Origin: a bacterium
GTDB taxonomy: Bacteria; SZUA-79; Acidulodesulfobacterales; Acidulodesulfobacteraceae
Length of the DNA stretch: 64,000 bases
Assembly (NCBI GenBank): GCA_021789605.1
Contig: JAJYJI010000005.1
Coordinates: 21,951-85,950, forward strand
Direction of reading: 5' to 3'
A program made the translations under genes and the position numbers. The notes under the pieces were generated by a model, which saw nothing but the letters and a program-made list of their open reading frames with translations, had not been told where the DNA came from and ran no database searches. Within the stretch, counting starts at the first letter, position 1, and each line of letters opens with the position of its first letter. Shown here piece after piece: positions 1 to 64,000 of this stretch.

Positions 1-265
1 TACGGTCTTTATCCCGATAGAAAGATAATGACAATATTAATATAGATATTTATGTAACTCGTCCAAATCCGGTCGTCCCGGTCAGGGCTTTCCATGCCGT
101 AGTGCATAGTTTTAGATAAGCAAGGTTTAAAAACGAGATGGCGGAAGTAATCGTTGCGAAGCACTAATGCGCTAAAATGCTCGAATGTAACAGATATTCG
201 TTTAATCTTATTTTTGAGAATAAAAGGGAAAATGAGTAAAAAATAGCGGTTATTATCGATGTCTT

Positions 266-700
266 TTATTTGCCGGCAATAATTTCTTCCTCGACCGGCG
301 AAGAATTCCTATCCGGCATCAGGTAACTTTTAATATCGGAGACGGAGCCGGGGCTATTGCCTTTTACCGAAAGTATCACATAGGAATAATAAGGCCACGA
401 AGCGTTTATGTCGAAGTTTGACGGAATTGCCGGATGGTTCGGATGAGTGTGGTAAAACCCCAAAATATCCAGATTCTCCTTTCTTGAAATTTTATCCATT
501 TCGAGCATATCTTTGGGTTCTATTTCAAAGCTGTCCCATGCTATTTTTCCGAATCGGTTTTCGGCGGGATAAACTTTTACGATAATTTTATTTTCGCCTT
601 CGAGCCTTCCTAAAAGTCCTCCGCATGCTTCGTATGGGAAAATTTCCTCCGCATGCTTTTTTATAATTTCGAGTTCATTTTTCTGTATTATTATTGGCAT
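266..700 (-). CDS. JAMM/MPN+ metalloprotease (Mec/HcyD-like)
   Basis: Predicted zinc peptidase of the JAMM family that processes ubiquitin-like sulfur carriers. Seen: E24 in PYEACGG, then HTHP (H84, H86) and D97 in PSNFD, which together make the full E...HxH...S/D JAMM signature; about 145 residues, the usual length for stand-alone bacterial members. The ORF track begins at a TTG (718); the ATG at 700 fits the family N terminus better, though neither has a strong Shine-Dalgarno. It is the last gene of the riboswitch-controlled sulfur operon. In Mycobacterium (Mec+) and Wolinella (HcyD) such enzymes cleave an amino acid or a tail from MoaD-like carriers; here the likely partner is the MoaD-NIL protein four genes upstream, whose Gly-Gly is internal. 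That partnership is inference. Confidence 0.85.
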   Translation of the reverse strand: MPIIIQKNELEIIKKHAEEIFPYEACGGLLGRLEGENKIIVKVYPAENRFGKIAWDSFEIEPKDMLEMDKISRKENLDILGFYHTHPNHPAIPSNFDINASWPYYSYVILSVKGNSPGSVSDIKSYLMPDRNSSPVEEEIIAGK

Positions 701-835
701 AAAATAAAGATAACGCAAATAAATAATTAGTTTAATCGTAAATTATCAATCCAGATTCGGCTTTTGCCTATATTCCGGGAATTTCCGCCCGCGCTTGCCG
801 GAAAGCGTTTTATGTTTTGATAAATATAAATAAAG

Positions 836-1756
836 CTAAAAATCGGAAAACACGCGCGTCGAAAGATATCTCGAACCCGTGTCGGGCAGAACGGTGGCAA
901 AGTTTCCTTTATATTTGACGGCAAGCTTATAGATTCCGTACACGTTGGCTCCGGAAGAAAATCCGCATAAAAGACCTTCTTCCTTGACGAGCCTTTTAAG
1001 CATGGCATAACTGCCTTCCGTATCGACCTTAACAAAATCGTCTATTATTTTATTGTGGTCGAAACCCTCGAAATTAAGGCAATAGTTATATTTCCATCCT
1101 TCTATTCCGTGTATTTGGCTGTCGGGGACTATTGCCACGACCTTAATTTTATCGTTATATTCCTTAAGCCTTTTCCCCACGCCCAATATCGTTCCTCCCG
1201 TGCCGATGCCTGCGGCGAAATAGTCTATATTGCCGCCGGTTTGTTCGAGCAGTTCCATCGCCGTAGTTTCGTAATGCGCGATAGGATTAAACGGGTTATT
1301 GTACTGGTCCGGCATATAATATAAGTCCCTGCCTCCCCTTTCGTATTCCTCTATCGACCTTTTTATCGCCCCGTCGGTGCTTTCTTCCGCAGGCGTAAGG
1401 ATTAACTCGGCTCCGAAAAGCCGCATTATTTTTTTTCTCTCGTCGCTCATGTTTGAAGGGGCGTAAATTTTAACCTTGATTCCCATGAAAGCCCCGAGCA
1501 TCGCGTAAGAAATACCCGTATTGCCGGAGGAGGAGTCAATTATAGTGGTTCCGGTTTTTAAAAGGCCCTTTTCCACGGCATTTTTCAGCATATATAAAGC
1601 GGGCCTGTCTTTGACGGAGCCGCCCGGATTAAGGCATTCCAATTTTGCGTATAATTTCGACCCCGTTCCCGGATTAATTATTTTATTTAAAAGAACCGCT
1701 CCGGTAGCCCCTATGTTCGATAAAGCGCTAAAAATATAAGGATTATTTTTTTCCAT
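836..1756 (-). CDS. cysM: Cysteine synthase, CysK/CysM family
   Basis: PLP-dependent beta-replacement enzyme that makes cysteine from an activated serine and a sulfur donor in the cytosol. Seen: PLP lysine K49 in NPGGSVKDR, the substrate loop SSSGNTG and the phosphate-binding GIGTGGT motif; 306 residues, normal for the family. The start overlaps the end of the TusA gene by 14 bases, so the two are translationally coupled. Family knowledge: CysM-type enzymes can take sulfur from a protein thiocarboxylate (CysO in Mycobacterium) rather than free sulfide. The neighbouring MoaD-like carrier, E1 enzyme and JAMM protease make that mode plausible here, but the sulfur donor cannot be read from the sequence. 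Confidence 0.9.
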   Translation of the reverse strand: MEKNNPYIFSALSNIGATGAVLLNKIINPGTGSKLYAKLECLNPGGSVKDRPALYMLKNAVEKGLLKTGTTIIDSSSGNTGISYAMLGAFMGIKVKIYAPSNMSDERKKIMRLFGAELILTPAEESTDGAIKRSIEEYERGGRDLYYMPDQYNNPFNPIAHYETTAMELLEQTGGNIDYFAAGIGTGGTILGVGKRLKEYNDKIKVVAIVPDSQIHGIEGWKYNYCLNFEGFDHNKIIDDFVKVDTEGSYAMLKRLVKEEGLLCGFSSGANVYGIYKLAVKYKGNFATVLPDTGSRYLSTRVFSDF

Positions 1757-1991
1757 CTTTTTCCACGATAATTTCGTAATCGGTGTCGTTAATTTTATTG
1801 ACGGAGAGAACTTTATGCCCCTGTTCCTCCATAGAGCGGGGAACGTTTCTGATGGCGGGTTCGTAATCGACTACGACCCTTAAAATTTCGCCTTTTTTCA
1901 TCTTCTCCAAGGCGAGTTTGGATTTTACGAACGTGAAAGGGCATATTTCTCCCTTAATATTCAATTCGCCGTTTTCTTTATATCCGGACAT
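1743..1991 (-). CDS. TusA-family sulfur carrier/transferase
   Basis: Small (82 aa) SirA/TusA-fold protein that relays persulfide sulfur. Seen: the family N-terminal pattern ending in an active-site cysteine, C17 in GEICPFTF (CPxx where CPxP is commonest), followed by the two-layer beta-alpha pattern KGEILRVVVDYEPA and a C-terminal IIVEKD strand. It lies between the E1-like gene and cysteine synthase, overlapping the latter by 14 bases. Position suggests it delivers sulfur for thiocarboxylation of the MoaD-like carrier; this is inference. It is distinct from E. coli TusA in context, so no gene symbol is given. Confidence 0.85.
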   Translation of the reverse strand: MSGYKENGELNIKGEICPFTFVKSKLALEKMKKGEILRVVVDYEPAIRNVPRSMEEQGHKVLSVNKINDTDYEIIVEKDGKK

Positions 1992-2090
1992 TTAATTTAT
2001 ACCTCTGTATGCGTTTATATTTAGGTTATATTTAGGCATCATATTATAATTATCGTTATGCGTCTTGGCGCTCGCCGCGCAGGCGCATTT

Positions 2091-2894
2091 TCAGCTCCTG
2101 AATTCGCAGAGGTCGCCGCATTCTATCAATTCAAAAATGCTCGGGTTTTCTCCGCACAGCGGGCACGTTTTATCTTTTCTTAATTTCATCTCTGTAAATT
2201 TCATATCTAAGGCATCGTAAATCAAAAGCCTGCCGTTTAAAGTAGTTCCAATTTCCAAAATAATTTTTATAACCTCGTTTGCCTGAATCGCGCCTATCAC
2301 TCCCGGAAGAACTCCCAGAACCCCGGCTTCCTGACAGCTTGGAACAAGGCCGGCGGGCGGGGGAGACGGAAAAAGGCATCTGTAGCACGGTCCGGTTTCG
2401 GGCAGAAATACCGTCGCCTGCCCGTCAAACCGAAAAATGGAGCCGTAAACGAGAGGCTTTTTCATAAAATGGCAGGCGTCGTTTATAAGATATCTCGTAG
2501 GAAAATTATCGGTCGCGTCTACGACCACGTCGTAATCTTTTATTAAATCTTTTATGTTGGCGGCATTTATGCTTTCCTTGTAAGTTACGACCTTTACGTC
2601 GGTATTAATCCGCGCTATGGAATCTTTCGCCGAATCGACCTTATATCTTCCTACGTCGGCAGTGCCGTGCCATATCTGTCTTTGAAGATTTGACAAATCT
2701 ACCGTGTCGAAATCCACTATGCCCAGCGTTCCAATTCCCGCCGCGCCGAGATAGTATCCGCAAGGCGCGCCGAGACCGCCGGCTCCTATCAATAAAACCT
2801 TGGACGATAATAGCTTCATCTGCCCTTCGCCGCCTACTTCAGGCAATATTATATGCCGCGCATATCTTTTAATCCGTTCTTCGGTGAATTCCAA
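2091..2894 (-). CDS. HesA/MoeB/ThiF-family adenylyltransferase (E1-like)
   Basis: Activates the C-terminal glycine of a ubiquitin-like sulfur carrier by ATP-dependent adenylation. Seen: nucleotide-binding GAGGLGAPCGYYLGAAGIG, the DxDxVxxSNLQRQ segment (VDFDTVDLSNLQRQ), a zinc site made of CYRC and CPLC pairs, and a cysteine-containing crossover loop (SCQEAGVLG). At 267 residues it is a MoeB/ThiF-sized protein without a rhodanese domain, which fits TusA being encoded separately next door. The immediately upstream gene encodes its obvious substrate, the MoaD-NIL protein. Assignment to the family is secure; substrate is inferred from the operon. Confidence 0.92.
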   Translation of the reverse strand: MEFTEERIKRYARHIILPEVGGEGQMKLLSSKVLLIGAGGLGAPCGYYLGAAGIGTLGIVDFDTVDLSNLQRQIWHGTADVGRYKVDSAKDSIARINTDVKVVTYKESINAANIKDLIKDYDVVVDATDNFPTRYLINDACHFMKKPLVYGSIFRFDGQATVFLPETGPCYRCLFPSPPPAGLVPSCQEAGVLGVLPGVIGAIQANEVIKIILEIGTTLNGRLLIYDALDMKFTEMKLRKDKTCPLCGENPSIFELIECGDLCEFRS

Positions 2895-2966
2895 AATTTT
2901 TCCTCCGTTGCCGGTCCGCCTTTATTTCTTTGCCTGCCGCAGCCGGTTATACGATTAATTATTTTT

Positions 2967-3482
2967 TTATTCCACTACGTTAAGGACTATGGGTTCTACG
3001 GTTACTCCCTTAGATTCCAAAAATTTTACCGCTTTTTCTATTTCGTCGGGACTGCCTTCAAGTTCTATCGCGATTATGCCTATATCGTTCGAGATGCTGG
3101 CGCTTCTAATGTTGGTTATTACGTTAAAATTTTTTCCTATGAGATATATAAGGGGCTCTTTAATAACATCTTGCGGATAGTTAAGATAAAACTTTTTTTT
3201 TTCGGAAACCCCTCCGGCGATTGCGGGAATTATGGAAATCGTATCCCCGTCTTTAACTTTGGAATTTATACTGTCTATAAACCTTATATCTTCGTCGTTA
3301 AGATAGACGTTGACGAATCTCCTGACCTGGTCGTTCTGTTCGCATATCCTTTCTTTAATGCCTGAAAAATTTTTTTCTAAATCGTTTATAATTTCGAGTA
3401 TGGTAAAGCCGTTCGACTCTACTTCGGCTTTTCCGCCTGTTAAGGACCTTAACGGCGTGGGTATTCTGACTTTTATAGACAT
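2967..3482 (-). CDS. MoaD/ThiS-like sulfur carrier fused to NIL domain
   Basis: Two-domain protein of 171 residues. Residues 1-91 form a ubiquitin-like MoaD/ThiS domain ending in AIAGG; residues from about 97 onward (KFYLNYPQDVIKEPLIYLIG...) form a NIL domain, an ACT-like small-ligand domain also found at the C terminus of the methionine transporter ATPase MetN. Odd feature: the Gly90-Gly91 that would carry the thiocarboxylate is internal, not C-terminal, so the protein must be cut to be a sulfur donor. The operon supplies a JAMM protease that could do this. With the E1 enzyme, TusA and PLP enzymes downstream and the SAM riboswitch upstream, a role in methionine/cysteine sulfur transfer is likely. 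Confidence 0.88.
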   Translation of the reverse strand: MSIKVRIPTPLRSLTGGKAEVESNGFTILEIINDLEKNFSGIKERICEQNDQVRRFVNVYLNDEDIRFIDSINSKVKDGDTISIIPAIAGGVSEKKKFYLNYPQDVIKEPLIYLIGKNFNVITNIRSASISNDIGIIAIELEGSPDEIEKAVKFLESKGVTVEPIVLNVVE

Positions 3483-3584
3483 TTAAGCCTCCTTTTGCTT
3501 ATTTCTTATTTATAATTAAATGATGATTTTATTTTGTTATTTTTATCTATTAAAGTTAAGTTAATCTATCTTCCTTTATCTATT

Positions 3585-4832
3585 TTATTGATTTTTCCCT
3601 TTAATTTTTTCAAGAACTTTTTCGAATTCGCCTAAGTTGGCCTCTATCGTTGCCGGCTCTTTCAGTTTTCCGTTTACCGCTTCAAGCGTTTTTAAGCCGT
3701 TTCCGGTTATCGCAAGAACCGTGGTTTCATTTTTATTTATGCGGCCTTTTTCTATGAGTTTTTTGGCAACGGCAACGGTAACCCCGCCCGCCGTTTCGGT
3801 AAAGATTCCTTCGGTTCCAGCCAAAAGTTTCATTCCTTCCACGATTTCGTCGTCCGTCGCGTCTTCGCCGTACCCGCCGGATTTATTCATAAGGTCGGAC
3901 GCATAGTATCCGTCGGCGGGATTGCCTATCGCAAGAGATTTTGCAATAGTATCCGGCGTCCTGACCGGCTTGATGAATTCCCTTTTTTCTTTAACGGAAG
4001 CGGTTATGGGGTTGCATCCAGTAGCCTGCGCCCCGAAAATTTTCGTATGCGGTTTTTCTTTTAATAAGCCGCAGTATTCAAATTCATCTATGGCTTTTCC
4101 GACTTTCGTAATCAGCGAACCGCCAGCCATAGGAACTACGACGTTGTCGGGCGCTTTAAATCCTAACTGTTCAAGCATTTCAAAAGTAAGAGACTTTGAG
4201 CCTTCGGCATAGTAAGGCCTTAAATTTATGTTTACGAATGCCCAGCTGTATTTGCCGGCAATTTCGGTGCACAGCCTGTTTACTTTATCGTAGCTTCCGT
4301 TAATTTTTACAAGATTTGTGCCGTATATTAACGTTCCCAGAACTTTTCCGATTTCAAGGTTGGACGGTATGAATACAAAACTTTCGTAACCGGAAGAAGC
4401 CGCCAGAGCGGCGACAGAATTAGCGAGATTTCCGGTAGAGGCGCATGCCACGACATTGAAGCCGAATTCTTTGGCTTTTGCTATGGCTACGGAAACGACC
4501 CTGTCTTTAAAAGAAAGGGTCGGGAAATTTACCGCGTCGTTTTTTATGTATAATTCTTTAACGCCCAATGCCTTAGCAAGGTTATCGGCCTTAACAAGCG
4601 GGGTATATCCTACGTTTTTTCCTATTTTTATTTCTCCCTTTATAGGGAGAAGCTCCTGATAGCGCCACATATTGGGCTCTCTGGATTTAATTTTTTCGAC
4701 GGTTATTTGTTTTTTAATATTGTCGTAATCGTAATCTACTTCCAATGGACCGAAACAGTAATCGCAAACATATAGCGGACTATCCGGATATTCTTTTCCG
4801 CATTCCCTGCACTTTAAACCTTTAACGAACAT
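3585..4832 (-). CDS. thrC: Threonine synthase-like PLP enzyme
   Basis: Fold-type II PLP enzyme related to threonine synthase, which converts O-phosphohomoserine to threonine. Seen: an N-terminal zinc-ribbon-like pair (CRECGKEY and CDYC), PLP lysine K109 in PTLSFKDR, phosphate/substrate loop CASTGNLANS, and glycine-rich MAGGSL; 415 residues, normal for ThrC. It is the first gene behind the SAM-I riboswitch and heads an operon of sulfur-carrier genes. Regulation by SAM is unexpected for a dedicated threonine enzyme. An alternative is that it replaces the phosphate of O-phosphohomoserine with sulfur to give homocysteine; sequence alone does not separate the two. Confidence 0.88.
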   Translation of the reverse strand: MFVKGLKCRECGKEYPDSPLYVCDYCFGPLEVDYDYDNIKKQITVEKIKSREPNMWRYQELLPIKGEIKIGKNVGYTPLVKADNLAKALGVKELYIKNDAVNFPTLSFKDRVVSVAIAKAKEFGFNVVACASTGNLANSVAALAASSGYESFVFIPSNLEIGKVLGTLIYGTNLVKINGSYDKVNRLCTEIAGKYSWAFVNINLRPYYAEGSKSLTFEMLEQLGFKAPDNVVVPMAGGSLITKVGKAIDEFEYCGLLKEKPHTKIFGAQATGCNPITASVKEKREFIKPVRTPDTIAKSLAIGNPADGYYASDLMNKSGGYGEDATDDEIVEGMKLLAGTEGIFTETAGGVTVAVAKKLIEKGRINKNETTVLAITGNGLKTLEAVNGKLKEPATIEANLGEFEKVLEKIKGKNQ

Positions 4833-4910
4833 TTTTTCTCCTTATGTTATCTTAAAATTTATTTATTTTATATTTATTCCGACGGCAATAAATTAACATT
4901 AAAATAATAA

Positions 4911-4953
4911 AAAAACCCCTTCTTCCTAATGAAATATAGAAGAAGAGGTTTTT
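4911..4953 (-). terminator. Riboswitch-linked intrinsic terminator
   Basis: On the minus strand an AAAACCTCTTCTTCT arm and an AGGAAGAAGGGGTTTT arm fold into a long hairpin ending in a T run. The 5' arm can alternatively pair with AGAAGAAAAGAG just downstream of the aptamer P1 stem, giving a mutually exclusive antiterminator. This is the classical architecture of SAM-I transcription attenuation: SAM bound means termination before the threonine synthase-like gene. Confidence 0.88.
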
Positions 4954-4968
4954 AAAAACTCTTTTCTT

Positions 4969-5068
4969 CTTATCTTCCAGGAATAAACCTGCGGGAATTA
5001 GCACCGATTTTGTCAGACATCGGTTGCTGCGGTTTCAAAGGGCCCGTCCCTCTACCGCTCTCGATAAG
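4969..5068 (-). ncRNA. SAM-I (S-box) riboswitch
   Basis: The minus strand reads CTTATCGAGAGCGGTAGAGG, then GAAACCGCAGCAACC, then GGTGCTAATTCCCGCAGG and closes with AGATAAG pairing to CTTATC. These are the conserved P1, kink-turn, P3 and J3/4 elements of the S-box aptamer that binds S-adenosylmethionine. It lies in the leader of the sulfur operon and is followed by a terminator/antiterminator pair, so high SAM should switch the operon off. Confidence 0.95.
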
Positions 5069-5128
5069 AACCTTACGATTTTATTTAAAAGAACAATTTT
5101 GTTTAGAATTAAATTATACGATATTTCT

Positions 5129-5158
5129 ATTATATAGAATATATCGCAAGATTGTCAA
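5129..5158 (-). promoter_or_regulatory. Sigma-70 promoter of sulfur operon
   Basis: Minus strand carries a perfect -35 TTGACA (5158-5153) and a perfect -10 TATAAT (5134-5129) separated by 18 bases. Transcription would begin about 55 bases before the SAM-I aptamer. The remaining intergenic stretch to 5430 is very A+T-rich and shows no other recognisable element. Confidence 0.8.
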
Positions 5159-5430
5159 ATAAAAAAATAATAAAAAACAACAATAAAAAAAATAATAAAA
5201 CGTCGGCGGTTGATAATTAATAGATATCAAAATGCCCGCCTGTTAATAACTTTTAATTTGTCTATTCCTTAACTAAAAATAAAAGTAAAAACAATCGGCG
5301 CATATTTGCATTATTAATATTTTTATATTTAATATTTGTATTTGTAATAATTTGAAATTAAAATATAATAAAAATAACAAGCAAGATAAAAAAATTACAA
5401 CTAAATTCAGACAAAAATACGGGTATTTTT

Positions 5431-6161
5431 ATGGCCGAAACGTCCCTTGCGGAAGAACAGTTGCTGCTGAAGAATATTATAAAATATATCAAGGAAAAAA
5501 AGCATAAAGTTCAGGCGTTATGGTTCGGAGAAGAAAATTTGTCGTGCGGGGCGATTATATCCGGCATTAATGACGAATATTCCGTCGTAAGCCTGCATTT
5601 CGACAGCAAAATATTGCGTATGCCGCAGATTGGAAGCTTCGTAATATTAAGGGTTTTTTTCTTTTTTCTCCTATTACCGGAAAAATTAAAAAAATAAACG
5701 GGGACAAGTCCGTCGTTATAGAATCTATAAGCTTCGTAAAGCCTAAAATAAATAAGAGGCGGTATCCGAGATTTATTTTATACGAATTGGTAGAGGCGCA
5801 GGTAATGATAGGCAACAGTATTTTTTCGATAGAAATAAACGATATTTCCAAGGACGGAATAGGATTTATACTGCCGTCCGAAAGAAACATGATGGGACTT
5901 ATAGGGAAATCCGGGTTTATCCAGCTAAATTATAAAAACAACCTTACGAGAATAAACGGAAACATCGTATGGGTCAACAGGTTTTCCGAAAATAAATACG
6001 TAGGCGGAATGGTTCTTTACACTACAAATAAAGATAAAGATATAATTACCGACATAATATTCGAAAATATATATATAGCCGAAAAGGAAATTTTTAAACT
6101 CATATCTTATTCCGGAACAAATAATGAAGAACAAGCCGTTTCCGCGCAAACCGGCATATGA
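5431..6161 (+). CDS. PilZ-domain protein, split by a -1 frameshift
   Basis: Predicted cyclic-di-GMP-binding protein with an N-terminal YcgR-like beta domain and a C-terminal PilZ domain. The ORF track shows two pieces (5431-5697 and 5787-6161). Reading the second frame upstream from the TTG at 5787 gives an open frame back to the T run at about 5654, continuing as SPITGKIKKING...KRRYPRF; RRYPR matches the RxxxR c-di-GMP motif and DISKDGIGF matches the DxSxxG element. The break sits at GGGTTTTTTTCTTTTTTC, where one extra base would restore a single reading frame of about 243 codons. It overlaps the rlpA-like gene by 38 bases. It may be an assembly indel, a real mutation, or slippage at the U-rich site. 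Confidence 0.8.
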
Positions 6162-6855
6162 AATATCTTTTTTAATACTATCCGTTTTTATTTTAATCCC
6201 GGCGCTTTCCGGATGCGTTCCTTATATTGTAGGCGGCCGCTCTTCCGAATATTATCCGCCTCAAAAAACTTCCAAAAATGTCGAGATAGGAATTGCATCG
6301 TGGTACGGCCCAGGCTTTCAAGGCAGGGCGACGGCGAGCGGACAAATTTATAATATGTACGATATGACCGCCGCTTCAAAAACCCTTCCGTTGAAGGGCT
6401 ATGCTTACGTTACGGATATTCAAAACCATAGAAGCGTGGAAGTTTACGTTAACGACAGGGGGCCGTACGTAGGCGGCAGGATTATAGACCTTTCTTACGC
6501 GGCCGCGAAAGCCCTCAATATGATAGGGCCGGGTACCGCATTGGTAAGGATACAGTATCTGGGGCGGAGCCCGGTATCAATAAATTATGCAAACGGATAT
6601 AACGAAAAATATATCCCCCCTTTATTCGGCTATACGCTTCAATTTGCGGCATATACGGAAAAATCCAAAGCGTTGAATAAAATTAACGAGATGAAAAAAA
6701 TAGTTCCGGGAGTCCATTTAACGACTAAAAAAGTTGACGGGACACTCTATTATAAAGTGGTATTGGGCAAATTTAGAAATTTAAAAGGCGCTTATAATTT
6801 TGCCAAGATTATCGCGAGTTACGGGTACGACGTCTATATAACCAAAATAGAGTAG
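6124..6855 (+). CDS. rlpA: RlpA-like lipoprotein with SPOR domain
   Basis: Predicted septal-ring-associated lytic transglycosylase/lipoprotein acting on peptidoglycan in the periplasm. Seen: a signal peptide with lipobox LSGC (about residue 31), a double-psi beta-barrel core beginning GIASWYGPGFQGRATASGQ with the catalytic-type D in VNDRGPYVGGRIIDLSYAAA, and a C-terminal SPOR domain (YTLQFAAYTEKSKALNKI...). Length 243 aa is typical. The start overlaps the upstream PilZ gene, suggesting co-transcription. Confidence 0.92.
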   Translation: MKNKPFPRKPAYEISFLILSVFILIPALSGCVPYIVGGRSSEYYPPQKTSKNVEIGIASWYGPGFQGRATASGQIYNMYDMTAASKTLPLKGYAYVTDIQNHRSVEVYVNDRGPYVGGRIIDLSYAAAKALNMIGPGTALVRIQYLGRSPVSINYANGYNEKYIPPLFGYTLQFAAYTEKSKALNKINEMKKIVPGVHLTTKKVDGTLYYKVVLGKFRNLKGAYNFAKIIASYGYDVYITKIE

Positions 6856-6900
6856 AACAAAATTATTTAAATTTTAATTTATTTATAATAAAATATTCAA

Positions 6901-7668
6901 ATGAAAAAAATAGTCGCGGTTATACCGGCCAGATATAAATCCACAAGGTTCGAAGGCAAGCCTCTCGCTTTAATCATGGGCAAGCCTATGATAAAGCATG
7001 TTTATGACGGCGTTATAAAATCTGGCATGTTATCGGACGTTATAATCGCTACGGAAGACAGGAGAATATATGACGTTTGCAGGGATTTCGGAGCAAATGC
7101 CGTTATGACGAAAGAGTCGCATCAAACGGGAACGGACAGGATAATAGAAGCCATAAGCGGCATCGATGCGGATATCGTTTTAAACATTCAGGGGGACGAG
7201 CCGTTAGTTAATGCCGAAATAATAGAAGCGCTAATAAAACCTTTCGGCGAAGAGGACAATATTTCATATACCAGCGTAAAAACGCATATTTATTCTTACG
7301 AAGAATTCATTGACCCAAATAACGTAAAGGTCATCGTGGATAAAAATAACTTCGGCATTTATTTCTCGAGAAGCCCTATTCCGTATGACAGGGAAAAGGC
7401 GCCAAACCTTAAAGATTTTAAAGGCGTTTTCGGTTACAAGCACCTTGGCTTTTACGGATATACCATGGAATTCCTTATGAAATTCGGAAAAATGAACGCA
7501 TCTTATTTAGAAAAAAAAGAGATGTTGGAACAGCTAAGAGCGGTAGAAAACGGGTACAGGATAAAAGTCGAAACCGTTAATATCTCTACTATTCCCGTAG
7601 ATGTTCCAGGCGATATAAAAAAGGTTGAAAATTTTATTTTAAAATCTTATAATGATAAGCTTGAATAA
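6901..7668 (+). CDS. kdsB: 3-deoxy-manno-octulosonate cytidylyltransferase
   Basis: Activates KDO with CTP for lipopolysaccharide core synthesis, a cytosolic step diagnostic of Gram-negative envelopes. Seen: N-terminal VIPARYKSTRFEGKPL nucleotide-binding segment, TGTDRI, the NIQGDEPL metal/nucleotide motif, YFSRSPIPYDR and HLGFYGY. Length 255 aa is normal. It begins 45 bases after the rlpA-like gene. Confidence 0.97.
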   Translation: MKKIVAVIPARYKSTRFEGKPLALIMGKPMIKHVYDGVIKSGMLSDVIIATEDRRIYDVCRDFGANAVMTKESHQTGTDRIIEAISGIDADIVLNIQGDEPLVNAEIIEALIKPFGEEDNISYTSVKTHIYSYEEFIDPNNVKVIVDKNNFGIYFSRSPIPYDREKAPNLKDFKGVFGYKHLGFYGYTMEFLMKFGKMNASYLEKKEMLEQLRAVENGYRIKVETVNISTIPVDVPGDIKKVENFILKSYNDKLE

Positions 7669-7710
7669 TTTAAAATAATAATTTTTAAAAAGCAAAGGAG
7701 CATTAAGAAA

Positions 7711-7926
7711 ATGAAAGAAGGAATACACCCTAAAATTTATCAGGCAAAGGTAAAATGCGCATGCGGCGAAGAGTTTATTACCGGAAGTACCGCCCCGGAA
7801 ATTCACGTCGATATATGCTCGAAATGCCACCCTTTCTATACCGGCAAACAAAAATTCGTGGATAGCGCAGGAAGAATCGATAAATTTAATAAAAAATACG
7901 CCAAGATAAGCAACAATAAGAAATAA
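7711..7926 (+). CDS. rpmE: 50S ribosomal protein L31 (zinc-binding)
   Basis: A 71-residue L31. The start [22 protein letters not shown], the CxC pair (CAC) and the [12 protein letters not shown] segment show the Cys-containing zinc form rather than the zinc-free paralogue. A clear AAAGGAG precedes the ATG. It is followed by thyX and prfA; rpmE next to prfA/prmC is a common arrangement. Confidence 0.97.
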
Positions 7927-7973
7927 AATCAGAAATAAAGAAAGTTCGCTTTACGGCCTTTCCTTTTTAATTA

Positions 7974-8684
7974 ATGGTTAAACTAATCAACTATACTTCT
8001 AAACCCGAAATTACCATAGCGATAGCCGCCCGGCTTTGCTACAGCTCCTATGATATCGCAAAAATTGAAAAAGATTTTAACGACGGGGAAAAGGGATTAG
8101 AAAAAGCAAGAAAATTAATTAAAAGAATCAGAACCTCCGGCCACGATTCCGTCTTGGAACATTCAAGCTTTTCCTTCGGCGTAGAAAGACTTTCGAGAAG
8201 CGCCTCGCATCAATTAGTCAGGCACCGCATCGCGTCTTATTCCCAAAGAAGCCAGCGTTACGTTAAGGAGTTAAAGCCGTGCTATGTTATTCCCGATTCC
8301 ATATCCGGAAATAAAGAATTTTTGGCAAAATACAATAAAACGGTCGAGGCTATTTTCTCCTTATACGGTTATTTTATAGAGAACGGAATTCCGGCCGAAG
8401 ATGCAAGATACCTGCTTCCCAACGCAACCGAAACGCAGCTCGTATTTACTATGAACGCAAGAGAGCTTCTGCATTTTTTCAGACTGAGGGGATGCCGGAG
8501 AGCGCAGTGGGAGATAAGGCGGGTCGCGGGGGAAATGTTCAAGCTTGTTTATCCTATCGCCCCGTCAGTTTTTCAGGGCGCTGGTCCCGCATGCGTGAGA
8601 GGAAACTGTTCGGAGGGAGAATTTTCTTGCGGAAATCCTTCGGAAGTTAGGTCTTCATGGCTAAAAGGCGGTTTAGACTTTTAA
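7974..8684 (+). CDS. thyX: Flavin-dependent thymidylate synthase
   Basis: Makes dTMP from dUMP using methylene-tetrahydrofolate and FAD/NADPH. Seen: the ThyX signature RHRX7S at residues 83-93 (RHRIASYSQRS), the preceding SFSFGVERLSRSASHQLVRH stretch, and LLPNATETQLVFTMNARELLHFFRLR downstream. Length 236 aa is typical. No thyA is present in the window, so this may be the sole thymidylate synthase. Confidence 0.96.
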   Translation: MVKLINYTSKPEITIAIAARLCYSSYDIAKIEKDFNDGEKGLEKARKLIKRIRTSGHDSVLEHSSFSFGVERLSRSASHQLVRHRIASYSQRSQRYVKELKPCYVIPDSISGNKEFLAKYNKTVEAIFSLYGYFIENGIPAEDARYLLPNATETQLVFTMNARELLHFFRLRGCRRAQWEIRRVAGEMFKLVYPIAPSVFQGAGPACVRGNCSEGEFSCGNPSEVRSSWLKGGLDF

Positions 8685-8741
8685 TTTTCAGCCGTAAAAG
8701 TTTTCGATAGATTTTTATTTTGTCAAAAGGTGCAATTTTAA

Positions 8742-9815
8742 ATGCTGGACGATATTTTAATAAAAAAAGCTCAGGAATTAGCCGATAAATCTAAAGAGAT
8801 ATACGGCAGAATACGCGAAGAAAGTTCCAAAGGATTCAGCTCCAACATAAAAGAACTTTCCAAGCAATATAACCTTATCAAAAAAACCGCGGAGCAGTTT
8901 GCCGAACACAATAAAATAGAATCCGACATTAAAGACCTAGAGGACCTGGTTAGGCACGAATCCGACGAGGCGCTGATAGGATTGGAAACCGAAGAGATAA
9001 ATTCTTTAAAAAACAAAGCTTCAAAATTAGCCGAAGAAATAAAAGTTTTTTTTTACCCGAAAGAAAATCTTAAGGATAAAGATATTTTGCTTGAAATAAG
9101 GGCTGCCACGGGGGGAGAAGAGGCCGCCCTTTTCGCGCTCGACCTTTTTAAAATGTATAATAAATACGCTCTTAGCAAAAACTTTCAGTTCGAGGCGATT
9201 TCTTTAAGCCCATCGTCTTCCGGCGGACTGAAGGAAGCGGTGGTATCCGTAAAAGGCAAAGACGCCTACCGTCTTTTAAAATATGAGAGCGGAGTTCACA
9301 GGGTCCAAAGGATACCGGCTACCGAAACGCAGGGAAGGGTGCATACTTCTGCGGCAACCGTTGCCGTTATGCCGGAACCGGAAGAAGTCGAGCTTAAAAT
9401 AAACGGCGAAGATTTAAGGATAGACGTTTACAGGTCTTCGGGACACGGAGGGCAGAGCGTAAATACGACAGATTCGGCGGTAAGGGTTACCCATATTCCC
9501 ACCGGTCTCGTGGTTACGTGCCAGGACGAAAAATCCCAGCATAAAAACAAAGCAAAAGCCTTAAGAATCTTAAGGTCGAGGCTTCTGAGCAGAATGGAAG
9601 CGGATAAAAAAAGCGTAGAGGCGCAAAGCAGGAAGAGCATGGTCGGAAGCGGCGATAGAAGCGAGAAAATAAGAACGTATAATTTTCCTCAAGGCAGGGT
9701 TACCGACCACCGGGCGGGAATAACCATACATAAACTGTCGTCTTTTATCGACGGCAATATGGATGAACTTTTAGCGCCCCTGGCAGATTATTTTGAATCC
9801 CAAATACAGTCGTAA
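8742..9815 (+). CDS. prfA: Peptide chain release factor 1
   Basis: Terminates translation at UAA/UAG. Seen: the codon-recognition tripeptide PAT (residues 192-194, in IPATETQGR), which marks RF1 rather than RF2 (SPF), and the GGQ peptidyl-hydrolysis motif at 236-238 in SSGHGGQSVN. Length 357 aa is normal. It is followed after five bases by prmC, the enzyme that methylates the GGQ glutamine. Confidence 0.97.
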   Translation: MLDDILIKKAQELADKSKEIYGRIREESSKGFSSNIKELSKQYNLIKKTAEQFAEHNKIESDIKDLEDLVRHESDEALIGLETEEINSLKNKASKLAEEIKVFFYPKENLKDKDILLEIRAATGGEEAALFALDLFKMYNKYALSKNFQFEAISLSPSSSGGLKEAVVSVKGKDAYRLLKYESGVHRVQRIPATETQGRVHTSAATVAVMPEPEEVELKINGEDLRIDVYRSSGHGGQSVNTTDSAVRVTHIPTGLVVTCQDEKSQHKNKAKALRILRSRLLSRMEADKKSVEAQSRKSMVGSGDRSEKIRTYNFPQGRVTDHRAGITIHKLSSFIDGNMDELLAPLADYFESQIQS

Positions 9816-9820
9816 TTAAT

Positions 9821-10759
9821 ATGAACGAAGATTTATCGGTTTATAAATTAATTAAATGGGGCGAGGCTTGCTTTAAAAGCAAAAATATTAAAAATGCTTT
9901 TAACGAATCCGCTTCCATAATGAAATACGCATTAAAAAAATCGTTAGAAGAAATTATTATTTCTTATAACGACAAACCTGCCCCGAATAAAATAAAATTT
10001 TTCAGAAGATTAGTCGGAAGAAGAAGCGGCTTTGAGCCATACGCTTACATCGTCAATAAAAAAGAGTTTTACTCCATAGATTTTTTTGTGAACAGGTCAG
10101 TCCTGATACCGAGGCCCGATACCGAATGTCTTGTGGACGAGGCGCTGAAAGAGGCAAAAAAATTAGAAAGCGGCCTTAAAAGAAAAATCCGCATTCTTGA
10201 TTTAGGGACGGGTTCGGGGGCAATTGCGATTTCTATTGCAAAGAATTCCGATAATGTTATAATTTATGCAGCGGATAACAGCGTCAGAAGCTTGAACGCC
10301 GCGAGAAAAAACATAATTGCAAACGGAGTGGGAGAAAAAGTTATCCCCGTTTATTTTAATATGCTTAAACCTGATGCATCGGCTCAAAAACCCGAATATT
10401 ATTCAAAAAATTTAGATATAGGCGACTTCGATAATTTCGATATAATAGTTTCGAACCCTCCGTATATAGAAACCGCCGAACTAAAGACTCTTGACGCAGG
10501 CGTTAGATTTTATGAACCTTTTAGGGCATTGGACGGCGGCATGGACGGCCTCAGGTTTTATAAAAAAATATTCGCTCAGGCGGCTATCCGCGCTAAAAAG
10601 AGAAAAAGCCTTATTCTTGAAATAGATTATAGGAAAAAAAACGATATATATTCGATGTATAAAGAAAAATTTAAAAAAAAAGATATAAAATTCAAGCGCA
10701 TGACCTTTTTAAACGATATAAATAATAAAGAAAGGGCGGTAAAAATAATATATGGATAA
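9821..10759 (+). CDS. prmC: Release-factor glutamine methyltransferase
   Basis: SAM-dependent N5-glutamine methyltransferase acting on the GGQ motif of release factors. Seen: SAM-binding ILDLGTGSGAIAIS and catalytic NPPY (in VSNPPYIETAEL). The N-terminal helical domain and RRSGFEPYAYI segment fit the family. Length 312 aa, slightly longer than usual. Its last codons overlap the murA start by eight bases. Confidence 0.95.
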   Translation: MNEDLSVYKLIKWGEACFKSKNIKNAFNESASIMKYALKKSLEEIIISYNDKPAPNKIKFFRRLVGRRSGFEPYAYIVNKKEFYSIDFFVNRSVLIPRPDTECLVDEALKEAKKLESGLKRKIRILDLGTGSGAIAISIAKNSDNVIIYAADNSVRSLNAARKNIIANGVGEKVIPVYFNMLKPDASAQKPEYYSKNLDIGDFDNFDIIVSNPPYIETAELKTLDAGVRFYEPFRALDGGMDGLRFYKKIFAQAAIRAKKRKSLILEIDYRKKNDIYSMYKEKFKKKDIKFKRMTFLNDINNKERAVKIIYG

Positions 10760-12083
10760 AATGGTCATAGAGGGGGGATTTCCTTTAATCGGGGAGGTTT
10801 CCATAAGCGGCTCTAAAAACGCTTCTTTGCCTATAATAGTTTCTTCGATAATGTTCGACGGCTGCGACAGCGAAATCCACAACGTTCCTGACCTCGAAGA
10901 CATTAAAACTATTAAAAAACTTTTGACAAGCCTTGGAGCGGAGATTAAAGAATCCGATAAACCCGATAAGCTTATCATTAATACTTCCGGCATTAACAAC
11001 TATGAAGCCCCATACGACCTTGTAAAGACCATGAGGGCTTCCGTCCTAGTTCTAGGTCCTCTTCTTGCCAAATATAAACGGGCAAGGGTGTCTTTGCCCG
11101 GAGGGTGCGCCATAGGGGCAAGACCCATAGATTTTCATCTGAATGCGTTTAAGCTTTTAGGCGTTACCGTAGAAGTGGAACACGGCTACGTCGAAGTATA
11201 TGCCGATAAGCTTAAAGGCGCCGAGATAAGTTTCCCCATCCCTTCCGTTACCGGAACGGAAAACGTAATTATGGCGGCGACGCTTGCCGAAGGCACTACC
11301 GTAATAAAAAATGCCGCAAGAGAACCGGAAATAGACGATATGATTCTTGCGCTCAATAACGGAGGCGCGGATATAAAAAGAACCGAACCTTCCGTAATAA
11401 TCGTAAACGGGGTTAAAAAACTTAATAAATTAAACCATAAAGTTCTTCCCGACAGAATAGAAGCGGGAACTTTTATGGTGGCTTCGGCGGTAACCAAAGG
11501 GGATATCGTCCTTAAAGATATAAACGTAAGCCATCTTAGAACCGTTATAGACAAGCTTTCGGAGTCGGGGGCAAAGATTATTATTAATTCCTCTTCGTCT
11601 TTAAGGATTAAAGGCGCTAAAACTATTAAGAGCGTGGATATTTCTACCGCTCCGTATCCGGATTTTCCTACCGACATGCAGGCGCAAATGATGGCCCTGA
11701 TGACGATTTCGAGCGGATTATGCGTTATTACGGAAAATGTTTTCGAGAATAGATTTATGCACGTCGCGGAGCTTATACGTCTTGGAGCCAGTATAAAGGT
11801 AAGAAATAATTTTGCGATAGTAAAAGGCGTAAGGAAACTTTCAGGAGCCGAGGTAATGGCTACGGATTTGAGGGCAAGCGCATCGCTTGTTCTGGCGGGG
11901 CTTGCATCTTCGGACGGCCTCACGACCGTTTCTAGAATATACCACTTAGACCGCGGTTATGAAAAGATGGAAAAAAAATTGTCGAATTTAGGGGCTATTA
12001 TTTCCAGAGTAAAGGCAAGCGAACCTTCCGCGATTCCGGACGAACAGGTATTTAAAGATTTAAATTACGGCAAGGGGGCATAG
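10752..12083 (+). CDS. murA: UDP-GlcNAc 1-carboxyvinyltransferase
   Basis: First committed step of peptidoglycan synthesis: enolpyruvyl transfer from PEP to UDP-GlcNAc. Seen: K22 in SISGSKNASL and the catalytic, fosfomycin-target cysteine C119 in SLPGGCAIGARPID, so fosfomycin sensitivity would be expected from this residue. Length 443 aa is slightly longer than usual. It overlaps prmC and precedes the his cluster. Confidence 0.97.
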   Translation: MDKMVIEGGFPLIGEVSISGSKNASLPIIVSSIMFDGCDSEIHNVPDLEDIKTIKKLLTSLGAEIKESDKPDKLIINTSGINNYEAPYDLVKTMRASVLVLGPLLAKYKRARVSLPGGCAIGARPIDFHLNAFKLLGVTVEVEHGYVEVYADKLKGAEISFPIPSVTGTENVIMAATLAEGTTVIKNAAREPEIDDMILALNNGGADIKRTEPSVIIVNGVKKLNKLNHKVLPDRIEAGTFMVASAVTKGDIVLKDINVSHLRTVIDKLSESGAKIIINSSSSLRIKGAKTIKSVDISTAPYPDFPTDMQAQMMALMTISSGLCVITENVFENRFMHVAELIRLGASIKVRNNFAIVKGVRKLSGAEVMATDLRASASLVLAGLASSDGLTTVSRIYHLDRGYEKMEKKLSNLGAIISRVKASEPSAIPDEQVFKDLNYGKGA

Positions 12084-12098
12084 CCGTTAAGCCGGCAT

Positions 12099-12119
12099 GG
12101 CCGCAAAAAAGACGCGGCC
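12099..12119. repeat. G+C-rich hairpin between murA and hisG
   Basis: GGCCGC and GCGGCC form a six-base stem with a nine-base A-rich loop, extended by an outer GCC/GGC pairing. There is no T run, so it is not a clear intrinsic terminator; it may mark an mRNA boundary between cell-wall and histidine genes. Confidence 0.45.
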
Positions 12120-12149
12120 GGCACCCGCTACCCGCAACGATAAAATAAA

Positions 12150-12854
12150 ATGAAAATTAAACGTAATAAAAATAAAAAACTTAAAATAGCGGTGCCTAAA
12201 GGCAGAATCCTTACGGAAGGACTCGACCTTTTAAGAAAATCCGGATATATCAAACATCCAGACTCCGATTACGATTCAAGGAGGCTGATTTTCGAATACG
12301 AAGACGACGACGTCAACCTTCTTATAGTCAAGCCGTGGGACGTTCCCACTTTTGTGGAATACGGGGCGGCGGATGCGGGTATTTCCGGCAAGGACGTCTT
12401 GCTCGAAAAACCTAAAAATGTTTACGAGCCTTTAGATTTGGGAATAGGCAGATGTAAAATCGTAGCGGCGGCCAAGAAAGGCTTATCCGGCGATGCCATG
12501 CATTATTCAAAGGCAAATCTCCGCATTGCTACGAAATACGTCCGCATAGCGCGGGAATTTTTCAATAAGAAGGGCGTTTCCAACGTCCAGATTATAAAGC
12601 TGTACGGCAACGTAGAGCTTGCCCCCGTATCGGGGCTATGCGACCTTATCGTAGACCTAGTTTCGACCGGAGAAACATTAAAGCAGAATAATCTTATTCC
12701 TATCGAAGACGTGGCTCTTGTAACGTCGAGGCTTATCGTTAACAGGGCAAGCCTTAAAATTAATCCCGAAGAGATTTCCTTCCTTATAAATAATTTAAAA
12801 AAAGCGATTCAAAACGAACCGCTGCCGGAAAAAAAAATTCGTAAAAAACTTTAG
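12150..12854 (+). CDS. hisG: ATP phosphoribosyltransferase, short form
   Basis: First step of histidine synthesis, condensing ATP with PRPP. Seen: KIAVPKGRILTEGLDLL, DVPTFVEYGAADAGISGKD and the PRPP-binding region SGLCDLIVDLVSTGETLKQNN. At 234 aa it lacks the C-terminal ACT-like regulatory domain of long HisG (about 290-300 aa). Short HisG normally needs the HisZ subunit for activity and feedback control; no hisZ is visible in this window. It heads the his cluster, with hisD starting 14 bases after its stop. Confidence 0.95.
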   Translation: MKIKRNKNKKLKIAVPKGRILTEGLDLLRKSGYIKHPDSDYDSRRLIFEYEDDDVNLLIVKPWDVPTFVEYGAADAGISGKDVLLEKPKNVYEPLDLGIGRCKIVAAAKKGLSGDAMHYSKANLRIATKYVRIAREFFNKKGVSNVQIIKLYGNVELAPVSGLCDLIVDLVSTGETLKQNNLIPIEDVALVTSRLIVNRASLKINPEEISFLINNLKKAIQNEPLPEKKIRKKL

Positions 12855-12868
12855 GGAGCAGATACGAA

Positions 12869-14170
12869 ATGCAGGTCTTCGATTCCAAAAAAGGCGGTTT
12901 TAGCGAATTTTTAAAAAAAAGAAGGCTCGGACAGTTCGATTTCTCCGATAAAATTCAGCATGAGCTTAAAATCATACGCTCCGCCGTTATAGCGAAGGGC
13001 GACGAAGCGTTATCGTTTTATACCGAAAAATTCGATAAAATTAAAATTGACCCGCAGGATTTTTTAATTAAAGAAGAAGATAAGCAAAAAGCCTTAAAAT
13101 TGCTGACTAAAAATGAACGAAAAAGCATAGAAGACACGATAGAAAGAGTTTACGGCTATCATTCCAAGCAGAAGCTCCAAACATGGTTTTCGCGCAGCGA
13201 AGACGGGCTTATAACCGGACAGCTCGTAGCGCCGCTGAAAAGAGCCGGCATATACGTTCCGGGCGGAAAAGCAAGCTATCCGTCTTCCGTTATTATGAAT
13301 GCCGTTCCCGCATCGGCGGCTGGGGTAAATGAGATAATCATGGTTACCCCCCCGTCGGATAAACTGAGCTATTACGTGCTTGCGGCGGCAGTTTTATGCG
13401 GCATAAAAAAAATATTTAAAATAGGGGGCCCTCACGCCATATTTGCTCTTGCTTACGGCACGGAAACCATACCGCGGGCGGATAAGATAGCCGGTCCGGG
13501 CAATATATACGTTGCGACGGCAAAGAAAATGGTTTACGGCGACGTAGATATAGATATGATTGCGGGGCCCAGCGAGATTGCGATAATATGCGATGAATTT
13601 GCCGACCCGGAACTTGCCGCGATAGATATGCTAAGCCAGGCGGAACATGATGAAATGGCGGTTTCGACGCTTATAAGCAATTCGGCGAAACTAATAAAAG
13701 AGGTCGGGCGAGTTTTACCCGCGCTGATTAAAAAAGAAAACAGGAAAGACATAATAAAAAAGTCCATAGATTCTAACGCTTCATTAGTTTTAACGTGCTC
13801 GGTAAACGAATCCATAGAGCTTGCCAACGAGCTTGCGCCGGAACATTTGGAACTTTATGTAAAGGACCCTTTCGAGAAGCTTTTTCTGATAAAAAACGCC
13901 GGAGCCGTGTTTCTTGGCGGCAATACTCCGGAAGCGATAGGAGATTATGTTGCCGGCCCTAGCCATGTCCTGCCGACGGGCGGCACCGCCAGATTTTTTT
14001 CGCCGTTAGATACGCTGTCTTTCCTTAAAAGAACGAGCGTTATTTCTTCGAGTCCGGAATTTTTATCGAAAAGCGCTTCCGACGTCAAATTTTTTTCGGA
14101 AGCGGAAGGGCTTGGAGCCCACGGCAAATCGGTTAGTTTTCGCGTTAGAAATCTAAAAAAAAAGCTATGA
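12869..14170 (+). CDS. hisD: Histidinol dehydrogenase
   Basis: Zinc enzyme for the last two oxidations of histidine synthesis. Seen: YVPGGKASYPSSVIMNAVPA, GPHAIFALAYGTETI, KIAGPGNIYVATAKK, AGPSEIAII and the metal/catalytic segment LSQAEHDEMA, with ELAPEHLEL and the GPSHVLPTGGTARF C-terminal motif. Length 433 aa is normal. Starts with a GGGAG-type ribosome site close behind hisG. Confidence 0.98.
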   Translation: MQVFDSKKGGFSEFLKKRRLGQFDFSDKIQHELKIIRSAVIAKGDEALSFYTEKFDKIKIDPQDFLIKEEDKQKALKLLTKNERKSIEDTIERVYGYHSKQKLQTWFSRSEDGLITGQLVAPLKRAGIYVPGGKASYPSSVIMNAVPASAAGVNEIIMVTPPSDKLSYYVLAAAVLCGIKKIFKIGGPHAIFALAYGTETIPRADKIAGPGNIYVATAKKMVYGDVDIDMIAGPSEIAIICDEFADPELAAIDMLSQAEHDEMAVSTLISNSAKLIKEVGRVLPALIKKENRKDIIKKSIDSNASLVLTCSVNESIELANELAPEHLELYVKDPFEKLFLIKNAGAVFLGGNTPEAIGDYVAGPSHVLPTGGTARFFSPLDTLSFLKRTSVISSSPEFLSKSASDVKFFSEAEGLGAHGKSVSFRVRNLKKKL

Positions 14171-14220
14171 TTTAATAGCGCAGGATTTATATATTTACAT
14201 AAATAAAAGGAAGATTATTT

Positions 14221-15300
14221 ATGCCTTCGATAAAAATAGAAAATTTCATTAAAAACAGCGTTATCGGTCTCCAAGCCTACAAAGTAAGCGAACTTGACGC
14301 ACAGGGAACATTAAAGCTAGACGCCAACGAGTCCAATTATACCCTGGGCAAAAATGTTAAGCGAAGATACGCAAATTTTATAAAAGACACTCTTATAAAT
14401 CTCTATCCGGATTCAGGTTCAAAAAATCTTATTAAATCGTTAGAAGCTTTTTATAAAACGCCGGCTAAAAATTTTATGTTCGGCAACGGTTCCGACGAAC
14501 TTATTTCTATTATCCTGCTCAGCCTTAAAAAAGATGTTTCCGTGAATATTCCGTCGCCGTCTTTTTCGATGTACGATATCATCGCAAGATACAACGACTT
14601 AAAGACCAACCGCATACCGCTTGACGGAAAATCTTTCGACCTGCCTAAAAATACCGGCGCAGACAAGAATGCCGGCAGCAGTATATATTTTTTCAGCTAT
14701 CCGAATAATCCCACCGGAAATCATTTCGACCGCGATATTATGAAAAGCCTTCTTAAAAACAAAAACAATATAGTCGTAGTCGATGAGGCTTATATATATT
14801 TTTCTGATGCGGAGTCTTTCATAAAATATATACCGGAATACGACAACCTTATAGTCCTAAGGACATTTTCCAAGATTGGACTTGCCGGACTGCGGTTCGG
14901 GATGCTTTTTGCCGGCGATAAGCTTATAGGAGAGTTTAAAAAAATAAAACTGCCTTTTAATATTAATTCCCTGACGTTAAGTTCTATCGAATTTTTTTTA
15001 AATAATTTTGGCGAATTCGAGAAAAACATAAAAAAGACGGTCGGCCAGAGGGATAAACTGTATTCGGCATTAAATAAATTGGATTTTATCTTTGCCTATC
15101 CTTCCGATGCCAATTTTATTTTAATAAAACTTAAAGATAATAAATTAAAAAACAAATTTAATCGGTTTCTTGAAAGAAATAAAATCATTATTAGAAGTTT
15201 TACCGGAGAAATGGAGTTATTTTATAGAATAACCGTCGGTACGCCCTCTGAAAATAAAAAATTAATAGATTATTTTAAGAATTTTACGGCGAGCCTATAA
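14221..15300 (+). CDS. hisC: Histidinol-phosphate aminotransferase
   Basis: PLP-dependent transamination of imidazole-acetol phosphate. Seen: LDANESNY near the N terminus, YPNNPTGN, VVDEAYIYF and the PLP lysine in RTFSKIGLAGLRFG. Length 359 aa fits fold-type I HisC. An AAAAGGAAG ribosome site precedes the ATG. Confidence 0.96.
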   Translation: MPSIKIENFIKNSVIGLQAYKVSELDAQGTLKLDANESNYTLGKNVKRRYANFIKDTLINLYPDSGSKNLIKSLEAFYKTPAKNFMFGNGSDELISIILLSLKKDVSVNIPSPSFSMYDIIARYNDLKTNRIPLDGKSFDLPKNTGADKNAGSSIYFFSYPNNPTGNHFDRDIMKSLLKNKNNIVVVDEAYIYFSDAESFIKYIPEYDNLIVLRTFSKIGLAGLRFGMLFAGDKLIGEFKKIKLPFNINSLTLSSIEFFLNNFGEFEKNIKKTVGQRDKLYSALNKLDFIFAYPSDANFILIKLKDNKLKNKFNRFLERNKIIIRSFTGEMELFYRITVGTPSENKKLIDYFKNFTASL

Positions 15301-15408
15301 TTTATCCCTTAATCCGCATTTCGTTTTCCATTCAAATCTATTCAAATTTTTTTATTAATGTTGTATAATTTTTATATTGCATTCTGCAAATAAACGGAAA
15401 AATCTAAA

Positions 15409-16269
15409 GTGAAAAATAAGAATACCGTGGCGGAGCAATCCCGCCGCAGGGAACGAAAAGGCAATTTTACCAGAAAAACAACCGAAACCGATATAAAACT
15501 CTCGTTAAATCTCGACGGGAAAGGAATATACGATATAAACACGGGCATACCGTTTTTTAATCATATGCTCGAACAGTTTTCAAAGCATTCCCGTTTCGAT
15601 ACGGCTCTTAACGCAAAGGGGGACATAGAGGTCGATTTTCACCACTTGGTCGAAGACGCGGGTATCGTCATAGGCGGCGCCCTAAAAGAATTATCCGGCG
15701 ATAAAAATGGAATCAGAAGGTTCGGTTTTGCGTCTGTTCCCATGGATGAAGCTCTTGTGCAGACGGAAGCGCGGGCGGAGGCATCGGTCGATTTTTGCGG
15801 CAGGTCTTTTTTCGTTTATAATAAAAACGGGGAAGAAAGCTCCGGAAAGCGGGCCAAAGGTTTAATCGCTTCGGCGCCTAAACCTCTGGAGCAAGGCGAA
15901 GACCCGGTAAGTTCCCTGCTGAACGCGTTGAAACGGGACAAAAATATAATAGATTCCGTGCTTAAAAAAAACAAGGGCAACGAGTCTATAACCAGAGAAC
16001 AGCTGTATAAAGAAATTCAGGCCAGAATATATAATAATTACGGAACTGCGGGCGAAATAATGGCAGAAAAGTTTTTTTACGATTACGTGAGTATATTTTT
16101 TGATGCGTTAAGTAAAAATGCCTTGATGACTCTGCATATAAACGTAATGTACGGCTCAAACATGCACCATATCGTCGAGGCGATATTCAAATCGGCCGGC
16201 AGAGCCATAGCCGATGCCCTTAAGATTGACGGCAATTACGGGGTGCCGTCCACAAAAGGCAGTATTTAA
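15409..16269 (+). CDS. hisB: Imidazoleglycerol-phosphate dehydratase with insertion
   Basis: Manganese-dependent dehydratase of histidine synthesis. Metal-binding motifs are intact: HHLVEDAGI (from about residue 78) and NMHHIVEAIFK (about 251-261), plus FNHMLEQ. Odd feature: monofunctional HisB is usually about 195 aa, this one is 286. Besides a short N-terminal extension, about 75 residues (roughly 139-215, lysine-rich and helical-looking, with KGLIASAPKPLEQGEDPV) are inserted between the GRSFFVYN strand and the FFYDYVSIFFDAL helix. The insert is in frame and does not resemble histidinol phosphatase. Start is a GTG. Confidence 0.93.
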   Translation: MKNKNTVAEQSRRRERKGNFTRKTTETDIKLSLNLDGKGIYDINTGIPFFNHMLEQFSKHSRFDTALNAKGDIEVDFHHLVEDAGIVIGGALKELSGDKNGIRRFGFASVPMDEALVQTEARAEASVDFCGRSFFVYNKNGEESSGKRAKGLIASAPKPLEQGEDPVSSLLNALKRDKNIIDSVLKKNKGNESITREQLYKEIQARIYNNYGTAGEIMAEKFFYDYVSIFFDALSKNALMTLHINVMYGSNMHHIVEAIFKSAGRAIADALKIDGNYGVPSTKGSI

Positions 16270-16318
16270 AAAATATAAAATCTATTCTATTATTTTTGTT
16301 TATGAGGATTGCGGCAGC

Positions 16319-17350
16319 ATGAAGAAAATATTTTTTATTTTGCTCTTATTTGCGCTATTTTATGGTAACGCCGTATCCGAAAGCGTTTACGCGTACGGCA
16401 GCGATGCGGCGAAAATTACCGGCGTTTATATAGACGGCGCCGGCGGAACCGTAAGCGTCGATACAATAGGCCGGCCTTTTTATAAAGGATTTTTATTTAA
16501 AAGCGGGAATAAAAATTTTTTTATTTTGTCTTTCAGGCATTCGATTTTATACGGCCGCGGAAAAAAAATAGAGAAGCCTTTTGAGGGAATATTTTCGGTT
16601 TCGTATTCTCAATTTAGCACCGCCCCTAAATATTCAGTCCATATAGTTATAAGGCAAACTTTACCGGCGAGACCGCCGGTAAAAACCGTAGCCCTCGGCA
16701 ACAACCGCTATAAAGTCGTTATTTACGTTTCGAAGAAGCCTGAGCTTAAGCGGGGAAAAGCCGCGTTAGGCAAAATTAAGCCGTTTGCCGTTAAAGGGGT
16801 AAAAAGCGCGAATTTTAACGTTTTTATAGATGCCGGCCACGGCGGCGGCGACCCCGGGGGAATAGGCCCTATGGGACTGCCGGAGAGTTTCGTCAACCTT
16901 AGCGTAGCGCTAAAACTGAAAAAATTTTTGGAAGCCAAGGGCATAAAAGCGGAAATAGACAGGGCTTCCAATATAAGCGTAAGCTTGCAGCAGAGGGCGG
17001 AGCAGGCAAACGGGAGCGGAGCAAATTTATTTATAGGCTTATACTGCAATTCGGTCGTCGTTCCTTATCTTTACGGAACTACGGTTTATTACTTCCACGG
17101 AAATTCATATAAGTTCGCGAGTTATCTGGAACGCCGCGTTTCTTCCCGTTTAAATCTGAAATACGACGGCGTCGTAAGAGACGACCTTTACGTATTGAGG
17201 TTTACGAAGATGCCCGCAGTGGTAATAGAATACGGTTTTATTTCAAATCCTCACGAGGAGCATCTTCTTGGTTCTTCGACGTTCAGGCGGCTGATTGCAA
17301 ACGAGATAGCAAATGCGGTTTACAAATATTTTATTATAGAAAAGCGGTAA
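16319..17350 (+). CDS. AMIN/Amidase_3 N-acetylmuramoyl-L-alanine amidase-like
   Basis: Predicted exported peptidoglycan amidase. The ATG at 16319 is chosen over the upstream start because it opens a signal peptide (KKIFFILLLFALF) and follows a GAGGAT ribosome site. An AMIN-like domain is followed by Amidase_3 (VFIDAGHGGGDPGG; ESFVN; MPAVVIEYGFISN). First zinc His, the Glu ligand and the catalytic Glu are present. Odd feature: the second zinc His, normally in an SIHAN-type motif, is replaced, as the equivalent segment reads LFIGLYCNS. The protein may be catalytically altered or inactive. It sits inside the his gene cluster between hisB and hisH. Confidence 0.88.
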   Translation: MKKIFFILLLFALFYGNAVSESVYAYGSDAAKITGVYIDGAGGTVSVDTIGRPFYKGFLFKSGNKNFFILSFRHSILYGRGKKIEKPFEGIFSVSYSQFSTAPKYSVHIVIRQTLPARPPVKTVALGNNRYKVVIYVSKKPELKRGKAALGKIKPFAVKGVKSANFNVFIDAGHGGGDPGGIGPMGLPESFVNLSVALKLKKFLEAKGIKAEIDRASNISVSLQQRAEQANGSGANLFIGLYCNSVVVPYLYGTTVYYFHGNSYKFASYLERRVSSRLNLKYDGVVRDDLYVLRFTKMPAVVIEYGFISNPHEEHLLGSSTFRRLIANEIANAVYKYFIIEKR

Positions 17351-17358
17351 ATATATTT

Positions 17359-17994
17359 ATGAATCTTAATAATTTCGATAAACCGGAAAAAAAAATAGCG
17401 ATAATCGATTACGGCATGGGAAACCTGAAAAACGTGCGCAACGCTTTTACTTATTTGGGATTCGACGCAAAAATCACCGGCGATTATAAAGATATCGAAC
17501 GCTCCTCCCATCTCATACTTCCGGGAGTGGGCGGATTTAAAGACGCCATGCTTACCCTTAAGCAAAAAGGCTTAGCCGAACCAGTTAAAGAAGCTGTCGA
17601 AGCAGGAAAGAATTTTTTGGGCATATGCCTTGGAATGCAGCTTTTGTTTGAATCTTCCGAGGAGTTCGGATACAGCGAAGGCCTCGGTATACTGAAAGGA
17701 AAAGTAATAAAATTCGACGAAAAAAAAGTCCCCCTGATACCTCATATAGGATGGAACGATATATGTATAGAGGGTCAGGCAAAAGAGTTTGACGGAATAA
17801 AAAATAATTCTTTTTTTTATTTCCTCCACTCATATTATTGCGTGCCGGAGGAGGATATCACCGCCGCCTTCTGCGATTATTACGTCAGATTCAGCGCCTG
17901 CGTAAAAAAGGGCAACATTTTTGCGTGCCAGTTTCATCCGGAGAAAAGCCATACGGAAGGGCTGGCGCTGTTGGAAAATTTTATCGGGAGTTAA
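17359..17994 (+). CDS. hisH: Imidazole glycerol phosphate synthase, HisH
   Basis: Glutaminase subunit that channels ammonia to HisF. Seen: IIDYGMGNLKNV, oxyanion/nucleophile motif GICLGMQLLFESSEE with the catalytic Cys, and HPEKSH with the His/Glu of the triad. Length 211 aa is typical. Starts eight bases after the amidase gene, so the amidase is transcriptionally embedded in the his operon. Confidence 0.97.
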   Translation: MNLNNFDKPEKKIAIIDYGMGNLKNVRNAFTYLGFDAKITGDYKDIERSSHLILPGVGGFKDAMLTLKQKGLAEPVKEAVEAGKNFLGICLGMQLLFESSEEFGYSEGLGILKGKVIKFDEKKVPLIPHIGWNDICIEGQAKEFDGIKNNSFFYFLHSYYCVPEEDITAAFCDYYVRFSACVKKGNIFACQFHPEKSHTEGLALLENFIGS

Positions 17995-18039
17995 ATAAAT
18001 TTAATCGATTTACGATAAATAAATAATATTTAAGGGATT

Positions 18040-18762
18040 ATGATTATAATACCGGCGGTCGATATACTCGGTTCAAAATGCGTAAGGCTTTCCATGGGAG
18101 ATTATGACGCGAAGAAGGAGTATGAGCTTTCGCCGATAGAAGCCGCGCTTAAATGGCAAGAGCAGGGAGCGAAAAGGCTTCATCTCGTCGATTTGGACGG
18201 GGCGAAATCCGGATGCCCCCATAATTTCGAGATTATTAGCAAAATTATAAATGCCCTTAAAATTCCGGCCGAGGCCGGGGGCGGCATCAGGGACGACGAA
18301 ACGATAGAAAACTATTTCGGCGCAGGTGCATCATACGTCGTTTTAGGCTCGGTATTATTTAAAGATAGAAATTCCGTAAAGTCGTCATTATTAAAATACA
18401 GGGGTAAAATAATAGCCGGAATCGATTTATATGAAGGAAAGATTGCCGTTTCCGGCTGGAGGGAATTCGTAGAAACGCCGTTTGCCGATGCGGTCGAAAA
18501 ATTAAGGGACGATTACGGGATAGAAACTTTTATATTTACCGATATAAAAAAAGACGGAATGCTTTCAGGGGTCAATCTGGAAATGATATCCAACCTTGAA
18601 AAATTTAACGTAAGCCTTATTGCGTCTGGCGGAGTTTCTGCCTTTGAAGACATTATTAAACTTAGAGAATTAAATCTTTCATGCCTCAAAGGCGTAATTA
18701 TAGGCAAAGCCCTTTACGACGGAAGAATAGACCTGAAAACGGCTAACGCTCTGGCGGATTAA
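18040..18762 (+). CDS. hisA: ProFAR isomerase
   Basis: TIM-barrel isomerase acting on the aminoimidazole carboxamide ribotide intermediate. Seen: catalytic Asp in IIPAVDILGSKCVRL, HLVDLDGAKSG, EAGGGIRDDETI, and the second catalytic Asp in FTDIKKDGMLSG. Length 240 aa is normal. It has the usual internal duplication that relates HisA to HisF. Confidence 0.97.
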   Translation: MIIIPAVDILGSKCVRLSMGDYDAKKEYELSPIEAALKWQEQGAKRLHLVDLDGAKSGCPHNFEIISKIINALKIPAEAGGGIRDDETIENYFGAGASYVVLGSVLFKDRNSVKSSLLKYRGKIIAGIDLYEGKIAVSGWREFVETPFADAVEKLRDDYGIETFIFTDIKKDGMLSGVNLEMISNLEKFNVSLIASGGVSAFEDIIKLRELNLSCLKGVIIGKALYDGRIDLKTANALAD

Positions 18763-18809
18763 ATTTAAATTAAAAGTAACGATGCACAATATAATCCAAT
18801 AAATTTTTT

Positions 18810-19565
18810 ATGCTCGCTAAAAGAATAATACCCTGTTTGGATATTAAAAACAACGAAGTCGTAAAAGGAATAAATTTCGAAAGCCTGCGCAGCGCCGGCG
18901 ACCCCGTCGAACTTGCAAAAAGATACGACGGCGAGCTTGCCGACGAGCTTATGTTTTTGGATATTACTGCATCTCACGAGGAAAGGAAAACCATTCTCGA
19001 ACTCGTAAGAAAGATTTCGGAAAATATCTTTATCCCTTTCAGCGTGGGCGGCGGGGTCTCAGATATAGAAGACATAAGAAATCTGCTGAACAACGGGGCG
19101 GATAAAGTTTCAATCAACACCTCCGCCGTTCTCAACCCCAGGCTTATAGACCTTGCAGCGAAAAAATTCGGTTCTTCCACGATAGTAATAGCGATAGACG
19201 CAAAAAAAGCGGGAGGCGGATACTCCGTTTTTACCCATGGCGGAAGGAAAGATTCGGGAATAGACGCGGTGGATTGGGCAAAAGAAGCGTATAACCGCGG
19301 CGCCGGAGAGATACTGCTGACGAGCATGGACAGGGACGGAACCAAAAACGGATACGAGATAGACCTTACCTCGTCCGTAGTGAACAGCGTAAAAATTCCG
19401 GTGATAGCTTCGGGAGGCGCAAGGGACGCGGCGGACATGGAAGAAGTATTTGTAAAGGCGGACGCAAGCGCCGCTCTTGCCGCATCGATATTTCATTACG
19501 AGGAAACGGGCATCATAAATATAAAAAAGTATTTAAAATCGAAAGGTATAAACGTAAGATTGTAA
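18810..19565 (+). CDS. hisF: Imidazole glycerol phosphate synthase, HisF
   Basis: Cyclase subunit partnering HisH. Seen: catalytic Asp in [32 protein letters not shown], and the second catalytic Asp in [14 protein letters not shown]. Length 251 aa is normal. Confidence 0.98.
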
Positions 19566-19581
19566 AAAGGTCGAAATTTTT

Positions 19582-20370
19582 TTGAAATTTTGCGAAATTA
19601 TGGATAAAAAAGAAGAAAATTTAAGCGATATCACAGTTAACGTTTTTGACGAAGAAACCCTTGCGTCGTTTTTAAAAAAAATCGATTTTTCAAAACTTAA
19701 CGGATTGATTCCGGCGGTAGCTCAGGATTATTATTCCAAAGAAATTTTAATGCTTGCTTTTATGAACGAAGAAGCGCTTAGGAAAACTGTGGAAACCGGT
19801 TACGCGCATTATTTTTCCCGCTCGAGGAATAAACTGTGGAAAAAAGGGGAATCGTCCGGCAATATACAGGAAGTGGAGGAAGTTTTTTTTGATTGCGATA
19901 GCGACAGCATCCTGCTTAAGGTTATACAGAAAGGTCCGGCATGCCATACCGGACGCAAGACCTGTTTTTATTCAAAGCTGAACAGCCGTTTATCCGGCGG
20001 CCGTAAAAATATTTATAAACGGGAAGCCGCATCTCAAGATACGGGCAGGGATAAAGACGTTTTTTATTCGCTTAAATTATTATACGACCTCATCGCAGGC
20101 AGAAAGGATGCCGGCCACGAAAAATCCTATACGGCAAAACTTCTGGAATCCGGACCCGAAAAAATCGGGAAAAAGCTTCAGGAAGAATCTCTAGAGGTTA
20201 TTTTATCCGTTATAAGCGGCGATAAGGAAAAGATAATTTACGAATCCGCTGATTTAATGTTTTTTTATATAGTCATGCTGGTTTATTCCGGAATAGATTT
20301 TTTTTCTATAATAAATGAATTGAAAAAGCGGGAAGGTATTTCGGGATTGGACGAAAAAAAATCGAGGTAA
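19582..20370 (+). CDS. hisIE: Bifunctional HisI-HisE
   Basis: Fused phosphoribosyl-AMP cyclohydrolase (N-terminal, about residues 35-130) and phosphoribosyl-ATP pyrophosphatase (C-terminal, about 155-255). HisI motifs: [44 protein letters not shown] and [13 protein letters not shown] with metal-ligand cysteines. HisE motifs: [21 protein letters not shown] and [13 protein letters not shown]. The TTG start at 19582 lies after an AAAAGG; an ATG at 19600 is an alternative. Last gene of the his cluster. Confidence 0.95.
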
Positions 20371-20380
20371 AATTTATGGG

Positions 20381-20410
20381 TTGACAAAGCAATACAAAAT
20401 ATATGATACT
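20381..20410 (+). promoter_or_regulatory. Promoter for rpsU-dnaG-rpoD operon
   Basis: A perfect -35 TTGACA at 20381 is followed after 18 bases by GATACT (4 of 6 matches to TATAAT), just after the hisIE stop. It would drive the macromolecular-synthesis genes beginning with rpsU. Confidence 0.6.
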
Positions 20411-20463
20411 ATAATATAATATGCAACATAAAATATTAAATTGCAAAGGAGGCGAAAAGAAGT

Positions 20464-20658
20464 TTGTCGATCGTAAAAATCAAAGAAAACGAATCTTTTG
20501 AAAATGCGCTTAGAAGATTTAAAAAATCTTGCGAAAGAGCGGGAATTCTCTCTGAAATCAGAAAAAGAGAGCATTACGAAAAACCCAGCGTCAAGAAAAA
20601 GAAAAAGGCAGCGGCTTCAAGAAAACGAAACTCAAAAAAGAACTATTTTAATTATTAA
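20464..20658 (+). CDS. rpsU: 30S ribosomal protein S21
   Basis: Small basic ribosomal protein (64 aa) with [25 protein letters not shown], the classical S21 N-terminal segment, and a lysine/arginine-rich tail. Starts with TTG; the strong AAAGGAGG 11 bases upstream decides the start. It opens the macromolecular-synthesis operon, as in many bacteria (rpsU-dnaG-rpoD). Confidence 0.97.
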
Positions 20659-20667
20659 TAAAATTTT

Positions 20668-21146
20668 ATGAGCTATATCGATATAGCCTTTTTAATTATA
20701 TTTATCATAATCATGATAAGGGGCTTTTTTAGAGGCTTTATAAAAGAGGCTATATCTTTGGCGGGGGTTTTTTTTGCTTATTTCGGAGCTTTATATATAA
20801 GCTCTAAAGTAAAAAGCACATATTATATTAACGTAATCCATGATAAAGAAATAGGCAGAATCGTAATTTTTGCCGGCGCATTCATATTCATTATAATTAT
20901 CTTTGCAGTAATTTCGCTTATGATAACCAAGATTGTAAATTTGCTTAAATTGGGGCTTTGCAACAGAATAAGCGGTTTTTTTTTGCCGGTATCAAAGCTT
21001 TTTTATTAATAGGTTTAGTCTTATATTTTCTTTTTACGTTTCCGGCGGTAAATAAGCGTTTCGGATATTATAAATCAAAAAGTTTTTTTCCTTATTTCCT
21101 TAAAGCAGGCAAATTTTTATCCCCATATATCGATAAGTTAGTTTAA
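20668..21146 (+). CDS. cvpA: CvpA-family membrane protein, frameshifted
   Basis: Integral inner-membrane protein of the colicin V production family. The first ORF (20668-21009) begins MSYIDIAFLIIFIIIMIRGFFRGFIKEAISLAG, a standard CvpA N terminus with three predicted helices; the fourth helix continues in another frame (FFFAGIKAFLLIGLVLYFLF, within 20958-21146). The frames meet at a run of nine T residues after AGCGG: one more T would give an uninterrupted SGFFFAGIKAFLL. The break therefore could be a sequencing or assembly indel, a recent mutation, or a slippage site. It is located between rpsU and dnaG. Confidence 0.8.
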
Positions 21147-21376
21147 AAGATTTAGCTCCTTTAATAACCGCGTTTAATAACCGCGCGTCCGCAACCGCGC
21201 CATTTGCTTCATCCGCTATTGAGAGATGACTTTGCTTTGCGGCGGTTAAAGGAAAGCTGCGGTTTTCATGCCGCCGGAATGCAAGCCGCCGCAGCCGGCG
21301 AACTTAAATCTTTCGCATAATAATACTATTGAAGTTTGTAGATATTGAACCGCGGGAACATCGGGCGTTATAATTT

Positions 21377-23272
21377 ATGGACAGAAATATAGAAACAGTT
21401 TTATCATACGTAAACATAGTCGATGAAATATCGGGTTTTGTAAAACTTAAAAAAGCCGGCCGGAATTATTCCGGATTGTGCCCTTTTCATTCCGAAAAGA
21501 CCCCGTCTTTTCACGTTAACGAAGCAAAAGGCCTATATTATTGTTTCGGATGCGGAAAAGGCGGAAACGTTATCGGATTCTTAAAAGACATAAAAGGCGA
21601 GCCGTTCAGCGAAATAATAAATTACCTTAAGAAAAAATATAACATTCCGCTCGAAGACTCAAAATTTTATAAATTTAATAAAAATGCGGAGAACGAAGCT
21701 CCCGTCAAAAAAATTCTAAATCTCGCCTTAAATTTTTATTATGAAAATCTTTTCGTTTATATATCGGGCAGCCGCCATATAATTAAATATCTTAACGAAA
21801 GGGGGATAGGCGAAAATACCGCCAAGGACTTTAAACTTGGGTATGCCGGATTCGGAAACGGATTAACCGCGCTATTGTTAAACAACAAAACCGACCTCGA
21901 TATTGCCGCAAGCATAGGATTGTTAATTAAAAAACAGGACGGCAACGGCAGATATTCAGACAGATTCGTAAATAAGCTTATTATTCCCATAATGGACAGA
22001 AACGGGGAGCCCGTCGCATTTGCTTCCCGCCTTATGCCCTACGGAAGCGAGGCGTCTTCTTTTAACGCTCCTAAATACGTCAATACCAATAATTCCGAAG
22101 TTTTTATAAAAAATAACACCCTGTACGGTTTAGACAAATCCCTGCCTTTTATTAAAAAAGAAAATGCGGCGTTTGTCGTAGAAGGCTATTTCGACATGAT
22201 AACGCTTTATTCCAAGGGCGTTAAAAACGTAGCGGCCACCATGGGAACGGCCCTTTCCAAAAACCACATAATAAATTTGTCGCGGTTGTGCGATGAAATT
22301 ATTTTGCTCTACGACGGCGATAAAGCCGGCATAAATGCAATCAACAGAGGAATGGAATTATTTGCGGGCTTTATGGACAGTCCCGATAAAAATATCTATG
22401 CCGTTTGCCTTAACGACGGCAGCGACCCCGACAGCTTCGTAAGAAAATACGGGGCGGACAGCCTTATGGAACTGATATCGAAAAATAAAAAAACGCCGGT
22501 GGATTTCGCATTTGATTATTATCTCAATAAACTTTCGGGAAATCCTGTTGAAATAACGGAAAACGGAGGTATAATAAATAATATGAATGAAGTATCCGCG
22601 CTTAAAAAGAAAATATCGGCCGTTAGGGAGGTAGTTCCCTTTTTAAAGAAAATAGACAACAGCATTATACTTTCGCATTACGTGAATTTATTGGCTAACA
22701 GATTGGGATTAAAAGAAAATACCATAAGGGAATATATTTATGCGAAAGAGTTTTCCGGTCCGGGTATTTATTCTAACGGCGGCGGCGCCGAAGAAGACGT
22801 CCAAGTTTCCATTCTGAAGGAAGATTTAAATATAGAAGAATTAACAGTAGGCAAAATTTTTTGCGATTTGCTATTGACAGAATATATTAACGATGATATA
22901 ATTAACGAATTTTCCGATAAAGACGCCGTTTTAATAATTAGAGAAATAAAAAATATGTTAAAAAACGGCATAAAAAATGAAAACGTTAACGGAATAATAG
23001 AAGAAATAATTTCTAAAACCGAAAATAATTTGAAATGGAGCAGGATATTTTATTCGGGCATGCTGTCGCCCGAAAACAAAACCGGCAGAGAAGATTTTAA
23101 GAAGCTTCTTATCAAGCTAAAAGTAAATAATATAAATAAAGCGTGCGGAGGGCTTTTAAGCGAAATTAAAAGCGGCTTATTGGACGATAGAGGAAGGCTT
23201 TTAAAGCTTAAAGAGCTTAACAGGCTGAAATATATTTCCGGCGAATTCCAAAGAAAAATTTGCGGTTTTTAA
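21377..23272 (+). CDS. dnaG: DNA primase
   Basis: Synthesises RNA primers at the replication fork. Seen: N-terminal CHC2 zinc finger (CPFHSEKTPSFHVNE...YYCFGCGKGGN), the RNA-polymerase core with FVVEGYFDMITLYSKG, the TOPRIM acidic motif LLYDGDKAGINA and downstream DPDSFVR. Length 631 aa is normal, with a divergent C-terminal helicase-binding region. A 230-base gap upstream contains a tandem TTTAATAACCGCG and G+C-rich inverted segments but no gene. Confidence 0.97.
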   Translation: MDRNIETVLSYVNIVDEISGFVKLKKAGRNYSGLCPFHSEKTPSFHVNEAKGLYYCFGCGKGGNVIGFLKDIKGEPFSEIINYLKKKYNIPLEDSKFYKFNKNAENEAPVKKILNLALNFYYENLFVYISGSRHIIKYLNERGIGENTAKDFKLGYAGFGNGLTALLLNNKTDLDIAASIGLLIKKQDGNGRYSDRFVNKLIIPIMDRNGEPVAFASRLMPYGSEASSFNAPKYVNTNNSEVFIKNNTLYGLDKSLPFIKKENAAFVVEGYFDMITLYSKGVKNVAATMGTALSKNHIINLSRLCDEIILLYDGDKAGINAINRGMELFAGFMDSPDKNIYAVCLNDGSDPDSFVRKYGADSLMELISKNKKTPVDFAFDYYLNKLSGNPVEITENGGIINNMNEVSALKKKISAVREVVPFLKKIDNSIILSHYVNLLANRLGLKENTIREYIYAKEFSGPGIYSNGGGAEEDVQVSILKEDLNIEELTVGKIFCDLLLTEYINDDIINEFSDKDAVLIIREIKNMLKNGIKNENVNGIIEEIISKTENNLKWSRIFYSGMLSPENKTGREDFKKLLIKLKVNNINKACGGLLSEIKSGLLDDRGRLLKLKELNRLKYISGEFQRKICGF

Positions 23273-23296
23273 AAAAGCCGGGAAAATTTAAAATAT

Positions 23297-25261
23297 ATGA
23301 ATAAAAAAAATATAAATACCGGCAATATAAATACCGGCAAAAATAAAGACGACAAAAAACCGGTTTCCAAGACGGTTTCCGAAACGTTAAAAAACAAAGA
23401 AAGCGTATCCGGCGCCGCGGCGGATACGGTGCGCAAATCTTTAGAAAATCAGATAATTGGCAAAAGCATTGAAAAAGCTAAAGAGCGGGTCGGCAGGCTA
23501 AGCTACGACGATTTCAACGATATACTGCCGCAGGATATCGTATCTCCCGACCAGATAGACGACCTGATAAGCATGCTCGGAGAAAAAGATATAGACCTAG
23601 GCAGAGACGCTTCCTCTATTTTTACCAAAGCGGGGCATCATGCAAAGTTTATAGGCGAAGAAGCATTCGGCGAGGAAACGGAAGGAGAGGAGGATTTATC
23701 ACTTAAAACGAACGACCCCGTAAGAATGTATTTGAAAGAAATGGGTTCCGTATCTTTACTGACGCGCGAAAGAGAAATCGAAATCGCGAAAAGCATCGAA
23801 GAAGGCGAGGAAGAGATTTTTTCGTCCGTCCTTAATTCCGATATTTTAATCAAATGGGTTATATCCATAGGCGACAGGCTTAGGAGCCAGGAGCTTAATA
23901 TTACCAACATAATATCAGATTTTGACGACGTCGATTTTCCAAGCGATAAGGATATAGAAAAATCTACGGGCAGGGTTCTGTCCGTTATAGAAAAAATTAA
24001 GAAAGAAGTCGGCTACGTCAATAATAATACAAAAAACGATAATGCGAATAAAAAACGCAAAAAGGATAAAAAGACGGACGAACCGGCCGTCAAAAACGGT
24101 TTAACCGTTAGCGCCGAAAATTATCGTAACTCCGGCGAATCAAACGCGCAGGATATTGACCACGAGGATATCATCAGGGATATTTCGTGGACAAGCCCGA
24201 AAAATTTATCCTCCGATATTAAAAAAAAGATATTGGGCCATATTAAGGAATTAAGGCTTAAAAAGAAAATATCCGATAAAGTAATAATGAGGCTTAAAAA
24301 TCAGAATATAAAAATATTGGAATATGAAGAAAGCATAAAAGAGCTTGAATCTACTTATAAAAAGAAAAATGAAAGAAGCCAGCAGTCTAAATCGCAGGAG
24401 CATAAGCGTTTAGAGAGCATTAATAAAATTATCAATGAATATAGGTCCAAAATATCGGCGTCCGAAGAAGAAGTGGGCGTTTCCAAGCATGAACTTAAAA
24501 AAATAGTCGAGTCGATAAAAATCGGCGAAGAAAAGTCTAAAGCCGCAAAAACAGAACTCGTAGAGGCAAATTTAAGGCTTGTCGTATCTATCGCCAAAAA
24601 ATATTCCAATAGGGGACTCCAGTTTTTGGACCTCATTCAGGAAGGCAATATCGGACTTATGAAAGCGGTCGAAAAATTTCAGTATCAAAGAGGATATAAA
24701 TTTTCTACATATGCGACGTGGTGGATAAGGCAGGCTATTACAAGGGCGATTGCCGACCAGGCAAGGACGATAAGAATCCCCGTTCATATGATAGAAACGA
24801 TAAATAAATTAATAAGGACTTCAAGGGCGTTGGTTCAGGAAATAGGAAGAGAGCCCGTTCCCGAAGAAATAGCGGAAAGAATGGACCTTCCTATCGACAA
24901 AGTCAGAAAGGTTTTAAAAATAGCAAAAGAGCCTATCTCTTTAGAAACCCCCATAGGTGAAGAAGAAGACACCCATCTTGGAGATTTCATAGAAGACAAA
25001 GCGACGGTTCTTCCTTTAGAAGCGGCGATAAATTCCGACCTCGAAGAGCAGACCGGAAGAGTTCTTTCTACTCTTACGGAAAGAGAAGAGAAGGTTCTTA
25101 GGATGAGGTTCGGAATAGGAATAAAATCGGACCATACGCTGGAAGAAGTCGGTCAGGAGTTTGGAGTTACAAGGGAAAGGATAAGGCAGATAGAGGCCAA
25201 AGCCCTTAGGAAGCTTAGACATCCAAGCCGTTCCAAAAGGCTTAAAACATTTGTAAAGTAG
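23297..25261 (+). CDS. rpoD: RNA polymerase primary sigma factor
   Basis: Housekeeping sigma-70. Seen: region 1.2 ([26 protein letters not shown]), region 2 ([36 protein letters not shown] and [29 protein letters not shown]), region 3, and region 4 with the helix-turn-helix [30 protein letters not shown] charged, lysine-rich non-conserved segment lies between regions 1.2 and 2. Length 654 aa. Confidence 0.98.
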
Positions 25262-25269
25262 TGGATTTA

Positions 25270-25345
25270 GGGCCTATAGCTCAGCTGGTAGAGCGGCCGG
25301 CTCATAACCGGTTGGTCCCTGGTTCGAACCCGGGTGGGCCCACCA
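25270..25345 (+). tRNA. tRNA with CAT anticodon (Met, possibly Ile2)
   Basis: Cloverleaf of 76 bases including encoded CCA: acceptor GGGCCTA/TGGGCCC, D arm AGCTCAGCTGGTAGAGC, anticodon stem GCCGG/CCGGT with loop CTCATAA (anticodon CAT), T arm with GGTTCGAACCC. The absence of three consecutive G-C pairs next to the anticodon loop argues against initiator tRNA. Elongator Met and lysidine-modified Ile2 both use CAT; the CTCATAACC context resembles Ile2, but this is not certain. Confidence 0.93.
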
Positions 25346-25353
25346 TTTTAAAA

Positions 25354-26475
25354 ATGCCATTATTAATAAAAGATGCCGTAGATAAATTGGAGAATCTGGT
25401 TCCGCTTGAGCTTCAAGAAGACTGGGACAATTCGGGCTATCAAATAAAACTTGCAGGCGCTCCTTTAACCGGTATCGTAACATCGCTGGATATTTCCGAA
25501 GAATGCGCCGGTTTAGCGGCAAACAAGGGTTTTAATCTTATTTTATTGCATCATCCGTTTTTTTTCCATCCCCGCCGTTCGATAGATTTAGATTCCAAAG
25601 ACGGAGAAATTTTCAATCTGTTGGTAAAAAACCGCATCTGCGTTTACTCCATGCATACTAATTTCGATTCTTCGGCATATTCGATGAGCAGGTTCATGGC
25701 CGGCAAGCTGGACGCAAAAGAAATTTTCCCTCTCGTTCCGCATAAAAGAAAACTTTATAAGCTGTCGGTTTTTATTCCCAAAGGCTACGTTAAAACCGTG
25801 AGAGACGCTCTTTTTGCTTACGGCAATCCCAAAATAGGAAATTACGAAAATTGTTCTTTTGAAACTAAAGGAAAAGGCTCGTTTAAGGCGCTAGAAGGCT
25901 CAGAACCATTTATAGGCGGCTTTTCAGGAACGACTTTTACCGACGAATCTAAACTGGAACTTTTAATAGAAGAAAGAAATATAAAAAAAGCGGTCGCCGA
26001 AATGAAAAAAGTCCATCCCTACGAAGAAGCGGCATACGATTTATATCCGTTGCGCGATTTTGGCGGAAGCGCCTTAGAAGGCATGGGGGCAGTCGGAAAC
26101 TTTGAAACCGGCGTTACTTTAGCTCAATTATCGGATAAAATACAGGCATTATTCTCTCCGGTATTTATAAATTATTGCGGTAATTTAAATAAAAAAATAA
26201 AAAAAATCGCCGTTGTTTCGGGAAGCGGATTTTCTTTTTTAGACAGCGCCGTAAAATCCCGATGCGATGTTTTAATATCTTCGGAACTTACGCATAGCAG
26301 GGCGATAGAAGCAGGCAAAAAAGGCATATGCCTTATAGAGCTTTCGCATTTCGACACAGAAAAGCATTTTACCGGCATAGTCAATGAATTGTTATCCAAA
26401 GAATTCGATATACCCGCTATTAAAAATAATTTTGAATTTAACCCGTTTTTTAAATATAAAGGAGGAGAACTTTGA
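25354..26475 (+). CDS. Nif3-like dinuclear metal centre protein
   Basis: Member of the widespread NIF3/YbgI (GTP cyclohydrolase 1 type 2 homologue) family; biochemical role uncertain. Seen: ENLVPLELQEDWDNSGYQ, LLHHPFFFHP with metal-binding histidines, the THTN-like MHTNFDSS, the inserted PII-like middle domain (VHPYEEAAYDLYPL) and C-terminal LTHSRAIEAGKKGICLIELSHFDTEK with the second metal-ligand group. The ORF track start at 25261 runs through the tRNA and is rejected; the ATG at 25354 is used. Confidence 0.92.
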   Translation: MPLLIKDAVDKLENLVPLELQEDWDNSGYQIKLAGAPLTGIVTSLDISEECAGLAANKGFNLILLHHPFFFHPRRSIDLDSKDGEIFNLLVKNRICVYSMHTNFDSSAYSMSRFMAGKLDAKEIFPLVPHKRKLYKLSVFIPKGYVKTVRDALFAYGNPKIGNYENCSFETKGKGSFKALEGSEPFIGGFSGTTFTDESKLELLIEERNIKKAVAEMKKVHPYEEAAYDLYPLRDFGGSALEGMGAVGNFETGVTLAQLSDKIQALFSPVFINYCGNLNKKIKKIAVVSGSGFSFLDSAVKSRCDVLISSELTHSRAIEAGKKGICLIELSHFDTEKHFTGIVNELLSKEFDIPAIKNNFEFNPFFKYKGGEL

Positions 26476-27260
26476 ACGAGCAGATTTCTTTTATAATCGA
26501 TATTCAAAATATCGATATGGAGTTATCGAAATTAGACGAACTGCTTAAAAAAATAATAATAGAAATTGAGGAATCGGGACTGGCCCTCAGAACGAAAGAA
26601 GCCGAGCTTGAAAGGTTGAAAGAAGAGTTATTGGAGGTAAATAAAAAAATTGGCGGCTCGGAGCTTGACGCAAAATCCTTCGAAGAAAAAATAATTAAAA
26701 TGAAAGACGCGCAAAAACTGATAAAAACAAACAAAGAATATAACGCCGTTCAAAAGTCCATAAAAGACAGCGAAGCGCTTAAAAAGAAGTCGGAGGACGA
26801 AACGATATCCCATATGGAGAAAAAAGAATCCATAAACGACGAGATATCCCGCATTCAAAAAGATATAGAAGAAATCGAGAACGGCTTATCCGATAAAAAT
26901 TCCGAATACAAAAAAAACGAGCAGGAATTCGATGCAATTAAAAAAGATTTTATAAATAAAAGAGAAGATGCGAAAAAAAAGATTAAAAAGGATTATTTGG
27001 ACATATACGAAACGCTTAAAAGAAACAAAGGATTTCCGGCGATAGCCCCGGTAATGAAATCCGGAGCCTGTACCGGATGTTACAGGATGCTTCCCCCGCA
27101 GCAGTTTAACGAACTTATATCGGGAAATATATTTATGCAATGCCCCATATGCTCGAGAATACTTTATATAGACGCCGCCGCCGCGCGCGTCGAGCCCGAC
27201 CCAGACGAAGGCAAGAAAAATAATAAGAAAAAAGCGGCGCGCGTATCGTGCATAAAATGA
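26472..27260 (+). CDS. Coiled-coil protein with C4 zinc ribbon
   Basis: Predicted cytosolic protein of the CT398/YbgI-associated type: a long charged coiled-coil hairpin (about residues 5-180, heptad-rich with many Lys/Glu) followed by a C-terminal zinc ribbon with CTGC and CPIC pairs (SGACTGCYRMLPPQQFNEL...MQCPICSRILY). Starts at TTG overlapping the nif3 stop, with GGAGGAG upstream, so the two are coupled. The family is conserved but its function is not established. Confidence 0.88.
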   Translation: MNEQISFIIDIQNIDMELSKLDELLKKIIIEIEESGLALRTKEAELERLKEELLEVNKKIGGSELDAKSFEEKIIKMKDAQKLIKTNKEYNAVQKSIKDSEALKKKSEDETISHMEKKESINDEISRIQKDIEEIENGLSDKNSEYKKNEQEFDAIKKDFINKREDAKKKIKKDYLDIYETLKRNKGFPAIAPVMKSGACTGCYRMLPPQQFNELISGNIFMQCPICSRILYIDAAAARVEPDPDEGKKNNKKKAARVSCIK

Positions 27261-27715
27261 CTATAACCGTTTATACGGACGGAGCGTCAAGGGGCAATCC
27301 CGGAAAGTCGGGAGCAGGCGTGTTGATTTTTAACGAACATAACCGCCCCGTCGCTTCTTTGCACGAATACATAGGCACCTGCACAAATAACGAGGCCGAG
27401 TATAAGGCGCTGATTATCGCCCTCGAATATCTGCCTAAAATATGGGCTGATAAGAACCCCCCCGACGAAATAATTTTTTTATCGGATTCACAACTCCTCG
27501 TCTTGCAGATGAACGGAAAATATTCCGTTAAAAGCCCGAATATAATTCCGCTTTACAATAAAGCGAAAGAACTTCTTAAAGATATAGCCGCCTTAAAAAA
27601 ATTCGAACATATTCCGAGAAAATTAAATAAAGAGGCCGATAAATTAGCAAATATGGCGATAGACGGATATGCCGATATACCCGGGAGTTCCACAAATACA
27701 TTGACGAAAAGATAG
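27257..27715 (+). CDS. RNase HI-family ribonuclease
   Basis: Cleaves RNA in RNA-DNA hybrids. Seen: the catalytic acidic residues in VYTDGASRGNPGKSGAG, NNEAEYKALIIAL and FLSDSQLLVLQ, with a late D in KEADKLANMAID; 152 aa, the compact bacterial/archaeal-like form. The ATG overlaps the upstream stop as ATGA; a GTG nine bases earlier is possible. Confidence 0.93.
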   Translation: MTITVYTDGASRGNPGKSGAGVLIFNEHNRPVASLHEYIGTCTNNEAEYKALIIALEYLPKIWADKNPPDEIIFLSDSQLLVLQMNGKYSVKSPNIIPLYNKAKELLKDIAALKKFEHIPRKLNKEADKLANMAIDGYADIPGSSTNTLTKR

Positions 27716-27737
27716 GAAGCTGTTAAAATGTCTTTGT

Positions 27738-28080
27738 AGCCTCAAGCAAAAGCAGTCGGTCGCGAAAGGCTTAAGCGCCTTTCGAGGAAAGTCCGGGCTC
27801 CGCAGAGCATAACGCCGTTTTATACCGGTGAAGGCGACTTTAAGGAAAGCGCAACAGAAAATATACCGCCGCGTAAAATTAACATTTAATGCGGTAAGGG
27901 TGAAATAGCGAGGTAAGAGCTCACTTGGACATTATGCAAATAATGTTTATGGCAAGCCCCGTTAGGAGCAAGAACAAATAGGAAGGCTTAAGGCTGCTCG
28001 TCTTTTAATGCCTTCGGGTTGTTTGCTAAGAGAAATGACCGTCCTACGACAGAACCCGGCTTATGATTTTGCTTGCGGCT
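27738..28080 (+). ncRNA. rnpB: RNase P RNA, type A
   Basis: Catalytic RNA that matures tRNA 5' ends. Seen: conserved GAGGAAAGTCCGGGCTCC, the AGCGAGGTAAGAGCTCAC block and the 3' ACAGAACCCGGCTTA motif; P1 is formed by AAGCAAAA near the start and TTTTGCTT near the end. It occupies the whole gap between the RNase H gene and lepA. Confidence 0.95.
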
Positions 28081-28100
28081 ACCAATTATTATAAATCCCA

Positions 28101-29906
28101 ATGGAAATAAAAAACATCAGAAACTTTTCTATTATAGCCCATATAGACCATGGGAAATCTACGCTTGCGGACAGGTTTCTGGATTTTACCGGGGCAATCA
28201 CCGAGAGGGAAAAGGTTTCCCAATTTTTAGACAATATGGACCTCGAGCGCGAAAGAGGAATCACCATAAAAGCTCAAACCGTAAGATTAAATTATAATTA
28301 TAACGGCGCGCTTTACACCCTCAATCTTATCGATACTCCGGGACATGTGGATTTTTCCTACGAGGTTTCCAAATCCTTGGCCGCATGCGAAGGCGCGCTT
28401 CTCGTGGTCGATGCCACGCAGGGCGTAGAAGCCCAGACCCTTGCCAATGTTTATATCGCTTCCGATATGAATTTAACAGTCGTTCCGGTTATAAATAAAA
28501 TAGACCTGCCGAGCGCGGACCCGGAAAAGACTAAAAAAGAAATCGAGGAAGTCGTCGGCATAGAAGCAGAAAGCGCCATTTTGGCAAGCGCAAAAGAAGG
28601 CATCGGAATAAAAGAAATACTGGAGGCGGTTATAGATAAAATCCCTCCGCCCAACGGCGATGCGTCTTTCCCCTTAAAAGCCTTGATTTTCGATTCATGG
28701 TTCGATTCATACCAAGGGGTCGTAGCGCTAATAAGGCTCTTTGACGGCAAAGTAGCCCCGGGCGATATTATACTGTTAATGAATTCAAAAGTTTCCTACG
28801 AAGTCCAGAAAGTCGGCGTTTATAATCCCTATATGAAGGAGTTGGACGTCCTCAGCGCCGGAGAGGTCGGGTTTATCATTGCCAACATAAAAGATTCCGG
28901 CAGTTTTAAAATAGGAGATACGATTACTTTAAAGGCTAATCCAGCAAAAGAACCCCTGCCGGATTTTAAAGAACCTAAGCCTATGGTATTCGCAGGCATT
29001 TATCCCATAGATTCCGACGATTATCCCGAACTTAAAGACTCAATAGAAAAACTTAAACTGAACGACCCTTCGTTTTCTTACGAGCCCGAAAACTCCCTTG
29101 CGCTGGGATTTGGTTTTAGATGCGGTTTTTTAGGGCTTCTGCATATGGAAATAATAGTCGAAAGATTAGAAAGGGAATACGGATTAAGCCTTATATCTAC
29201 GTCTCCTACCGTTCTTTATAATATAATTACCGGAACCGGACAGATAAAGCCCGCCCTAAATCCTATGAAATTTCCTCCTTCAAAAGAAATACCCATGCAG
29301 GAAGTTGACCGCATAGAAGAGCCTTTTATCAGGGCAAACATATACGTTCCTTCGGAATTTCTTGGGAAAATAATTAATCTGTGCGTGGAGAAAAGGGGAC
29401 AGCAGGTCGAACTTAAATATATAACCAAAAACAGGGTGCAGCTCGTTTATGAATTGCCTTTATCTGAAATAGTCCTGGATTTTTACGACCAGCTCAAATC
29501 TTTATCCAAGGGTTATGCCTCCTTTGACTATGAATTCAGCGGATACAGGCCTGCCGATATGATAAAGCTTGAAATTTTAGTAAATAAAGAGCCCGTCGAT
29601 GCCTTGTCCGTAATCGTCCACAGGGATAAAGCATACAACCGCGGAAGAAATATCGTGGAAAAATTGAGGACGCTGATACCGAGGCAGATGTTCGAAGTCG
29701 TTCTTCAGGCGCAGATAGGGTCTAAGATTATCGCAAGAGAGGAAATAAAGGCTTTAAGGAAAAACGTCCTTGCCAAATGTTACGGCGGAGACATAACGAG
29801 AAAAAGGAAGCTTTTGGAAAAGCAGAAAGAAGGAAAGAAAAAGATGAAAAATATCGGTTCCGTCGAAATCCCCCAGGAAGCTTTTCTTTCGATATTAAAA
29901 GTCTGA
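28101..29906 (+). CDS. lepA: Elongation factor 4
   Basis: Ribosome-associated GTPase. Seen: G1 [14 protein letters not shown]2/[10 protein letters not shown]3 [13 protein letters not shown]4 NKIDLP, and the LepA-specific C-terminal domain ([53 protein letters not shown]). Length 601 aa is normal. Confidence 0.98.
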
Positions 29907-30005
29907 CGCCGCGACCCATATATAAAAGTTTATTTATTAGACTTAAAAAAGAAAAATTGATATAATTATAAAGTTTAAAACAAACCGGCCGCTAAAATTT
30001 ATAAT

Positions 30006-30659
30006 ATGGAAAAGCATACTTCTTTATGGGATTATTTTAAGGCAATAATTATAGCTATAATTATTGCCTTAATTTTCAGAACGTTTGTGGTCGAGGCGTT
30101 TAAGATACCTTCCGGCTCTATGGAACCGGCCCTGATACCCGGCGACCATATATTAGTCAATAAATTTACGTACGGTATCCGCTTCCCTTTTATAAATTAC
30201 TATATTCCCGTATCCCGTCCAAAAACCGGACAGGTTATAGTATTTAAATTTCCTTATGCAAGTAAATATAATCTGCACAGGGGAATGGATTTTATCAAAA
30301 GAGTGGTCGGAATTCCGGGCGATAAGATTCAAATAGTCGATAACGTGGTTTATATAAACAACCGCGTATATAAATGCAAATATGCGGTATGGAAATCAAA
30401 AAAAATTTTGCCGGCATACGATTCTCCCAGAGATAACTATGGCCCCGTTACCGTTCCCAAAAATAAACTTTTTGTCATGGGAGACAACAGGGATAACAGT
30501 TTCGATTCGAGATACTGGGGCTTTGTGCCTTATAAAGACGTCGTGGGACGCGCGTTTATGATTTATTTTTCGTGGAATCCGGCAAACCATTTCGATATTT
30601 ATTTCAGGCGTTTTTTTAAAAAGATTCGTTCTTGCCGTTTTAAAAATGAGGTAGGGTGA
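30006..30659 (+). CDS. lepB: Signal peptidase I
   Basis: Membrane serine protease that removes signal peptides. Seen: one N-terminal transmembrane helix (about 11-28), catalytic S38 in KIPSGSMEPAL, catalytic K98 in MDFIKRVVGIPGD, and the MGDNRDNSFDSRYWG box. Length 217 aa. It follows lepA, the arrangement that gave both genes their names. Confidence 0.97.
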   Translation: MEKHTSLWDYFKAIIIAIIIALIFRTFVVEAFKIPSGSMEPALIPGDHILVNKFTYGIRFPFINYYIPVSRPKTGQVIVFKFPYASKYNLHRGMDFIKRVVGIPGDKIQIVDNVVYINNRVYKCKYAVWKSKKILPAYDSPRDNYGPVTVPKNKLFVMGDNRDNSFDSRYWGFVPYKDVVGRAFMIYFSWNPANHFDIYFRRFFKKIRSCRFKNEVG

Positions 30660-30668
30660 TTTGTAATA

Positions 30669-31193
30669 TTGAATTCCGAAATAATATTAAACGATAAAGA
30701 AACCTCTTTTGTCCTGAACGGCTTTATAAACGATATTTTAACGTCGAAGATTAATTTCCGCAATACGGCTATAATAGGAATAAAGAACGGGGGCGTTCCT
30801 TTGGCCGGATTAATAAAAAAGGCTGTTTCCGAAAATCTTAAGATAGAATGCGAAATAGGGTATGTTGATATGACGCTTTACAGGGACGACCCTTTTGCCG
30901 TCAAAAAATCTTCTAATGCTACGGAATTGCCTTTCGATATAAATAATAAAGAAATTATACTCGTCGACGACGTTATAAGCAGCGGCAGAACAGTAAGGGC
31001 ATCCATAGACCAGATTTTTGATTTTGGAAGACCCGGTAAAATAAAGCTTGCCGTTTTTATCGATAAAGGCGGAAGAGAATTGCCGATTTGCCCTGATTTT
31101 ACAGGTAAAAAAATAAAAACGGGCAAAAAGGAAATAATACGCGTAGATGTTTTGAACAAAGAAAAGTTCGTAGAAAAAATAATTAAAAAATAA
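30669..31193 (+). CDS. pyrR: PyrR pyrimidine regulator/uracil PRTase
   Basis: Bifunctional protein family: pyr mRNA-binding attenuator and uracil phosphoribosyltransferase. Seen: PRPP-binding VDDVISSGRTVRA and the dimer/substrate strand YVDMTLYRDDP. Length 174 aa is typical. It precedes pyrB-pyrC-carA-carB and presumably controls them. I did not find a confident PyrR attenuator before pyrB, which starts only 20 bases downstream, so any leader would lie upstream. Confidence 0.95.
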   Translation: MNSEIILNDKETSFVLNGFINDILTSKINFRNTAIIGIKNGGVPLAGLIKKAVSENLKIECEIGYVDMTLYRDDPFAVKKSSNATELPFDINNKEIILVDDVISSGRTVRASIDQIFDFGRPGKIKLAVFIDKGGRELPICPDFTGKKIKTGKKEIIRVDVLNKEKFVEKIIKK

Positions 31194-31212
31194 TATAAAA
31201 TATATTATAATA

Positions 31213-32145
31213 ATGGCCTTTAATAAAAAAGACCTCATTTCCATTAACGAACTTACCGCATCCGATATTCGCTATTTTATAGAAACCGCCAAAGAATTTA
31301 AAAAAATATCGTTAAAGGACATTAAAAAAGTTCCGACTCTCAGAGGAAAAACAGTCGTAAATATTTTTTACGAACCTTCTACGCGCACGCGGTCGTCCTT
31401 CGAAATTGCGCAGAAGCGGCTTAGCGCCGATTCTTTAAGCATAGCCGTTTCGCAAAGTTCCGTAGTCAAAGGGGAAAGCCTGAAAGATACCATACTGAAT
31501 CTGGAATCTATGAAGCCGGATGCCTTTGTTATAAGGCATAACGAATCTGGTGCGGCATATTTTATATCTAAATGCACAAGGGCTTCCGTTTTAAACGCCG
31601 GAGACGGGATAAACGAACATCCGACGCAGTGCCTTTTGGATATTATGACGGTTAAGGAAGAAAAAAATAATATCGGGTCGCTTAAGGTGTCTATTATAGG
31701 CGACATATATCATTCTAGAGTAGCAAGGTCGGATATTTACGGTTTTTCTAAATTAGGAGCCGACGTTTATTTATATGGGCCGCATTCTTTACTGCCAAGG
31801 CCGGAGGTTTTGCTTAAGAACGTAAGGATAGCGGAAAGCATGGAGGAAGCGGTTAAGAATGCCGACGTAATAATAATGTTAAGAATACAAAAAGAAAGGG
31901 CGAGCTATTATTTTATACCGTCTATCGAAGAATACAGGAATTTCTTCCAGTTAACGCCCTCTCTTTTGTCTTTGGCGGCAAAAGGCGTTACGGTTCTTCA
32001 TCCGGGACCGGTAAACAGAGACGTAGAAATAGCCGGCAGTATAATAGACGGCAACAGGACGCGTATTTTCAAGCAGGTCGAGAACGGCGTAGCGGTAAGA
32101 ATGGCCTGCCTTTATATTTTACTCGGCTATCAGAAAAATAATTAA
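31213..32145 (+). CDS. pyrB: Aspartate carbamoyltransferase catalytic chain
   Basis: Condenses carbamoyl phosphate and aspartate in pyrimidine synthesis. Seen: carbamoyl-phosphate loop FYEPSTRTRSSFE, NAGDGINEHPTQCLLD, GDIYHSRVARSD and HPGPVNRDVEI. Length 310 aa is normal for the catalytic chain. No pyrI regulatory chain is next to it. Confidence 0.97.
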   Translation: MAFNKKDLISINELTASDIRYFIETAKEFKKISLKDIKKVPTLRGKTVVNIFYEPSTRTRSSFEIAQKRLSADSLSIAVSQSSVVKGESLKDTILNLESMKPDAFVIRHNESGAAYFISKCTRASVLNAGDGINEHPTQCLLDIMTVKEEKNNIGSLKVSIIGDIYHSRVARSDIYGFSKLGADVYLYGPHSLLPRPEVLLKNVRIAESMEEAVKNADVIIMLRIQKERASYYFIPSIEEYRNFFQLTPSLLSLAAKGVTVLHPGPVNRDVEIAGSIIDGNRTRIFKQVENGVAVRMACLYILLGYQKNN

Positions 32146-32179
32146 ATTAAATTTATAAATATAAAATAATTATTCCATA

Positions 32180-33460
32180 ATGCAAAAGCTTCTTATAAAA
32201 AACGGCATAGCCGTCGACCCCCTTACGAAAACTAAAGTAAGAAGGGATATTTACGCTGAAGGCGGAATAATAAAAGATATGCCTTCCGGACAAAAAATTA
32301 ACGGCGCGAAAATTTTAGACGCCCAAGGTTCCGCGGTTTTTCCGGGTTTAATAGATATGCACGTTCATTTAAGGGAACCCGGATTCGAATATAAAGAAAC
32401 CCTAAAATCCGGAATGAACGCGGCTGTCGCCGGCGGTTTTACTTCCGTCTGCTGTATGCCGAATACCAATCCCGTAAACGATTCCAAGACCGTAACAAGA
32501 TTTTTGCTCGATAAAGCAAAAAGCCTCGAACTGATAAATCTATTCCCGATAGGCGCTATATCCAAAGGACTTCAGGGCTCGTCCCTTTCAAACATCGGGG
32601 AATTAAAAGAATCCGGCGCAGTCGCCTTGAGCGACGACGGTAATCCGGTGGAAGACTCCGCGCTTATGGGAAGGGCGCTTTTATATGCCCGCACTTTTAA
32701 TTTGCCGGTAATTTCGCACAGCGAAGATATTAAACTGCGGGGCAAAGGGTCGGTTAACGAGGGGATTATGTCGGAGCATCTCGGAGTAGTCGGAATACCT
32801 AGCGTTGCCGAAGAAATCGGCGTTTCGAGAGACGTTATGCTTGCAGGATATTACGGCGTAAAAGTCCATATCGCCCATGTTTCTACAAGCGGTTCGGTCG
32901 ATATAATAAGAACGGCAAAAGCGGCCGGTATAAATATTACATGCGAAACATGTCCGCACTATTTTTCGCTTACCGAAGACGCCCTGCTTAATTATAATAC
33001 CTATGCAAAAATGAACCCCCCCTTAAGGACGGGTAAAGACGTCGCGGCCATAATCGAAGGGTTAGCCGACGGGACAATCGACGCAATAGCTTCCGACCAC
33101 GCCCCTCACAGCGAAGACGAAAAGAATACGACCTTAGACGCGGCGCCGTTCGGAATTATAGGACTTCAGACCTCGCTCCCTTTAACTTTAAGGCTTTATT
33201 ACCTGAAAAAAATATCGCTTTTGGACATAGCCGGACTTATGTCTCTTAATCCCGCAAAAATTTTAAATCTGGGGAAAAGAGGCTCTTTGCAAAATGGATT
33301 TACAGCCGATATTACAGTAATAGACCTTAAAAAAGAGTGGATATTTACGGAAAATAAAATTAAATCATTAAGCAAAAATTCGCCGTTTATAGGGGAAAAA
33401 TTCAAAGGAATCGCCACGCATGTCGCCTTAGGCGGAAATTTAATAGAAGCAAATCCATAA
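32180..33460 (+). CDS. pyrC: Dihydroorotase
   Basis: Zinc amidohydrolase that cyclises carbamoyl aspartate. Seen: metal motif DMHVHLREPGFEYKET, CMPNTNPV, the HSED and HIAHVST histidines and catalytic Asp in IASDHAPHSEDEK. Length 426 aa marks the class I (PyrC/AllB-like) type usually paired with PyrB. Confidence 0.96.
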   Translation: MQKLLIKNGIAVDPLTKTKVRRDIYAEGGIIKDMPSGQKINGAKILDAQGSAVFPGLIDMHVHLREPGFEYKETLKSGMNAAVAGGFTSVCCMPNTNPVNDSKTVTRFLLDKAKSLELINLFPIGAISKGLQGSSLSNIGELKESGAVALSDDGNPVEDSALMGRALLYARTFNLPVISHSEDIKLRGKGSVNEGIMSEHLGVVGIPSVAEEIGVSRDVMLAGYYGVKVHIAHVSTSGSVDIIRTAKAAGINITCETCPHYFSLTEDALLNYNTYAKMNPPLRTGKDVAAIIEGLADGTIDAIASDHAPHSEDEKNTTLDAAPFGIIGLQTSLPLTLRLYYLKKISLLDIAGLMSLNPAKILNLGKRGSLQNGFTADITVIDLKKEWIFTENKIKSLSKNSPFIGEKFKGIATHVALGGNLIEANP

Positions 33461-33491
33461 TTTAATCAAACAATATAAATATTATAAGGAC

Positions 33492-34604
33492 ATGGCGGGT
33501 TCAAAAAAAGAAAAAGCCGTATTAATGCTGGATGACGGCAGCTATTACGAAGGATTTTACGAAGGGCGGACAATAGAATCCGGCGGCGAAGCAGTATTTA
33601 ATACGGCAATGAACGGATATCAGGAATTGATTACCGACCCGTCTTACGACGGACAGGTAGTCGTAATGACGTATCCTATGATAGGCAACTACGGAATAAA
33701 CGATTTGGATTTCGAATCCCAAAACGTATGGGTCTCGGGTCTTATCGTAAAAAACTACGCCGAAAAATTTTCGCATCACAGCGCTTCAAAAAGCCTCGCG
33801 GAGTTTGTCAACGCTTTCGGACGCCCTTTGATATCCGGCATAGACACGAGGCACGTAACTATTTTACTAAGAGACGGGGGGCAGTTAAACGCATATATCG
33901 CCCCGAAAGAAGCCGGAATTGCCCACATAAGGAAAAAATTAGATTTATTGCCCAAAATGGAGGGACTAAATTTGGTTCCAAACGTTTCGACCGCTCTCCC
34001 TTACGAAAAGAAAGTCGAATCCCCTGAGTTCAGGGTAACGGTGATAGATTACGGCGTAAAATTAAACACCCTTAGATGTTTGAACGGGCTTAAAGCCGAC
34101 GTTGCCGTGGCGCCCCATAATTTTTCTAAACGGGAAATAATGAATACCGAACCCGACGGAATTCTTTTATCCAACGGTCCCGGCGACCCGAAAACCATGG
34201 CGGAAGAAATAGAAACATTAAAAAGCCTGCTTGGCGAAAGGCCGGTTTTCGGCATTTGCCTGGGACATCAACTGCTTTCTTTGGCTCTCGGTTTCGATAC
34301 TTATAAGCTGAAATTCGGACATCACGGAATAAATCAGCCCGTAAAAAATATTTGCACGGGAGAAATAGAGATTACGTCTCAAAATCACGGTTTTTGCGTC
34401 GATATGCTTAAGGCGGGCGCGGATAACGCAAAAAATACAAGGCTTACGCATATCAATCTTAACGATAATACCGTCGAAGGCATTAAAAACGATGAGCTTA
34501 AAGCTTTTTCGGTTCAATATCATCCCGAAAGTTCTCCGGGACCCAGGGATTCGAGATATCTTTTTGCGGAATTTAAAGATTTGTGTTTAAATAATAAAAA
34601 ATGA
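33492..34604 (+). CDS. carA: Carbamoyl-phosphate synthase small chain
   Basis: Glutaminase subunit supplying ammonia to CarB. Seen: N-terminal YEGFYEGRTIESGGEAVFNTAMNGYQE, nucleophile motif FGICLGHQLLSLALG and HPESSPGPRDS with the catalytic His/Glu. Length 370 aa. The last four bases overlap the next gene (ATGA). Confidence 0.97.
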   Translation: MAGSKKEKAVLMLDDGSYYEGFYEGRTIESGGEAVFNTAMNGYQELITDPSYDGQVVVMTYPMIGNYGINDLDFESQNVWVSGLIVKNYAEKFSHHSASKSLAEFVNAFGRPLISGIDTRHVTILLRDGGQLNAYIAPKEAGIAHIRKKLDLLPKMEGLNLVPNVSTALPYEKKVESPEFRVTVIDYGVKLNTLRCLNGLKADVAVAPHNFSKREIMNTEPDGILLSNGPGDPKTMAEEIETLKSLLGERPVFGICLGHQLLSLALGFDTYKLKFGHHGINQPVKNICTGEIEITSQNHGFCVDMLKAGADNAKNTRLTHINLNDNTVEGIKNDELKAFSVQYHPESSPGPRDSRYLFAEFKDLCLNNKK

Positions 34605-35554
34605 AATCGAAGCCTGTTCCGTCCTATCTGACTATTTCAAATAGCGAATTTATAGCAAAAATAGACGGGCTTTACGAATTGTCGGAAAATTGCGGACTTT
34701 GCCCCCGCAAATGCGGGGCTAAAAGGTTAAAAGGCGAAAAAGGCCTGTGCGGTGCGGCGGACAAATTAAAGATAGCAAGCATAAACCTGCATTTCGGGGA
34801 AGAACCCCCGATATCCGGCAAAACCGGTTCCGGAACCGTATTTTTTAGCGGCTGTTCTTTAAAATGCAAATTTTGCCAGAACTATCCTATAAGCAGGTTT
34901 TGCGTCGGAAATATTTACGATGCTTCCGAGCTTGCCGGCGGAATGATTAAACTGCAGGAAAAAGGCGCCTGCAATATTAATCTGGTATCGTCCGCGCATT
35001 ATATGCCTTTTGTGGCGGAAGCGATTTATTTGGCAAAAGAGCAGGGATTAAAAATTCCAATAGTATATAATAGTTCCGGCTATGAAGAAGAAAAACTGCT
35101 CGCTTTTTTGGACAAAATTATAGACATATATCTTCCGGATATAAAATATTCCGACGATAGATATGCCTTAAAATATTCAGGGGCGCCCGATTACGTCGGC
35201 GTCAACAGAAAAGCGTTAAAAGTTATGTACGGGCAGGTGGGAGAACTTATCGTGGATAAAAACGGGAAAGCCGTCCGCGGCCTTTTGATAAGGCATCTTG
35301 TATTGCCGGAAGGCATAAGCGGCTCTGCGGATTCTTTCGAGTATATAGGACGCGCTCTCGGCGATAACGTGCCCATAAGCCTTATGAACCAGTATTTTCC
35401 GGCGTATAAAGCCGCGTATGATTCTAAAATCAACAGAAAAATTACCGATGACGAATATTTAGACGCCGTAAAGGAAATAATCCGTATGAATTTAACGGGG
35501 TTTTTTCAGCGCAGCGATAATTTAGACATAGACAATATGTACGGTTTAATTTAA
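34601..35554 (+). CDS. PflX-like radical SAM protein
   Basis: Radical SAM protein of the COG1313 (pyruvate formate-lyase activase-related) group. Seen: an N-terminal cysteine cluster (C31, C34, C38, C50: CGLCPRKCG...GLCG), then the SAM/4Fe-4S motif at C85, C89, C92 (SGCSLKCKFCQN). Length 317 aa. It overlaps carA by four bases and precedes carB, so it is transcribed in the pyrimidine operon although no pyrimidine step needs such an enzyme. Substrate unknown; no formate-lyase-like glycyl radical enzyme is visible here. Confidence 0.85.
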   Translation: MKSKPVPSYLTISNSEFIAKIDGLYELSENCGLCPRKCGAKRLKGEKGLCGAADKLKIASINLHFGEEPPISGKTGSGTVFFSGCSLKCKFCQNYPISRFCVGNIYDASELAGGMIKLQEKGACNINLVSSAHYMPFVAEAIYLAKEQGLKIPIVYNSSGYEEEKLLAFLDKIIDIYLPDIKYSDDRYALKYSGAPDYVGVNRKALKVMYGQVGELIVDKNGKAVRGLLIRHLVLPEGISGSADSFEYIGRALGDNVPISLMNQYFPAYKAAYDSKINRKITDDEYLDAVKEIIRMNLTGFFQRSDNLDIDNMYGLI

Positions 35555-35583
35555 TAAACATTAATATATAAAAAAATAAATAT

Positions 35584-38500
35584 ATGCCTAAAAGGACCGA
35601 TATTAAAAAAATCTTAATAATAGGTTCCGGCCCTATAATTATCGGACAGGCCGCGGAATTCGATTATTCCGGCACTCAGGGGGCAAAAGCGTTAGCCGAG
35701 GAAGGCTATGAAGTCGTCCTCGTAAATTCCAATCCGGCTACGATAATGACCGACCCGGATTATGCCTATAAAACATACGTAGAGCCGCTTACCAAGGATT
35801 TTCTCGCCAAAATTATAGAAAAAGAAAAACCTGACAGCATAATTCCCACTTTAGGCGGGCAGACCGCGCTTAACATAACGCTGGAACTTTACGACGCAGG
35901 AGTTATACAAAAATACGGCATAAACGTTCTGGGCGCAAACATAGATGCGATAAAAAAAGCCGAAGACAGGGAATATTTTAAAAAAAGCATGGAAAAGATA
36001 GGAGTTCCGGTCCTGCAGGGCGGTTTTGCGACCAATATGAACGAAGCGTACGAGGTTCAAAAGAGCATAGGTTTCCCGGTAATAGTAAGGCCTTCCTTTA
36101 CTCTCGGCGGAACCGGCGGAGGCATAGCCTACAATATCTTTGAATTTGGGGAAATCGCCTTAAGCGGTATAAACGCAAGCCCCATTTCGGAAATATTAAT
36201 AGAAAAGTCGGCTATCGGCTTTAAAGAAGTGGAACTTGAGGTCATGACGGATAAAAACAAAAATACAATTATAATATGCTCCATAGAAAATTTCGACCCT
36301 ATGGGGATACACACCGGAGATTCCATTACTATTGCCCCGGTGCAGACCCTTACGGATAAAGACTTGCAGAAACTTCGCGATTATTCGATAAAAATAATGG
36401 GCGAGATAGGGGTAGAAACGGGCGGGTCAAATATTCAATTCGCTCTAGACCCATGCTCCGACGCGGCATATGTTATAGAGATGAATCCAAGAGTTTCGAG
36501 AAGCTCCAGTTTAGCGTCGAAGGCGACCGGTTTCGCCATAGCAAAAATTGCGGCTAAGCTTGCGGTCGGTTATACTTTGGATGAAATTACCAACGATATT
36601 ACCAAAAAAACGCTTGCATGTTTCGAGCCTTCCATAGATTACGTAGTTACTAAAATACCGAGGTTTACGTTTGAAAAATTTCCTCAGACTGACAATACCC
36701 TTACGACACATATGAAGTCGGTCGGCGAAGTAATGGCGATAGGCAGAACGTTTTGCGAGTCGGTTCAAAAAGCGGCGAGGTCTTTAGAAGACGGTTATTA
36801 CGGAATAGAATCGCTTTACGGATTAGATTTATCCTACGGCGTTTGCGGCATCCCGGAAAAGAAGCACGATTTCGAGATAATAAAAGAAGAAATAAAGTCT
36901 TTAATAAAAAATAACGATTACAGGAGGCTTTTATTAATAACCGACGCTTTAAGGATAAATTTTACGCCATGCGAAATCAATGAGTTTTCCAAGATAGATA
37001 TATGGTTCCTTGAACAAATCAAACTTATAACAGACCATGAAAAAAAATTATTTTTCGCCGAAAATCCGGCTGAAGACGCAGAGCTTATAAAGCTGTCGAA
37101 GGAAATGGGCTTTTCGAACAGAATTATAGCAAAAATAATAACCAGAAAAAAAAACGGGGAACATATTTCGCCGGAAGAATATTTTAGAAAAGACCCGGAT
37201 ACGCTGTCTTTAATAGAAAAAACGGAAAAAGCCATAGAAGAAACATGCAAAAAAAATATTATTTCGAGAGTCTATAAAAAAGTCGATACCTGCGCCGCGG
37301 AATTTGAAGCGGCTACGCCCTACATGTATTCGTCTTACGATAAATTTAACGAAATAGAACCGGTTGAAGACAAAAAAGTGATTATACTTGGAAGCGGACC
37401 AAACAGGATAGGGCAGGGAATAGAATTCGACTACTGCTGCGTCCACTGTTCCTTCGCTTTAAAAGAAAATAATTATTCGTCCATTATGATTAACTGCAAT
37501 CCCGAAACCGTTTCCACGGACTACGATACGTCCTCGAGGCTTTATTTCGAGCCTTTGACTTTCGAAGACGCGTCGGCGGTATGCGAGGCGGAAGGAAATC
37601 CTCCCGTAATACTGCAATTCGGGGGACAAACGCCGCTTAAACTTGCTAAAAAATTCGATTCTAAAGGTATCAGAATACTGGGCACCCCATTTAAATATAT
37701 CGACATAGCGGAAGACAGGGAAAAGTTTAAAAATATTATAGAAAAGCTCAATCTTTTACAGCCGGAAAGTTCTATGGCGTTTAACGACGAAGAAATTTAC
37801 GAAAAAGCAGGCGCCATAGGGTTCCCGGTATTATTGAGGCCTTCTTACGTTCTCGGCGGAAGGGCTATGGAGATAATTTACAACGAAAGCGGTTTGCTTT
37901 CATACATTAAAAAGATACTTAAACAGGATATTTCCTTCCCTATACTTATAGACAAATTCCTCGAAGACGCGATAGAGGTCGATGCCGATGCATTAAGCGA
38001 CGGCGAATCCGTATACATTGCCGGAATAATGGAGCATATAGAAGAAGCGGGAGTCCATTCCGGCGACAGCGCCTGTTCTTTGCCGGCGTTTTCTTTGGCG
38101 GAAGGCGCGGTGGAAAAAATAAAAGATATCACGGAGATAATATGCCGCGAATTTCATGTCAAAGGGCTTATCAATATTCAGTACGCCGTAAAAAACAATG
38201 AAATCTACATAATAGAAGTTAATCCCAGGGCGTCTAGAACCGTTCCCTTTGTAAGCAAAGCCACTGGAGTTCCCGTCGCAAAACTCGCGACCAAGGTTCT
38301 ACTCGGAGAAAAAATCGGAGCTTTCGGGCTCGGAAGGTCTTTTAGCATTAATTATTTTTGCGTTAAAGAAGCGGTATTTCCATTTTCTAAATTTTCCAAC
38401 GTCGACCCTATGCTTGGACCGGAAATGAGGTCGACCGGGGAAGTAATGGGAATAGACGTAAATTTCGGCATGGCTTACGCAAAATCACAGATTGCCGCCG

Positions 38501-38928
38501 GACAAAATCTTCCGCTATCCGGGAACGTGCTTATAAGCGTAAAAGACGAGGATAAAAAACATCTGAACGGCTTATGCAAGTCATTGACGGATATGGGCTT
38601 AAACATAGTTGCGACTAAAGGAACCTCGGAATATTTAAACGGAATCGGCATTAAAAATAAAAAAATAAATAAATATAAAGAAGGAAGGCCGCATATAATA
38701 GACGCGCTAAAGAACAAAGAAATTTCCATGATTTTCAATACGCCGAGGGGAATGAAATCCCTTGAAGATTCTTATGCGATAAGAAGAAGCGCCATAGAAT
38801 TTTCCCTGCCCTATTTTACCACCATAAGGGGCGCGACCGCCGCATGCATGGCGATAAGGGCGCTTAAGGAAAATAATTTGTCGGTAAACGCGTTGCAGGA
38901 TTATTATAAAAACATATATAAAACATAA
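35584..38928 (+). CDS. carB: Carbamoyl-phosphate synthase large chain
   Basis: Makes carbamoyl phosphate for pyrimidines and arginine. Seen: two homologous ATP-grasp halves starting [20 protein letters not shown] and [56 protein letters not shown] and [18 protein letters not shown], and a C-terminal MGS-like regulatory domain with NTPRG. Length 1114 aa, slightly longer than the usual 1060-1080. Confidence 0.98.
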
Positions 38929-38979
38929 TTGTTAATTATAATATTACGGGATTAACAAAGATTTACGGAGGTAATTATA

Positions 38980-39465
38980 TTGGCGGATAACGAAAAAGCT
39001 TTTTATATAACGAAAGAAGGCTACGAAAATTTAGTCAAAGAGTTAAAGCGGTTAAAGTCGGTCGATAGGCCGGCAAACATTAAGGCGATAGAAGAAGCAA
39101 TCGCGCACGGGGATTTATCAGAAAATGCCGAATATCATTCAGCGAAAGAAAAACAAAGTTTTTTGCAGGGCAAAATAATAGAACTGGAAGATAAAATAGC
39201 CCGCGCACAGGTAATAGACGTTTCTAAAATCTGCGAAGAAAAGGTCGTATTCGGCGCAAAAGTAAAACTTTTAGATTTAATTGCCGACAGGGAAGTTTCC
39301 TATCAGATAGTCGGAGATACCGAGTCCGATATAAAAGCAGGAAAAATATCGATAGGCTCTCCCATAGCCAAAGCTCTTATAGGCAAGAGCGCCGGAGACG
39401 AAGTGTCCATAAAGGTTCCTAACGGCGTCAAAGAGTTTGAGATTCTTGACATAAGGTATGCTTAG
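38980..39465 (+). CDS. greA: Transcription elongation factor GreA
   Basis: Rescues backtracked RNA polymerase. Seen: N-terminal coiled coil with YITKEGYENLVKELKRLKSVDRP, the acidic tip AHGDLSENAEYHSAKEKQ and C-terminal FKBP-like VVFGAKVKLLDL...GKSAGDEVSIKVPNG. Length 161 aa. Starts with TTG after ACGGAGG. Confidence 0.97.
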   Translation: MADNEKAFYITKEGYENLVKELKRLKSVDRPANIKAIEEAIAHGDLSENAEYHSAKEKQSFLQGKIIELEDKIARAQVIDVSKICEEKVVFGAKVKLLDLIADREVSYQIVGDTESDIKAGKISIGSPIAKALIGKSAGDEVSIKVPNGVKEFEILDIRYA

Positions 39466-39535
39466 ATAGTATAATAAACTTAGATATGCGCATGTTTAGA
39501 AGAGCGCGCCAAATTCATTAAATCGGAGGATTGTC

Positions 39536-39766
39536 ATGGCTTTAGATAAAGCTCAGGTGTCAAAGGTTATAGATGAAATAAGGCCTTCGCTGCAATATGA
39601 CGGAGGAGACGTAGAATTGGTCGATATTCTTGAGGACGGAACCGTTAACGTAAGGCTTAAAGGAGCCTGCGCCCACTGCATGGGTTCCATAATGACTCTT
39701 AAAGGCGGTATAGAACGCCTGCTTAAAGAGCGCATACCCGGAGTCAAAGAGGTTAAGGCGGTTTAA
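39536..39766 (+). CDS. NifU C-terminal-like (Nfu) iron-sulfur protein
   Basis: Small (76 aa) Nfu domain that carries or delivers iron-sulfur clusters. Seen: IRPSLQYDGGDVELVDI and the cluster-ligating CAHC motif (GACAHCMGSIMTLKGGIERLLKE). A strong CGGAGG lies before the ATG; the PilB-type gene follows 12 bases after its stop. Confidence 0.95.
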   Translation: MALDKAQVSKVIDEIRPSLQYDGGDVELVDILEDGTVNVRLKGACAHCMGSIMTLKGGIERLLKERIPGVKEVKAV

Positions 39767-39778
39767 AGGAGTCGGGAA

Positions 39779-41644
39779 ATGGACAGCGAAGAAGTTAATC
39801 TGCCTGAACCCAACAAGGTTCAGGCAGGAAGGCTGGGAGATTATTTAATAAGAAAGGGCATCGCGACAGCGCAGGATGTTTCCAACGCTTTGCTTACCCA
39901 GGAACGGATAAGGACGGGAATAGCCAAAGGGGAGAAACTGCGTGATTTAAAGCTCGGCGAAATTCTTTTAAGAAATAACATTATAACCGTAGAAGAGCTT
40001 GAAGAGGCCTTTGCGGAACAAGGGCATTCCGGCGGCAGCATAAGCACCAATTTAACAAAATTAGGCTATGTGAGCGGCAACGAAATCGACTCGCTATTAT
40101 CGTACGAATCCGAAATACCCGTCGTTAATCTGCTCAAAGAGGATATTCCGGAAAACATCATAAAACTTATCCCTTCCGAATTAGCCATAAAATACAAAAT
40201 AATTCCGTTAAAACAATTCAAAGGAACCCTCTATTTAGCAATATCTGAACATTCAAAAATAGACGCGCTTGACGATATAAAATTCCTAACCGGATTAAAC
40301 GTAGAGATAATCGTTGTTTCCGATAACGAAATCGCATCCGCGCTATCCAAATATTATTATTATAACGCGCTTAATATTCTTGCCGAAAATAAGGAATACA
40401 TAAATTCCATATCTTCCGAGGATTTTAAGGAAGAAATAAACGTTTCCGAACTTGAAAGTTCGTCCTCCGAAGAGCCCATTATAAAATTCGTCAATAAGGT
40501 TCTTTTAGACGGCGTTAAAATGAGCGCAAGCGATATCCACATAGAGCCCTACGAATCCATAGTCAGGATAAGATACCGCATGGACGGAAAATTAATAGAA
40601 CAGATGAAAATACCGGCACAGCTTAAGAGCCGTGTAATTTCCAGATTAAAAATAATGTCGCAGCTTGACATCGCCGATAAAAGGTCTGCCCAGGACGGCC
40701 GCATAAAAGCAAAAATGGAAGGCAAAGATATAGATATGAGGGTATCGAGCCTTCCGACCCTTTTCGGAGAAAAAATAGTCATAAGAATATTGGATAAATC
40801 CAATCTTCAGCTCGATATGCGAAAACTGGGATTCTCCGAAGAACAGATGCAGGATTTTAATACAGCCATTCACAGTCCGTACGGCATGATTCTGGTTACC
40901 GGCCCTACCGGCTCCGGAAAAACCACGACCCTTTACAGCGCGTTATCGGAGCTCAACAAGCCGGACGTAAATATTTCCACGGCCGAAGACCCGGTAGAAT
41001 ACAATATTCAAGGCATAAACCAGGTGCACGTCGGCGAAGGAAACAATCTTACTTTTGCTTCCGCGCTAAGGTCTTTTTTAAGGCAGGACCCGGACATAAT
41101 AATGGTCGGCGAAATAAGAGACCTCGAAACGGCGGAAATTGCCATAAAGGCGGCTCTTACGGGGCATCTGGTCCTTTCGACCATCCATACCAACAATGCC
41201 GCATCGACTATATCGAGGCTTATAAATATGGATGTAGAGCCGTTTCTCGTCGCTTCCAGTTTAAACCTTATAATCGCCCAGAGGCTCGTCAGGAAATTAT
41301 GCAACGAATGCAAGGAGCCTTATTACGAGGATGAAAATGTCTTAACGGGGCTTGGTTTTACGAAAAAAGAAATTTCCGGAATACGCTTTTATAAAGAAAA
41401 AGGATGTTCCGCCTGCAACAAAACCGGCTATAAAGGCAGAATCGCGATATACGAAGTGCTGAACATAAGCGACGACGTTAAAAGCAAAATTTACGAAAAC
41501 GCCAGCGAGTTTGAGATACAGGCCGCGGCCGTCAAAAACGGAATGAAGACGCTAAAGGAATCGGCAAAGGAAATATTTTTAAACGGCATTACTTCCCTAA
41601 AGGAAATTATGCAGTACGTAAATACCATTAAAGGCAGATATTAA
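39779..41644 (+). CDS. pilB: PilB/GspE-type secretion ATPase
   Basis: Hexameric AAA-like ATPase that powers type IV pilus extension or type II secretion. Seen: N-terminal MshEN-type domain (GEILLRNNIITVEELEEA), Walker A GPTGSGKTTTLYSAL, Asp box AEDPVEYNIQGINQVHV, Walker B DPDIIMVGEIRD, His box TGHLVLSTIHTNNA and the C-terminal CNEC/CSAC zinc site. Length 621 aa. No other pilus gene is adjacent, so PilB versus GspE is unresolved. Confidence 0.92.
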   Translation: MDSEEVNLPEPNKVQAGRLGDYLIRKGIATAQDVSNALLTQERIRTGIAKGEKLRDLKLGEILLRNNIITVEELEEAFAEQGHSGGSISTNLTKLGYVSGNEIDSLLSYESEIPVVNLLKEDIPENIIKLIPSELAIKYKIIPLKQFKGTLYLAISEHSKIDALDDIKFLTGLNVEIIVVSDNEIASALSKYYYYNALNILAENKEYINSISSEDFKEEINVSELESSSSEEPIIKFVNKVLLDGVKMSASDIHIEPYESIVRIRYRMDGKLIEQMKIPAQLKSRVISRLKIMSQLDIADKRSAQDGRIKAKMEGKDIDMRVSSLPTLFGEKIVIRILDKSNLQLDMRKLGFSEEQMQDFNTAIHSPYGMILVTGPTGSGKTTTLYSALSELNKPDVNISTAEDPVEYNIQGINQVHVGEGNNLTFASALRSFLRQDPDIIMVGEIRDLETAEIAIKAALTGHLVLSTIHTNNAASTISRLINMDVEPFLVASSLNLIIAQRLVRKLCNECKEPYYEDENVLTGLGFTKKEISGIRFYKEKGCSACNKTGYKGRIAIYEVLNISDDVKSKIYENASEFEIQAAAVKNGMKTLKESAKEIFLNGITSLKEIMQYVNTIKGRY

Positions 41645-41654
41645 TTTGCGTCGG

Positions 41655-42791
41655 CTATAAATAAATTCTTTTGTTCGATTTTCCGAAATTAAGGCATATT
41701 TCGTAGGGAATTGTTCCGGCGGCGGAAGCGATTTCTTCCAGCGTAATTTCTTTCTTACCGCTATTTCCGGCTATTATAACCTCGTCTCCGGCTTTTACGC
41801 CCTCTATTCCGGTAACGTCCGCCATGGTCAGGTTCATGGTGACTATGCCCGTTATACCCGCAAATTTGCCGTTTATTAAAAATCTGCCTTTGTTTGACAG
41901 AAGCCTCGGAATACCGTTGTCGTATCCGGCAGAAACAATTGCGATAGCCATATCTCGCGGGGCTTTATAAGTATTGTTGTAAGAAACGAAACCGCCTTTT
42001 AAGACTTTTTTAACCTGAATAACATAGGATTTTAATGTCATCAGCGGTTTAAGGCCGATAGCTGAACTATCGTAAGGAATATTGCATAAATTTGAGTTGG
42101 GATTTATGCCGTAAATAGAAATCCCCGGCCTTACGGCATTTGAATAATCGTGCGTTATGCCGCAGTTTAGAAGCGACGAACTGGCGCTTATATGTTTATA
42201 CGTTGGTTTAATGCCGCGCCGCTCTAACAGGGATGCCATTTTTTTATAATTGTTTATTTGAAAATCGGTATATTCGGAATCGCTTCCGGCAGAGGAAAGA
42301 TGGCTGAAAAACCCTTCCGCATCGAGGAATTTTTTATTTTCGTTTATAATTTCCGCGGCGGAACGCATTTCATTTTCGTTCAATCCCAGCCGGTTCATTC
42401 CCGAATCGTATTTAATATGAATTTTCGCGCGTTTGCGAGTCGTTCTTGCCTTGCCTAAAAGCATCTTAAGATAATCTAAGCTTATGACCGCAATGCTTAA
42501 GTCAAGGTCCATCGCTTCCTTTATATCTTCTTCGGGGACGCCTTTAAGCATCAAAAGTTTTGCGCCGGGGATATTGCTAAGAATAGCCGCCGCTTCTCCG
42601 ACGTTAATAATCCCAAAAAAATTTATTCCGTTGCGAAAAAGCGTTTCGGCGACGGGGATTAATCCGTGGCCGTATGCGTCGGACTTTATTACGGCGATGA
42701 CTGTTTTATTCTTTGAAAATTTAAGAGACTTTATAAGGCTTATATTGTTTTCTAGATTTTTAATATTTACATAAAGAGAGGTATCGAGCAT
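41655..42791 (-). CDS. alr: Alanine racemase
   Basis: PLP enzyme making D-alanine for peptidoglycan. Seen: PLP lysine in TVIAVIKSDAYGHGLIP and C-terminal GDEVIIAGNSGKKEITLEEIA...PYEICLNFGKSNKRIYL. The track ORF begins 81 codons earlier, but that stretch is not family-like and crosses the divergent promoter region; the ATG at 42791 (LDTSLYVNIKNLENN) matches the alr N terminus and gives 378 aa. Confidence 0.94.
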   Translation of the reverse strand: MLDTSLYVNIKNLENNISLIKSLKFSKNKTVIAVIKSDAYGHGLIPVAETLFRNGINFFGIINVGEAAAILSNIPGAKLLMLKGVPEEDIKEAMDLDLSIAVISLDYLKMLLGKARTTRKRAKIHIKYDSGMNRLGLNENEMRSAAEIINENKKFLDAEGFFSHLSSAGSDSEYTDFQINNYKKMASLLERRGIKPTYKHISASSSLLNCGITHDYSNAVRPGISIYGINPNSNLCNIPYDSSAIGLKPLMTLKSYVIQVKKVLKGGFVSYNNTYKAPRDMAIAIVSAGYDNGIPRLLSNKGRFLINGKFAGITGIVTMNLTMADVTGIEGVKAGDEVIIAGNSGKKEITLEEIASAAGTIPYEICLNFGKSNKRIYL

Positions 42792-42915
42792 ATTATATAT
42801 TTTAAGAAAATATTGCTTAAATGTCAATTTTACGATATTTTTACGATATTCGTTCTTGTCCGCAGGCCCGGTTTCTGATATTATATAAACATATATAAAA
42901 TATATAGGGGATAAA

Positions 42916-44331
42916 ATGAAAATAACGGATTTGAATTTTAACGCAATTTTTAAGAGCGCTTTTTTGAACGAGGAAGATTTTGCAGACATATTTATCGAAA
43001 CCAAGGTTTCGACTTTGCTTTCCAACGAAGGCAAAAGGCTTGAGAAAGCTATTAACGGCGCAATTCAGGGCGCGGGCCTCAGGCTCATTTCGAATAAAAA
43101 AACATATTACGCTTATACGAACGATATAGAAGAAAATAATCTGATAAAAATCGCAAAAGGATTAAAAGAAGCGGCAAGCATGGGCGTTAATGAAAAAAGC
43201 AAAAAAAGCGCCGCGTTTAAACCGTTGAATTTTAAAGAAAAAAAGCCAAAAATAGATTTCAGCGTCATAAAAGATATCGCGGACGTTTCCATAGACGAAA
43301 AGTTGGAGGCCATACTGCCCGCCGTTAAATACTCATGGTCTTTCGACAAAAGGGTAGTCCAGGTTAACATAACGTATTCGGATTATAAGCAGGATGTCGT
43401 AATTGCAAATTCTTACGGCGATTTAGTAAAAGACTGCAGGGAAAATTTAGCGTTTTTAGCCCACGCGGTCGTATCCGACGGAGAAAGAATCGAGGTGGGT
43501 TACGAAGCGGCGGGAGGATTTACCGGATTTGAATTTTTCGACAAAAACGTTCCGGAGGATATTGCCAAAAAAGCCTTAGAAAGGGCGTTAACACAACTTT
43601 CAGCCCCTTTTGCCCCGTCCGGAACCATGCCGGTAGTTTTGTCGAGCGAGGCGGGCGGCACGATGATACATGAAGCGATAGGCCACGGACTAGAGGCGGA
43701 TATCGCGGGCAACGGTTTAAGCGTATATTCGGATAAAATAGGAGAGCAGGTCGCGTCTAAATTGATAACCGTCATAGACGATTCTTCTTTAACCGGAAAA
43801 AGAGGTTTTTACAGATTCGACGATGAAGGAACGCATTCCGGCAAAAACGTGCTTGTAGAAGGCGGAATTCTTAAGAAATATATGTCTGACAGGCTGTCTT
43901 ATATTAAATACGGTTATGAACTTACCGGCAACGGCAGGAGGCAGTCTTACGAGCACCCTCCCATAGTCAGAATGTCTAATACGATGATATCTAAAGGCGA
44001 AACTAATCCGGAAGATATCATAAAGAGCGTGGCTCGCGGCATCTTTGTAAAAAAAATGGGCGGAGGACAGGTTAATACCGTTACGGGGGATTTCGTGTTC
44101 GACGTTATGGAAGGCTACGCCATAAAAGAAGGGGCTGTGGGAGAAGCGGTCAGCGGCGCAACTCTCATGGGAAACGGCCCCGAAATTTTAAAAAATATAG
44201 ATATGGTCGGAAGCGATTTAGGATTCGGCATCGGCACATGCGGAAAAGACGGACAAGGCGTTCCGGTATCCGATGCCCAGCCGACTCTTAGGATTCCGTC
44301 TATAATAGTAGGCGGGAAAAATCAGAAATAA
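42916..44331 (+). CDS. tldD: TldD-type metalloprotease
   Basis: Subunit of the TldD/TldE protease, known to process antibacterial peptides such as microcin B17 and the RiPP leader stage of some natural products. Seen: the metal motif HEAIGHGLEAD (HExxxH) and C-terminal SGATLMGNGPEILKNIDMVG and CGKDGQGVPVSDAQPTLRI. Length 471 aa. The usual partner TldE/PmbA is not in this window. About 8 kb away lies the RiPP locus; a link is possible but unproven. Confidence 0.94.
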   Translation: MKITDLNFNAIFKSAFLNEEDFADIFIETKVSTLLSNEGKRLEKAINGAIQGAGLRLISNKKTYYAYTNDIEENNLIKIAKGLKEAASMGVNEKSKKSAAFKPLNFKEKKPKIDFSVIKDIADVSIDEKLEAILPAVKYSWSFDKRVVQVNITYSDYKQDVVIANSYGDLVKDCRENLAFLAHAVVSDGERIEVGYEAAGGFTGFEFFDKNVPEDIAKKALERALTQLSAPFAPSGTMPVVLSSEAGGTMIHEAIGHGLEADIAGNGLSVYSDKIGEQVASKLITVIDDSSLTGKRGFYRFDDEGTHSGKNVLVEGGILKKYMSDRLSYIKYGYELTGNGRRQSYEHPPIVRMSNTMISKGETNPEDIIKSVARGIFVKKMGGGQVNTVTGDFVFDVMEGYAIKEGAVGEAVSGATLMGNGPEILKNIDMVGSDLGFGIGTCGKDGQGVPVSDAQPTLRIPSIIVGGKNQK

Positions 44332-44342
44332 TATTAAAAAGG

Positions 44343-45701
44343 ATGGAAAGAATAAAAGGCTGGAAATCATACCAAAAAACGCTCAACAAAAGAAAGGGCA
44401 AAGACAATAGACCCGCTTCTTTCATAAAATATATCTCTATCTTAATATTCGCCGCTTTATTTCTTTACGGTTTTTATAAACTTTATTTTTACGGCAATGC
44501 GTTCTTATTTGCCGGAAATAAAAAAATCGGGGGAACGGGAATAAGGCCTATCGCATTTATTAAAGACAAGATAGGCGGCCTGCGGCTTTCGGGATTCGAG
44601 GCCTCAGGCGTCAAATCGCTTAAATCCTTAAAAAAGTATTTTAAGCATAATCCTCCCATATTCAAAACTATTATGAACGGCAGCTACGTTCAAAAAATAG
44701 GCAAATATACGGTTGTTTACACGATAGACCCCGTCGTGCAGAAAGAGGCGGAAAATATTTTTAAAAAATACGACGTTCCTTTCGGAGTTTTGGCGGCGGT
44801 TGAACCCGATACCGGTGAAGTGCTGGGTTTCGCGTCGTATTCTCATAACGAAAGAAAAAGCGAAGAAATTTCCCCCCTTTTTTCTTATCCCCCCGGTTCT
44901 TTAGCTAAAATAATAACGGCATCGGCGGCAATAGAATCCAGCGGCTTTTATCCCGGATTCGATATATGTTTTAACGGCGGATTATACGGAACGGATAAAA
45001 CTTTCTGGAAGCAGAACATCGGAACGGGGAAAAATAAAATATCCTTTAAGCAGGCTTTTGCCAAATCATGCGACGTAGCGTTCGGCAAGGTTGCAGGATA
45101 TTACGTCGGAGGAAAATTATTAACACATTATTTCGATAAGTTTTATTTTAATAGAAAAATACCTTTTATTTTAAATCTCGAACGAAGCAAAGCTTATATA
45201 CCCAAAAGATTTTTCCAATTAGAGTTGACGGGGGCAGGATTTAAAAATATAAAGGCGACGCCCCTTCATGCGGCGTTAATTGCGGCAACGGCGATAAACG
45301 GCGGGAAGATGTTAGAACCATTCATTATAAAAGAAATTATATCTTCTTCCGGAAAAATAATATATATTCATAAGAATGTCAAGCTATTGGACAGGCCGAT
45401 AACGGAAAAAACGGCGCAGAGCTTAAAACAGATGATGATTGCGACCGTCACTAAAGGGGCGGCGCATAAAAATTTTTATAATATGAACGATAAATATATG
45501 CTTCCCGGGGTTGTTTCGGGCGGCAAGACCGGAACGATTTCCGGCGATAACCCCAGCGGCCTTTATCAATGGTTTGCGGGTTTCGGAGAGATGAAAGGGA
45601 AAAAAATTGCGCTTTCGTCTCTCGTAATAGAAAAGCCGGTATGGAAAATAGGAGGCGCCGGAGCCGCGGAAAAAGTCATTTTTGCATATTTTTTCCGATA
45701 A
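44343..45701 (+). CDS. Penicillin-binding transpeptidase-domain protein
   Basis: Predicted membrane-anchored D,D-transpeptidase. Seen: one N-terminal transmembrane helix (about 28-46), acylation motif SLAK (S186-K189, in YPPGSLAKI), a variant second motif SCD where SxN is usual, and KTGT in VSGGKTGTISG. There is no glycosyltransferase domain; 452 aa. Starts 12 bases after tldD. The Asn-to-Asp change in the second motif is tolerated in some family members; substrate unknown. Confidence 0.85.
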   Translation: MERIKGWKSYQKTLNKRKGKDNRPASFIKYISILIFAALFLYGFYKLYFYGNAFLFAGNKKIGGTGIRPIAFIKDKIGGLRLSGFEASGVKSLKSLKKYFKHNPPIFKTIMNGSYVQKIGKYTVVYTIDPVVQKEAENIFKKYDVPFGVLAAVEPDTGEVLGFASYSHNERKSEEISPLFSYPPGSLAKIITASAAIESSGFYPGFDICFNGGLYGTDKTFWKQNIGTGKNKISFKQAFAKSCDVAFGKVAGYYVGGKLLTHYFDKFYFNRKIPFILNLERSKAYIPKRFFQLELTGAGFKNIKATPLHAALIAATAINGGKMLEPFIIKEIISSSGKIIYIHKNVKLLDRPITEKTAQSLKQMMIATVTKGAAHKNFYNMNDKYMLPGVVSGGKTGTISGDNPSGLYQWFAGFGEMKGKKIALSSLVIEKPVWKIGGAGAAEKVIFAYFFR

Positions 45702-45824
45702 ATATTGTTTAATATAATTATCCATGCAAAACATAATATTATAAATTACATTATAATTAAAACATGGGCATAAATTTAAAATCACAAAAAACTAACGTAT
45801 TTTTTTTTTAGCGGAGGCTTAAAG

Positions 45825-46232
45825 ATGGCAAAAATTATTCCGTTTGAATATTTCGAGACGGTCCTGCAGCATTCGGTTTCCAATATGAAAAGGATAAAAA
45901 AGGAGCTTGGCCTTGCCGAAGAAATAGAATCTATCGATTTTATCGGACTAGTTATTTTAAATATTAAAAAATTTACGGATGATTTCGTAAAAACTCTTGA
46001 AGGGGTATTAAGGGATTCGGATGTAATCTCCGTCAATAACGGCCTTGTATATTTATTTTTGCCCGGAACAAGCTTCGAAGGCTCCGTCAACATAATAAGC
46101 GATTTTAAGGAATTTTACGAAGATGTTTTCGAATATCTTGTTTCCGTAACTCTTTTAAAAGATTTGAAAGACTCTGGAGATATTCTGGCGGAATTGAATA
46201 AGCTTGCTTCCGATAAGGGATGGAAGCCATAA
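45825..46232 (+). CDS. Degenerate GGDEF-like protein
   Basis: Hypothetical, 135 aa, with AGCGGAGG before the ATG. The middle (LVILNIKKFTDDF...LRDSDVISVNNGLVYLFLPGTSFEGSVNIISDF) resembles the topology of a diguanylate cyclase domain, in which LRxxDxxxRxGGDEF is followed by a LPxTxxxGA segment. Here the GGDEF signature is replaced (VNNGLVYLFL), so no cyclase activity is expected. Could be a c-di-GMP-independent scaffold. This similarity is by eye and weak. Confidence 0.45.
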   Translation: MAKIIPFEYFETVLQHSVSNMKRIKKELGLAEEIESIDFIGLVILNIKKFTDDFVKTLEGVLRDSDVISVNNGLVYLFLPGTSFEGSVNIISDFKEFYEDVFEYLVSVTLLKDLKDSGDILAELNKLASDKGWKP

Positions 46233-46292
46233 CTTAATCTATATTTAACAAAAATTTAACCGTATTGTAACATTTCTTTCATAATACGGAAA

Positions 46293-46345
46293 CAATACCT
46301 TTGTATAATAATGAATATAATTTATATTATTATACAAAGGTATTG
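46293..46345. repeat. Perfect 20-bp inverted repeat before yifB
   Basis: Arms CAATACCTTTGTATAATAAT (46293-46312) and its exact reverse complement (46326-46345) enclose a 13-base loop. The right arm contains AAAGG, the likely Shine-Dalgarno for the ATG at 46348, so the hairpin would hide the ribosome site. Each arm also carries TATAAT on one strand. Just upstream is a second dyad, CCGTATT/AATACGG (46260-46289). Confidence 0.85.
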
Positions 46346-46347
46346 TC

Positions 46348-47976
46348 ATGATGATAACCGCCCTTAAAAGCGCTACGTTTATAGGCATCGATGCGGTTCC
46401 GGTCGACGTAGAAGTATTTATATCAAACGGCATACCCGGAATTATGATTGTGGGACTGCCTGATGCCTCCACTAAAGAAGCTAAGGACAGAGTTAAAGCC
46501 GCTATAAAAAATTCCGGCTTCGAATATCCGGTCAAAAAAATAACTATAAATCTGGCCCCGGCGGATTTAAGGAAAGAAGGCCCCATTTTCGACCTGCCGC
46601 TGGCGATAGGGATTCTTATTTCCGCCGGCAGGCTCGCGTGCGCGGTCAACCTCGACGATTACATTATAGCGGGCGAACTTTCCTTAAACGGTAAAATAAA
46701 CCGAATTAACGGCATAATAGCTCTATGCAGGCTTGCAGGAAAATTAAATAAAAAACTTATAATCCCGTACGATAATATTAATTCCGCCTGCTATATAGGA
46801 ATAGATTTTCTCGCTTTCCGCAGGCTGAAAGACGTTTGCGGTTTTATTTCCAGCGGATACGCAAAAGATTCCGAAAGAAACGGAGCAATTTATGTTCATG
46901 ACGTTAAAAATATTTTTAAGGATAAAGAAGGAAACGAAGAATTTTTTTTTAGGAAATATATCGCCGAGGCAGATAACGCGCTTAAAAAAACAAAAATCGA
47001 TTATCCTGATTTCTCAGATATAAAAGGACAGGAATTAACTAAACGGGCAATTTTAATTGCAGTTTGCGGACGTCATAATATTTTAATGGTCGGGCCTCCG
47101 GGAAGCGGCAAAACAATGCTGGCTCAAAGCATAGCCGGCATTCAACCGGATATTTTGCTTGAAGAATCTATCGAAACGTCTAACATCTACAGTTTTTCGA
47201 ATAAGAAAATAGGAGGCGAAAGCGGCCTTATCGGAAAAAGGCCGTTTATTCCGGTTCACCATACGGTATCGACGGCGGGATTGATAGGAGGCGGAGCGTT
47301 GAATCCAGCGCCGGGAGACATAAGCCTGGCTCACAACGGAGTTTTATTTATCGACGAGTTTTCGGAGCTAAGCAGAAAAACCTTGGATAGTTTAAGGCAG
47401 CCTATGGAAGATAAGACCGTAAATCTATCGAGGAGCAGGTTTTCTATAATTCTACCATGCGACTTTATGCTCGTCGCCGCAATGAATCCTTGTCCATGCG
47501 GATATTACGGAGATAAAAATCATGAATGCAGATGTTCGGGCGCCGAAATTTATAAATTTTACGCAAAATTATCGGGCCCTATTCTAGACAGATTCGATAT
47601 ATTTATAGAAGTTTATTCTTCGAATTTGGACGAGCTGACCGAAGGCAGGGTCATAGAAAACTCTTCCGAAGTTCAGAAAACGGTTGAGAGGGTAAGGCAA
47701 ATTCAGTTGGAAAGATATAAAGGCAAAGACTGCGGAGGCATAAAATTTAACGCGTCCCTTAGAAGTTCAGACGCAGATAAGTATTTGCTTATTTCCCCGC
47801 CGGCTTTAGAATTGGTAAAAAATGCCGTTAAAAAATTAAATATATCTTCGAGAGGATATTTTAGAATATTAAGAGTTTCCCGAACTATCGCCGATATGGA
47901 CGGAAAAAAGGAAGTCGATGCCGGCTCCGTCTTAGAGGCTTTAAATTACAGAAACACAAAACTCCTGAACGTATAA
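46348..47976 (+). CDS. comM: YifB/ComM family Mg-chelatase-like ATPase
   Basis: AAA+ protein; ComM is a hexameric helicase promoting branch migration during natural transformation. Seen: N-terminal Lon-like fold (FIGIDAVPVDVEVFISNGIPGIMIVGLPD), Walker A GPPGSGKTMLAQ, sensor/Walker B GVLFIDEFSEL, AAMNPCPCGYYG and C-terminal RGYFRILRVSRTIADMDG. Length 542 aa. Two consecutive ATGs; the first is placed three bases after the inverted repeat. Confidence 0.94.
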   Translation: MMITALKSATFIGIDAVPVDVEVFISNGIPGIMIVGLPDASTKEAKDRVKAAIKNSGFEYPVKKITINLAPADLRKEGPIFDLPLAIGILISAGRLACAVNLDDYIIAGELSLNGKINRINGIIALCRLAGKLNKKLIIPYDNINSACYIGIDFLAFRRLKDVCGFISSGYAKDSERNGAIYVHDVKNIFKDKEGNEEFFFRKYIAEADNALKKTKIDYPDFSDIKGQELTKRAILIAVCGRHNILMVGPPGSGKTMLAQSIAGIQPDILLEESIETSNIYSFSNKKIGGESGLIGKRPFIPVHHTVSTAGLIGGGALNPAPGDISLAHNGVLFIDEFSELSRKTLDSLRQPMEDKTVNLSRSRFSIILPCDFMLVAAMNPCPCGYYGDKNHECRCSGAEIYKFYAKLSGPILDRFDIFIEVYSSNLDELTEGRVIENSSEVQKTVERVRQIQLERYKGKDCGGIKFNASLRSSDADKYLLISPPALELVKNAVKKLNISSRGYFRILRVSRTIADMDGKKEVDAGSVLEALNYRNTKLLNV

Positions 47977-48067
47977 TAAAATAATCAATCCTATTGCAAC
48001 CCGCGAATCTAATATGTATGCGGCAGCGACGAACAAACGGATATAGCGGTAACCCTATGCCGTTTTA

Positions 48068-50365
48068 TTAAAAATATCCGAGCTGCCTTAATTTATCCAT
48101 AGCCGCTTCCTTGTCCTGCGACCTCCCGGAACGTTCGGCTTCGCCCCCCGTAATTTTTGTGCAAGGCTTGCAGTCTATCGACCTGTAGCCTTGTTCATAC
48201 AGGGGGCAGTAAGGAATATTATTCAATTTTATATAATCCCAGATATCCGACTCGGTAAAGTGGAGAATGGGATGGACGCGGTAATGGTGGGGCGCTTCTC
48301 TTTTGGAAAAATATTTTTCGTTTGCGCGCGATTCGTTTTCGTCTTTTCTTATTCCGGTCATTAAAGCCTTTAAATGCAGTTCTTTGACGGCATTTTTTAT
48401 AGGAACGGTTTTTAACAGGCTGCAGCAGTTTTGTTTATCTTCGGCGATAGAAATAGTTTTCAGGGCTTCGGTATTTGTATATACCAGCAAATCGAAATTC
48501 CATTCTTTTTTTAATTTCTCTATAAAATCGCGTATCTCCTGAAATTCAACCGAAGTTTCGATAGTGAATATTTTGAACGGAATTTGTCCGTCGAAGGCGT
48601 TTCTTACCAAATGAAGCAGAACGGAAGAATCTTTACCCCCCGTAAAAGCTATTCCTATTTTTTCTCCGAAACGGTCGTACGCTTCTTTTATAATTTCGAC
48701 GCTTAGCGATATTTTTTGATTGAGCAGAACAAGGGATTCGTTTTTACCGTCTTTTTTAGGTTCGTTAATAATTATGCCCGTTTTTTTAACGCTGTCGAAT
48801 AAATTTTCGGTAGAAACCGATTTCTTTTCGATATTATTTAATATTTCGACGTATTTGGCGGATTCTGTCAAATCCGGGTTAAAGTTTATTGGGTTTTCTT
48901 CATAAAGGTCGTTGGAAAGGTCGTAGTAAAAATTTAAATTTCTATTGTATATATCCGAGTTAGTTATATTTTTATATAAATTTAATCTTGCGTTTTTATC
49001 GGTTTTAAGGGATTTAAGAGAGTTTAATAATTGTAAGAATTCGACCTTGCCTATGCGCTTTCTGAGGATGTCGTTAAATATGCTGATAATATAATCTTCA
49101 TCCGACAGCATTACGTTTTCGATAATATTTTTTGTCTGGAGTTCGGAAATCTTATCGGGCATAAATATATATTTTTTATCGGCCGTCCTGATGGCGCGCT
49201 GAGACAAAAAGTATTTATCTTTGGACGAAGCGCCGTTTTTATTCCTGTCGTATTCGTTAGCTGTAAATTGCATTATTTCGTTGTACATATTTTGAGTGTA
49301 AAATTCGGAATAGCAGAATTCCCTTTTTTCGAATAGCGATTGGCCGTCTATTCCGCGACCCGAACCGTTTGAATTTTCCGTTATTTTTTTGCCGTTCGAA
49401 TCCCCGTTCAAATTATAAGGCTCCAAGCCGGATAAAGAAATTAAAGTAGGAAAGATATCGGTTATAGAAGTTAATTTTTCGTAAATTTTATTCTCGATTT
49501 CGGGGGCGTGAAAAATAAGGGGCAAATGAATTACTTCGTCATATAGTTCTCCCATATGCCCGAATACCGACTGGTCGAACATGGTTATCCTTCCTTCTCC
49601 GTGGTCGGAAAAAACGGCGAAAATATTTTCGGGATTAAAATACCCCATTTCTTTTAAAGATTTATAAATCCCGCGGAAGCGTCCTTTATCGAATTTATTG
49701 ATGCCGTAGATATAAGGGGGGAGCATAACGTTTAAATCGTAATGGACTTTGCCGGCAAAATAGTTCCATAGGGCGAAAGGATTATCGGTGTTAGTCGGAG
49801 TTTTATAAAGGACCGACATTTTCTTCATAAAATCGAAATATTCGCGGTTGTAATTATCCTCGTTGTAATTCTGCGAATAAATATAGGGTTCGTGGACGTC
49901 GAAAAGATGAACGAAGCAAAAAATATTTTCATCTTTAACCGCTGAGAGCTGTTTAATAAGGTCGTTAATATTTCCGGCAGTTTTGTAATCGAATCCTTTT
50001 GCCAGCCCCAACGGCTCGAATAATTCAAACACGTCCGTATAAAATATAGTTTTATAGCCGTTTTTTTTATAAACTTCCGCAAGCGTAACGGCGTCGCCGT
50101 TTAATTTTTTATAGAAAAACGGCCTTACTCCGTGGGCGGGAGGATATAAACCGGTGAACAGCGATGCATGGGCGGACGTTGTATAACTTGACGTGGAAAA
50201 AAAATTAGTAAAAATAGACGCGTTAGACGAAATTTCGTCCAACGTGGGGGTATCTACGAGGGTATCGACGTAATACTGCTTTAGATGTGCCCTGTTTTTA
50301 TTATAGCCGACGCAGTCGTATCTTAGGTTGTCGATAGATATGAGCAAAACTTTTTTTGGTTCCAT
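48068..50365 (-). CDS. Alkaline-phosphatase-superfamily hydrolase fused to APS-reductase-like PP-loop domain
   Basis: Residues 1-320 form a sulfatase/phosphatase-like domain: ISIDNLRYD (D12, N13), TTSAHASLFTGLYP (62-75), FDVHEP, FSDHGEG (D254, H255) and H270. The sulfatase CxPxR motif is replaced by TTSAH, so no formylglycine can form; a Thr nucleophile, as in phosphotransferase branches, would be expected. Residues about 545-765 form a PAPS-reductase-family domain: PP-loop FTGGKDSS (574-581), a CC pair (647-648) and CKPC (732-735) in the positions that bind 4Fe-4S in APS reductases. The catalytic ECGLH tail is missing; the end reads MDKLRQLGYF, as in CysD-like proteins. The linker (320-545) is unrecognised. 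AAGGA precedes the ATG. No signal peptide. Confidence 0.8.
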   Translation of the reverse strand: MEPKKVLLISIDNLRYDCVGYNKNRAHLKQYYVDTLVDTPTLDEISSNASIFTNFFSTSSYTTSAHASLFTGLYPPAHGVRPFFYKKLNGDAVTLAEVYKKNGYKTIFYTDVFELFEPLGLAKGFDYKTAGNINDLIKQLSAVKDENIFCFVHLFDVHEPYIYSQNYNEDNYNREYFDFMKKMSVLYKTPTNTDNPFALWNYFAGKVHYDLNVMLPPYIYGINKFDKGRFRGIYKSLKEMGYFNPENIFAVFSDHGEGRITMFDQSVFGHMGELYDEVIHLPLIFHAPEIENKIYEKLTSITDIFPTLISLSGLEPYNLNGDSNGKKITENSNGSGRGIDGQSLFEKREFCYSEFYTQNMYNEIMQFTANEYDRNKNGASSKDKYFLSQRAIRTADKKYIFMPDKISELQTKNIIENVMLSDEDYIISIFNDILRKRIGKVEFLQLLNSLKSLKTDKNARLNLYKNITNSDIYNRNLNFYYDLSNDLYEENPINFNPDLTESAKYVEILNNIEKKSVSTENLFDSVKKTGIIINEPKKDGKNESLVLLNQKISLSVEIIKEAYDRFGEKIGIAFTGGKDSSVLLHLVRNAFDGQIPFKIFTIETSVEFQEIRDFIEKLKKEWNFDLLVYTNTEALKTISIAEDKQNCCSLLKTVPIKNAVKELHLKALMTGIRKDENESRANEKYFSKREAPHHYRVHPILHFTESDIWDYIKLNNIPYCPLYEQGYRSIDCKPCTKITGGEAERSGRSQDKEAAMDKLRQLGYF

Positions 50366-50766
50366 ACGTTTTCCTTAATTTTAGATTTTATTTGAGTTTA
50401 TTTTATTAATTTAATTAATAAAAATTTATTTTAACGCTTGAGAAAACTTTCAAAAACTAAACGCCTTAAATGTAATAATTATAATTCATTATAACTTAAC
50501 TTTGTTAATATATTATAAACTTTTTATTTTTGTCTTTAAATAAAAAAATAAACATAAAAAAATAAAAAATTATACGCGCGATAAATATATCTATATCGCC
50601 TTATTATAGCCGTGCCTCACGCTCTTACGCGACTCGCGCGCGGTTCAGCTCGGTTCACGCATGCCGGTCATGCCGGTTGGTCATGCCGGTTTGACTTTTC
50701 ATAATTTGGGTGATAGACTTTCAATATACTTTTTATATAAGAAAGTATTTATAAACATTCATACTT
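50366..50766. other. Divergent intergenic region
   Basis: About 400 bases without a gene. The left half is A+T-rich and presumably holds the promoter for the minus-strand fusion gene. At 50659-50690 CATGCCGGT occurs three times. A candidate plus-strand promoter is TTGACT (50691) and TAGACT (50714) with 17 bases between, leading into the cobalamin riboswitch. Confidence 0.5.
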
Positions 50767-50960
50767 TATCTTAAAGGTTTAAGGGAAACAGGTTAAATTC
50801 CTGTGCTGTTCCCGCAGCCGTAAGAACTTATAACGGAAAGTTTCCAAGACTCTCCGTTATTAAAAATATTCCCATATGCCACTGGCGGCGTCTATTATAA
50901 TAATAGCCGGGAAGGCGGAAATATTTGCATGTTCAAGCCGGAATACCTGCTTTTAAGATA
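50767..50960 (+). ncRNA. Cobalamin riboswitch
   Basis: Seen: GGGAAACAGG...AATTCCTGTGCTGTTCCCGCAGCCGTAAG (the B12-box core with TGCTGTTCCCGCA), GCCACTGG, GCCGGGAAGGC and GCATGTTCAAGCCGGAATACCTGC; closing stem TATCTTAAAG pairs with CTTTTAAGATA. It precedes the NiCoT transporter. No obvious terminator follows, so control of translation initiation (GGGAGGT at about 50989) is likely; cobalamin should repress. Confidence 0.92.
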
Positions 50961-51000
50961 ATAAAATTTAATTTAATTTTAATTAGCGGGAGGTCTAATT

Positions 51001-52038
51001 ATGTTTTTACCGTTTTTACGTCCGTCTTTATTAAGCTTTAGACAGAGGATTTTTCTGCTCTACGGATTTTTGCTATCCCTTTTACTAATCTCCATTATAC
51101 TTTTAATCGACAGGTCGAGCGTATTCCCCGTATTATTAAGCCTTGGTTCGCTCGCATTCTTCTTCGGCGTGAAGCACGCGCTTGATGCCGACCATATCGC
51201 CGCGATAGACAACACTACCAGAAAATTGATGAACGACGGAAAAAAACCCGTAGGAGTGGGTTTTTTCTTTTCCGTGGGGCATGCTTTGTCGGTTTTTGCC
51301 TTAACCATAATAACCGTTATTATAGGAAAATTTGTCGTTAAAGCGTATCCGGAACTCGGCAATATAAGCGACATGGTCGGCACCGGCGTATCGGCTCTAT
51401 TTTTATACCTGATAGCCTTTATGAACATCGTTATTCTTATCAGCATTGTTAAAATCGCAAAAGATTTTAAAAATCTTCAGAGCAAGAAAATAGAAGAAGA
51501 GCTTTTAAAGAGAGGTTTTATGTTCCGTTATTTTAACGGAATAATGAAACTTATTACGTCGAGCTGGCAGATGCTTTTTGTAGGCATTTTATTCGGCATA
51601 GGATTCGACACTGCAACGGAGGTCGCCATACTTTCTATGTCGGCGGTATTTGCATCCGCGGGCAGGCCGTTAATAGACGTTCTTATACTGCCGTTGGTAT
51701 TTGCTTCAGGAATGATACTTTTAGATTCTACCGACGGCGTCGTAATGCAGTTTGCTTACAGCTGGGCTTTTTTAAATCCCGTAAGAAAAATATTTTATAA
51801 CATTTCTATTACAAGCATTTCAGTCTTTCTGGCATTCGGCATAGGAACGCTCGAATGGCTTCAGGTTATAGGAGCGGAATACAATCTGAAAGGCCAGCCG
51901 TGGGATTTTTTTAATAACGTTTCTTTTGCCATGCTCGGCGGAATAATAGCCGGCATTTTGACGTCGGCGTGGCTTTTGTCCTTATTGGTATATAAGTTCA
52001 GCAGGGTGGAAGAAAGATACTACGGCAATACAGAATGA
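51001..52038 (+). CDS. NiCoT-family nickel/cobalt transporter
   Basis: Inner-membrane permease for Ni2+/Co2+. Seen: the family signature HALDADHIAAIDN (from H59) in the second helix, GFFFSVGHALSV in the next, and LFGIGFDTATEVAIL; about eight hydrophobic segments; 345 aa. A cobalamin riboswitch in its leader argues that cobalt is the physiological substrate. The RiPP maturase gene begins 91 bases downstream on the same strand, so read-through is possible. Confidence 0.93.
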   Translation: MFLPFLRPSLLSFRQRIFLLYGFLLSLLLISIILLIDRSSVFPVLLSLGSLAFFFGVKHALDADHIAAIDNTTRKLMNDGKKPVGVGFFFSVGHALSVFALTIITVIIGKFVVKAYPELGNISDMVGTGVSALFLYLIAFMNIVILISIVKIAKDFKNLQSKKIEEELLKRGFMFRYFNGIMKLITSSWQMLFVGILFGIGFDTATEVAILSMSAVFASAGRPLIDVLILPLVFASGMILLDSTDGVVMQFAYSWAFLNPVRKIFYNISITSISVFLAFGIGTLEWLQVIGAEYNLKGQPWDFFNNVSFAMLGGIIAGILTSAWLLSLLVYKFSRVEERYYGNTE

Positions 52039-52129
52039 AAAGCCCGCGAATATACGAAAACATGAAATTATTAAATTAACCTTTAAACAAAATAAGCGCA
52101 ATATATAGATATGCTTATATATTTTTATT

Positions 52130-53146
52130 ATGGATGCTTATAATTACAGAGCGGAAAATAACGAATTTTATATACAATGGCACTTCGTTAGCTCCTGCAA
52201 TTTAAGATGTATTCACTGCTATCAAAACGATTATAAACGCGAAAACCCCGCACCGGATAAACTTAAATCAATTTTTTTAAAAATAGATGAAGCTATGTCT
52301 AAATGGAAAATGAAATGTTTTGTTTCGCTGACCGGAGGCGAGCCCTTTCTGGAGCAGGATTCCCTTTTCTATTTAACGGATTTAATCGAGAAATCTGATA
52401 ATTTCCGCAATATCGCCATACTAACAAACGGCACATTAATCGACGATGAAGCAATCAGCCTGTTAAAAAAATATAAAAAAATTTCCGAAATTCAAATATC
52501 TTTAGACGGACACGACGAAAAAACGCATGACGCTATAAGGGGACGAGGAACCTTTTTAAAAGCTGCGGAATCTATACGCAGGCTGAAAGATGCCGGGATT
52601 AAAACATCGATAATGTTTACCCTGCATAAAAAAAATAAAGGGTCCGTTTTAAGCATGCCGGAATTAACATGCTCTTTAAAAGCCGACGCCCTTACCGTCG
52701 AGAGAATGACGACCATGAACCAAACCGAAGAGAAGGATTTTTTCATAGAGCCGCAGGAATTAAAGGCTATTTATTCAGATATTTACAGCAAAACAAAAGA
52801 CGTCTTTTTTGGTAAAAACGCTAAATTTATTACGTCGAGGCCTCTATGGAATCTGGTTGACGAAAATATAGGCGGCTACTGCCCCGCAGGGCTTTCCTCC
52901 TTATGCATACTCGAAGACGGAACTTTACTGCCGTGCAGAAGGCTTTATCTGCCGTTGGGGAATATCTTAACGGACGGGTTGTTTAAAGTATGGTATAATT
53001 CCGACATTTTATGGGATATCAGGAAAAAGGCCGGCGGAAGCGAATGTTCGGACTGTTCCCATTCCGAGAGGTGCGGCGGGTGTAAAGCCGTAAGCTACTA
53101 CCGCAACGGCGATTTAAATTCGAAAGACCCCCAATGCTGGGTATAA
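52130..53146 (+). CDS. Radical SAM-SPASM peptide maturase
   Basis: Predicted RiPP-modifying enzyme. Seen: radical SAM motif C23-x3-C27-x2-C30 (SSCNLRCIHCYQND), SAM-binding TGGEPF, ISLDGHDEKTHDAIRG, and a C-terminal SPASM domain rich in cysteines (YCPAG, LCILEDGTLLPC, then C306, C309, C315, C318, C336) that would hold auxiliary 4Fe-4S clusters. Length 338 aa, PqqE-like. There is no fused PqqD domain; the next gene supplies it, and a 34-residue precursor follows. Family knowledge: such enzymes install C-C, C-O or thioether crosslinks. The reaction cannot be deduced. Confidence 0.9.
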   Translation: MDAYNYRAENNEFYIQWHFVSSCNLRCIHCYQNDYKRENPAPDKLKSIFLKIDEAMSKWKMKCFVSLTGGEPFLEQDSLFYLTDLIEKSDNFRNIAILTNGTLIDDEAISLLKKYKKISEIQISLDGHDEKTHDAIRGRGTFLKAAESIRRLKDAGIKTSIMFTLHKKNKGSVLSMPELTCSLKADALTVERMTTMNQTEEKDFFIEPQELKAIYSDIYSKTKDVFFGKNAKFITSRPLWNLVDENIGGYCPAGLSSLCILEDGTLLPCRRLYLPLGNILTDGLFKVWYNSDILWDIRKKAGGSECSDCSHSERCGGCKAVSYYRNGDLNSKDPQCWV

Positions 53147-53189
53147 GAAGCCGGCCAAGAAAGCCGAAAAAAGGGAGATAATATAAGAT

Positions 53190-53453
53190 ATGGGGATATT
53201 TAAACTTTCTGAAAATATAAGCATAAAAAAGAAAGGCGAAAATTATTTACTTTTCGATAACCTTAACGGAAACATATATAAAATAAACGAAGTATCGTAT
53301 AAAATTTTATCTTTGTGCAACGGCAAAAACACGGAAGAAGATATAATAAAAAATATTACAAGCTCTTTCAGCGTCGCGCATGAAGAAGCGGTAAAAGATT
53401 TTAACGTTTTAATGCAAAATCTCTTAGAGAGGCTGTATGTAGCAAACGTATAA
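53190..53453 (+). CDS. PqqD-like RiPP recognition element
   Basis: 87-residue winged-helix protein. Seen: ENISIKKKGENYLLFDNLNGNIYKINEVSYKILSLCNGKNTEEDI, the pattern of PqqD-family peptide chaperones, and a C-terminal helical part. It would bind the precursor leader and present it to the maturase, forming a three-gene RiPP unit. Starts 43 bases after the maturase stop with GGGAGAT upstream. Confidence 0.87.
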   Translation: MGIFKLSENISIKKKGENYLLFDNLNGNIYKINEVSYKILSLCNGKNTEEDIIKNITSSFSVAHEEAVKDFNVLMQNLLERLYVANV

Positions 53454-53492
53454 AAATAATCGAACGTTAACGCAACCAAGGAGGTGAAATTT

Positions 53493-53597
53493 ATGAAAAG
53501 GGTTTATGAAAAACCGGTGTTTCAGGAAATTCCCGCAGAAGAATTTTATGCTTTAATCATGGAAGATTACGGGATTAAGGGCTCTTGCTATTCCTGA
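53493..53597 (+). CDS. RiPP precursor peptide (34 aa), not in ORF track
   Basis: Found by translating the sequence after the PqqD gene. A perfect AAGGAGGTG lies six bases before the ATG. The peptide starts MKRVYEKPVFQEIPAEEFYA (leader-like, with the YEKPxxxEIPxEE pattern common in radical-SAM RiPP precursors) and ends LIMEDYGIKGSCYS, with a single Cys, two Gly and two Tyr in the presumed core. It is followed by a stop and hairpins. The leader/core border and modification are unknown; single-Cys thioether or Tyr-based crosslinks are possible. I do not recognise the exact family. Confidence 0.82.
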   Translation: MKRVYEKPVFQEIPAEEFYALIMEDYGIKGSCYS

Positions 53598-53610
53598 AAG
53601 TCTTGCAAAT

Positions 53611-53627
53611 AAGCGCAGTTAGCGCTT
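53611..53627 (+). terminator. Short hairpin after precursor gene
   Basis: AAGCGC and GCGCTT form a six-base stem with a five-base loop, 14 bases after the stop. It lacks a U tract. It could stabilise the abundant precursor mRNA or attenuate transcription. Confidence 0.4.
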
Positions 53628-53633
53628 CCTAAA

Positions 53634-53703
53634 CCTTCTCCCTTCCTGAAAGTTATACGGCCGTACATCTTCATTTTAGGCTAAAAAGAGGGAAGGGAGA
53701 AGG
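53634..53703. repeat. 13-bp inverted repeat after RiPP locus
   Basis: CCTTCTCCCTTCC (53634-53646) pairs perfectly with GGAAGGGAGAAGG (53691-53703) around a 44-base loop that includes the palindrome ACGGCCGT. Lies between convergent genes and may end both transcripts. The 11-mer TTCCTGAAAGT occurs at the precursor stop and again in this repeat. Confidence 0.7.
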
Positions 53704-53765
53704 GCAAATATGCATCGTTTATATTTTATATTTATTTATAAATTTTATTAAAACGGATTAACGGC

Positions 53766-54248
53766 TCAATCGAATATAAAAACGGTATCGGGATTACTTT
53801 CGTGCCTTATTTCGTCAATTTCGCTTTTTTTCATTTTTCCGGCATAAAGCTTATTGGCGGCATTTATAACCAAGCCGTTTTTTCCGCCTACGTTTTTATA
53901 TGCGTGGACGACACCCGGAGGCACCATAAGCGCCGCAGGCTTGTTTTCTCCTAAAAACAGCGTCATTTTATTGAGGTATGTAGCGGAATTTTTCCGGTTG
54001 TCCCATAATATAATTTTAAAATCGGAAGGGCCTAAAAAACAGAAATAATCCGTCTGGTAAATATGTTCGTGCGGCCCCCTTCTGATATCCGGCATAGTCA
54101 AAGAAATATACGCCATTTGAGGGAATAAAGGTTCGTCCATTTCGTCGCTTCTGTAGAGCTCGGCAAGCCAGCCTCTTTCATCTATATGTTTTTTAATATC
54201 TTTGACGAACACGCCGTTAATTTCAGCCATGTTGAAAGTGGGGTTCAT
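53766..54248 (-). CDS. RmlC-like cupin (dTDP-sugar epimerase family)
   Basis: 160-aa cupin of the dTDP-4-dehydrorhamnose 3,5-epimerase fold. Seen: KHIDERGWLAELYRSDEM, YISLTMPDIRRGPHEHIYQTDYFCFLGPSDFKIILWDNR and VPPGVVHAYKNVG, matching the family's substrate pocket and catalytic His region. It is shorter than classical RmlC (about 185 aa) and no rml genes adjoin, so it may be a non-epimerase or 3-epimerase-like member. Convergent with the RiPP locus. Confidence 0.82.
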   Translation of the reverse strand: MNPTFNMAEINGVFVKDIKKHIDERGWLAELYRSDEMDEPLFPQMAYISLTMPDIRRGPHEHIYQTDYFCFLGPSDFKIILWDNRKNSATYLNKMTLFLGENKPAALMVPPGVVHAYKNVGGKNGLVINAANKLYAGKMKKSEIDEIRHESNPDTVFIFD

Positions 54249-54739
54249 TCCGCATCCTTTATTTATATTTTTAGATTAAAGTTTTTATGTTAGAGCTATC
54301 GTTATAGTTAAAACAACGCAATATGGCGTATAATAGAGTAGCATAGGCATAATAGCATAACGCATGTGTTTTGCAGTTTATTCCGGTTCTAAAGGAAAAA
54401 GCCGCGATTAAATTTAATTATTTTTTGATTATATTATAAATTTAAACTCCAAAGCAATGAAAAACTATTGCCTTGAACCCGCGTTAGAAAATATTCTGCT
54501 CTTTATATTATATGCAGATGCCGTATTCCGGGTTTCCCGGAAACTGCGCCGTTTAAGCTAAAGGTTAAAATTGGGCGCCGTCGTTTCCGCGGCGGCGCAA
54601 AGCCGGAAATAAAATTTTCAACGCAGGTTCAAGATGTTTAAAGATAACCGCCGGATATGCCCGCGCGAAAACGTTAAAAAAACAAGAACCTGCCGTGAGA
54701 CCGCAAACCGCAGGTCACGTAAGGAGCCTGCGACGATAA
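54249..54739. other. Intergenic region with hairpins
   Basis: About 490 bases with no convincing gene. The right part contains G+C-rich dyads: TTCCGGG/CCCGGAA with a three-base loop (54526-54542) and GCGCCG/CGGCGC (54575-54598), plausible terminators for the minus-strand exporter gene. The left part is A+T-rich, presumably the promoter area of the cupin gene. Confidence 0.5.
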
Positions 54740-56272
54740 TCAGCGGTGGACCTTATTTTTTAGCATAACTGCGGGTATTATGCCTGCAAGGCAAAACACG
54801 CCTGCGACTATAAACACGTCGTCGTATGATTGAACCGTTGCAAACATCTTGACTAAGCTGTCTATAATTCCAAGGCCGGGATTTATTTTTGCCGTGCCGG
54901 CTATGACCCCGACGTTAGATTTAAACAATCCGTTAGAATTAAAATAAGACTTTGCTTTAAGAAAGGCAAAATTTCTATAGTTAATTTTATCCCCGTATCT
55001 TGTCGTATAATAAACCTGTTTTTCCGCAAGATAATTTGCAAAGTAAGCTATTCCGAATCCCGACGCAAGCCTCATAGTAATAGGCAAGAGTCCCGATGCC
55101 TCGGGAATTTGTTCCATCTTTACGGAATTTAACCCCGTGCTCATGATAGGGGAATATAGCATTCCGAGCCCTATGCCCCTTATGATAGAAGGGTATATTA
55201 TATCGTAAAGGCTCGATTGCACAGATAAATTCCAGTATAAAAATAGAGATAAGGCTGTTAACGCCATTCCGAAAACGATAAAATATTTAGGGCCGAACCT
55301 ATCGGCGCCTTTGCCGAAAACGGGAGCGGATAAAGCAACCGCAAAGGCGGACGGCATCATAATAAGACCGGTGGCATAAGGGGTATAATCCATAATGTTT
55401 TCAAGATAAACCGGTATTATAAACAAAGAGCCGAAAAGCGCGATAGCCCTTACGGCGTTGATTAGGGTAATCAGGGTAAAATTATAATTTTTAAAAATGT
55501 TAAAATCTATTAACGGATGGGATATAAAAGGCTCAAACAAAAAAAACATTATGAATCCGCCCGCGCTTATAAGCTCGCAGGTATAAATATAGGTAGAATC
55601 CCAGCCTTTGTTCTGCCCTTCGTTAAACGCCACAAGGATAAAGGCTATGGCAGCCGCAAAAAAAACAAATCCTATAAAGTCGAAATTTGCTTTAAAATGC
55701 TGGGCTTTATGGTCATCTTCCATAATTATCAATATGCCTATAAGGGTTATTATTGCTACGGGAACATTCACGAAAAATACCCATCTCCACGTTAAGTGGT
55801 CGGTAATCCATCCGCCGAGAGTCGGGCCTATGGCGGGTGCCGCCATGGCTCCTATGCCCCAAATTCCCATCGCCCTGCCTCTTTCCCGCGGTTCGAACAC
55901 TTTACCCATAAGGGCAAGACCCAGAGGCGCTATCCCGCCGCCAGACAATCCCTGAATTATTCTAAAAATTATAAGCATATTAATAGATGTGGCAAATCCG
56001 CATGCTATAGAAGATACGGTAAAAAATATAATGCTTAATGCAATCGGAATTTTGAGCCCTATTTTTTTAATTATGAACGTTATAGGCATAATTATTATAG
56101 CGGTTGCCACGTTATAAGCAATCATAATCCAATCCACTTCTTCCAAATCGACCCCGAGGCTCGACATAATTTTTGGAATGGCTATCGTTACGATGCTCAT
56201 ATCGAGCATTACCATAAAGAAAAAAGCTACAAGAAGTATTAGAATGAGATTTTTATATTCCTTTGAATACAT
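54740..56272 (-). CDS. DHA2-family MFS multidrug exporter
   Basis: Proton-coupled efflux permease of the EmrB/QacA 14-helix type. Seen: first helix FFMVMLDMSIVTIAIPKIMSSL, RIIQGLSGGGIAPLGLALMGKVFEPRERGRAMGIWGIG (motif A/C region), GPTLGGWITDHLTWRWVFFVNVP, and later helices to 510 aa. No EmrA-like membrane-fusion partner is adjacent. Substrate unknown; export of the RiPP product is conceivable but the gene is about 1 kb away on the other strand. Confidence 0.92.
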   Translation of the reverse strand: MYSKEYKNLILILLVAFFFMVMLDMSIVTIAIPKIMSSLGVDLEEVDWIMIAYNVATAIIIMPITFIIKKIGLKIPIALSIIFFTVSSIACGFATSINMLIIFRIIQGLSGGGIAPLGLALMGKVFEPRERGRAMGIWGIGAMAAPAIGPTLGGWITDHLTWRWVFFVNVPVAIITLIGILIIMEDDHKAQHFKANFDFIGFVFFAAAIAFILVAFNEGQNKGWDSTYIYTCELISAGGFIMFFLFEPFISHPLIDFNIFKNYNFTLITLINAVRAIALFGSLFIIPVYLENIMDYTPYATGLIMMPSAFAVALSAPVFGKGADRFGPKYFIVFGMALTALSLFLYWNLSVQSSLYDIIYPSIIRGIGLGMLYSPIMSTGLNSVKMEQIPEASGLLPITMRLASGFGIAYFANYLAEKQVYYTTRYGDKINYRNFAFLKAKSYFNSNGLFKSNVGVIAGTAKINPGLGIIDSLVKMFATVQSYDDVFIVAGVFCLAGIIPAVMLKNKVHR

Positions 56273-56471
56273 AAGCTTTATAATTATATAAAATTATGAC
56301 ACAGGCCGGCCGGATTTTTATTTATTTGCATTATCCTTACACAACAAGAGTTTACCATAAAATGACCTGAAAGTCATTCATTATATTTTCGTTGTTAATT
56401 TTTTGAGAAAATACCTCGAAAATACCTTAATGACGGGGATTTAATAAAATAACCGGTTTGGAATTCAATAT

Positions 56472-57224
56472 CTAAATTTGCGTGAATTCAAGGCTGCTTA
56501 TTGAAATCAATTCTAAAATGGATATGATATTGGAATAATATATAACCTGATTTTCCGATTTCTCGACGTTATCGATATTTCCGCCCTTAATATTTAAAAA
56601 AAATTCATTTATTATTTTATGTCCGTAAGACATAATTTTTTTTAATTCGACAGACGTTTTATCGCCCGTTTCAGGATTTTTACCGGAATTCGCAAAAAAA
56701 ATATCTATGTTTTCTTTAAAAAACGAACTTAAAGCAAGAATGAAATCGGGAATATATGCCTGCTTTTTGAAAGCCGGATATTTATAAAGTTCGTTGAGGT
56801 TAATCTTAATCAATAAAATTGCATTATTGATATCCTTTAAATGGCTTGAGAATTTTATCAACCTTATAACTTCCGGTATAAAATTAATACCGGCGGCATC
56901 GTCCCACCGGAATACGGCCTCAATAAATAATTTTTTTTTACTTTTAGGAAGCGCAATCATAGATAGCGCAATTTCGTTAATTTCGCCGTATAATTTATTA
57001 GATTCGTTTTTAATTATATTATCGGAAGCATAATCGAACCGCCTGTAATTATTTGCGATAAGCTCGTTTAAGATTTCTTCGAGATTCTGTTCTACTATAT
57101 TTGAGAATTCGATTATTTTCGCATTTAATATTTTTAGATTATAGTTTTTTTTCATAATCTCCAAATTTATAATATTGCCTACCCGCATAGGCTGATGCGG
57201 CAGATATGAAATTATAAGTTTCAT
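56472..57224 (-). CDS. Hypothetical protein
   Basis: 250 aa, not recognised. Composition matches the host (rich in Ile, Asn, Lys), largely helical, no signal peptide and no clear transmembrane segment. It begins MKLIISYLPHQPMRVGN and has RWDDAAGINFIPEVIRLIKF in the middle. It is isolated from neighbours, ending about 200 bases before the exporter on the same strand, with an unremarkable gap between. Confidence 0.6.
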   Translation of the reverse strand: MKLIISYLPHQPMRVGNIINLEIMKKNYNLKILNAKIIEFSNIVEQNLEEILNELIANNYRRFDYASDNIIKNESNKLYGEINEIALSMIALPKSKKKLFIEAVFRWDDAAGINFIPEVIRLIKFSSHLKDINNAILLIKINLNELYKYPAFKKQAYIPDFILALSSFFKENIDIFFANSGKNPETGDKTSVELKKIMSYGHKIINEFFLNIKGGNIDNVEKSENQVIYYSNIISILELISISSLEFTQI

Positions 57225-57695
57225 TTATTGGCTCAAATCCCGATTTAGAATTACCTATATAAAATAATAATAACCCAAATTAGCCGATAGAAATTAGCTT
57301 AAAAACTAAAAAACTCCTTTATTTATCTGCTTTTCAGAGATATAATTATTGCTAATTATATTTCGCCCGCCAGGCGAGAAACAAATAAACAAGGAGATTA
57401 ATAATATGTTAAAACAATTAGGATTAAATTTCAAGTTATGGCCGAGTTCCCTAAATTGCCGATAGAAATTTTTCGTTCCGTTCGGACGCCGGTTTAAGAG
57501 ATTTTTGGAAAATATAAATTTTTAAGTCAGGATTTAGGATTTGCGTTTAGGATTGAATTTAATATGCGTTTATTATATTATTATATATGTCTGGATTGCG
57601 GTATTTTGATTGATTAAGGCTTATCCCGCGCTATTTTTGGGCACAGTCATTGCGTATCGCATGAATAGCCTAATTACAATTTAGCCGTTATTTAT
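57225..57695. other. Intergenic region before tRNA-Arg
   Basis: About 470 bases. GCCGATAGAAATT occurs twice (57283-57295 and 57458-57470). Between them, AAGGAG precedes a 19-codon ORF at 57405 (LKQLGLNFKLWPSS), which could be a leader peptide or a gene remnant. Nothing else is recognisable. Confidence 0.4.
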
Positions 57696-57772
57696 GTGTC
57701 CGTAGCTCATCTGGATAGAGTTCAGGACTCCGACTCCTGAGGTAGCGGGTTCGAATCCCGCCGGACACACCA
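57696..57772 (+). tRNA. tRNA-Arg (CCG)
   Basis: 77-base cloverleaf with encoded CCA: acceptor GTGTCCG/CGGACAC, D arm AGCTCATCTGGATAGAG, anticodon stem CAGGA/TCCTG with loop CTCCGAC (anticodon CCG, reading CGG), T arm GGGTTCGAATCCC. The downstream genes differ in base composition, so it is a candidate island attachment site; no duplicate of its 3' end is seen in the window. Confidence 0.95.
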
Positions 57773-57915
57773 GTTAAAAATCAACTATTTTTCAAGCTCT
57801 TGTAAGTTCCAAAAGTTATTGATACTCTACAAAATAAATTGACACCGAACAAAAGATAATGATACTGAAATAAAATATATTATAAAGCCGAAGTCGGAGC
57901 CGGATTCGATGCGAT

Positions 57916-59637
57916 ATGATAAAGGCGAGCGACCTAAGGCTTCATAAACTCGGCAGTCCTAAATACGCCGACGTACGGTTCCACCTCCATTGGATAGGCG
58001 GCATTTCCACCGCTCCCGGCAAAAATTTCTACTACGCAAGATTCCGCAGCATTAAAAATAAAAATAATTTTACCATAACTGAAGAAATTCCGCCAGAACT
58101 CCTCCGGCATTACGTAATCGGCAATATCTACCGGCAAGGCGGGCTTATCGGAAAAATAAACAGCCGGAGCCGGTTCAGCATTACGCTGCCGGAAGGGAAA
58201 AGCAGGATTGTCAAAATAAAGGACATCCCGCCGCCGGAACCGGATGGCGACGGCTCTCCAGCACTACTACGCCCGTCCTGGATAGAAAACCAGTATGCCC
58301 TTCTCAGCGAGGACGGCGGCTATTCCATAGTAATTCCCTGCCATGTCATAGGCGCGGCCTTCTATTTCACGTGCACCGCCATGCGGAAAAGGGTGTTTGA
58401 CGCACGCATCGAGGAATTATATTCTGAAACCGGCTTCGACGAGGAAAAGGGGCTGCCGTACATAATGCCGAAGTCCGGAGTTTCGGACAGGGACGCCGCC
58501 TACGTTTACTTTTACGCCTCGGACGAATATGCAAACCGGGCCTGGCACTCCGTAAGGAACGGCATGTACGCCGAATATGCCGCCGCCGGGGGTTCAGGCG
58601 CCAATTTGACAGAAGGCGTTCCGCTAAAGGTGGAGCCGCCGTTCCGCAGTAGCGTCAGGATGTTCGTGGACGGGATAGTCGTGGAGCAAAGGAAGATGTT
58701 CGTCGTTTACGATATTCTTAAGCTCGAAACGCCGATATTCGACTACGACAGCCTCATAGTCCGGCGTTATCGCGGCGGTTCAGTAAAGGAAAGCGAGGTC
58801 GGCCTGAGAGAGGCGGTTTTCAGGATAAGGGCAAGGACGGGCAGGACGGTGTCGGGCGAGCGGCCTTCGTGGAAGAACCCGAAAAAAGGCGTTGTAAACG
58901 ACGCCAAGGACGGGGACGTATTTTCGTCCGTCGAACTGGTCAGGGAAACGATAACCGGCAGCGGTCAGGGCACAGGTAAGGCTTCAGGCGGCACCGCGAT
59001 TAAAAATGCTGTCCAATTGAAGGACGGGGGGACGAAAAGCCTCAGCTTCAATTCTTCTACCGATGCAAGGAACCGTGATGCGCGCCAGGCGCATGCGTCG
59101 CTGAAAGGCAAGGACCCGTTCACGTTCGAGGACTTCAAGGAATTGATCGGAATGTTTATCGATAAATATTCCGAAGACATAAAGGGCGGCAATGCCGTTT
59201 TTTCCGGCCCGTTTAAAATGCCCGTCGATAGGGAAAGGAGCTATCTTAGGGAGAAGGAGGGATACGACAGGAAAGACAGTATAAGGGAATATATGACGGC
59301 AAGGTTCGTGTTCCAGAGGGGAACAGAAGAAAAGTATATCCTGCTGGTAGAGTTAAGCCGGAAAAGCTCCCTAAAGGGATTTTCGACGTTTATATTCGTA
59401 GGCAAAACCGTTATAAGTGAGGCGATCGTAAGGGATTTTCTCAAGGAATACGTCTCGAACGAGACGCTCGACAGGATTACCGGCATATTCAGGAGGTTGG
59501 GCGTTAATCTTTTCAGGAAGAAGCACCCGGACAAGGGTGATAAGGACAAGAGTTTCAGGGCTTGGGGAAAGGATTTATATAGAAAGCTAAAAATAATTAA
59601 AATTTTAACTTTACATACAATATATAGGGATTTATAA
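57916..59637 (+). CDS. TnsE-like Tn7-family transposition protein
   Basis: 573 aa. From memory it follows the layout of Tn7 TnsE: a beta-rich N terminus (ADVRFHLHWIGG), a central helical block (IPCHVIGAAFYFTCTAM), a segment LKVEPPFRSSVRMFVDG...YDILKLETP like the PPP...KG...EIVGLEI part of TnsE, a PSWKNPKKG stretch, a low-complexity linker, and a C-terminal domain (FEDFKELIGMFIDKY...EKYILLVELSRKSSLKGFSTFIF). Family role: guides transposition to replicating or conjugating DNA by contacting the sliding clamp. It is visibly richer in G+C than neighbours, and no tnsA-D is present in the window, so it is an orphan or truncated remnant here. Confidence 0.65.
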   Translation: MIKASDLRLHKLGSPKYADVRFHLHWIGGISTAPGKNFYYARFRSIKNKNNFTITEEIPPELLRHYVIGNIYRQGGLIGKINSRSRFSITLPEGKSRIVKIKDIPPPEPDGDGSPALLRPSWIENQYALLSEDGGYSIVIPCHVIGAAFYFTCTAMRKRVFDARIEELYSETGFDEEKGLPYIMPKSGVSDRDAAYVYFYASDEYANRAWHSVRNGMYAEYAAAGGSGANLTEGVPLKVEPPFRSSVRMFVDGIVVEQRKMFVVYDILKLETPIFDYDSLIVRRYRGGSVKESEVGLREAVFRIRARTGRTVSGERPSWKNPKKGVVNDAKDGDVFSSVELVRETITGSGQGTGKASGGTAIKNAVQLKDGGTKSLSFNSSTDARNRDARQAHASLKGKDPFTFEDFKELIGMFIDKYSEDIKGGNAVFSGPFKMPVDRERSYLREKEGYDRKDSIREYMTARFVFQRGTEEKYILLVELSRKSSLKGFSTFIFVGKTVISEAIVRDFLKEYVSNETLDRITGIFRRLGVNLFRKKHPDKGDKDKSFRAWGKDLYRKLKIIKILTLHTIYRDL

Positions 59638-59685
59638 TTTAATAATATCAATATAATGTATTATTTAAATCAATAAGGATTTGCT

Positions 59686-60801
59686 TTGGAAAATAATATT
59701 GGTTGCGAAATAGATTTTCTTCCGGTAGGTAATGGCGACAAGAGCGGGGATGCTATCGCCGTAAGATATGGCTATCCTGGAAACTTTAAAGTTATGGTCT
59801 ATGACGGTGGCACTAAGGAGTCCGGTGAAGCTTTAGTTGAACATATTCGTAAACATTACGGAACATCATATGTAGATTATGTTGTCAATTCCCACCCTGA
59901 TTCCGACCATGCCTCCGGCTTATCTGTAGTTCTTGAAGAATTAAAGGTGGGGGAATTATGGATGCACAGGCCATGGGAACACTCGTCAAAAATATTAAAT
60001 AGTTTCAGAGACGGTCGAATTACTAAAAATAGTCTTTCAGAGAGGTTAAAAGACAGTCTTTATGCTGCATATCACCTTGAAGAACTTGCGTTAGAAAAGG
60101 AAATTTCCATACACGAGCCATTTCAAGGTAATAAGATTGGTGAATTCATGGTGCTGTCACCAGAGAGAGGGTGGTATATTGATAATCTTATCCCTGAATT
60201 TGATAAATCTCCGGAACAAAAAGAGATAGAAGAAAGCTACTTTAGCCCTGGCTATATTTTACAATCACTGAATGAGGGTATCTCATATTTAACTTCTTTA
60301 ATTAAAAGTTCTTGGAATATCGATATGTTACGTGATGATGTGGAGACTTCTGCCGAAAACGAAAGCAGCGTTATTTTATTTTTGCCATTTAAAAAACATC
60401 CCATTCTTCTTACCGGAGATGCTGGAGTTCAGGCTCTAAAAAAGGCAGCTTATTTTGCTGAATTGAAATTTGATATCCATTTGAATAAAATTTTAAAATT
60501 TATTCAGGTTCCTCATCATGGCAGTCGGCATAATGTTTCATCCCCCGTGTTGGATAGAATTGTTGGCATGCGTAAAGATAGGAATGATGGATTAACCAGT
60601 AAAACCGTTTTTGTATCTTCTTCGAAAGAGTCGACCAAGCACCCTCGAAAAGCGGTTATCAATTCTTTCATCAGGCGAGGGGTTAAAGTGTTTAATACTA
60701 AAGGAAGAGCAATAAGGCACTCTTTTAATATGGCTAAACGACCTGGATGGGTCCCCCTTGCTCCTGTGCAGTTTTCTGATAATGAAGAAGGATGGGATTA
60801 G
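59686..60801 (+). CDS. ComEC-like metallo-beta-lactamase-fold protein
   Basis: 371-aa soluble MBL-fold hydrolase resembling the C-terminal domain of ComEC/Rec2 without its membrane part. Seen: metal motif NSHPDSDHASG, LLTGDAG and VPHHGSRHN, with a final strand-rich part. About 150 residues (e.g. HRPWEHSSKILNSFRDG) are inserted between the motifs. TTG start after AAGGAT. It pairs with the next MBL gene. Substrate unknown (nucleic acid or nucleotide for some relatives). Less A-rich codon use than the host suggests transfer. Confidence 0.85.
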   Translation: MENNIGCEIDFLPVGNGDKSGDAIAVRYGYPGNFKVMVYDGGTKESGEALVEHIRKHYGTSYVDYVVNSHPDSDHASGLSVVLEELKVGELWMHRPWEHSSKILNSFRDGRITKNSLSERLKDSLYAAYHLEELALEKEISIHEPFQGNKIGEFMVLSPERGWYIDNLIPEFDKSPEQKEIEESYFSPGYILQSLNEGISYLTSLIKSSWNIDMLRDDVETSAENESSVILFLPFKKHPILLTGDAGVQALKKAAYFAELKFDIHLNKILKFIQVPHHGSRHNVSSPVLDRIVGMRKDRNDGLTSKTVFVSSSKESTKHPRKAVINSFIRRGVKVFNTKGRAIRHSFNMAKRPGWVPLAPVQFSDNEEGWD

Positions 60802-60839
60802 TTGGTTTATAATAAAATAAGAATTTATAATATTATTAT

Positions 60840-61742
60840 ATGAGCATAATTAAATCATTTTCGGTCGGAAACGGCGACATGTTTTATATCTTCCACGACA
60901 GCGACAATTTTTCCATTATAGATTGTTGTCTAAATGATGACAATCGGGATAAGATATTGAAAGAGATTTCTTCATTAAGCAATAAAAAGGGAATTATAAG
61001 GTTTATTTCGACGCATCCTGATGAAGACCATATTGGAGGCTTGGAGTATCTTGATGAAAGGGTAGGAATTATTAATTTTTACGTGGTAGGCAACGGGGCA
61101 ACCAAAGCCGACGAAACCGGAAGCTTCAAAAGATACTGTAAACTTAGAGACCACAACGAATATTCTTTTAAAATATACCATGGTTGTACCAGAAAATGGA
61201 TGAATCTGTCCGATGAGAAAAGGGAAACATCAGGAATCGATATTTTATGGCCCAGGACTGAAAATATAGAATTTAAAAAAGCGTTAAAAGAAACAGAAAA
61301 TGGAGGAAGTCCAAATAATATTTCTCCGATAATAAGATATTCTTCTCCTGGAGGTGTTAGGGTACTTTGGATGGGCGACATGGAAACAGAGTTTATGAAC
61401 AATATTGAGGATGAACTGTTAGGCATTCTTACGGAAATTGACATTCTTTTCGCTCCTCATCACGGAAGAAATACAGGAAGGGTTCCGGCGGGAATTTTAA
61501 AAATACTAAACCCCAAGATTATAGTTATTGGCGAGGGTGATTCCGAAGATCTTAATTATTATAATGGTTATAAAACCATCACCCAGAATTCATATGGCGA
61601 TATTGTTTTTGAGTGCAAAAATAATAGATTCTGCGTATACTCTTCAAAAAAAAGCAGTATAAATTCGCTATTTAATTCGTCGTTGCTTAATTGTAATTTT
61701 CTATATACCATATATATTAATAAATATCCGAGGTTCATTTGA
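60840..61742 (+). CDS. Second MBL-fold protein
   Basis: 300 aa, distinct from its neighbour but the same ComEC-like group: FSVGNGDMFYIF, STHPDEDHIGGLEYL, VLWMGDME and FAPHHGRNTGR. Lacks membrane segments. Its stop overlaps the TTG of the next gene (TTGA), so the MBL and membrane proteins are likely made in a fixed ratio. Two MBL proteins in tandem plus a membrane protein suggest a functional unit. Confidence 0.82.
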   Translation: MSIIKSFSVGNGDMFYIFHDSDNFSIIDCCLNDDNRDKILKEISSLSNKKGIIRFISTHPDEDHIGGLEYLDERVGIINFYVVGNGATKADETGSFKRYCKLRDHNEYSFKIYHGCTRKWMNLSDEKRETSGIDILWPRTENIEFKKALKETENGGSPNNISPIIRYSSPGGVRVLWMGDMETEFMNNIEDELLGILTEIDILFAPHHGRNTGRVPAGILKILNPKIIVIGEGDSEDLNYYNGYKTITQNSYGDIVFECKNNRFCVYSSKKSSINSLFNSSLLNCNFLYTIYINKYPRFI

Positions 61743-62446
61743 TTTTACTAGGCCATTACAGTTATCGCGCCCGGTTCCAGCCGGTTCTTTTGGTGCTCCT
61801 GCCTTTGGCGCTGGGGGTGTTTGTCTGGACATGGCCTAATACAAAGTGGGAATCTGGGCTATGGACTATTTTTATAACCTCGGGCGTTGCTTATTTTTCT
61901 GCGATATTTGCAAGAAACCTGGGCAAAAAGACCGAAAGGAAACTTTGGGAGTCGTGGGGTGGTGCCCCGACAACACAGCTTTTGCGCTATTCTGGTTCGT
62001 TAAATCCAATATTACGCCAAAGGTGGCATAATAAATTGTCGCAGATCCTTGAGAGGACATTTCCTACTAAGCAAAATGAAGATGATAATCCCAAGGAAGC
62101 CGATAAATTATACGAGGCGGCAGTAACGCTCCTGAGAATAAAGACCCGCGATATAAAAAAATTTAATCTCATTTATAGCGAAAATGCGTCTTACGGTTTT
62201 TGCCGCAATCTGGTTGCAATGAGGACGATAGGTATCTGCACGGCATTGCTTGGCGTTGCGCTTACTGCTTCGGCCGGAATCTGGTTTTATATGCATAATA
62301 AAGCGGTTAGTCCATATATGGCGGTATGTTTAGGCGTAAATATATCGTCTTTATTCCTATGGGTGCTTGTAATTAAGCCGTCATGGGTAAAAACCTCCGC
62401 ATTCGCTTACGCCAGGCGGTTGCTTGAAGCGATAGAGGAAATTTAA
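61739..62446 (+). CDS. Four-helix membrane protein of unknown function
   Basis: 235 aa; two N-terminal hydrophobic helices (about 15-32, 40-57), a cytosolic charged region with NKLSQILERTFPTKQNEDD, then two more (about 163-185, 191-212) and a short tail. The segment ENASYGFCRNLVAMR precedes the third helix. Two-plus-two helix layouts occur among pore-forming effectors of conflict systems, but I recognise no domain. TTG start is coupled to the upstream MBL gene. Confidence 0.7.
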   Translation: MILLGHYSYRARFQPVLLVLLPLALGVFVWTWPNTKWESGLWTIFITSGVAYFSAIFARNLGKKTERKLWESWGGAPTTQLLRYSGSLNPILRQRWHNKLSQILERTFPTKQNEDDNPKEADKLYEAAVTLLRIKTRDIKKFNLIYSENASYGFCRNLVAMRTIGICTALLGVALTASAGIWFYMHNKAVSPYMAVCLGVNISSLFLWVLVIKPSWVKTSAFAYARRLLEAIEEI

Positions 62447-62521
62447 AATTTGTGACAATTATTACATGAAGTTACCTATTTTTTAATTGAAAATGTCCAT
62501 TTTTTCTATTATATTATTGAT

Positions 62522-63490
62522 ATGGATACAATAAAATCGGAACCAGTAGAAGAAGAATACACTAAATTAGCAAATTTATTATCTGATAATCTTAATGCGG
62601 ATATTATTATCTATACTGGTGAAATCAATGATTCAACAGTTGATGTGCTTATAAATTATACTAAGGATCCTGGTAAGAAAGAGAATGTTGTTTTGTTATT
62701 GACTACCAACGGAGGATCTCCAGATGCTGCTTATAGGATGGCTCGTTGTTTGCAACGTCAGTATAAGAATTTTATTCTTTTCATTTATGGTATCTGCAAA
62801 AGTGCGGGAACCCTAGTTGCTGTTGGAGCAAATGAAATTATTTTGTCTGATTTTGGTGAATTTGGTCCGTTAGATATCCAACTAGGTATGCGAGACGAAC
62901 TCTTTGAGATGTTTTCTGGCTTAAATATTACCCAGGCAATAAATTCTTTAGCTACTCGTTCTATTAATACTTGGCGTGAAATACTTATTGATTTTAAGGC
63001 TGGAAGTAGAGGACAAATAACAACCAAACTAGCATCTGAGATTGCTGCCAACCTTACTGTTGGTCTTTATGATAAAATTTATGCCCAAATTGATCCTGCT
63101 CAATTAGGACAAATTGAGCGTTCAATGAATATTGCTTCTGATTATGGAAAACGCCTTGCAAAAAAGACAAAAAATGTGAAAGATGAAGCGATTGATAAGT
63201 TAATTTCTGGTTATCCGTCTCATAGTTTTGTTATAGATAGAGAAGAAGCTCAAGAACTTTTTAATATTGTTCGCAACCCAAATGAACTTGAAGAAAAATT
63301 AGCAGAATGTATAAAATGGGCGATTAGAAATCCCTTAGGTACGCCTTTTACTATAAAAATTAATATTGTAAAAAAGGAGAAATTAAATGGAGAACAGATT
63401 TGCAGTGCGACAACAGACGAAGGCGGAAACAGAACGCACTCGGGAGGCAGTAAGAATAACTCGGCTGCTTCTAAAGAAACCGTTGAATAA
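62522..63490 (+). CDS. SDH/ClpP-like serine protease
   Basis: 322-aa cytosolic protease-like protein of the serine dehydrogenase proteinase (SDH) branch of the ClpP/crotonase fold. Seen: oxyanion segment LLTTNGGSPDAAYRMARCLQ and nucleophile segment YGICKSAGTLVAVGANEI, followed by FGEFGPLDIQLG. No signal or membrane helix. The gene uses T-ending codons more than the host, indicating separate ancestry. Starts 75 bases after the membrane-protein gene; the 3' end overlaps a small ORF. Confidence 0.85.
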   Translation: MDTIKSEPVEEEYTKLANLLSDNLNADIIIYTGEINDSTVDVLINYTKDPGKKENVVLLLTTNGGSPDAAYRMARCLQRQYKNFILFIYGICKSAGTLVAVGANEIILSDFGEFGPLDIQLGMRDELFEMFSGLNITQAINSLATRSINTWREILIDFKAGSRGQITTKLASEIAANLTVGLYDKIYAQIDPAQLGQIERSMNIASDYGKRLAKKTKNVKDEAIDKLISGYPSHSFVIDREEAQELFNIVRNPNELEEKLAECIKWAIRNPLGTPFTIKINIVKKEKLNGEQICSATTDEGGNRTHSGGSKNNSAASKETVE

Positions 63491-63596
63491 GGAACAAAAA
63501 TTACCTGGAGAGATTACTTGGGAAGTATTATCTAAAGCTGAAGAAGAATCTAAAACTTGTTCAAATCGTAGCAATTATTTTCCTCACAGTATTTGA
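63387..63596 (+). CDS. Small ORF overlapping protease gene
   Basis: 69 aa, starting at an ATG preceded by AAAAAGGAG and overlapping the protease gene by 104 bases in another frame. It is basic and helical (RFAVRQQTKAETERTREAVR; LSKAEEESKTC). The ribosome site supports translation. Function unknown; a C-terminal frame switch of the protease is an alternative reading. Confidence 0.5.
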   Translation: MENRFAVRQQTKAETERTREAVRITRLLLKKPLNKEQKLPGEITWEVLSKAEEESKTCSNRSNYFPHSI

Positions 63597-63732
63597 GTTT
63601 TTAAATTCATTTTTTTGTTTTATGAAAAGAAACAATTTCTTACCCGGAAAAATTAGTATCTCTATAACAATAACATAAATTTTAAGATTGAAGAGCCTTG
63701 ACCGTTTTGACCTTTAATGGGAAATCATTATC

Positions 63733-63951
63733 ATGGATTTAATAAAAACTATTAATGCTATTTCAGATGTTATACAGAATAGACCTGCGCCCATAAGAGA
63801 ATTTGATCAGATTTATATGAAGGCTGGGGATATGGTATTGCAGAGTGATATCATAGCAAAATGGTGTAATGATTGCATGCAGCGGACTTCGTCGGACACC
63901 CGTAGCGGTTTTCGTCGGACGCTAAAAACGGTTTTCACCGGACACCCGTAG
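63733..63951 (+). pseudogene. 5' fragment of an interrupted gene
   Basis: Opens MDLIKTINAISDVIQNRPAP and continues FDQIYMKAGDMVLQSDIIAKWCND, which reads as the genuine N terminus of a larger cytosolic protein (possibly a methyltransferase, low confidence). After about codon 50 it runs into the 23-bp repeats and the translation becomes repeat-derived (TSSDTRSGFRRTLK), so the gene is broken by the mobile-element end. Confidence 0.55.
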
Positions 63952-64000
63952 CGGAAATAACCGGACACTCGTATCGGTCTCTGTCGGACACTTGAACTTA
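63892..64000. repeat. Tandem 23-bp repeats, probable transposon end
   Basis: Five units begin YCGGAC at 63892, 63915, 63938, 63961 and 63984 (exactly 23 bases apart); units 1 and 3 share CGGACACCCGTAGCGG, unit 2 is diverged and unit 5 is cut by the window edge. Contiguous 20-25-bp arrays are typical of transposase-binding sites at IS21-family and Tn7-like ends. The element body lies beyond the window. Confidence 0.75.

Follow-up and report, generated by a model that had tools for sequence, protein, structure and literature searches.

A sulfatase-fold domain fused to a CysD-like PP-loop domain in Acidulodesulfobacterales, with a possible role for activated sulfate in surface-glycan assembly

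Within the window (the whole stretch of 64,000 nucleotides that was analysed), the gene at 48068..50365 on the minus strand encodes a 765-aa protein in which a sulfatase-fold domain of the alkaline phosphatase (AlkP) superfamily is joined to a CysD-like PP-loop domain. Each half belongs to a known superfamily; no description of the fusion was found in the open-access literature searched. Our preferred reading, put forward tentatively, is that the protein is bifunctional, works in the cytoplasm and handles activated sulfate while surface glycans are assembled.

Architecture and occurrence of the fusion

The gene is a single unbroken ORF at exactly the coordinates given above, and all features of it described below lie on the same strand. 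Pfam recognised each half separately, PF00884 at residues 6–313 and PF01507 at residues 572–737, confirming the combination of a sulfatase-like and a PP-loop domain that an earlier note on this DNA had proposed; homologous full-length fusions show the same arrangement. The AlphaFold2 model of the 765-aa protein (mean pLDDT 84.9) consists of two folded halves separated by a low-confidence flexible hinge at residues 526–543 (48737..48790), where pLDDT is below 50 and the length is variable in the alignment. A second structure model, of residues 313–765 alone, was of lower confidence (pLDDT 72.8). Alignment of 14 fusions showed that T62, the AlkP metal residues, the PP-loop, four cysteines and the C-terminal tail are invariant.

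A search for the same fusion elsewhere found it in assemblies that are independent of one another, as well as in the genome of an isolate. The source genome contains three full-length fusions, namely the 48068–50365 gene and two tandem copies, and about half of the 30 genomes of the family (Acidulodesulfobacterales) carry the fusion; the relatives include Candidatus Acididesulfobacter diazotrophicus, whose name assigns the group to Acidulodesulfobacterales. The isolate is Desulfovirgula thermocuniculi DSM 16036, with a full-length fusion of 42% identity. The MAG DeMMO6_17 also contains a full-length fusion, in which the PP-loop is degenerate and the cysteines are missing. Because the fusion is present in many genomes, in three copies here and in an isolate, it is not an assembly join, and an artefact of assembly or annotation was ruled out. 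Plasmid and phage collections yielded single-domain relatives only and no full fusion. At one locus (L069:8998-12656) two sulfatase genes stand in tandem, the first having a degenerate PP-loop domain with neither GKDS nor any of the four cysteines; this pair suggests that the PP-loop domain can decay to a non-catalytic role.

The two halves had been described as joined by about 225 unrecognised residues. On the basis of the model, and of PF13946 matches in relatives, this region could be assigned to the C-terminal strands of the sulfatase half, a DUF4214-type helical module and the short hinge. The C-terminal subdomain of the sulfatase half occupies residues 345–402 (49160..49333), with model strands at 351–359, 384–393 and 397–401, mostly at pLDDT >80. 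The helical module follows at residues of about 412–474 (48944..49132; model helices at 408–468). PF13946 is not significant in the 48068–50365 copy itself; it is found at the aligned place in a paralogue and in relatives, and is significant in most relatives (down to 4.8e-13). Standalone sulfatases of the subfamily, such as that of L112, share this architecture.

The PP-loop half

The C-terminal half, including its tail (residues 544–765, 48071..48736), was recognised by PF01507 at 1.5e-46 (159 bits, cut-off 22.5). The NCBIfam models ranked it as CysD first (NF003587) and CysH second, both below cut-off; the CysD models were not reached (144.8 vs 195 for NF003587 and 110.8 vs 396.6 for TIGR02039). 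Fold matches included 4bwv and 2goy (APR), 1zun (CysD; rmsd 1.9, 31% identity) and FAD synthase, the best Foldseek matches by E-value being APS reductases. Identity to E. coli CysD was 31%.

The domain has an intact PP-loop, TGGKDS, at residues 575–580 (48626..48643), and two pairs of cysteines that are predicted 4Fe-4S ligands, Cys647-Cys648 (48422..48427) and C732-K-P-C735 (48161..48172). PP-loop and cysteines are invariant in the 14 fusions, and CxPC also occurs in four-Cys CysD. The fusions therefore contain the CC...CxxC ligand pattern of a 4Fe-4S cluster, the cluster itself being predicted; CC and CxxC are missing together in the DeMMO6_17, CPR and Desulfolutivibrio homologues, as expected if the four cysteines belong to one shared cluster. 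K652, R673, R745 and R748 are invariant as well. The protein ends in an ERSGR...MDKLRQLGYF tail (48071..48136; ER-GR, M, LR and GYF invariant) in place of the reductase ECGLH tail, and the ECGLH-type catalytic Cys is absent from all fusions. A tail of the LxxLGYx type is common to unrelated sulfatase-fold proteins (L070, L071, L073, L112, L118, L119) and PP-loop proteins.

From CC, CKPC and the missing ECGLH, the earlier note had concluded that this half resembles an APS reductase without its catalytic tail. The motifs are as it described (CC at 647–648, CKPC at 732–735); the reductase assignment was not borne out. GKDS is intact in the fusions, in unfused relatives and in CysD, whereas it is absent in all CysH rows examined. 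In an unrooted tree of 42 domains, 12 CysH rows formed a separate clade (100/99) with the fusions outside it, 11 CysD rows formed a clade (100/100), also without fusions, and the fusion domains and unfused 'GY' relatives fell outside both. In addition, widespread 267-aa proteins encoded beside CysN-type GTPase genes have the same CC, CxPC and LRxLGYM tail and no ECGLH, so that Fe-S cysteines without ECGLH are also normal in a CysD-type protein; the fusion tail matches the tails of such CysN-partnered CysD and of E. coli CysD. With the assimilatory APS reductases (CysH, 4Fe-4S type, e.g. P. aeruginosa 2goy) the domain shares the fold, CC and CxxC, and the conserved K and R of the sulfonucleotide site; it differs from them in its ATP-type loop, its missing catalytic Cys and its place in the tree. 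An APS-reductase-type Fe-S domain that has lost its catalytic tail and is coupled to a sulfonucleotide-acting hydrolase, as PF01507, the cysteines and the Foldseek ranking could be taken to indicate, is thus very improbable.

CysD proteins, including the four-Cys group, share with the fusion the intact GKDS, the motifs KAFxGxIPF, xFxEhxxF and RDE...R..E...S.R and the ER.GR...M..LR..GYx tail, and the four-Cys group also shares CC and CxPC. Unlike CysD, the fusion domain belongs to a separate, well-supported clade, scores below the cut-offs and is joined to a sulfatase domain. CysN, the GTPase driving CysD, was found in 0 of the 30 family genomes, so the fusion is not part of a canonical CysDN. 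In the tree, the PP-loop domain is a third clade, neither CysD nor CysH, and its substrate may therefore differ. A protein with four Fe-S cysteines and no ECGLH can thus be CysD-like and use ATP, a point of importance for annotating many 'PAPS reductase family' genes.

The sulfatase-fold half

The catalytic domain of the N-terminal half (residues 6–313, 49427..50350) matched PF00884 at 3e-21 (76.5 bits, cut-off 25), with structural matches to S1 sulfatases (Foldseek probability 1.00) and phosphonate monoester hydrolases. The Asp/His metal-ligand set and the nucleophile position of the alkaline phosphatase superfamily are both present. D12, D156, H158, D254, H255 and H270 are invariant in the fusions, and the stretch from S253-D254-H255-G256 to H270 (49556..49609) contains predicted metal ligands of the AlkP site. 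Unfused partner sulfatases also keep D12, H153, D156 (E in one), H158, D254, H255 and H270 (Q in one).

Classical sulfatases have Cys or Ser at the nucleophile position, which becomes formylglycine. The absence of the formylglycine motif, reported earlier, was confirmed, TTSAH being found at residues 62–66. In the alignments the YTTSAHAS motif (50162..50185) places T62 (50180-50182) in the Cys/Ser position of C-x-P-x-R sulfatases; Y61, T62 and A65–S68 are invariant in the 14 fusions, and with both T62 and H66 invariant the C/S-x-P-x-R motif is not present. T62 is also found in every partner and standalone sulfatase aligned. Judged from these alignments, the missing motif represents a putative Thr nucleophile position, not a defect. 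Type I (S1) sulfatases and phosphonate monoester hydrolases have in common with the fusion PF00884, the fold, the D and DH metal ligands, DxH..PY and H270. The fusion differs from them by Thr62 for Cys/Ser and His66 for the Arg of C-x-P-x-R, by a cytoplasmic-looking N-terminus and by the DUF4214 module in its C-terminal part.

The combination of Thr and a DH metal motif usually goes with phosphotransferases and phosphodiesterases; that this half hydrolyses sulfate esters is therefore not to be assumed, and it also gave weak PF01663 matches. These features would suit a decoration without sulfur: a phosphate or carboxylate compound would be the substrate that the PP-loop half adenylylates, and the AlkP half, with its Thr, would move a phosphoryl moiety to a glycan. 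FAD synthase, which adenylylates FMN, is among the fold matches of the PP-loop half, and a nucleotidyltransferase gene adjoins some fusions. However, Sat, APS kinase and sulfotransferases turn up repeatedly in the gene neighbourhoods (see below), and the K/R set typical of sulfonucleotide binding is invariant; both speak against such a reaction, which we consider rather unlikely.

Genes around the fusion

The 48068–50365 gene stands alone, with a YifB/ComM-type gene on one side and a nickel transporter on the other; neither cysC nor cysN, which had been suggested as neighbours to look for, adjoins it, and the genes on either side give no clue to its role. In one sister group the fusion lies between recR and ffh. 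The two paralogues in the source genome are part of a row of genes on one strand, encoding a TPR-sulfotransferase, fusion, fusion, a methyltransferase and glycosyltransferases, spaced by roughly 60 bp at most. In relatives, the fusion adjoins glycosyltransferases, a sugar nucleotidyltransferase and methyltransferases. The Desulfovirgula fusion has GDP-mannose-dehydratase-type genes on one side and a methyltransferase and five glycosyltransferases on the other, with ABC exporter genes upstream.

Genes for sulfate activation were found in the sister genomes, where APS kinase lies beside a sulfotransferase-like gene (the latter assigned by motif only). Across the family, presence of APS kinase goes together with that of the fusion (14/17 vs 5/13; Fisher p=0.023, kinship not corrected for), and Sat is present in 27 of the 30 genomes. 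Neither Sat nor APS kinase was found in the source genome, which may be due to an assembly gap; an argument from the absence of Sat there was dropped, as 27 of 30 relatives possess it.

A pairing of the same two superfamilies is known from type 4 BREX, in which a PAPS-reductase-family protein and the AlkP-superfamily PglZ occur in one system (PMC12839542), and which may be regarded as the closest conceptual parallel. BrxP and PglZ of that system differ from the fusion in being separate proteins of different subfamilies, active in DNA phosphorothioation defence (PMC12839542). Since no other BREX or Dnd genes adjoin any fusion, and glycan genes are found there instead, a comparable defence role is hardly credible.

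Unfused counterparts

In two Patescibacteria records (L072, L074) a PP-loop gene lies directly before a sulfatase gene inside a glycan cluster. Two further families, represented by four genomes (L114, L176–L178), also have the PP-loop and sulfatase genes unfused and side by side. The order there runs from ATP sulfurylase through the sulfatase to the PP-loop gene, ATP sulfurylase being adjacent in three of the four. An AlkP-superfamily gene was found next to 6 of 11 standalone PP-loop relatives vs 0 of 16 CysH loci; these six include close kin and amount to about two independent lineages, besides the fused ones. The unfused adjacent pairs support a coupling of sulfatase and PP-loop functions.

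Three of the loci (L176:2759-7430, L177:1-7372 and L178:175-9720) are organosulfate-type clusters of ATP sulfurylase, a Thr-type sulfatase and a PP-loop gene. Two of the genomes have two arylsulfotransferase genes and further sulfatases nearby; the arylsulfotransferase genes were confirmed in L177, and similar genes are present in L178. Such company, together with the sulfatase fold, would fit scavenging of organosulfates, the sulfatase half freeing sulfate from an intracellular organosulfate and the CysD-like half activating it at once to APS. For the fusion itself this seems unlikely: a Thr stands at the nucleophile where Cys/Ser would be needed to form formylglycine, the Lys/His that classical sulfatases have in GKWH do not appear at the expected place in the sequence, and the fusion paralogues lie among biosynthetic, not catabolic, glycan genes.

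A related arrangement was found in two genomes (L112, L113), in which a sulfatase of the same subfamily (38% identity) overlaps an APS kinase gene (TIGR00455, 205.7 vs cut-off 138.7) in a glycan cluster. This pair resembles the fusion in its sulfatase subfamily, DUF4214 module and LGYF tail, and an O-antigen-type ABC exporter adjoins it in L113; unlike in the fusion, the activating partner is APS kinase, not a PP-loop domain, and the two are unfused. Directly upstream of the pair in L112 (L112:9469-10311) a second, small sulfatase-fold protein (STM4013-like) is encoded.

In two other genomes (L152:140-3434 and L155:1-3327) a gene of the type I phosphodiesterase family (PF01663), which belongs to the AlkP superfamily, lies immediately upstream of the genes for a four-Cys CysD and for CysN. 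This order raises the question whether the AlkP half of the fusion could serve sulfonucleotide housekeeping by removing PPi, PAP or excess APS, thus pulling or resetting sulfation while the PP-loop half makes APS. As no CysN is present in the 30 family genomes, APS formation would need pulling in another way, and the sulfate pathway of a methanogen is accompanied by a PAP phosphatase (PMC10322725). The AlkP half is, however, closest to sulfatases and not to known PAP phosphatases or pyrophosphatases, which makes this explanation quite improbable.

Proposed function

As the partners that keep recurring are enzymes of sulfate or APS, found for the most part within surface-glycan clusters, the most likely role is to make and use activated sulfate while surface glycans are assembled. 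The coupled activity on a sulfonucleotide or related substrate that was suggested in the earlier note is upheld in part: sulfate or sulfonucleotide chemistry is indicated by the genes that accompany the relatives (Sat, APS kinase, CysD/CysH-like PP-loop proteins, arylsulfotransferases and a sulfotransferase), while the identification as APS reductase had to be given up.

For the activated-sulfate reading, the following course of events can be envisaged. The PP-loop domain would bind ATP at GKDS and adenylylate sulfate as CysD does (ATP + sulfate -> APS + PPi); K652, R673, R745 and R748 are candidates for binding the anion, and C647, C648, C732 and C735 would hold a structural 4Fe-4S cluster. 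The product would then cross the short and flexible hinge to reach the AlkP/sulfatase-fold domain at the N-terminus. There Thr62, bound to metal, may take part in moving a sulfuryl (or phosphoryl) group onto a glycan or its precursor, or in trimming. This reading has to contend with Sat in 27 of the 30 family genomes, beside which a second source of APS would often be redundant, with the lack of CysN in all of them, and with the fact that we know of no precedent for a sulfatase-fold sulfotransferase of this kind. What the data show is the fusion with its intact and conserved motifs, its relationships, the coupling of the two gene types in several lineages, and the company of glycan and sulfate-activation genes. 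That sulfate is the substrate and APS the product, that a cluster forms and that the protein works as a transferase we infer; a setting in glycan sulfation has firmer backing than whichever individual reaction is assigned to the sulfatase half.

Glycan sulfation requires a sulfurylase, APS kinase and a PAPS-dependent sulfotransferase. That surface-glycan clusters repeatedly pair a sulfatase-fold enzyme with a CysD-like protein, Sat or APS kinase suggests a different organisation of sulfation, with a sulfatase-type fold possibly working in synthesis. In its most far-reaching form, one polypeptide would make APS without CysN, and its own sulfatase-fold domain with the Thr nucleophile would be an APS-dependent glycan sulfotransferase, bypassing APS kinase and the classical sulfotransferases. 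We consider this version fairly unlikely.

Two other groups of genes were observed in the same genome. In the window, at 52130–53453, the gene for a SPASM radical SAM protein comes first and that for a PqqD-like protein next; the two may form a pair that modifies a peptide. Elsewhere in the source genome (L116:6900-10970, G000:C24), genes for a PF01507 protein (366 aa), an unknown protein of 380 aa and a HerA-type DUF87 protein (593 aa) form a three-gene cassette that looks like a defence or DNA-modification set.
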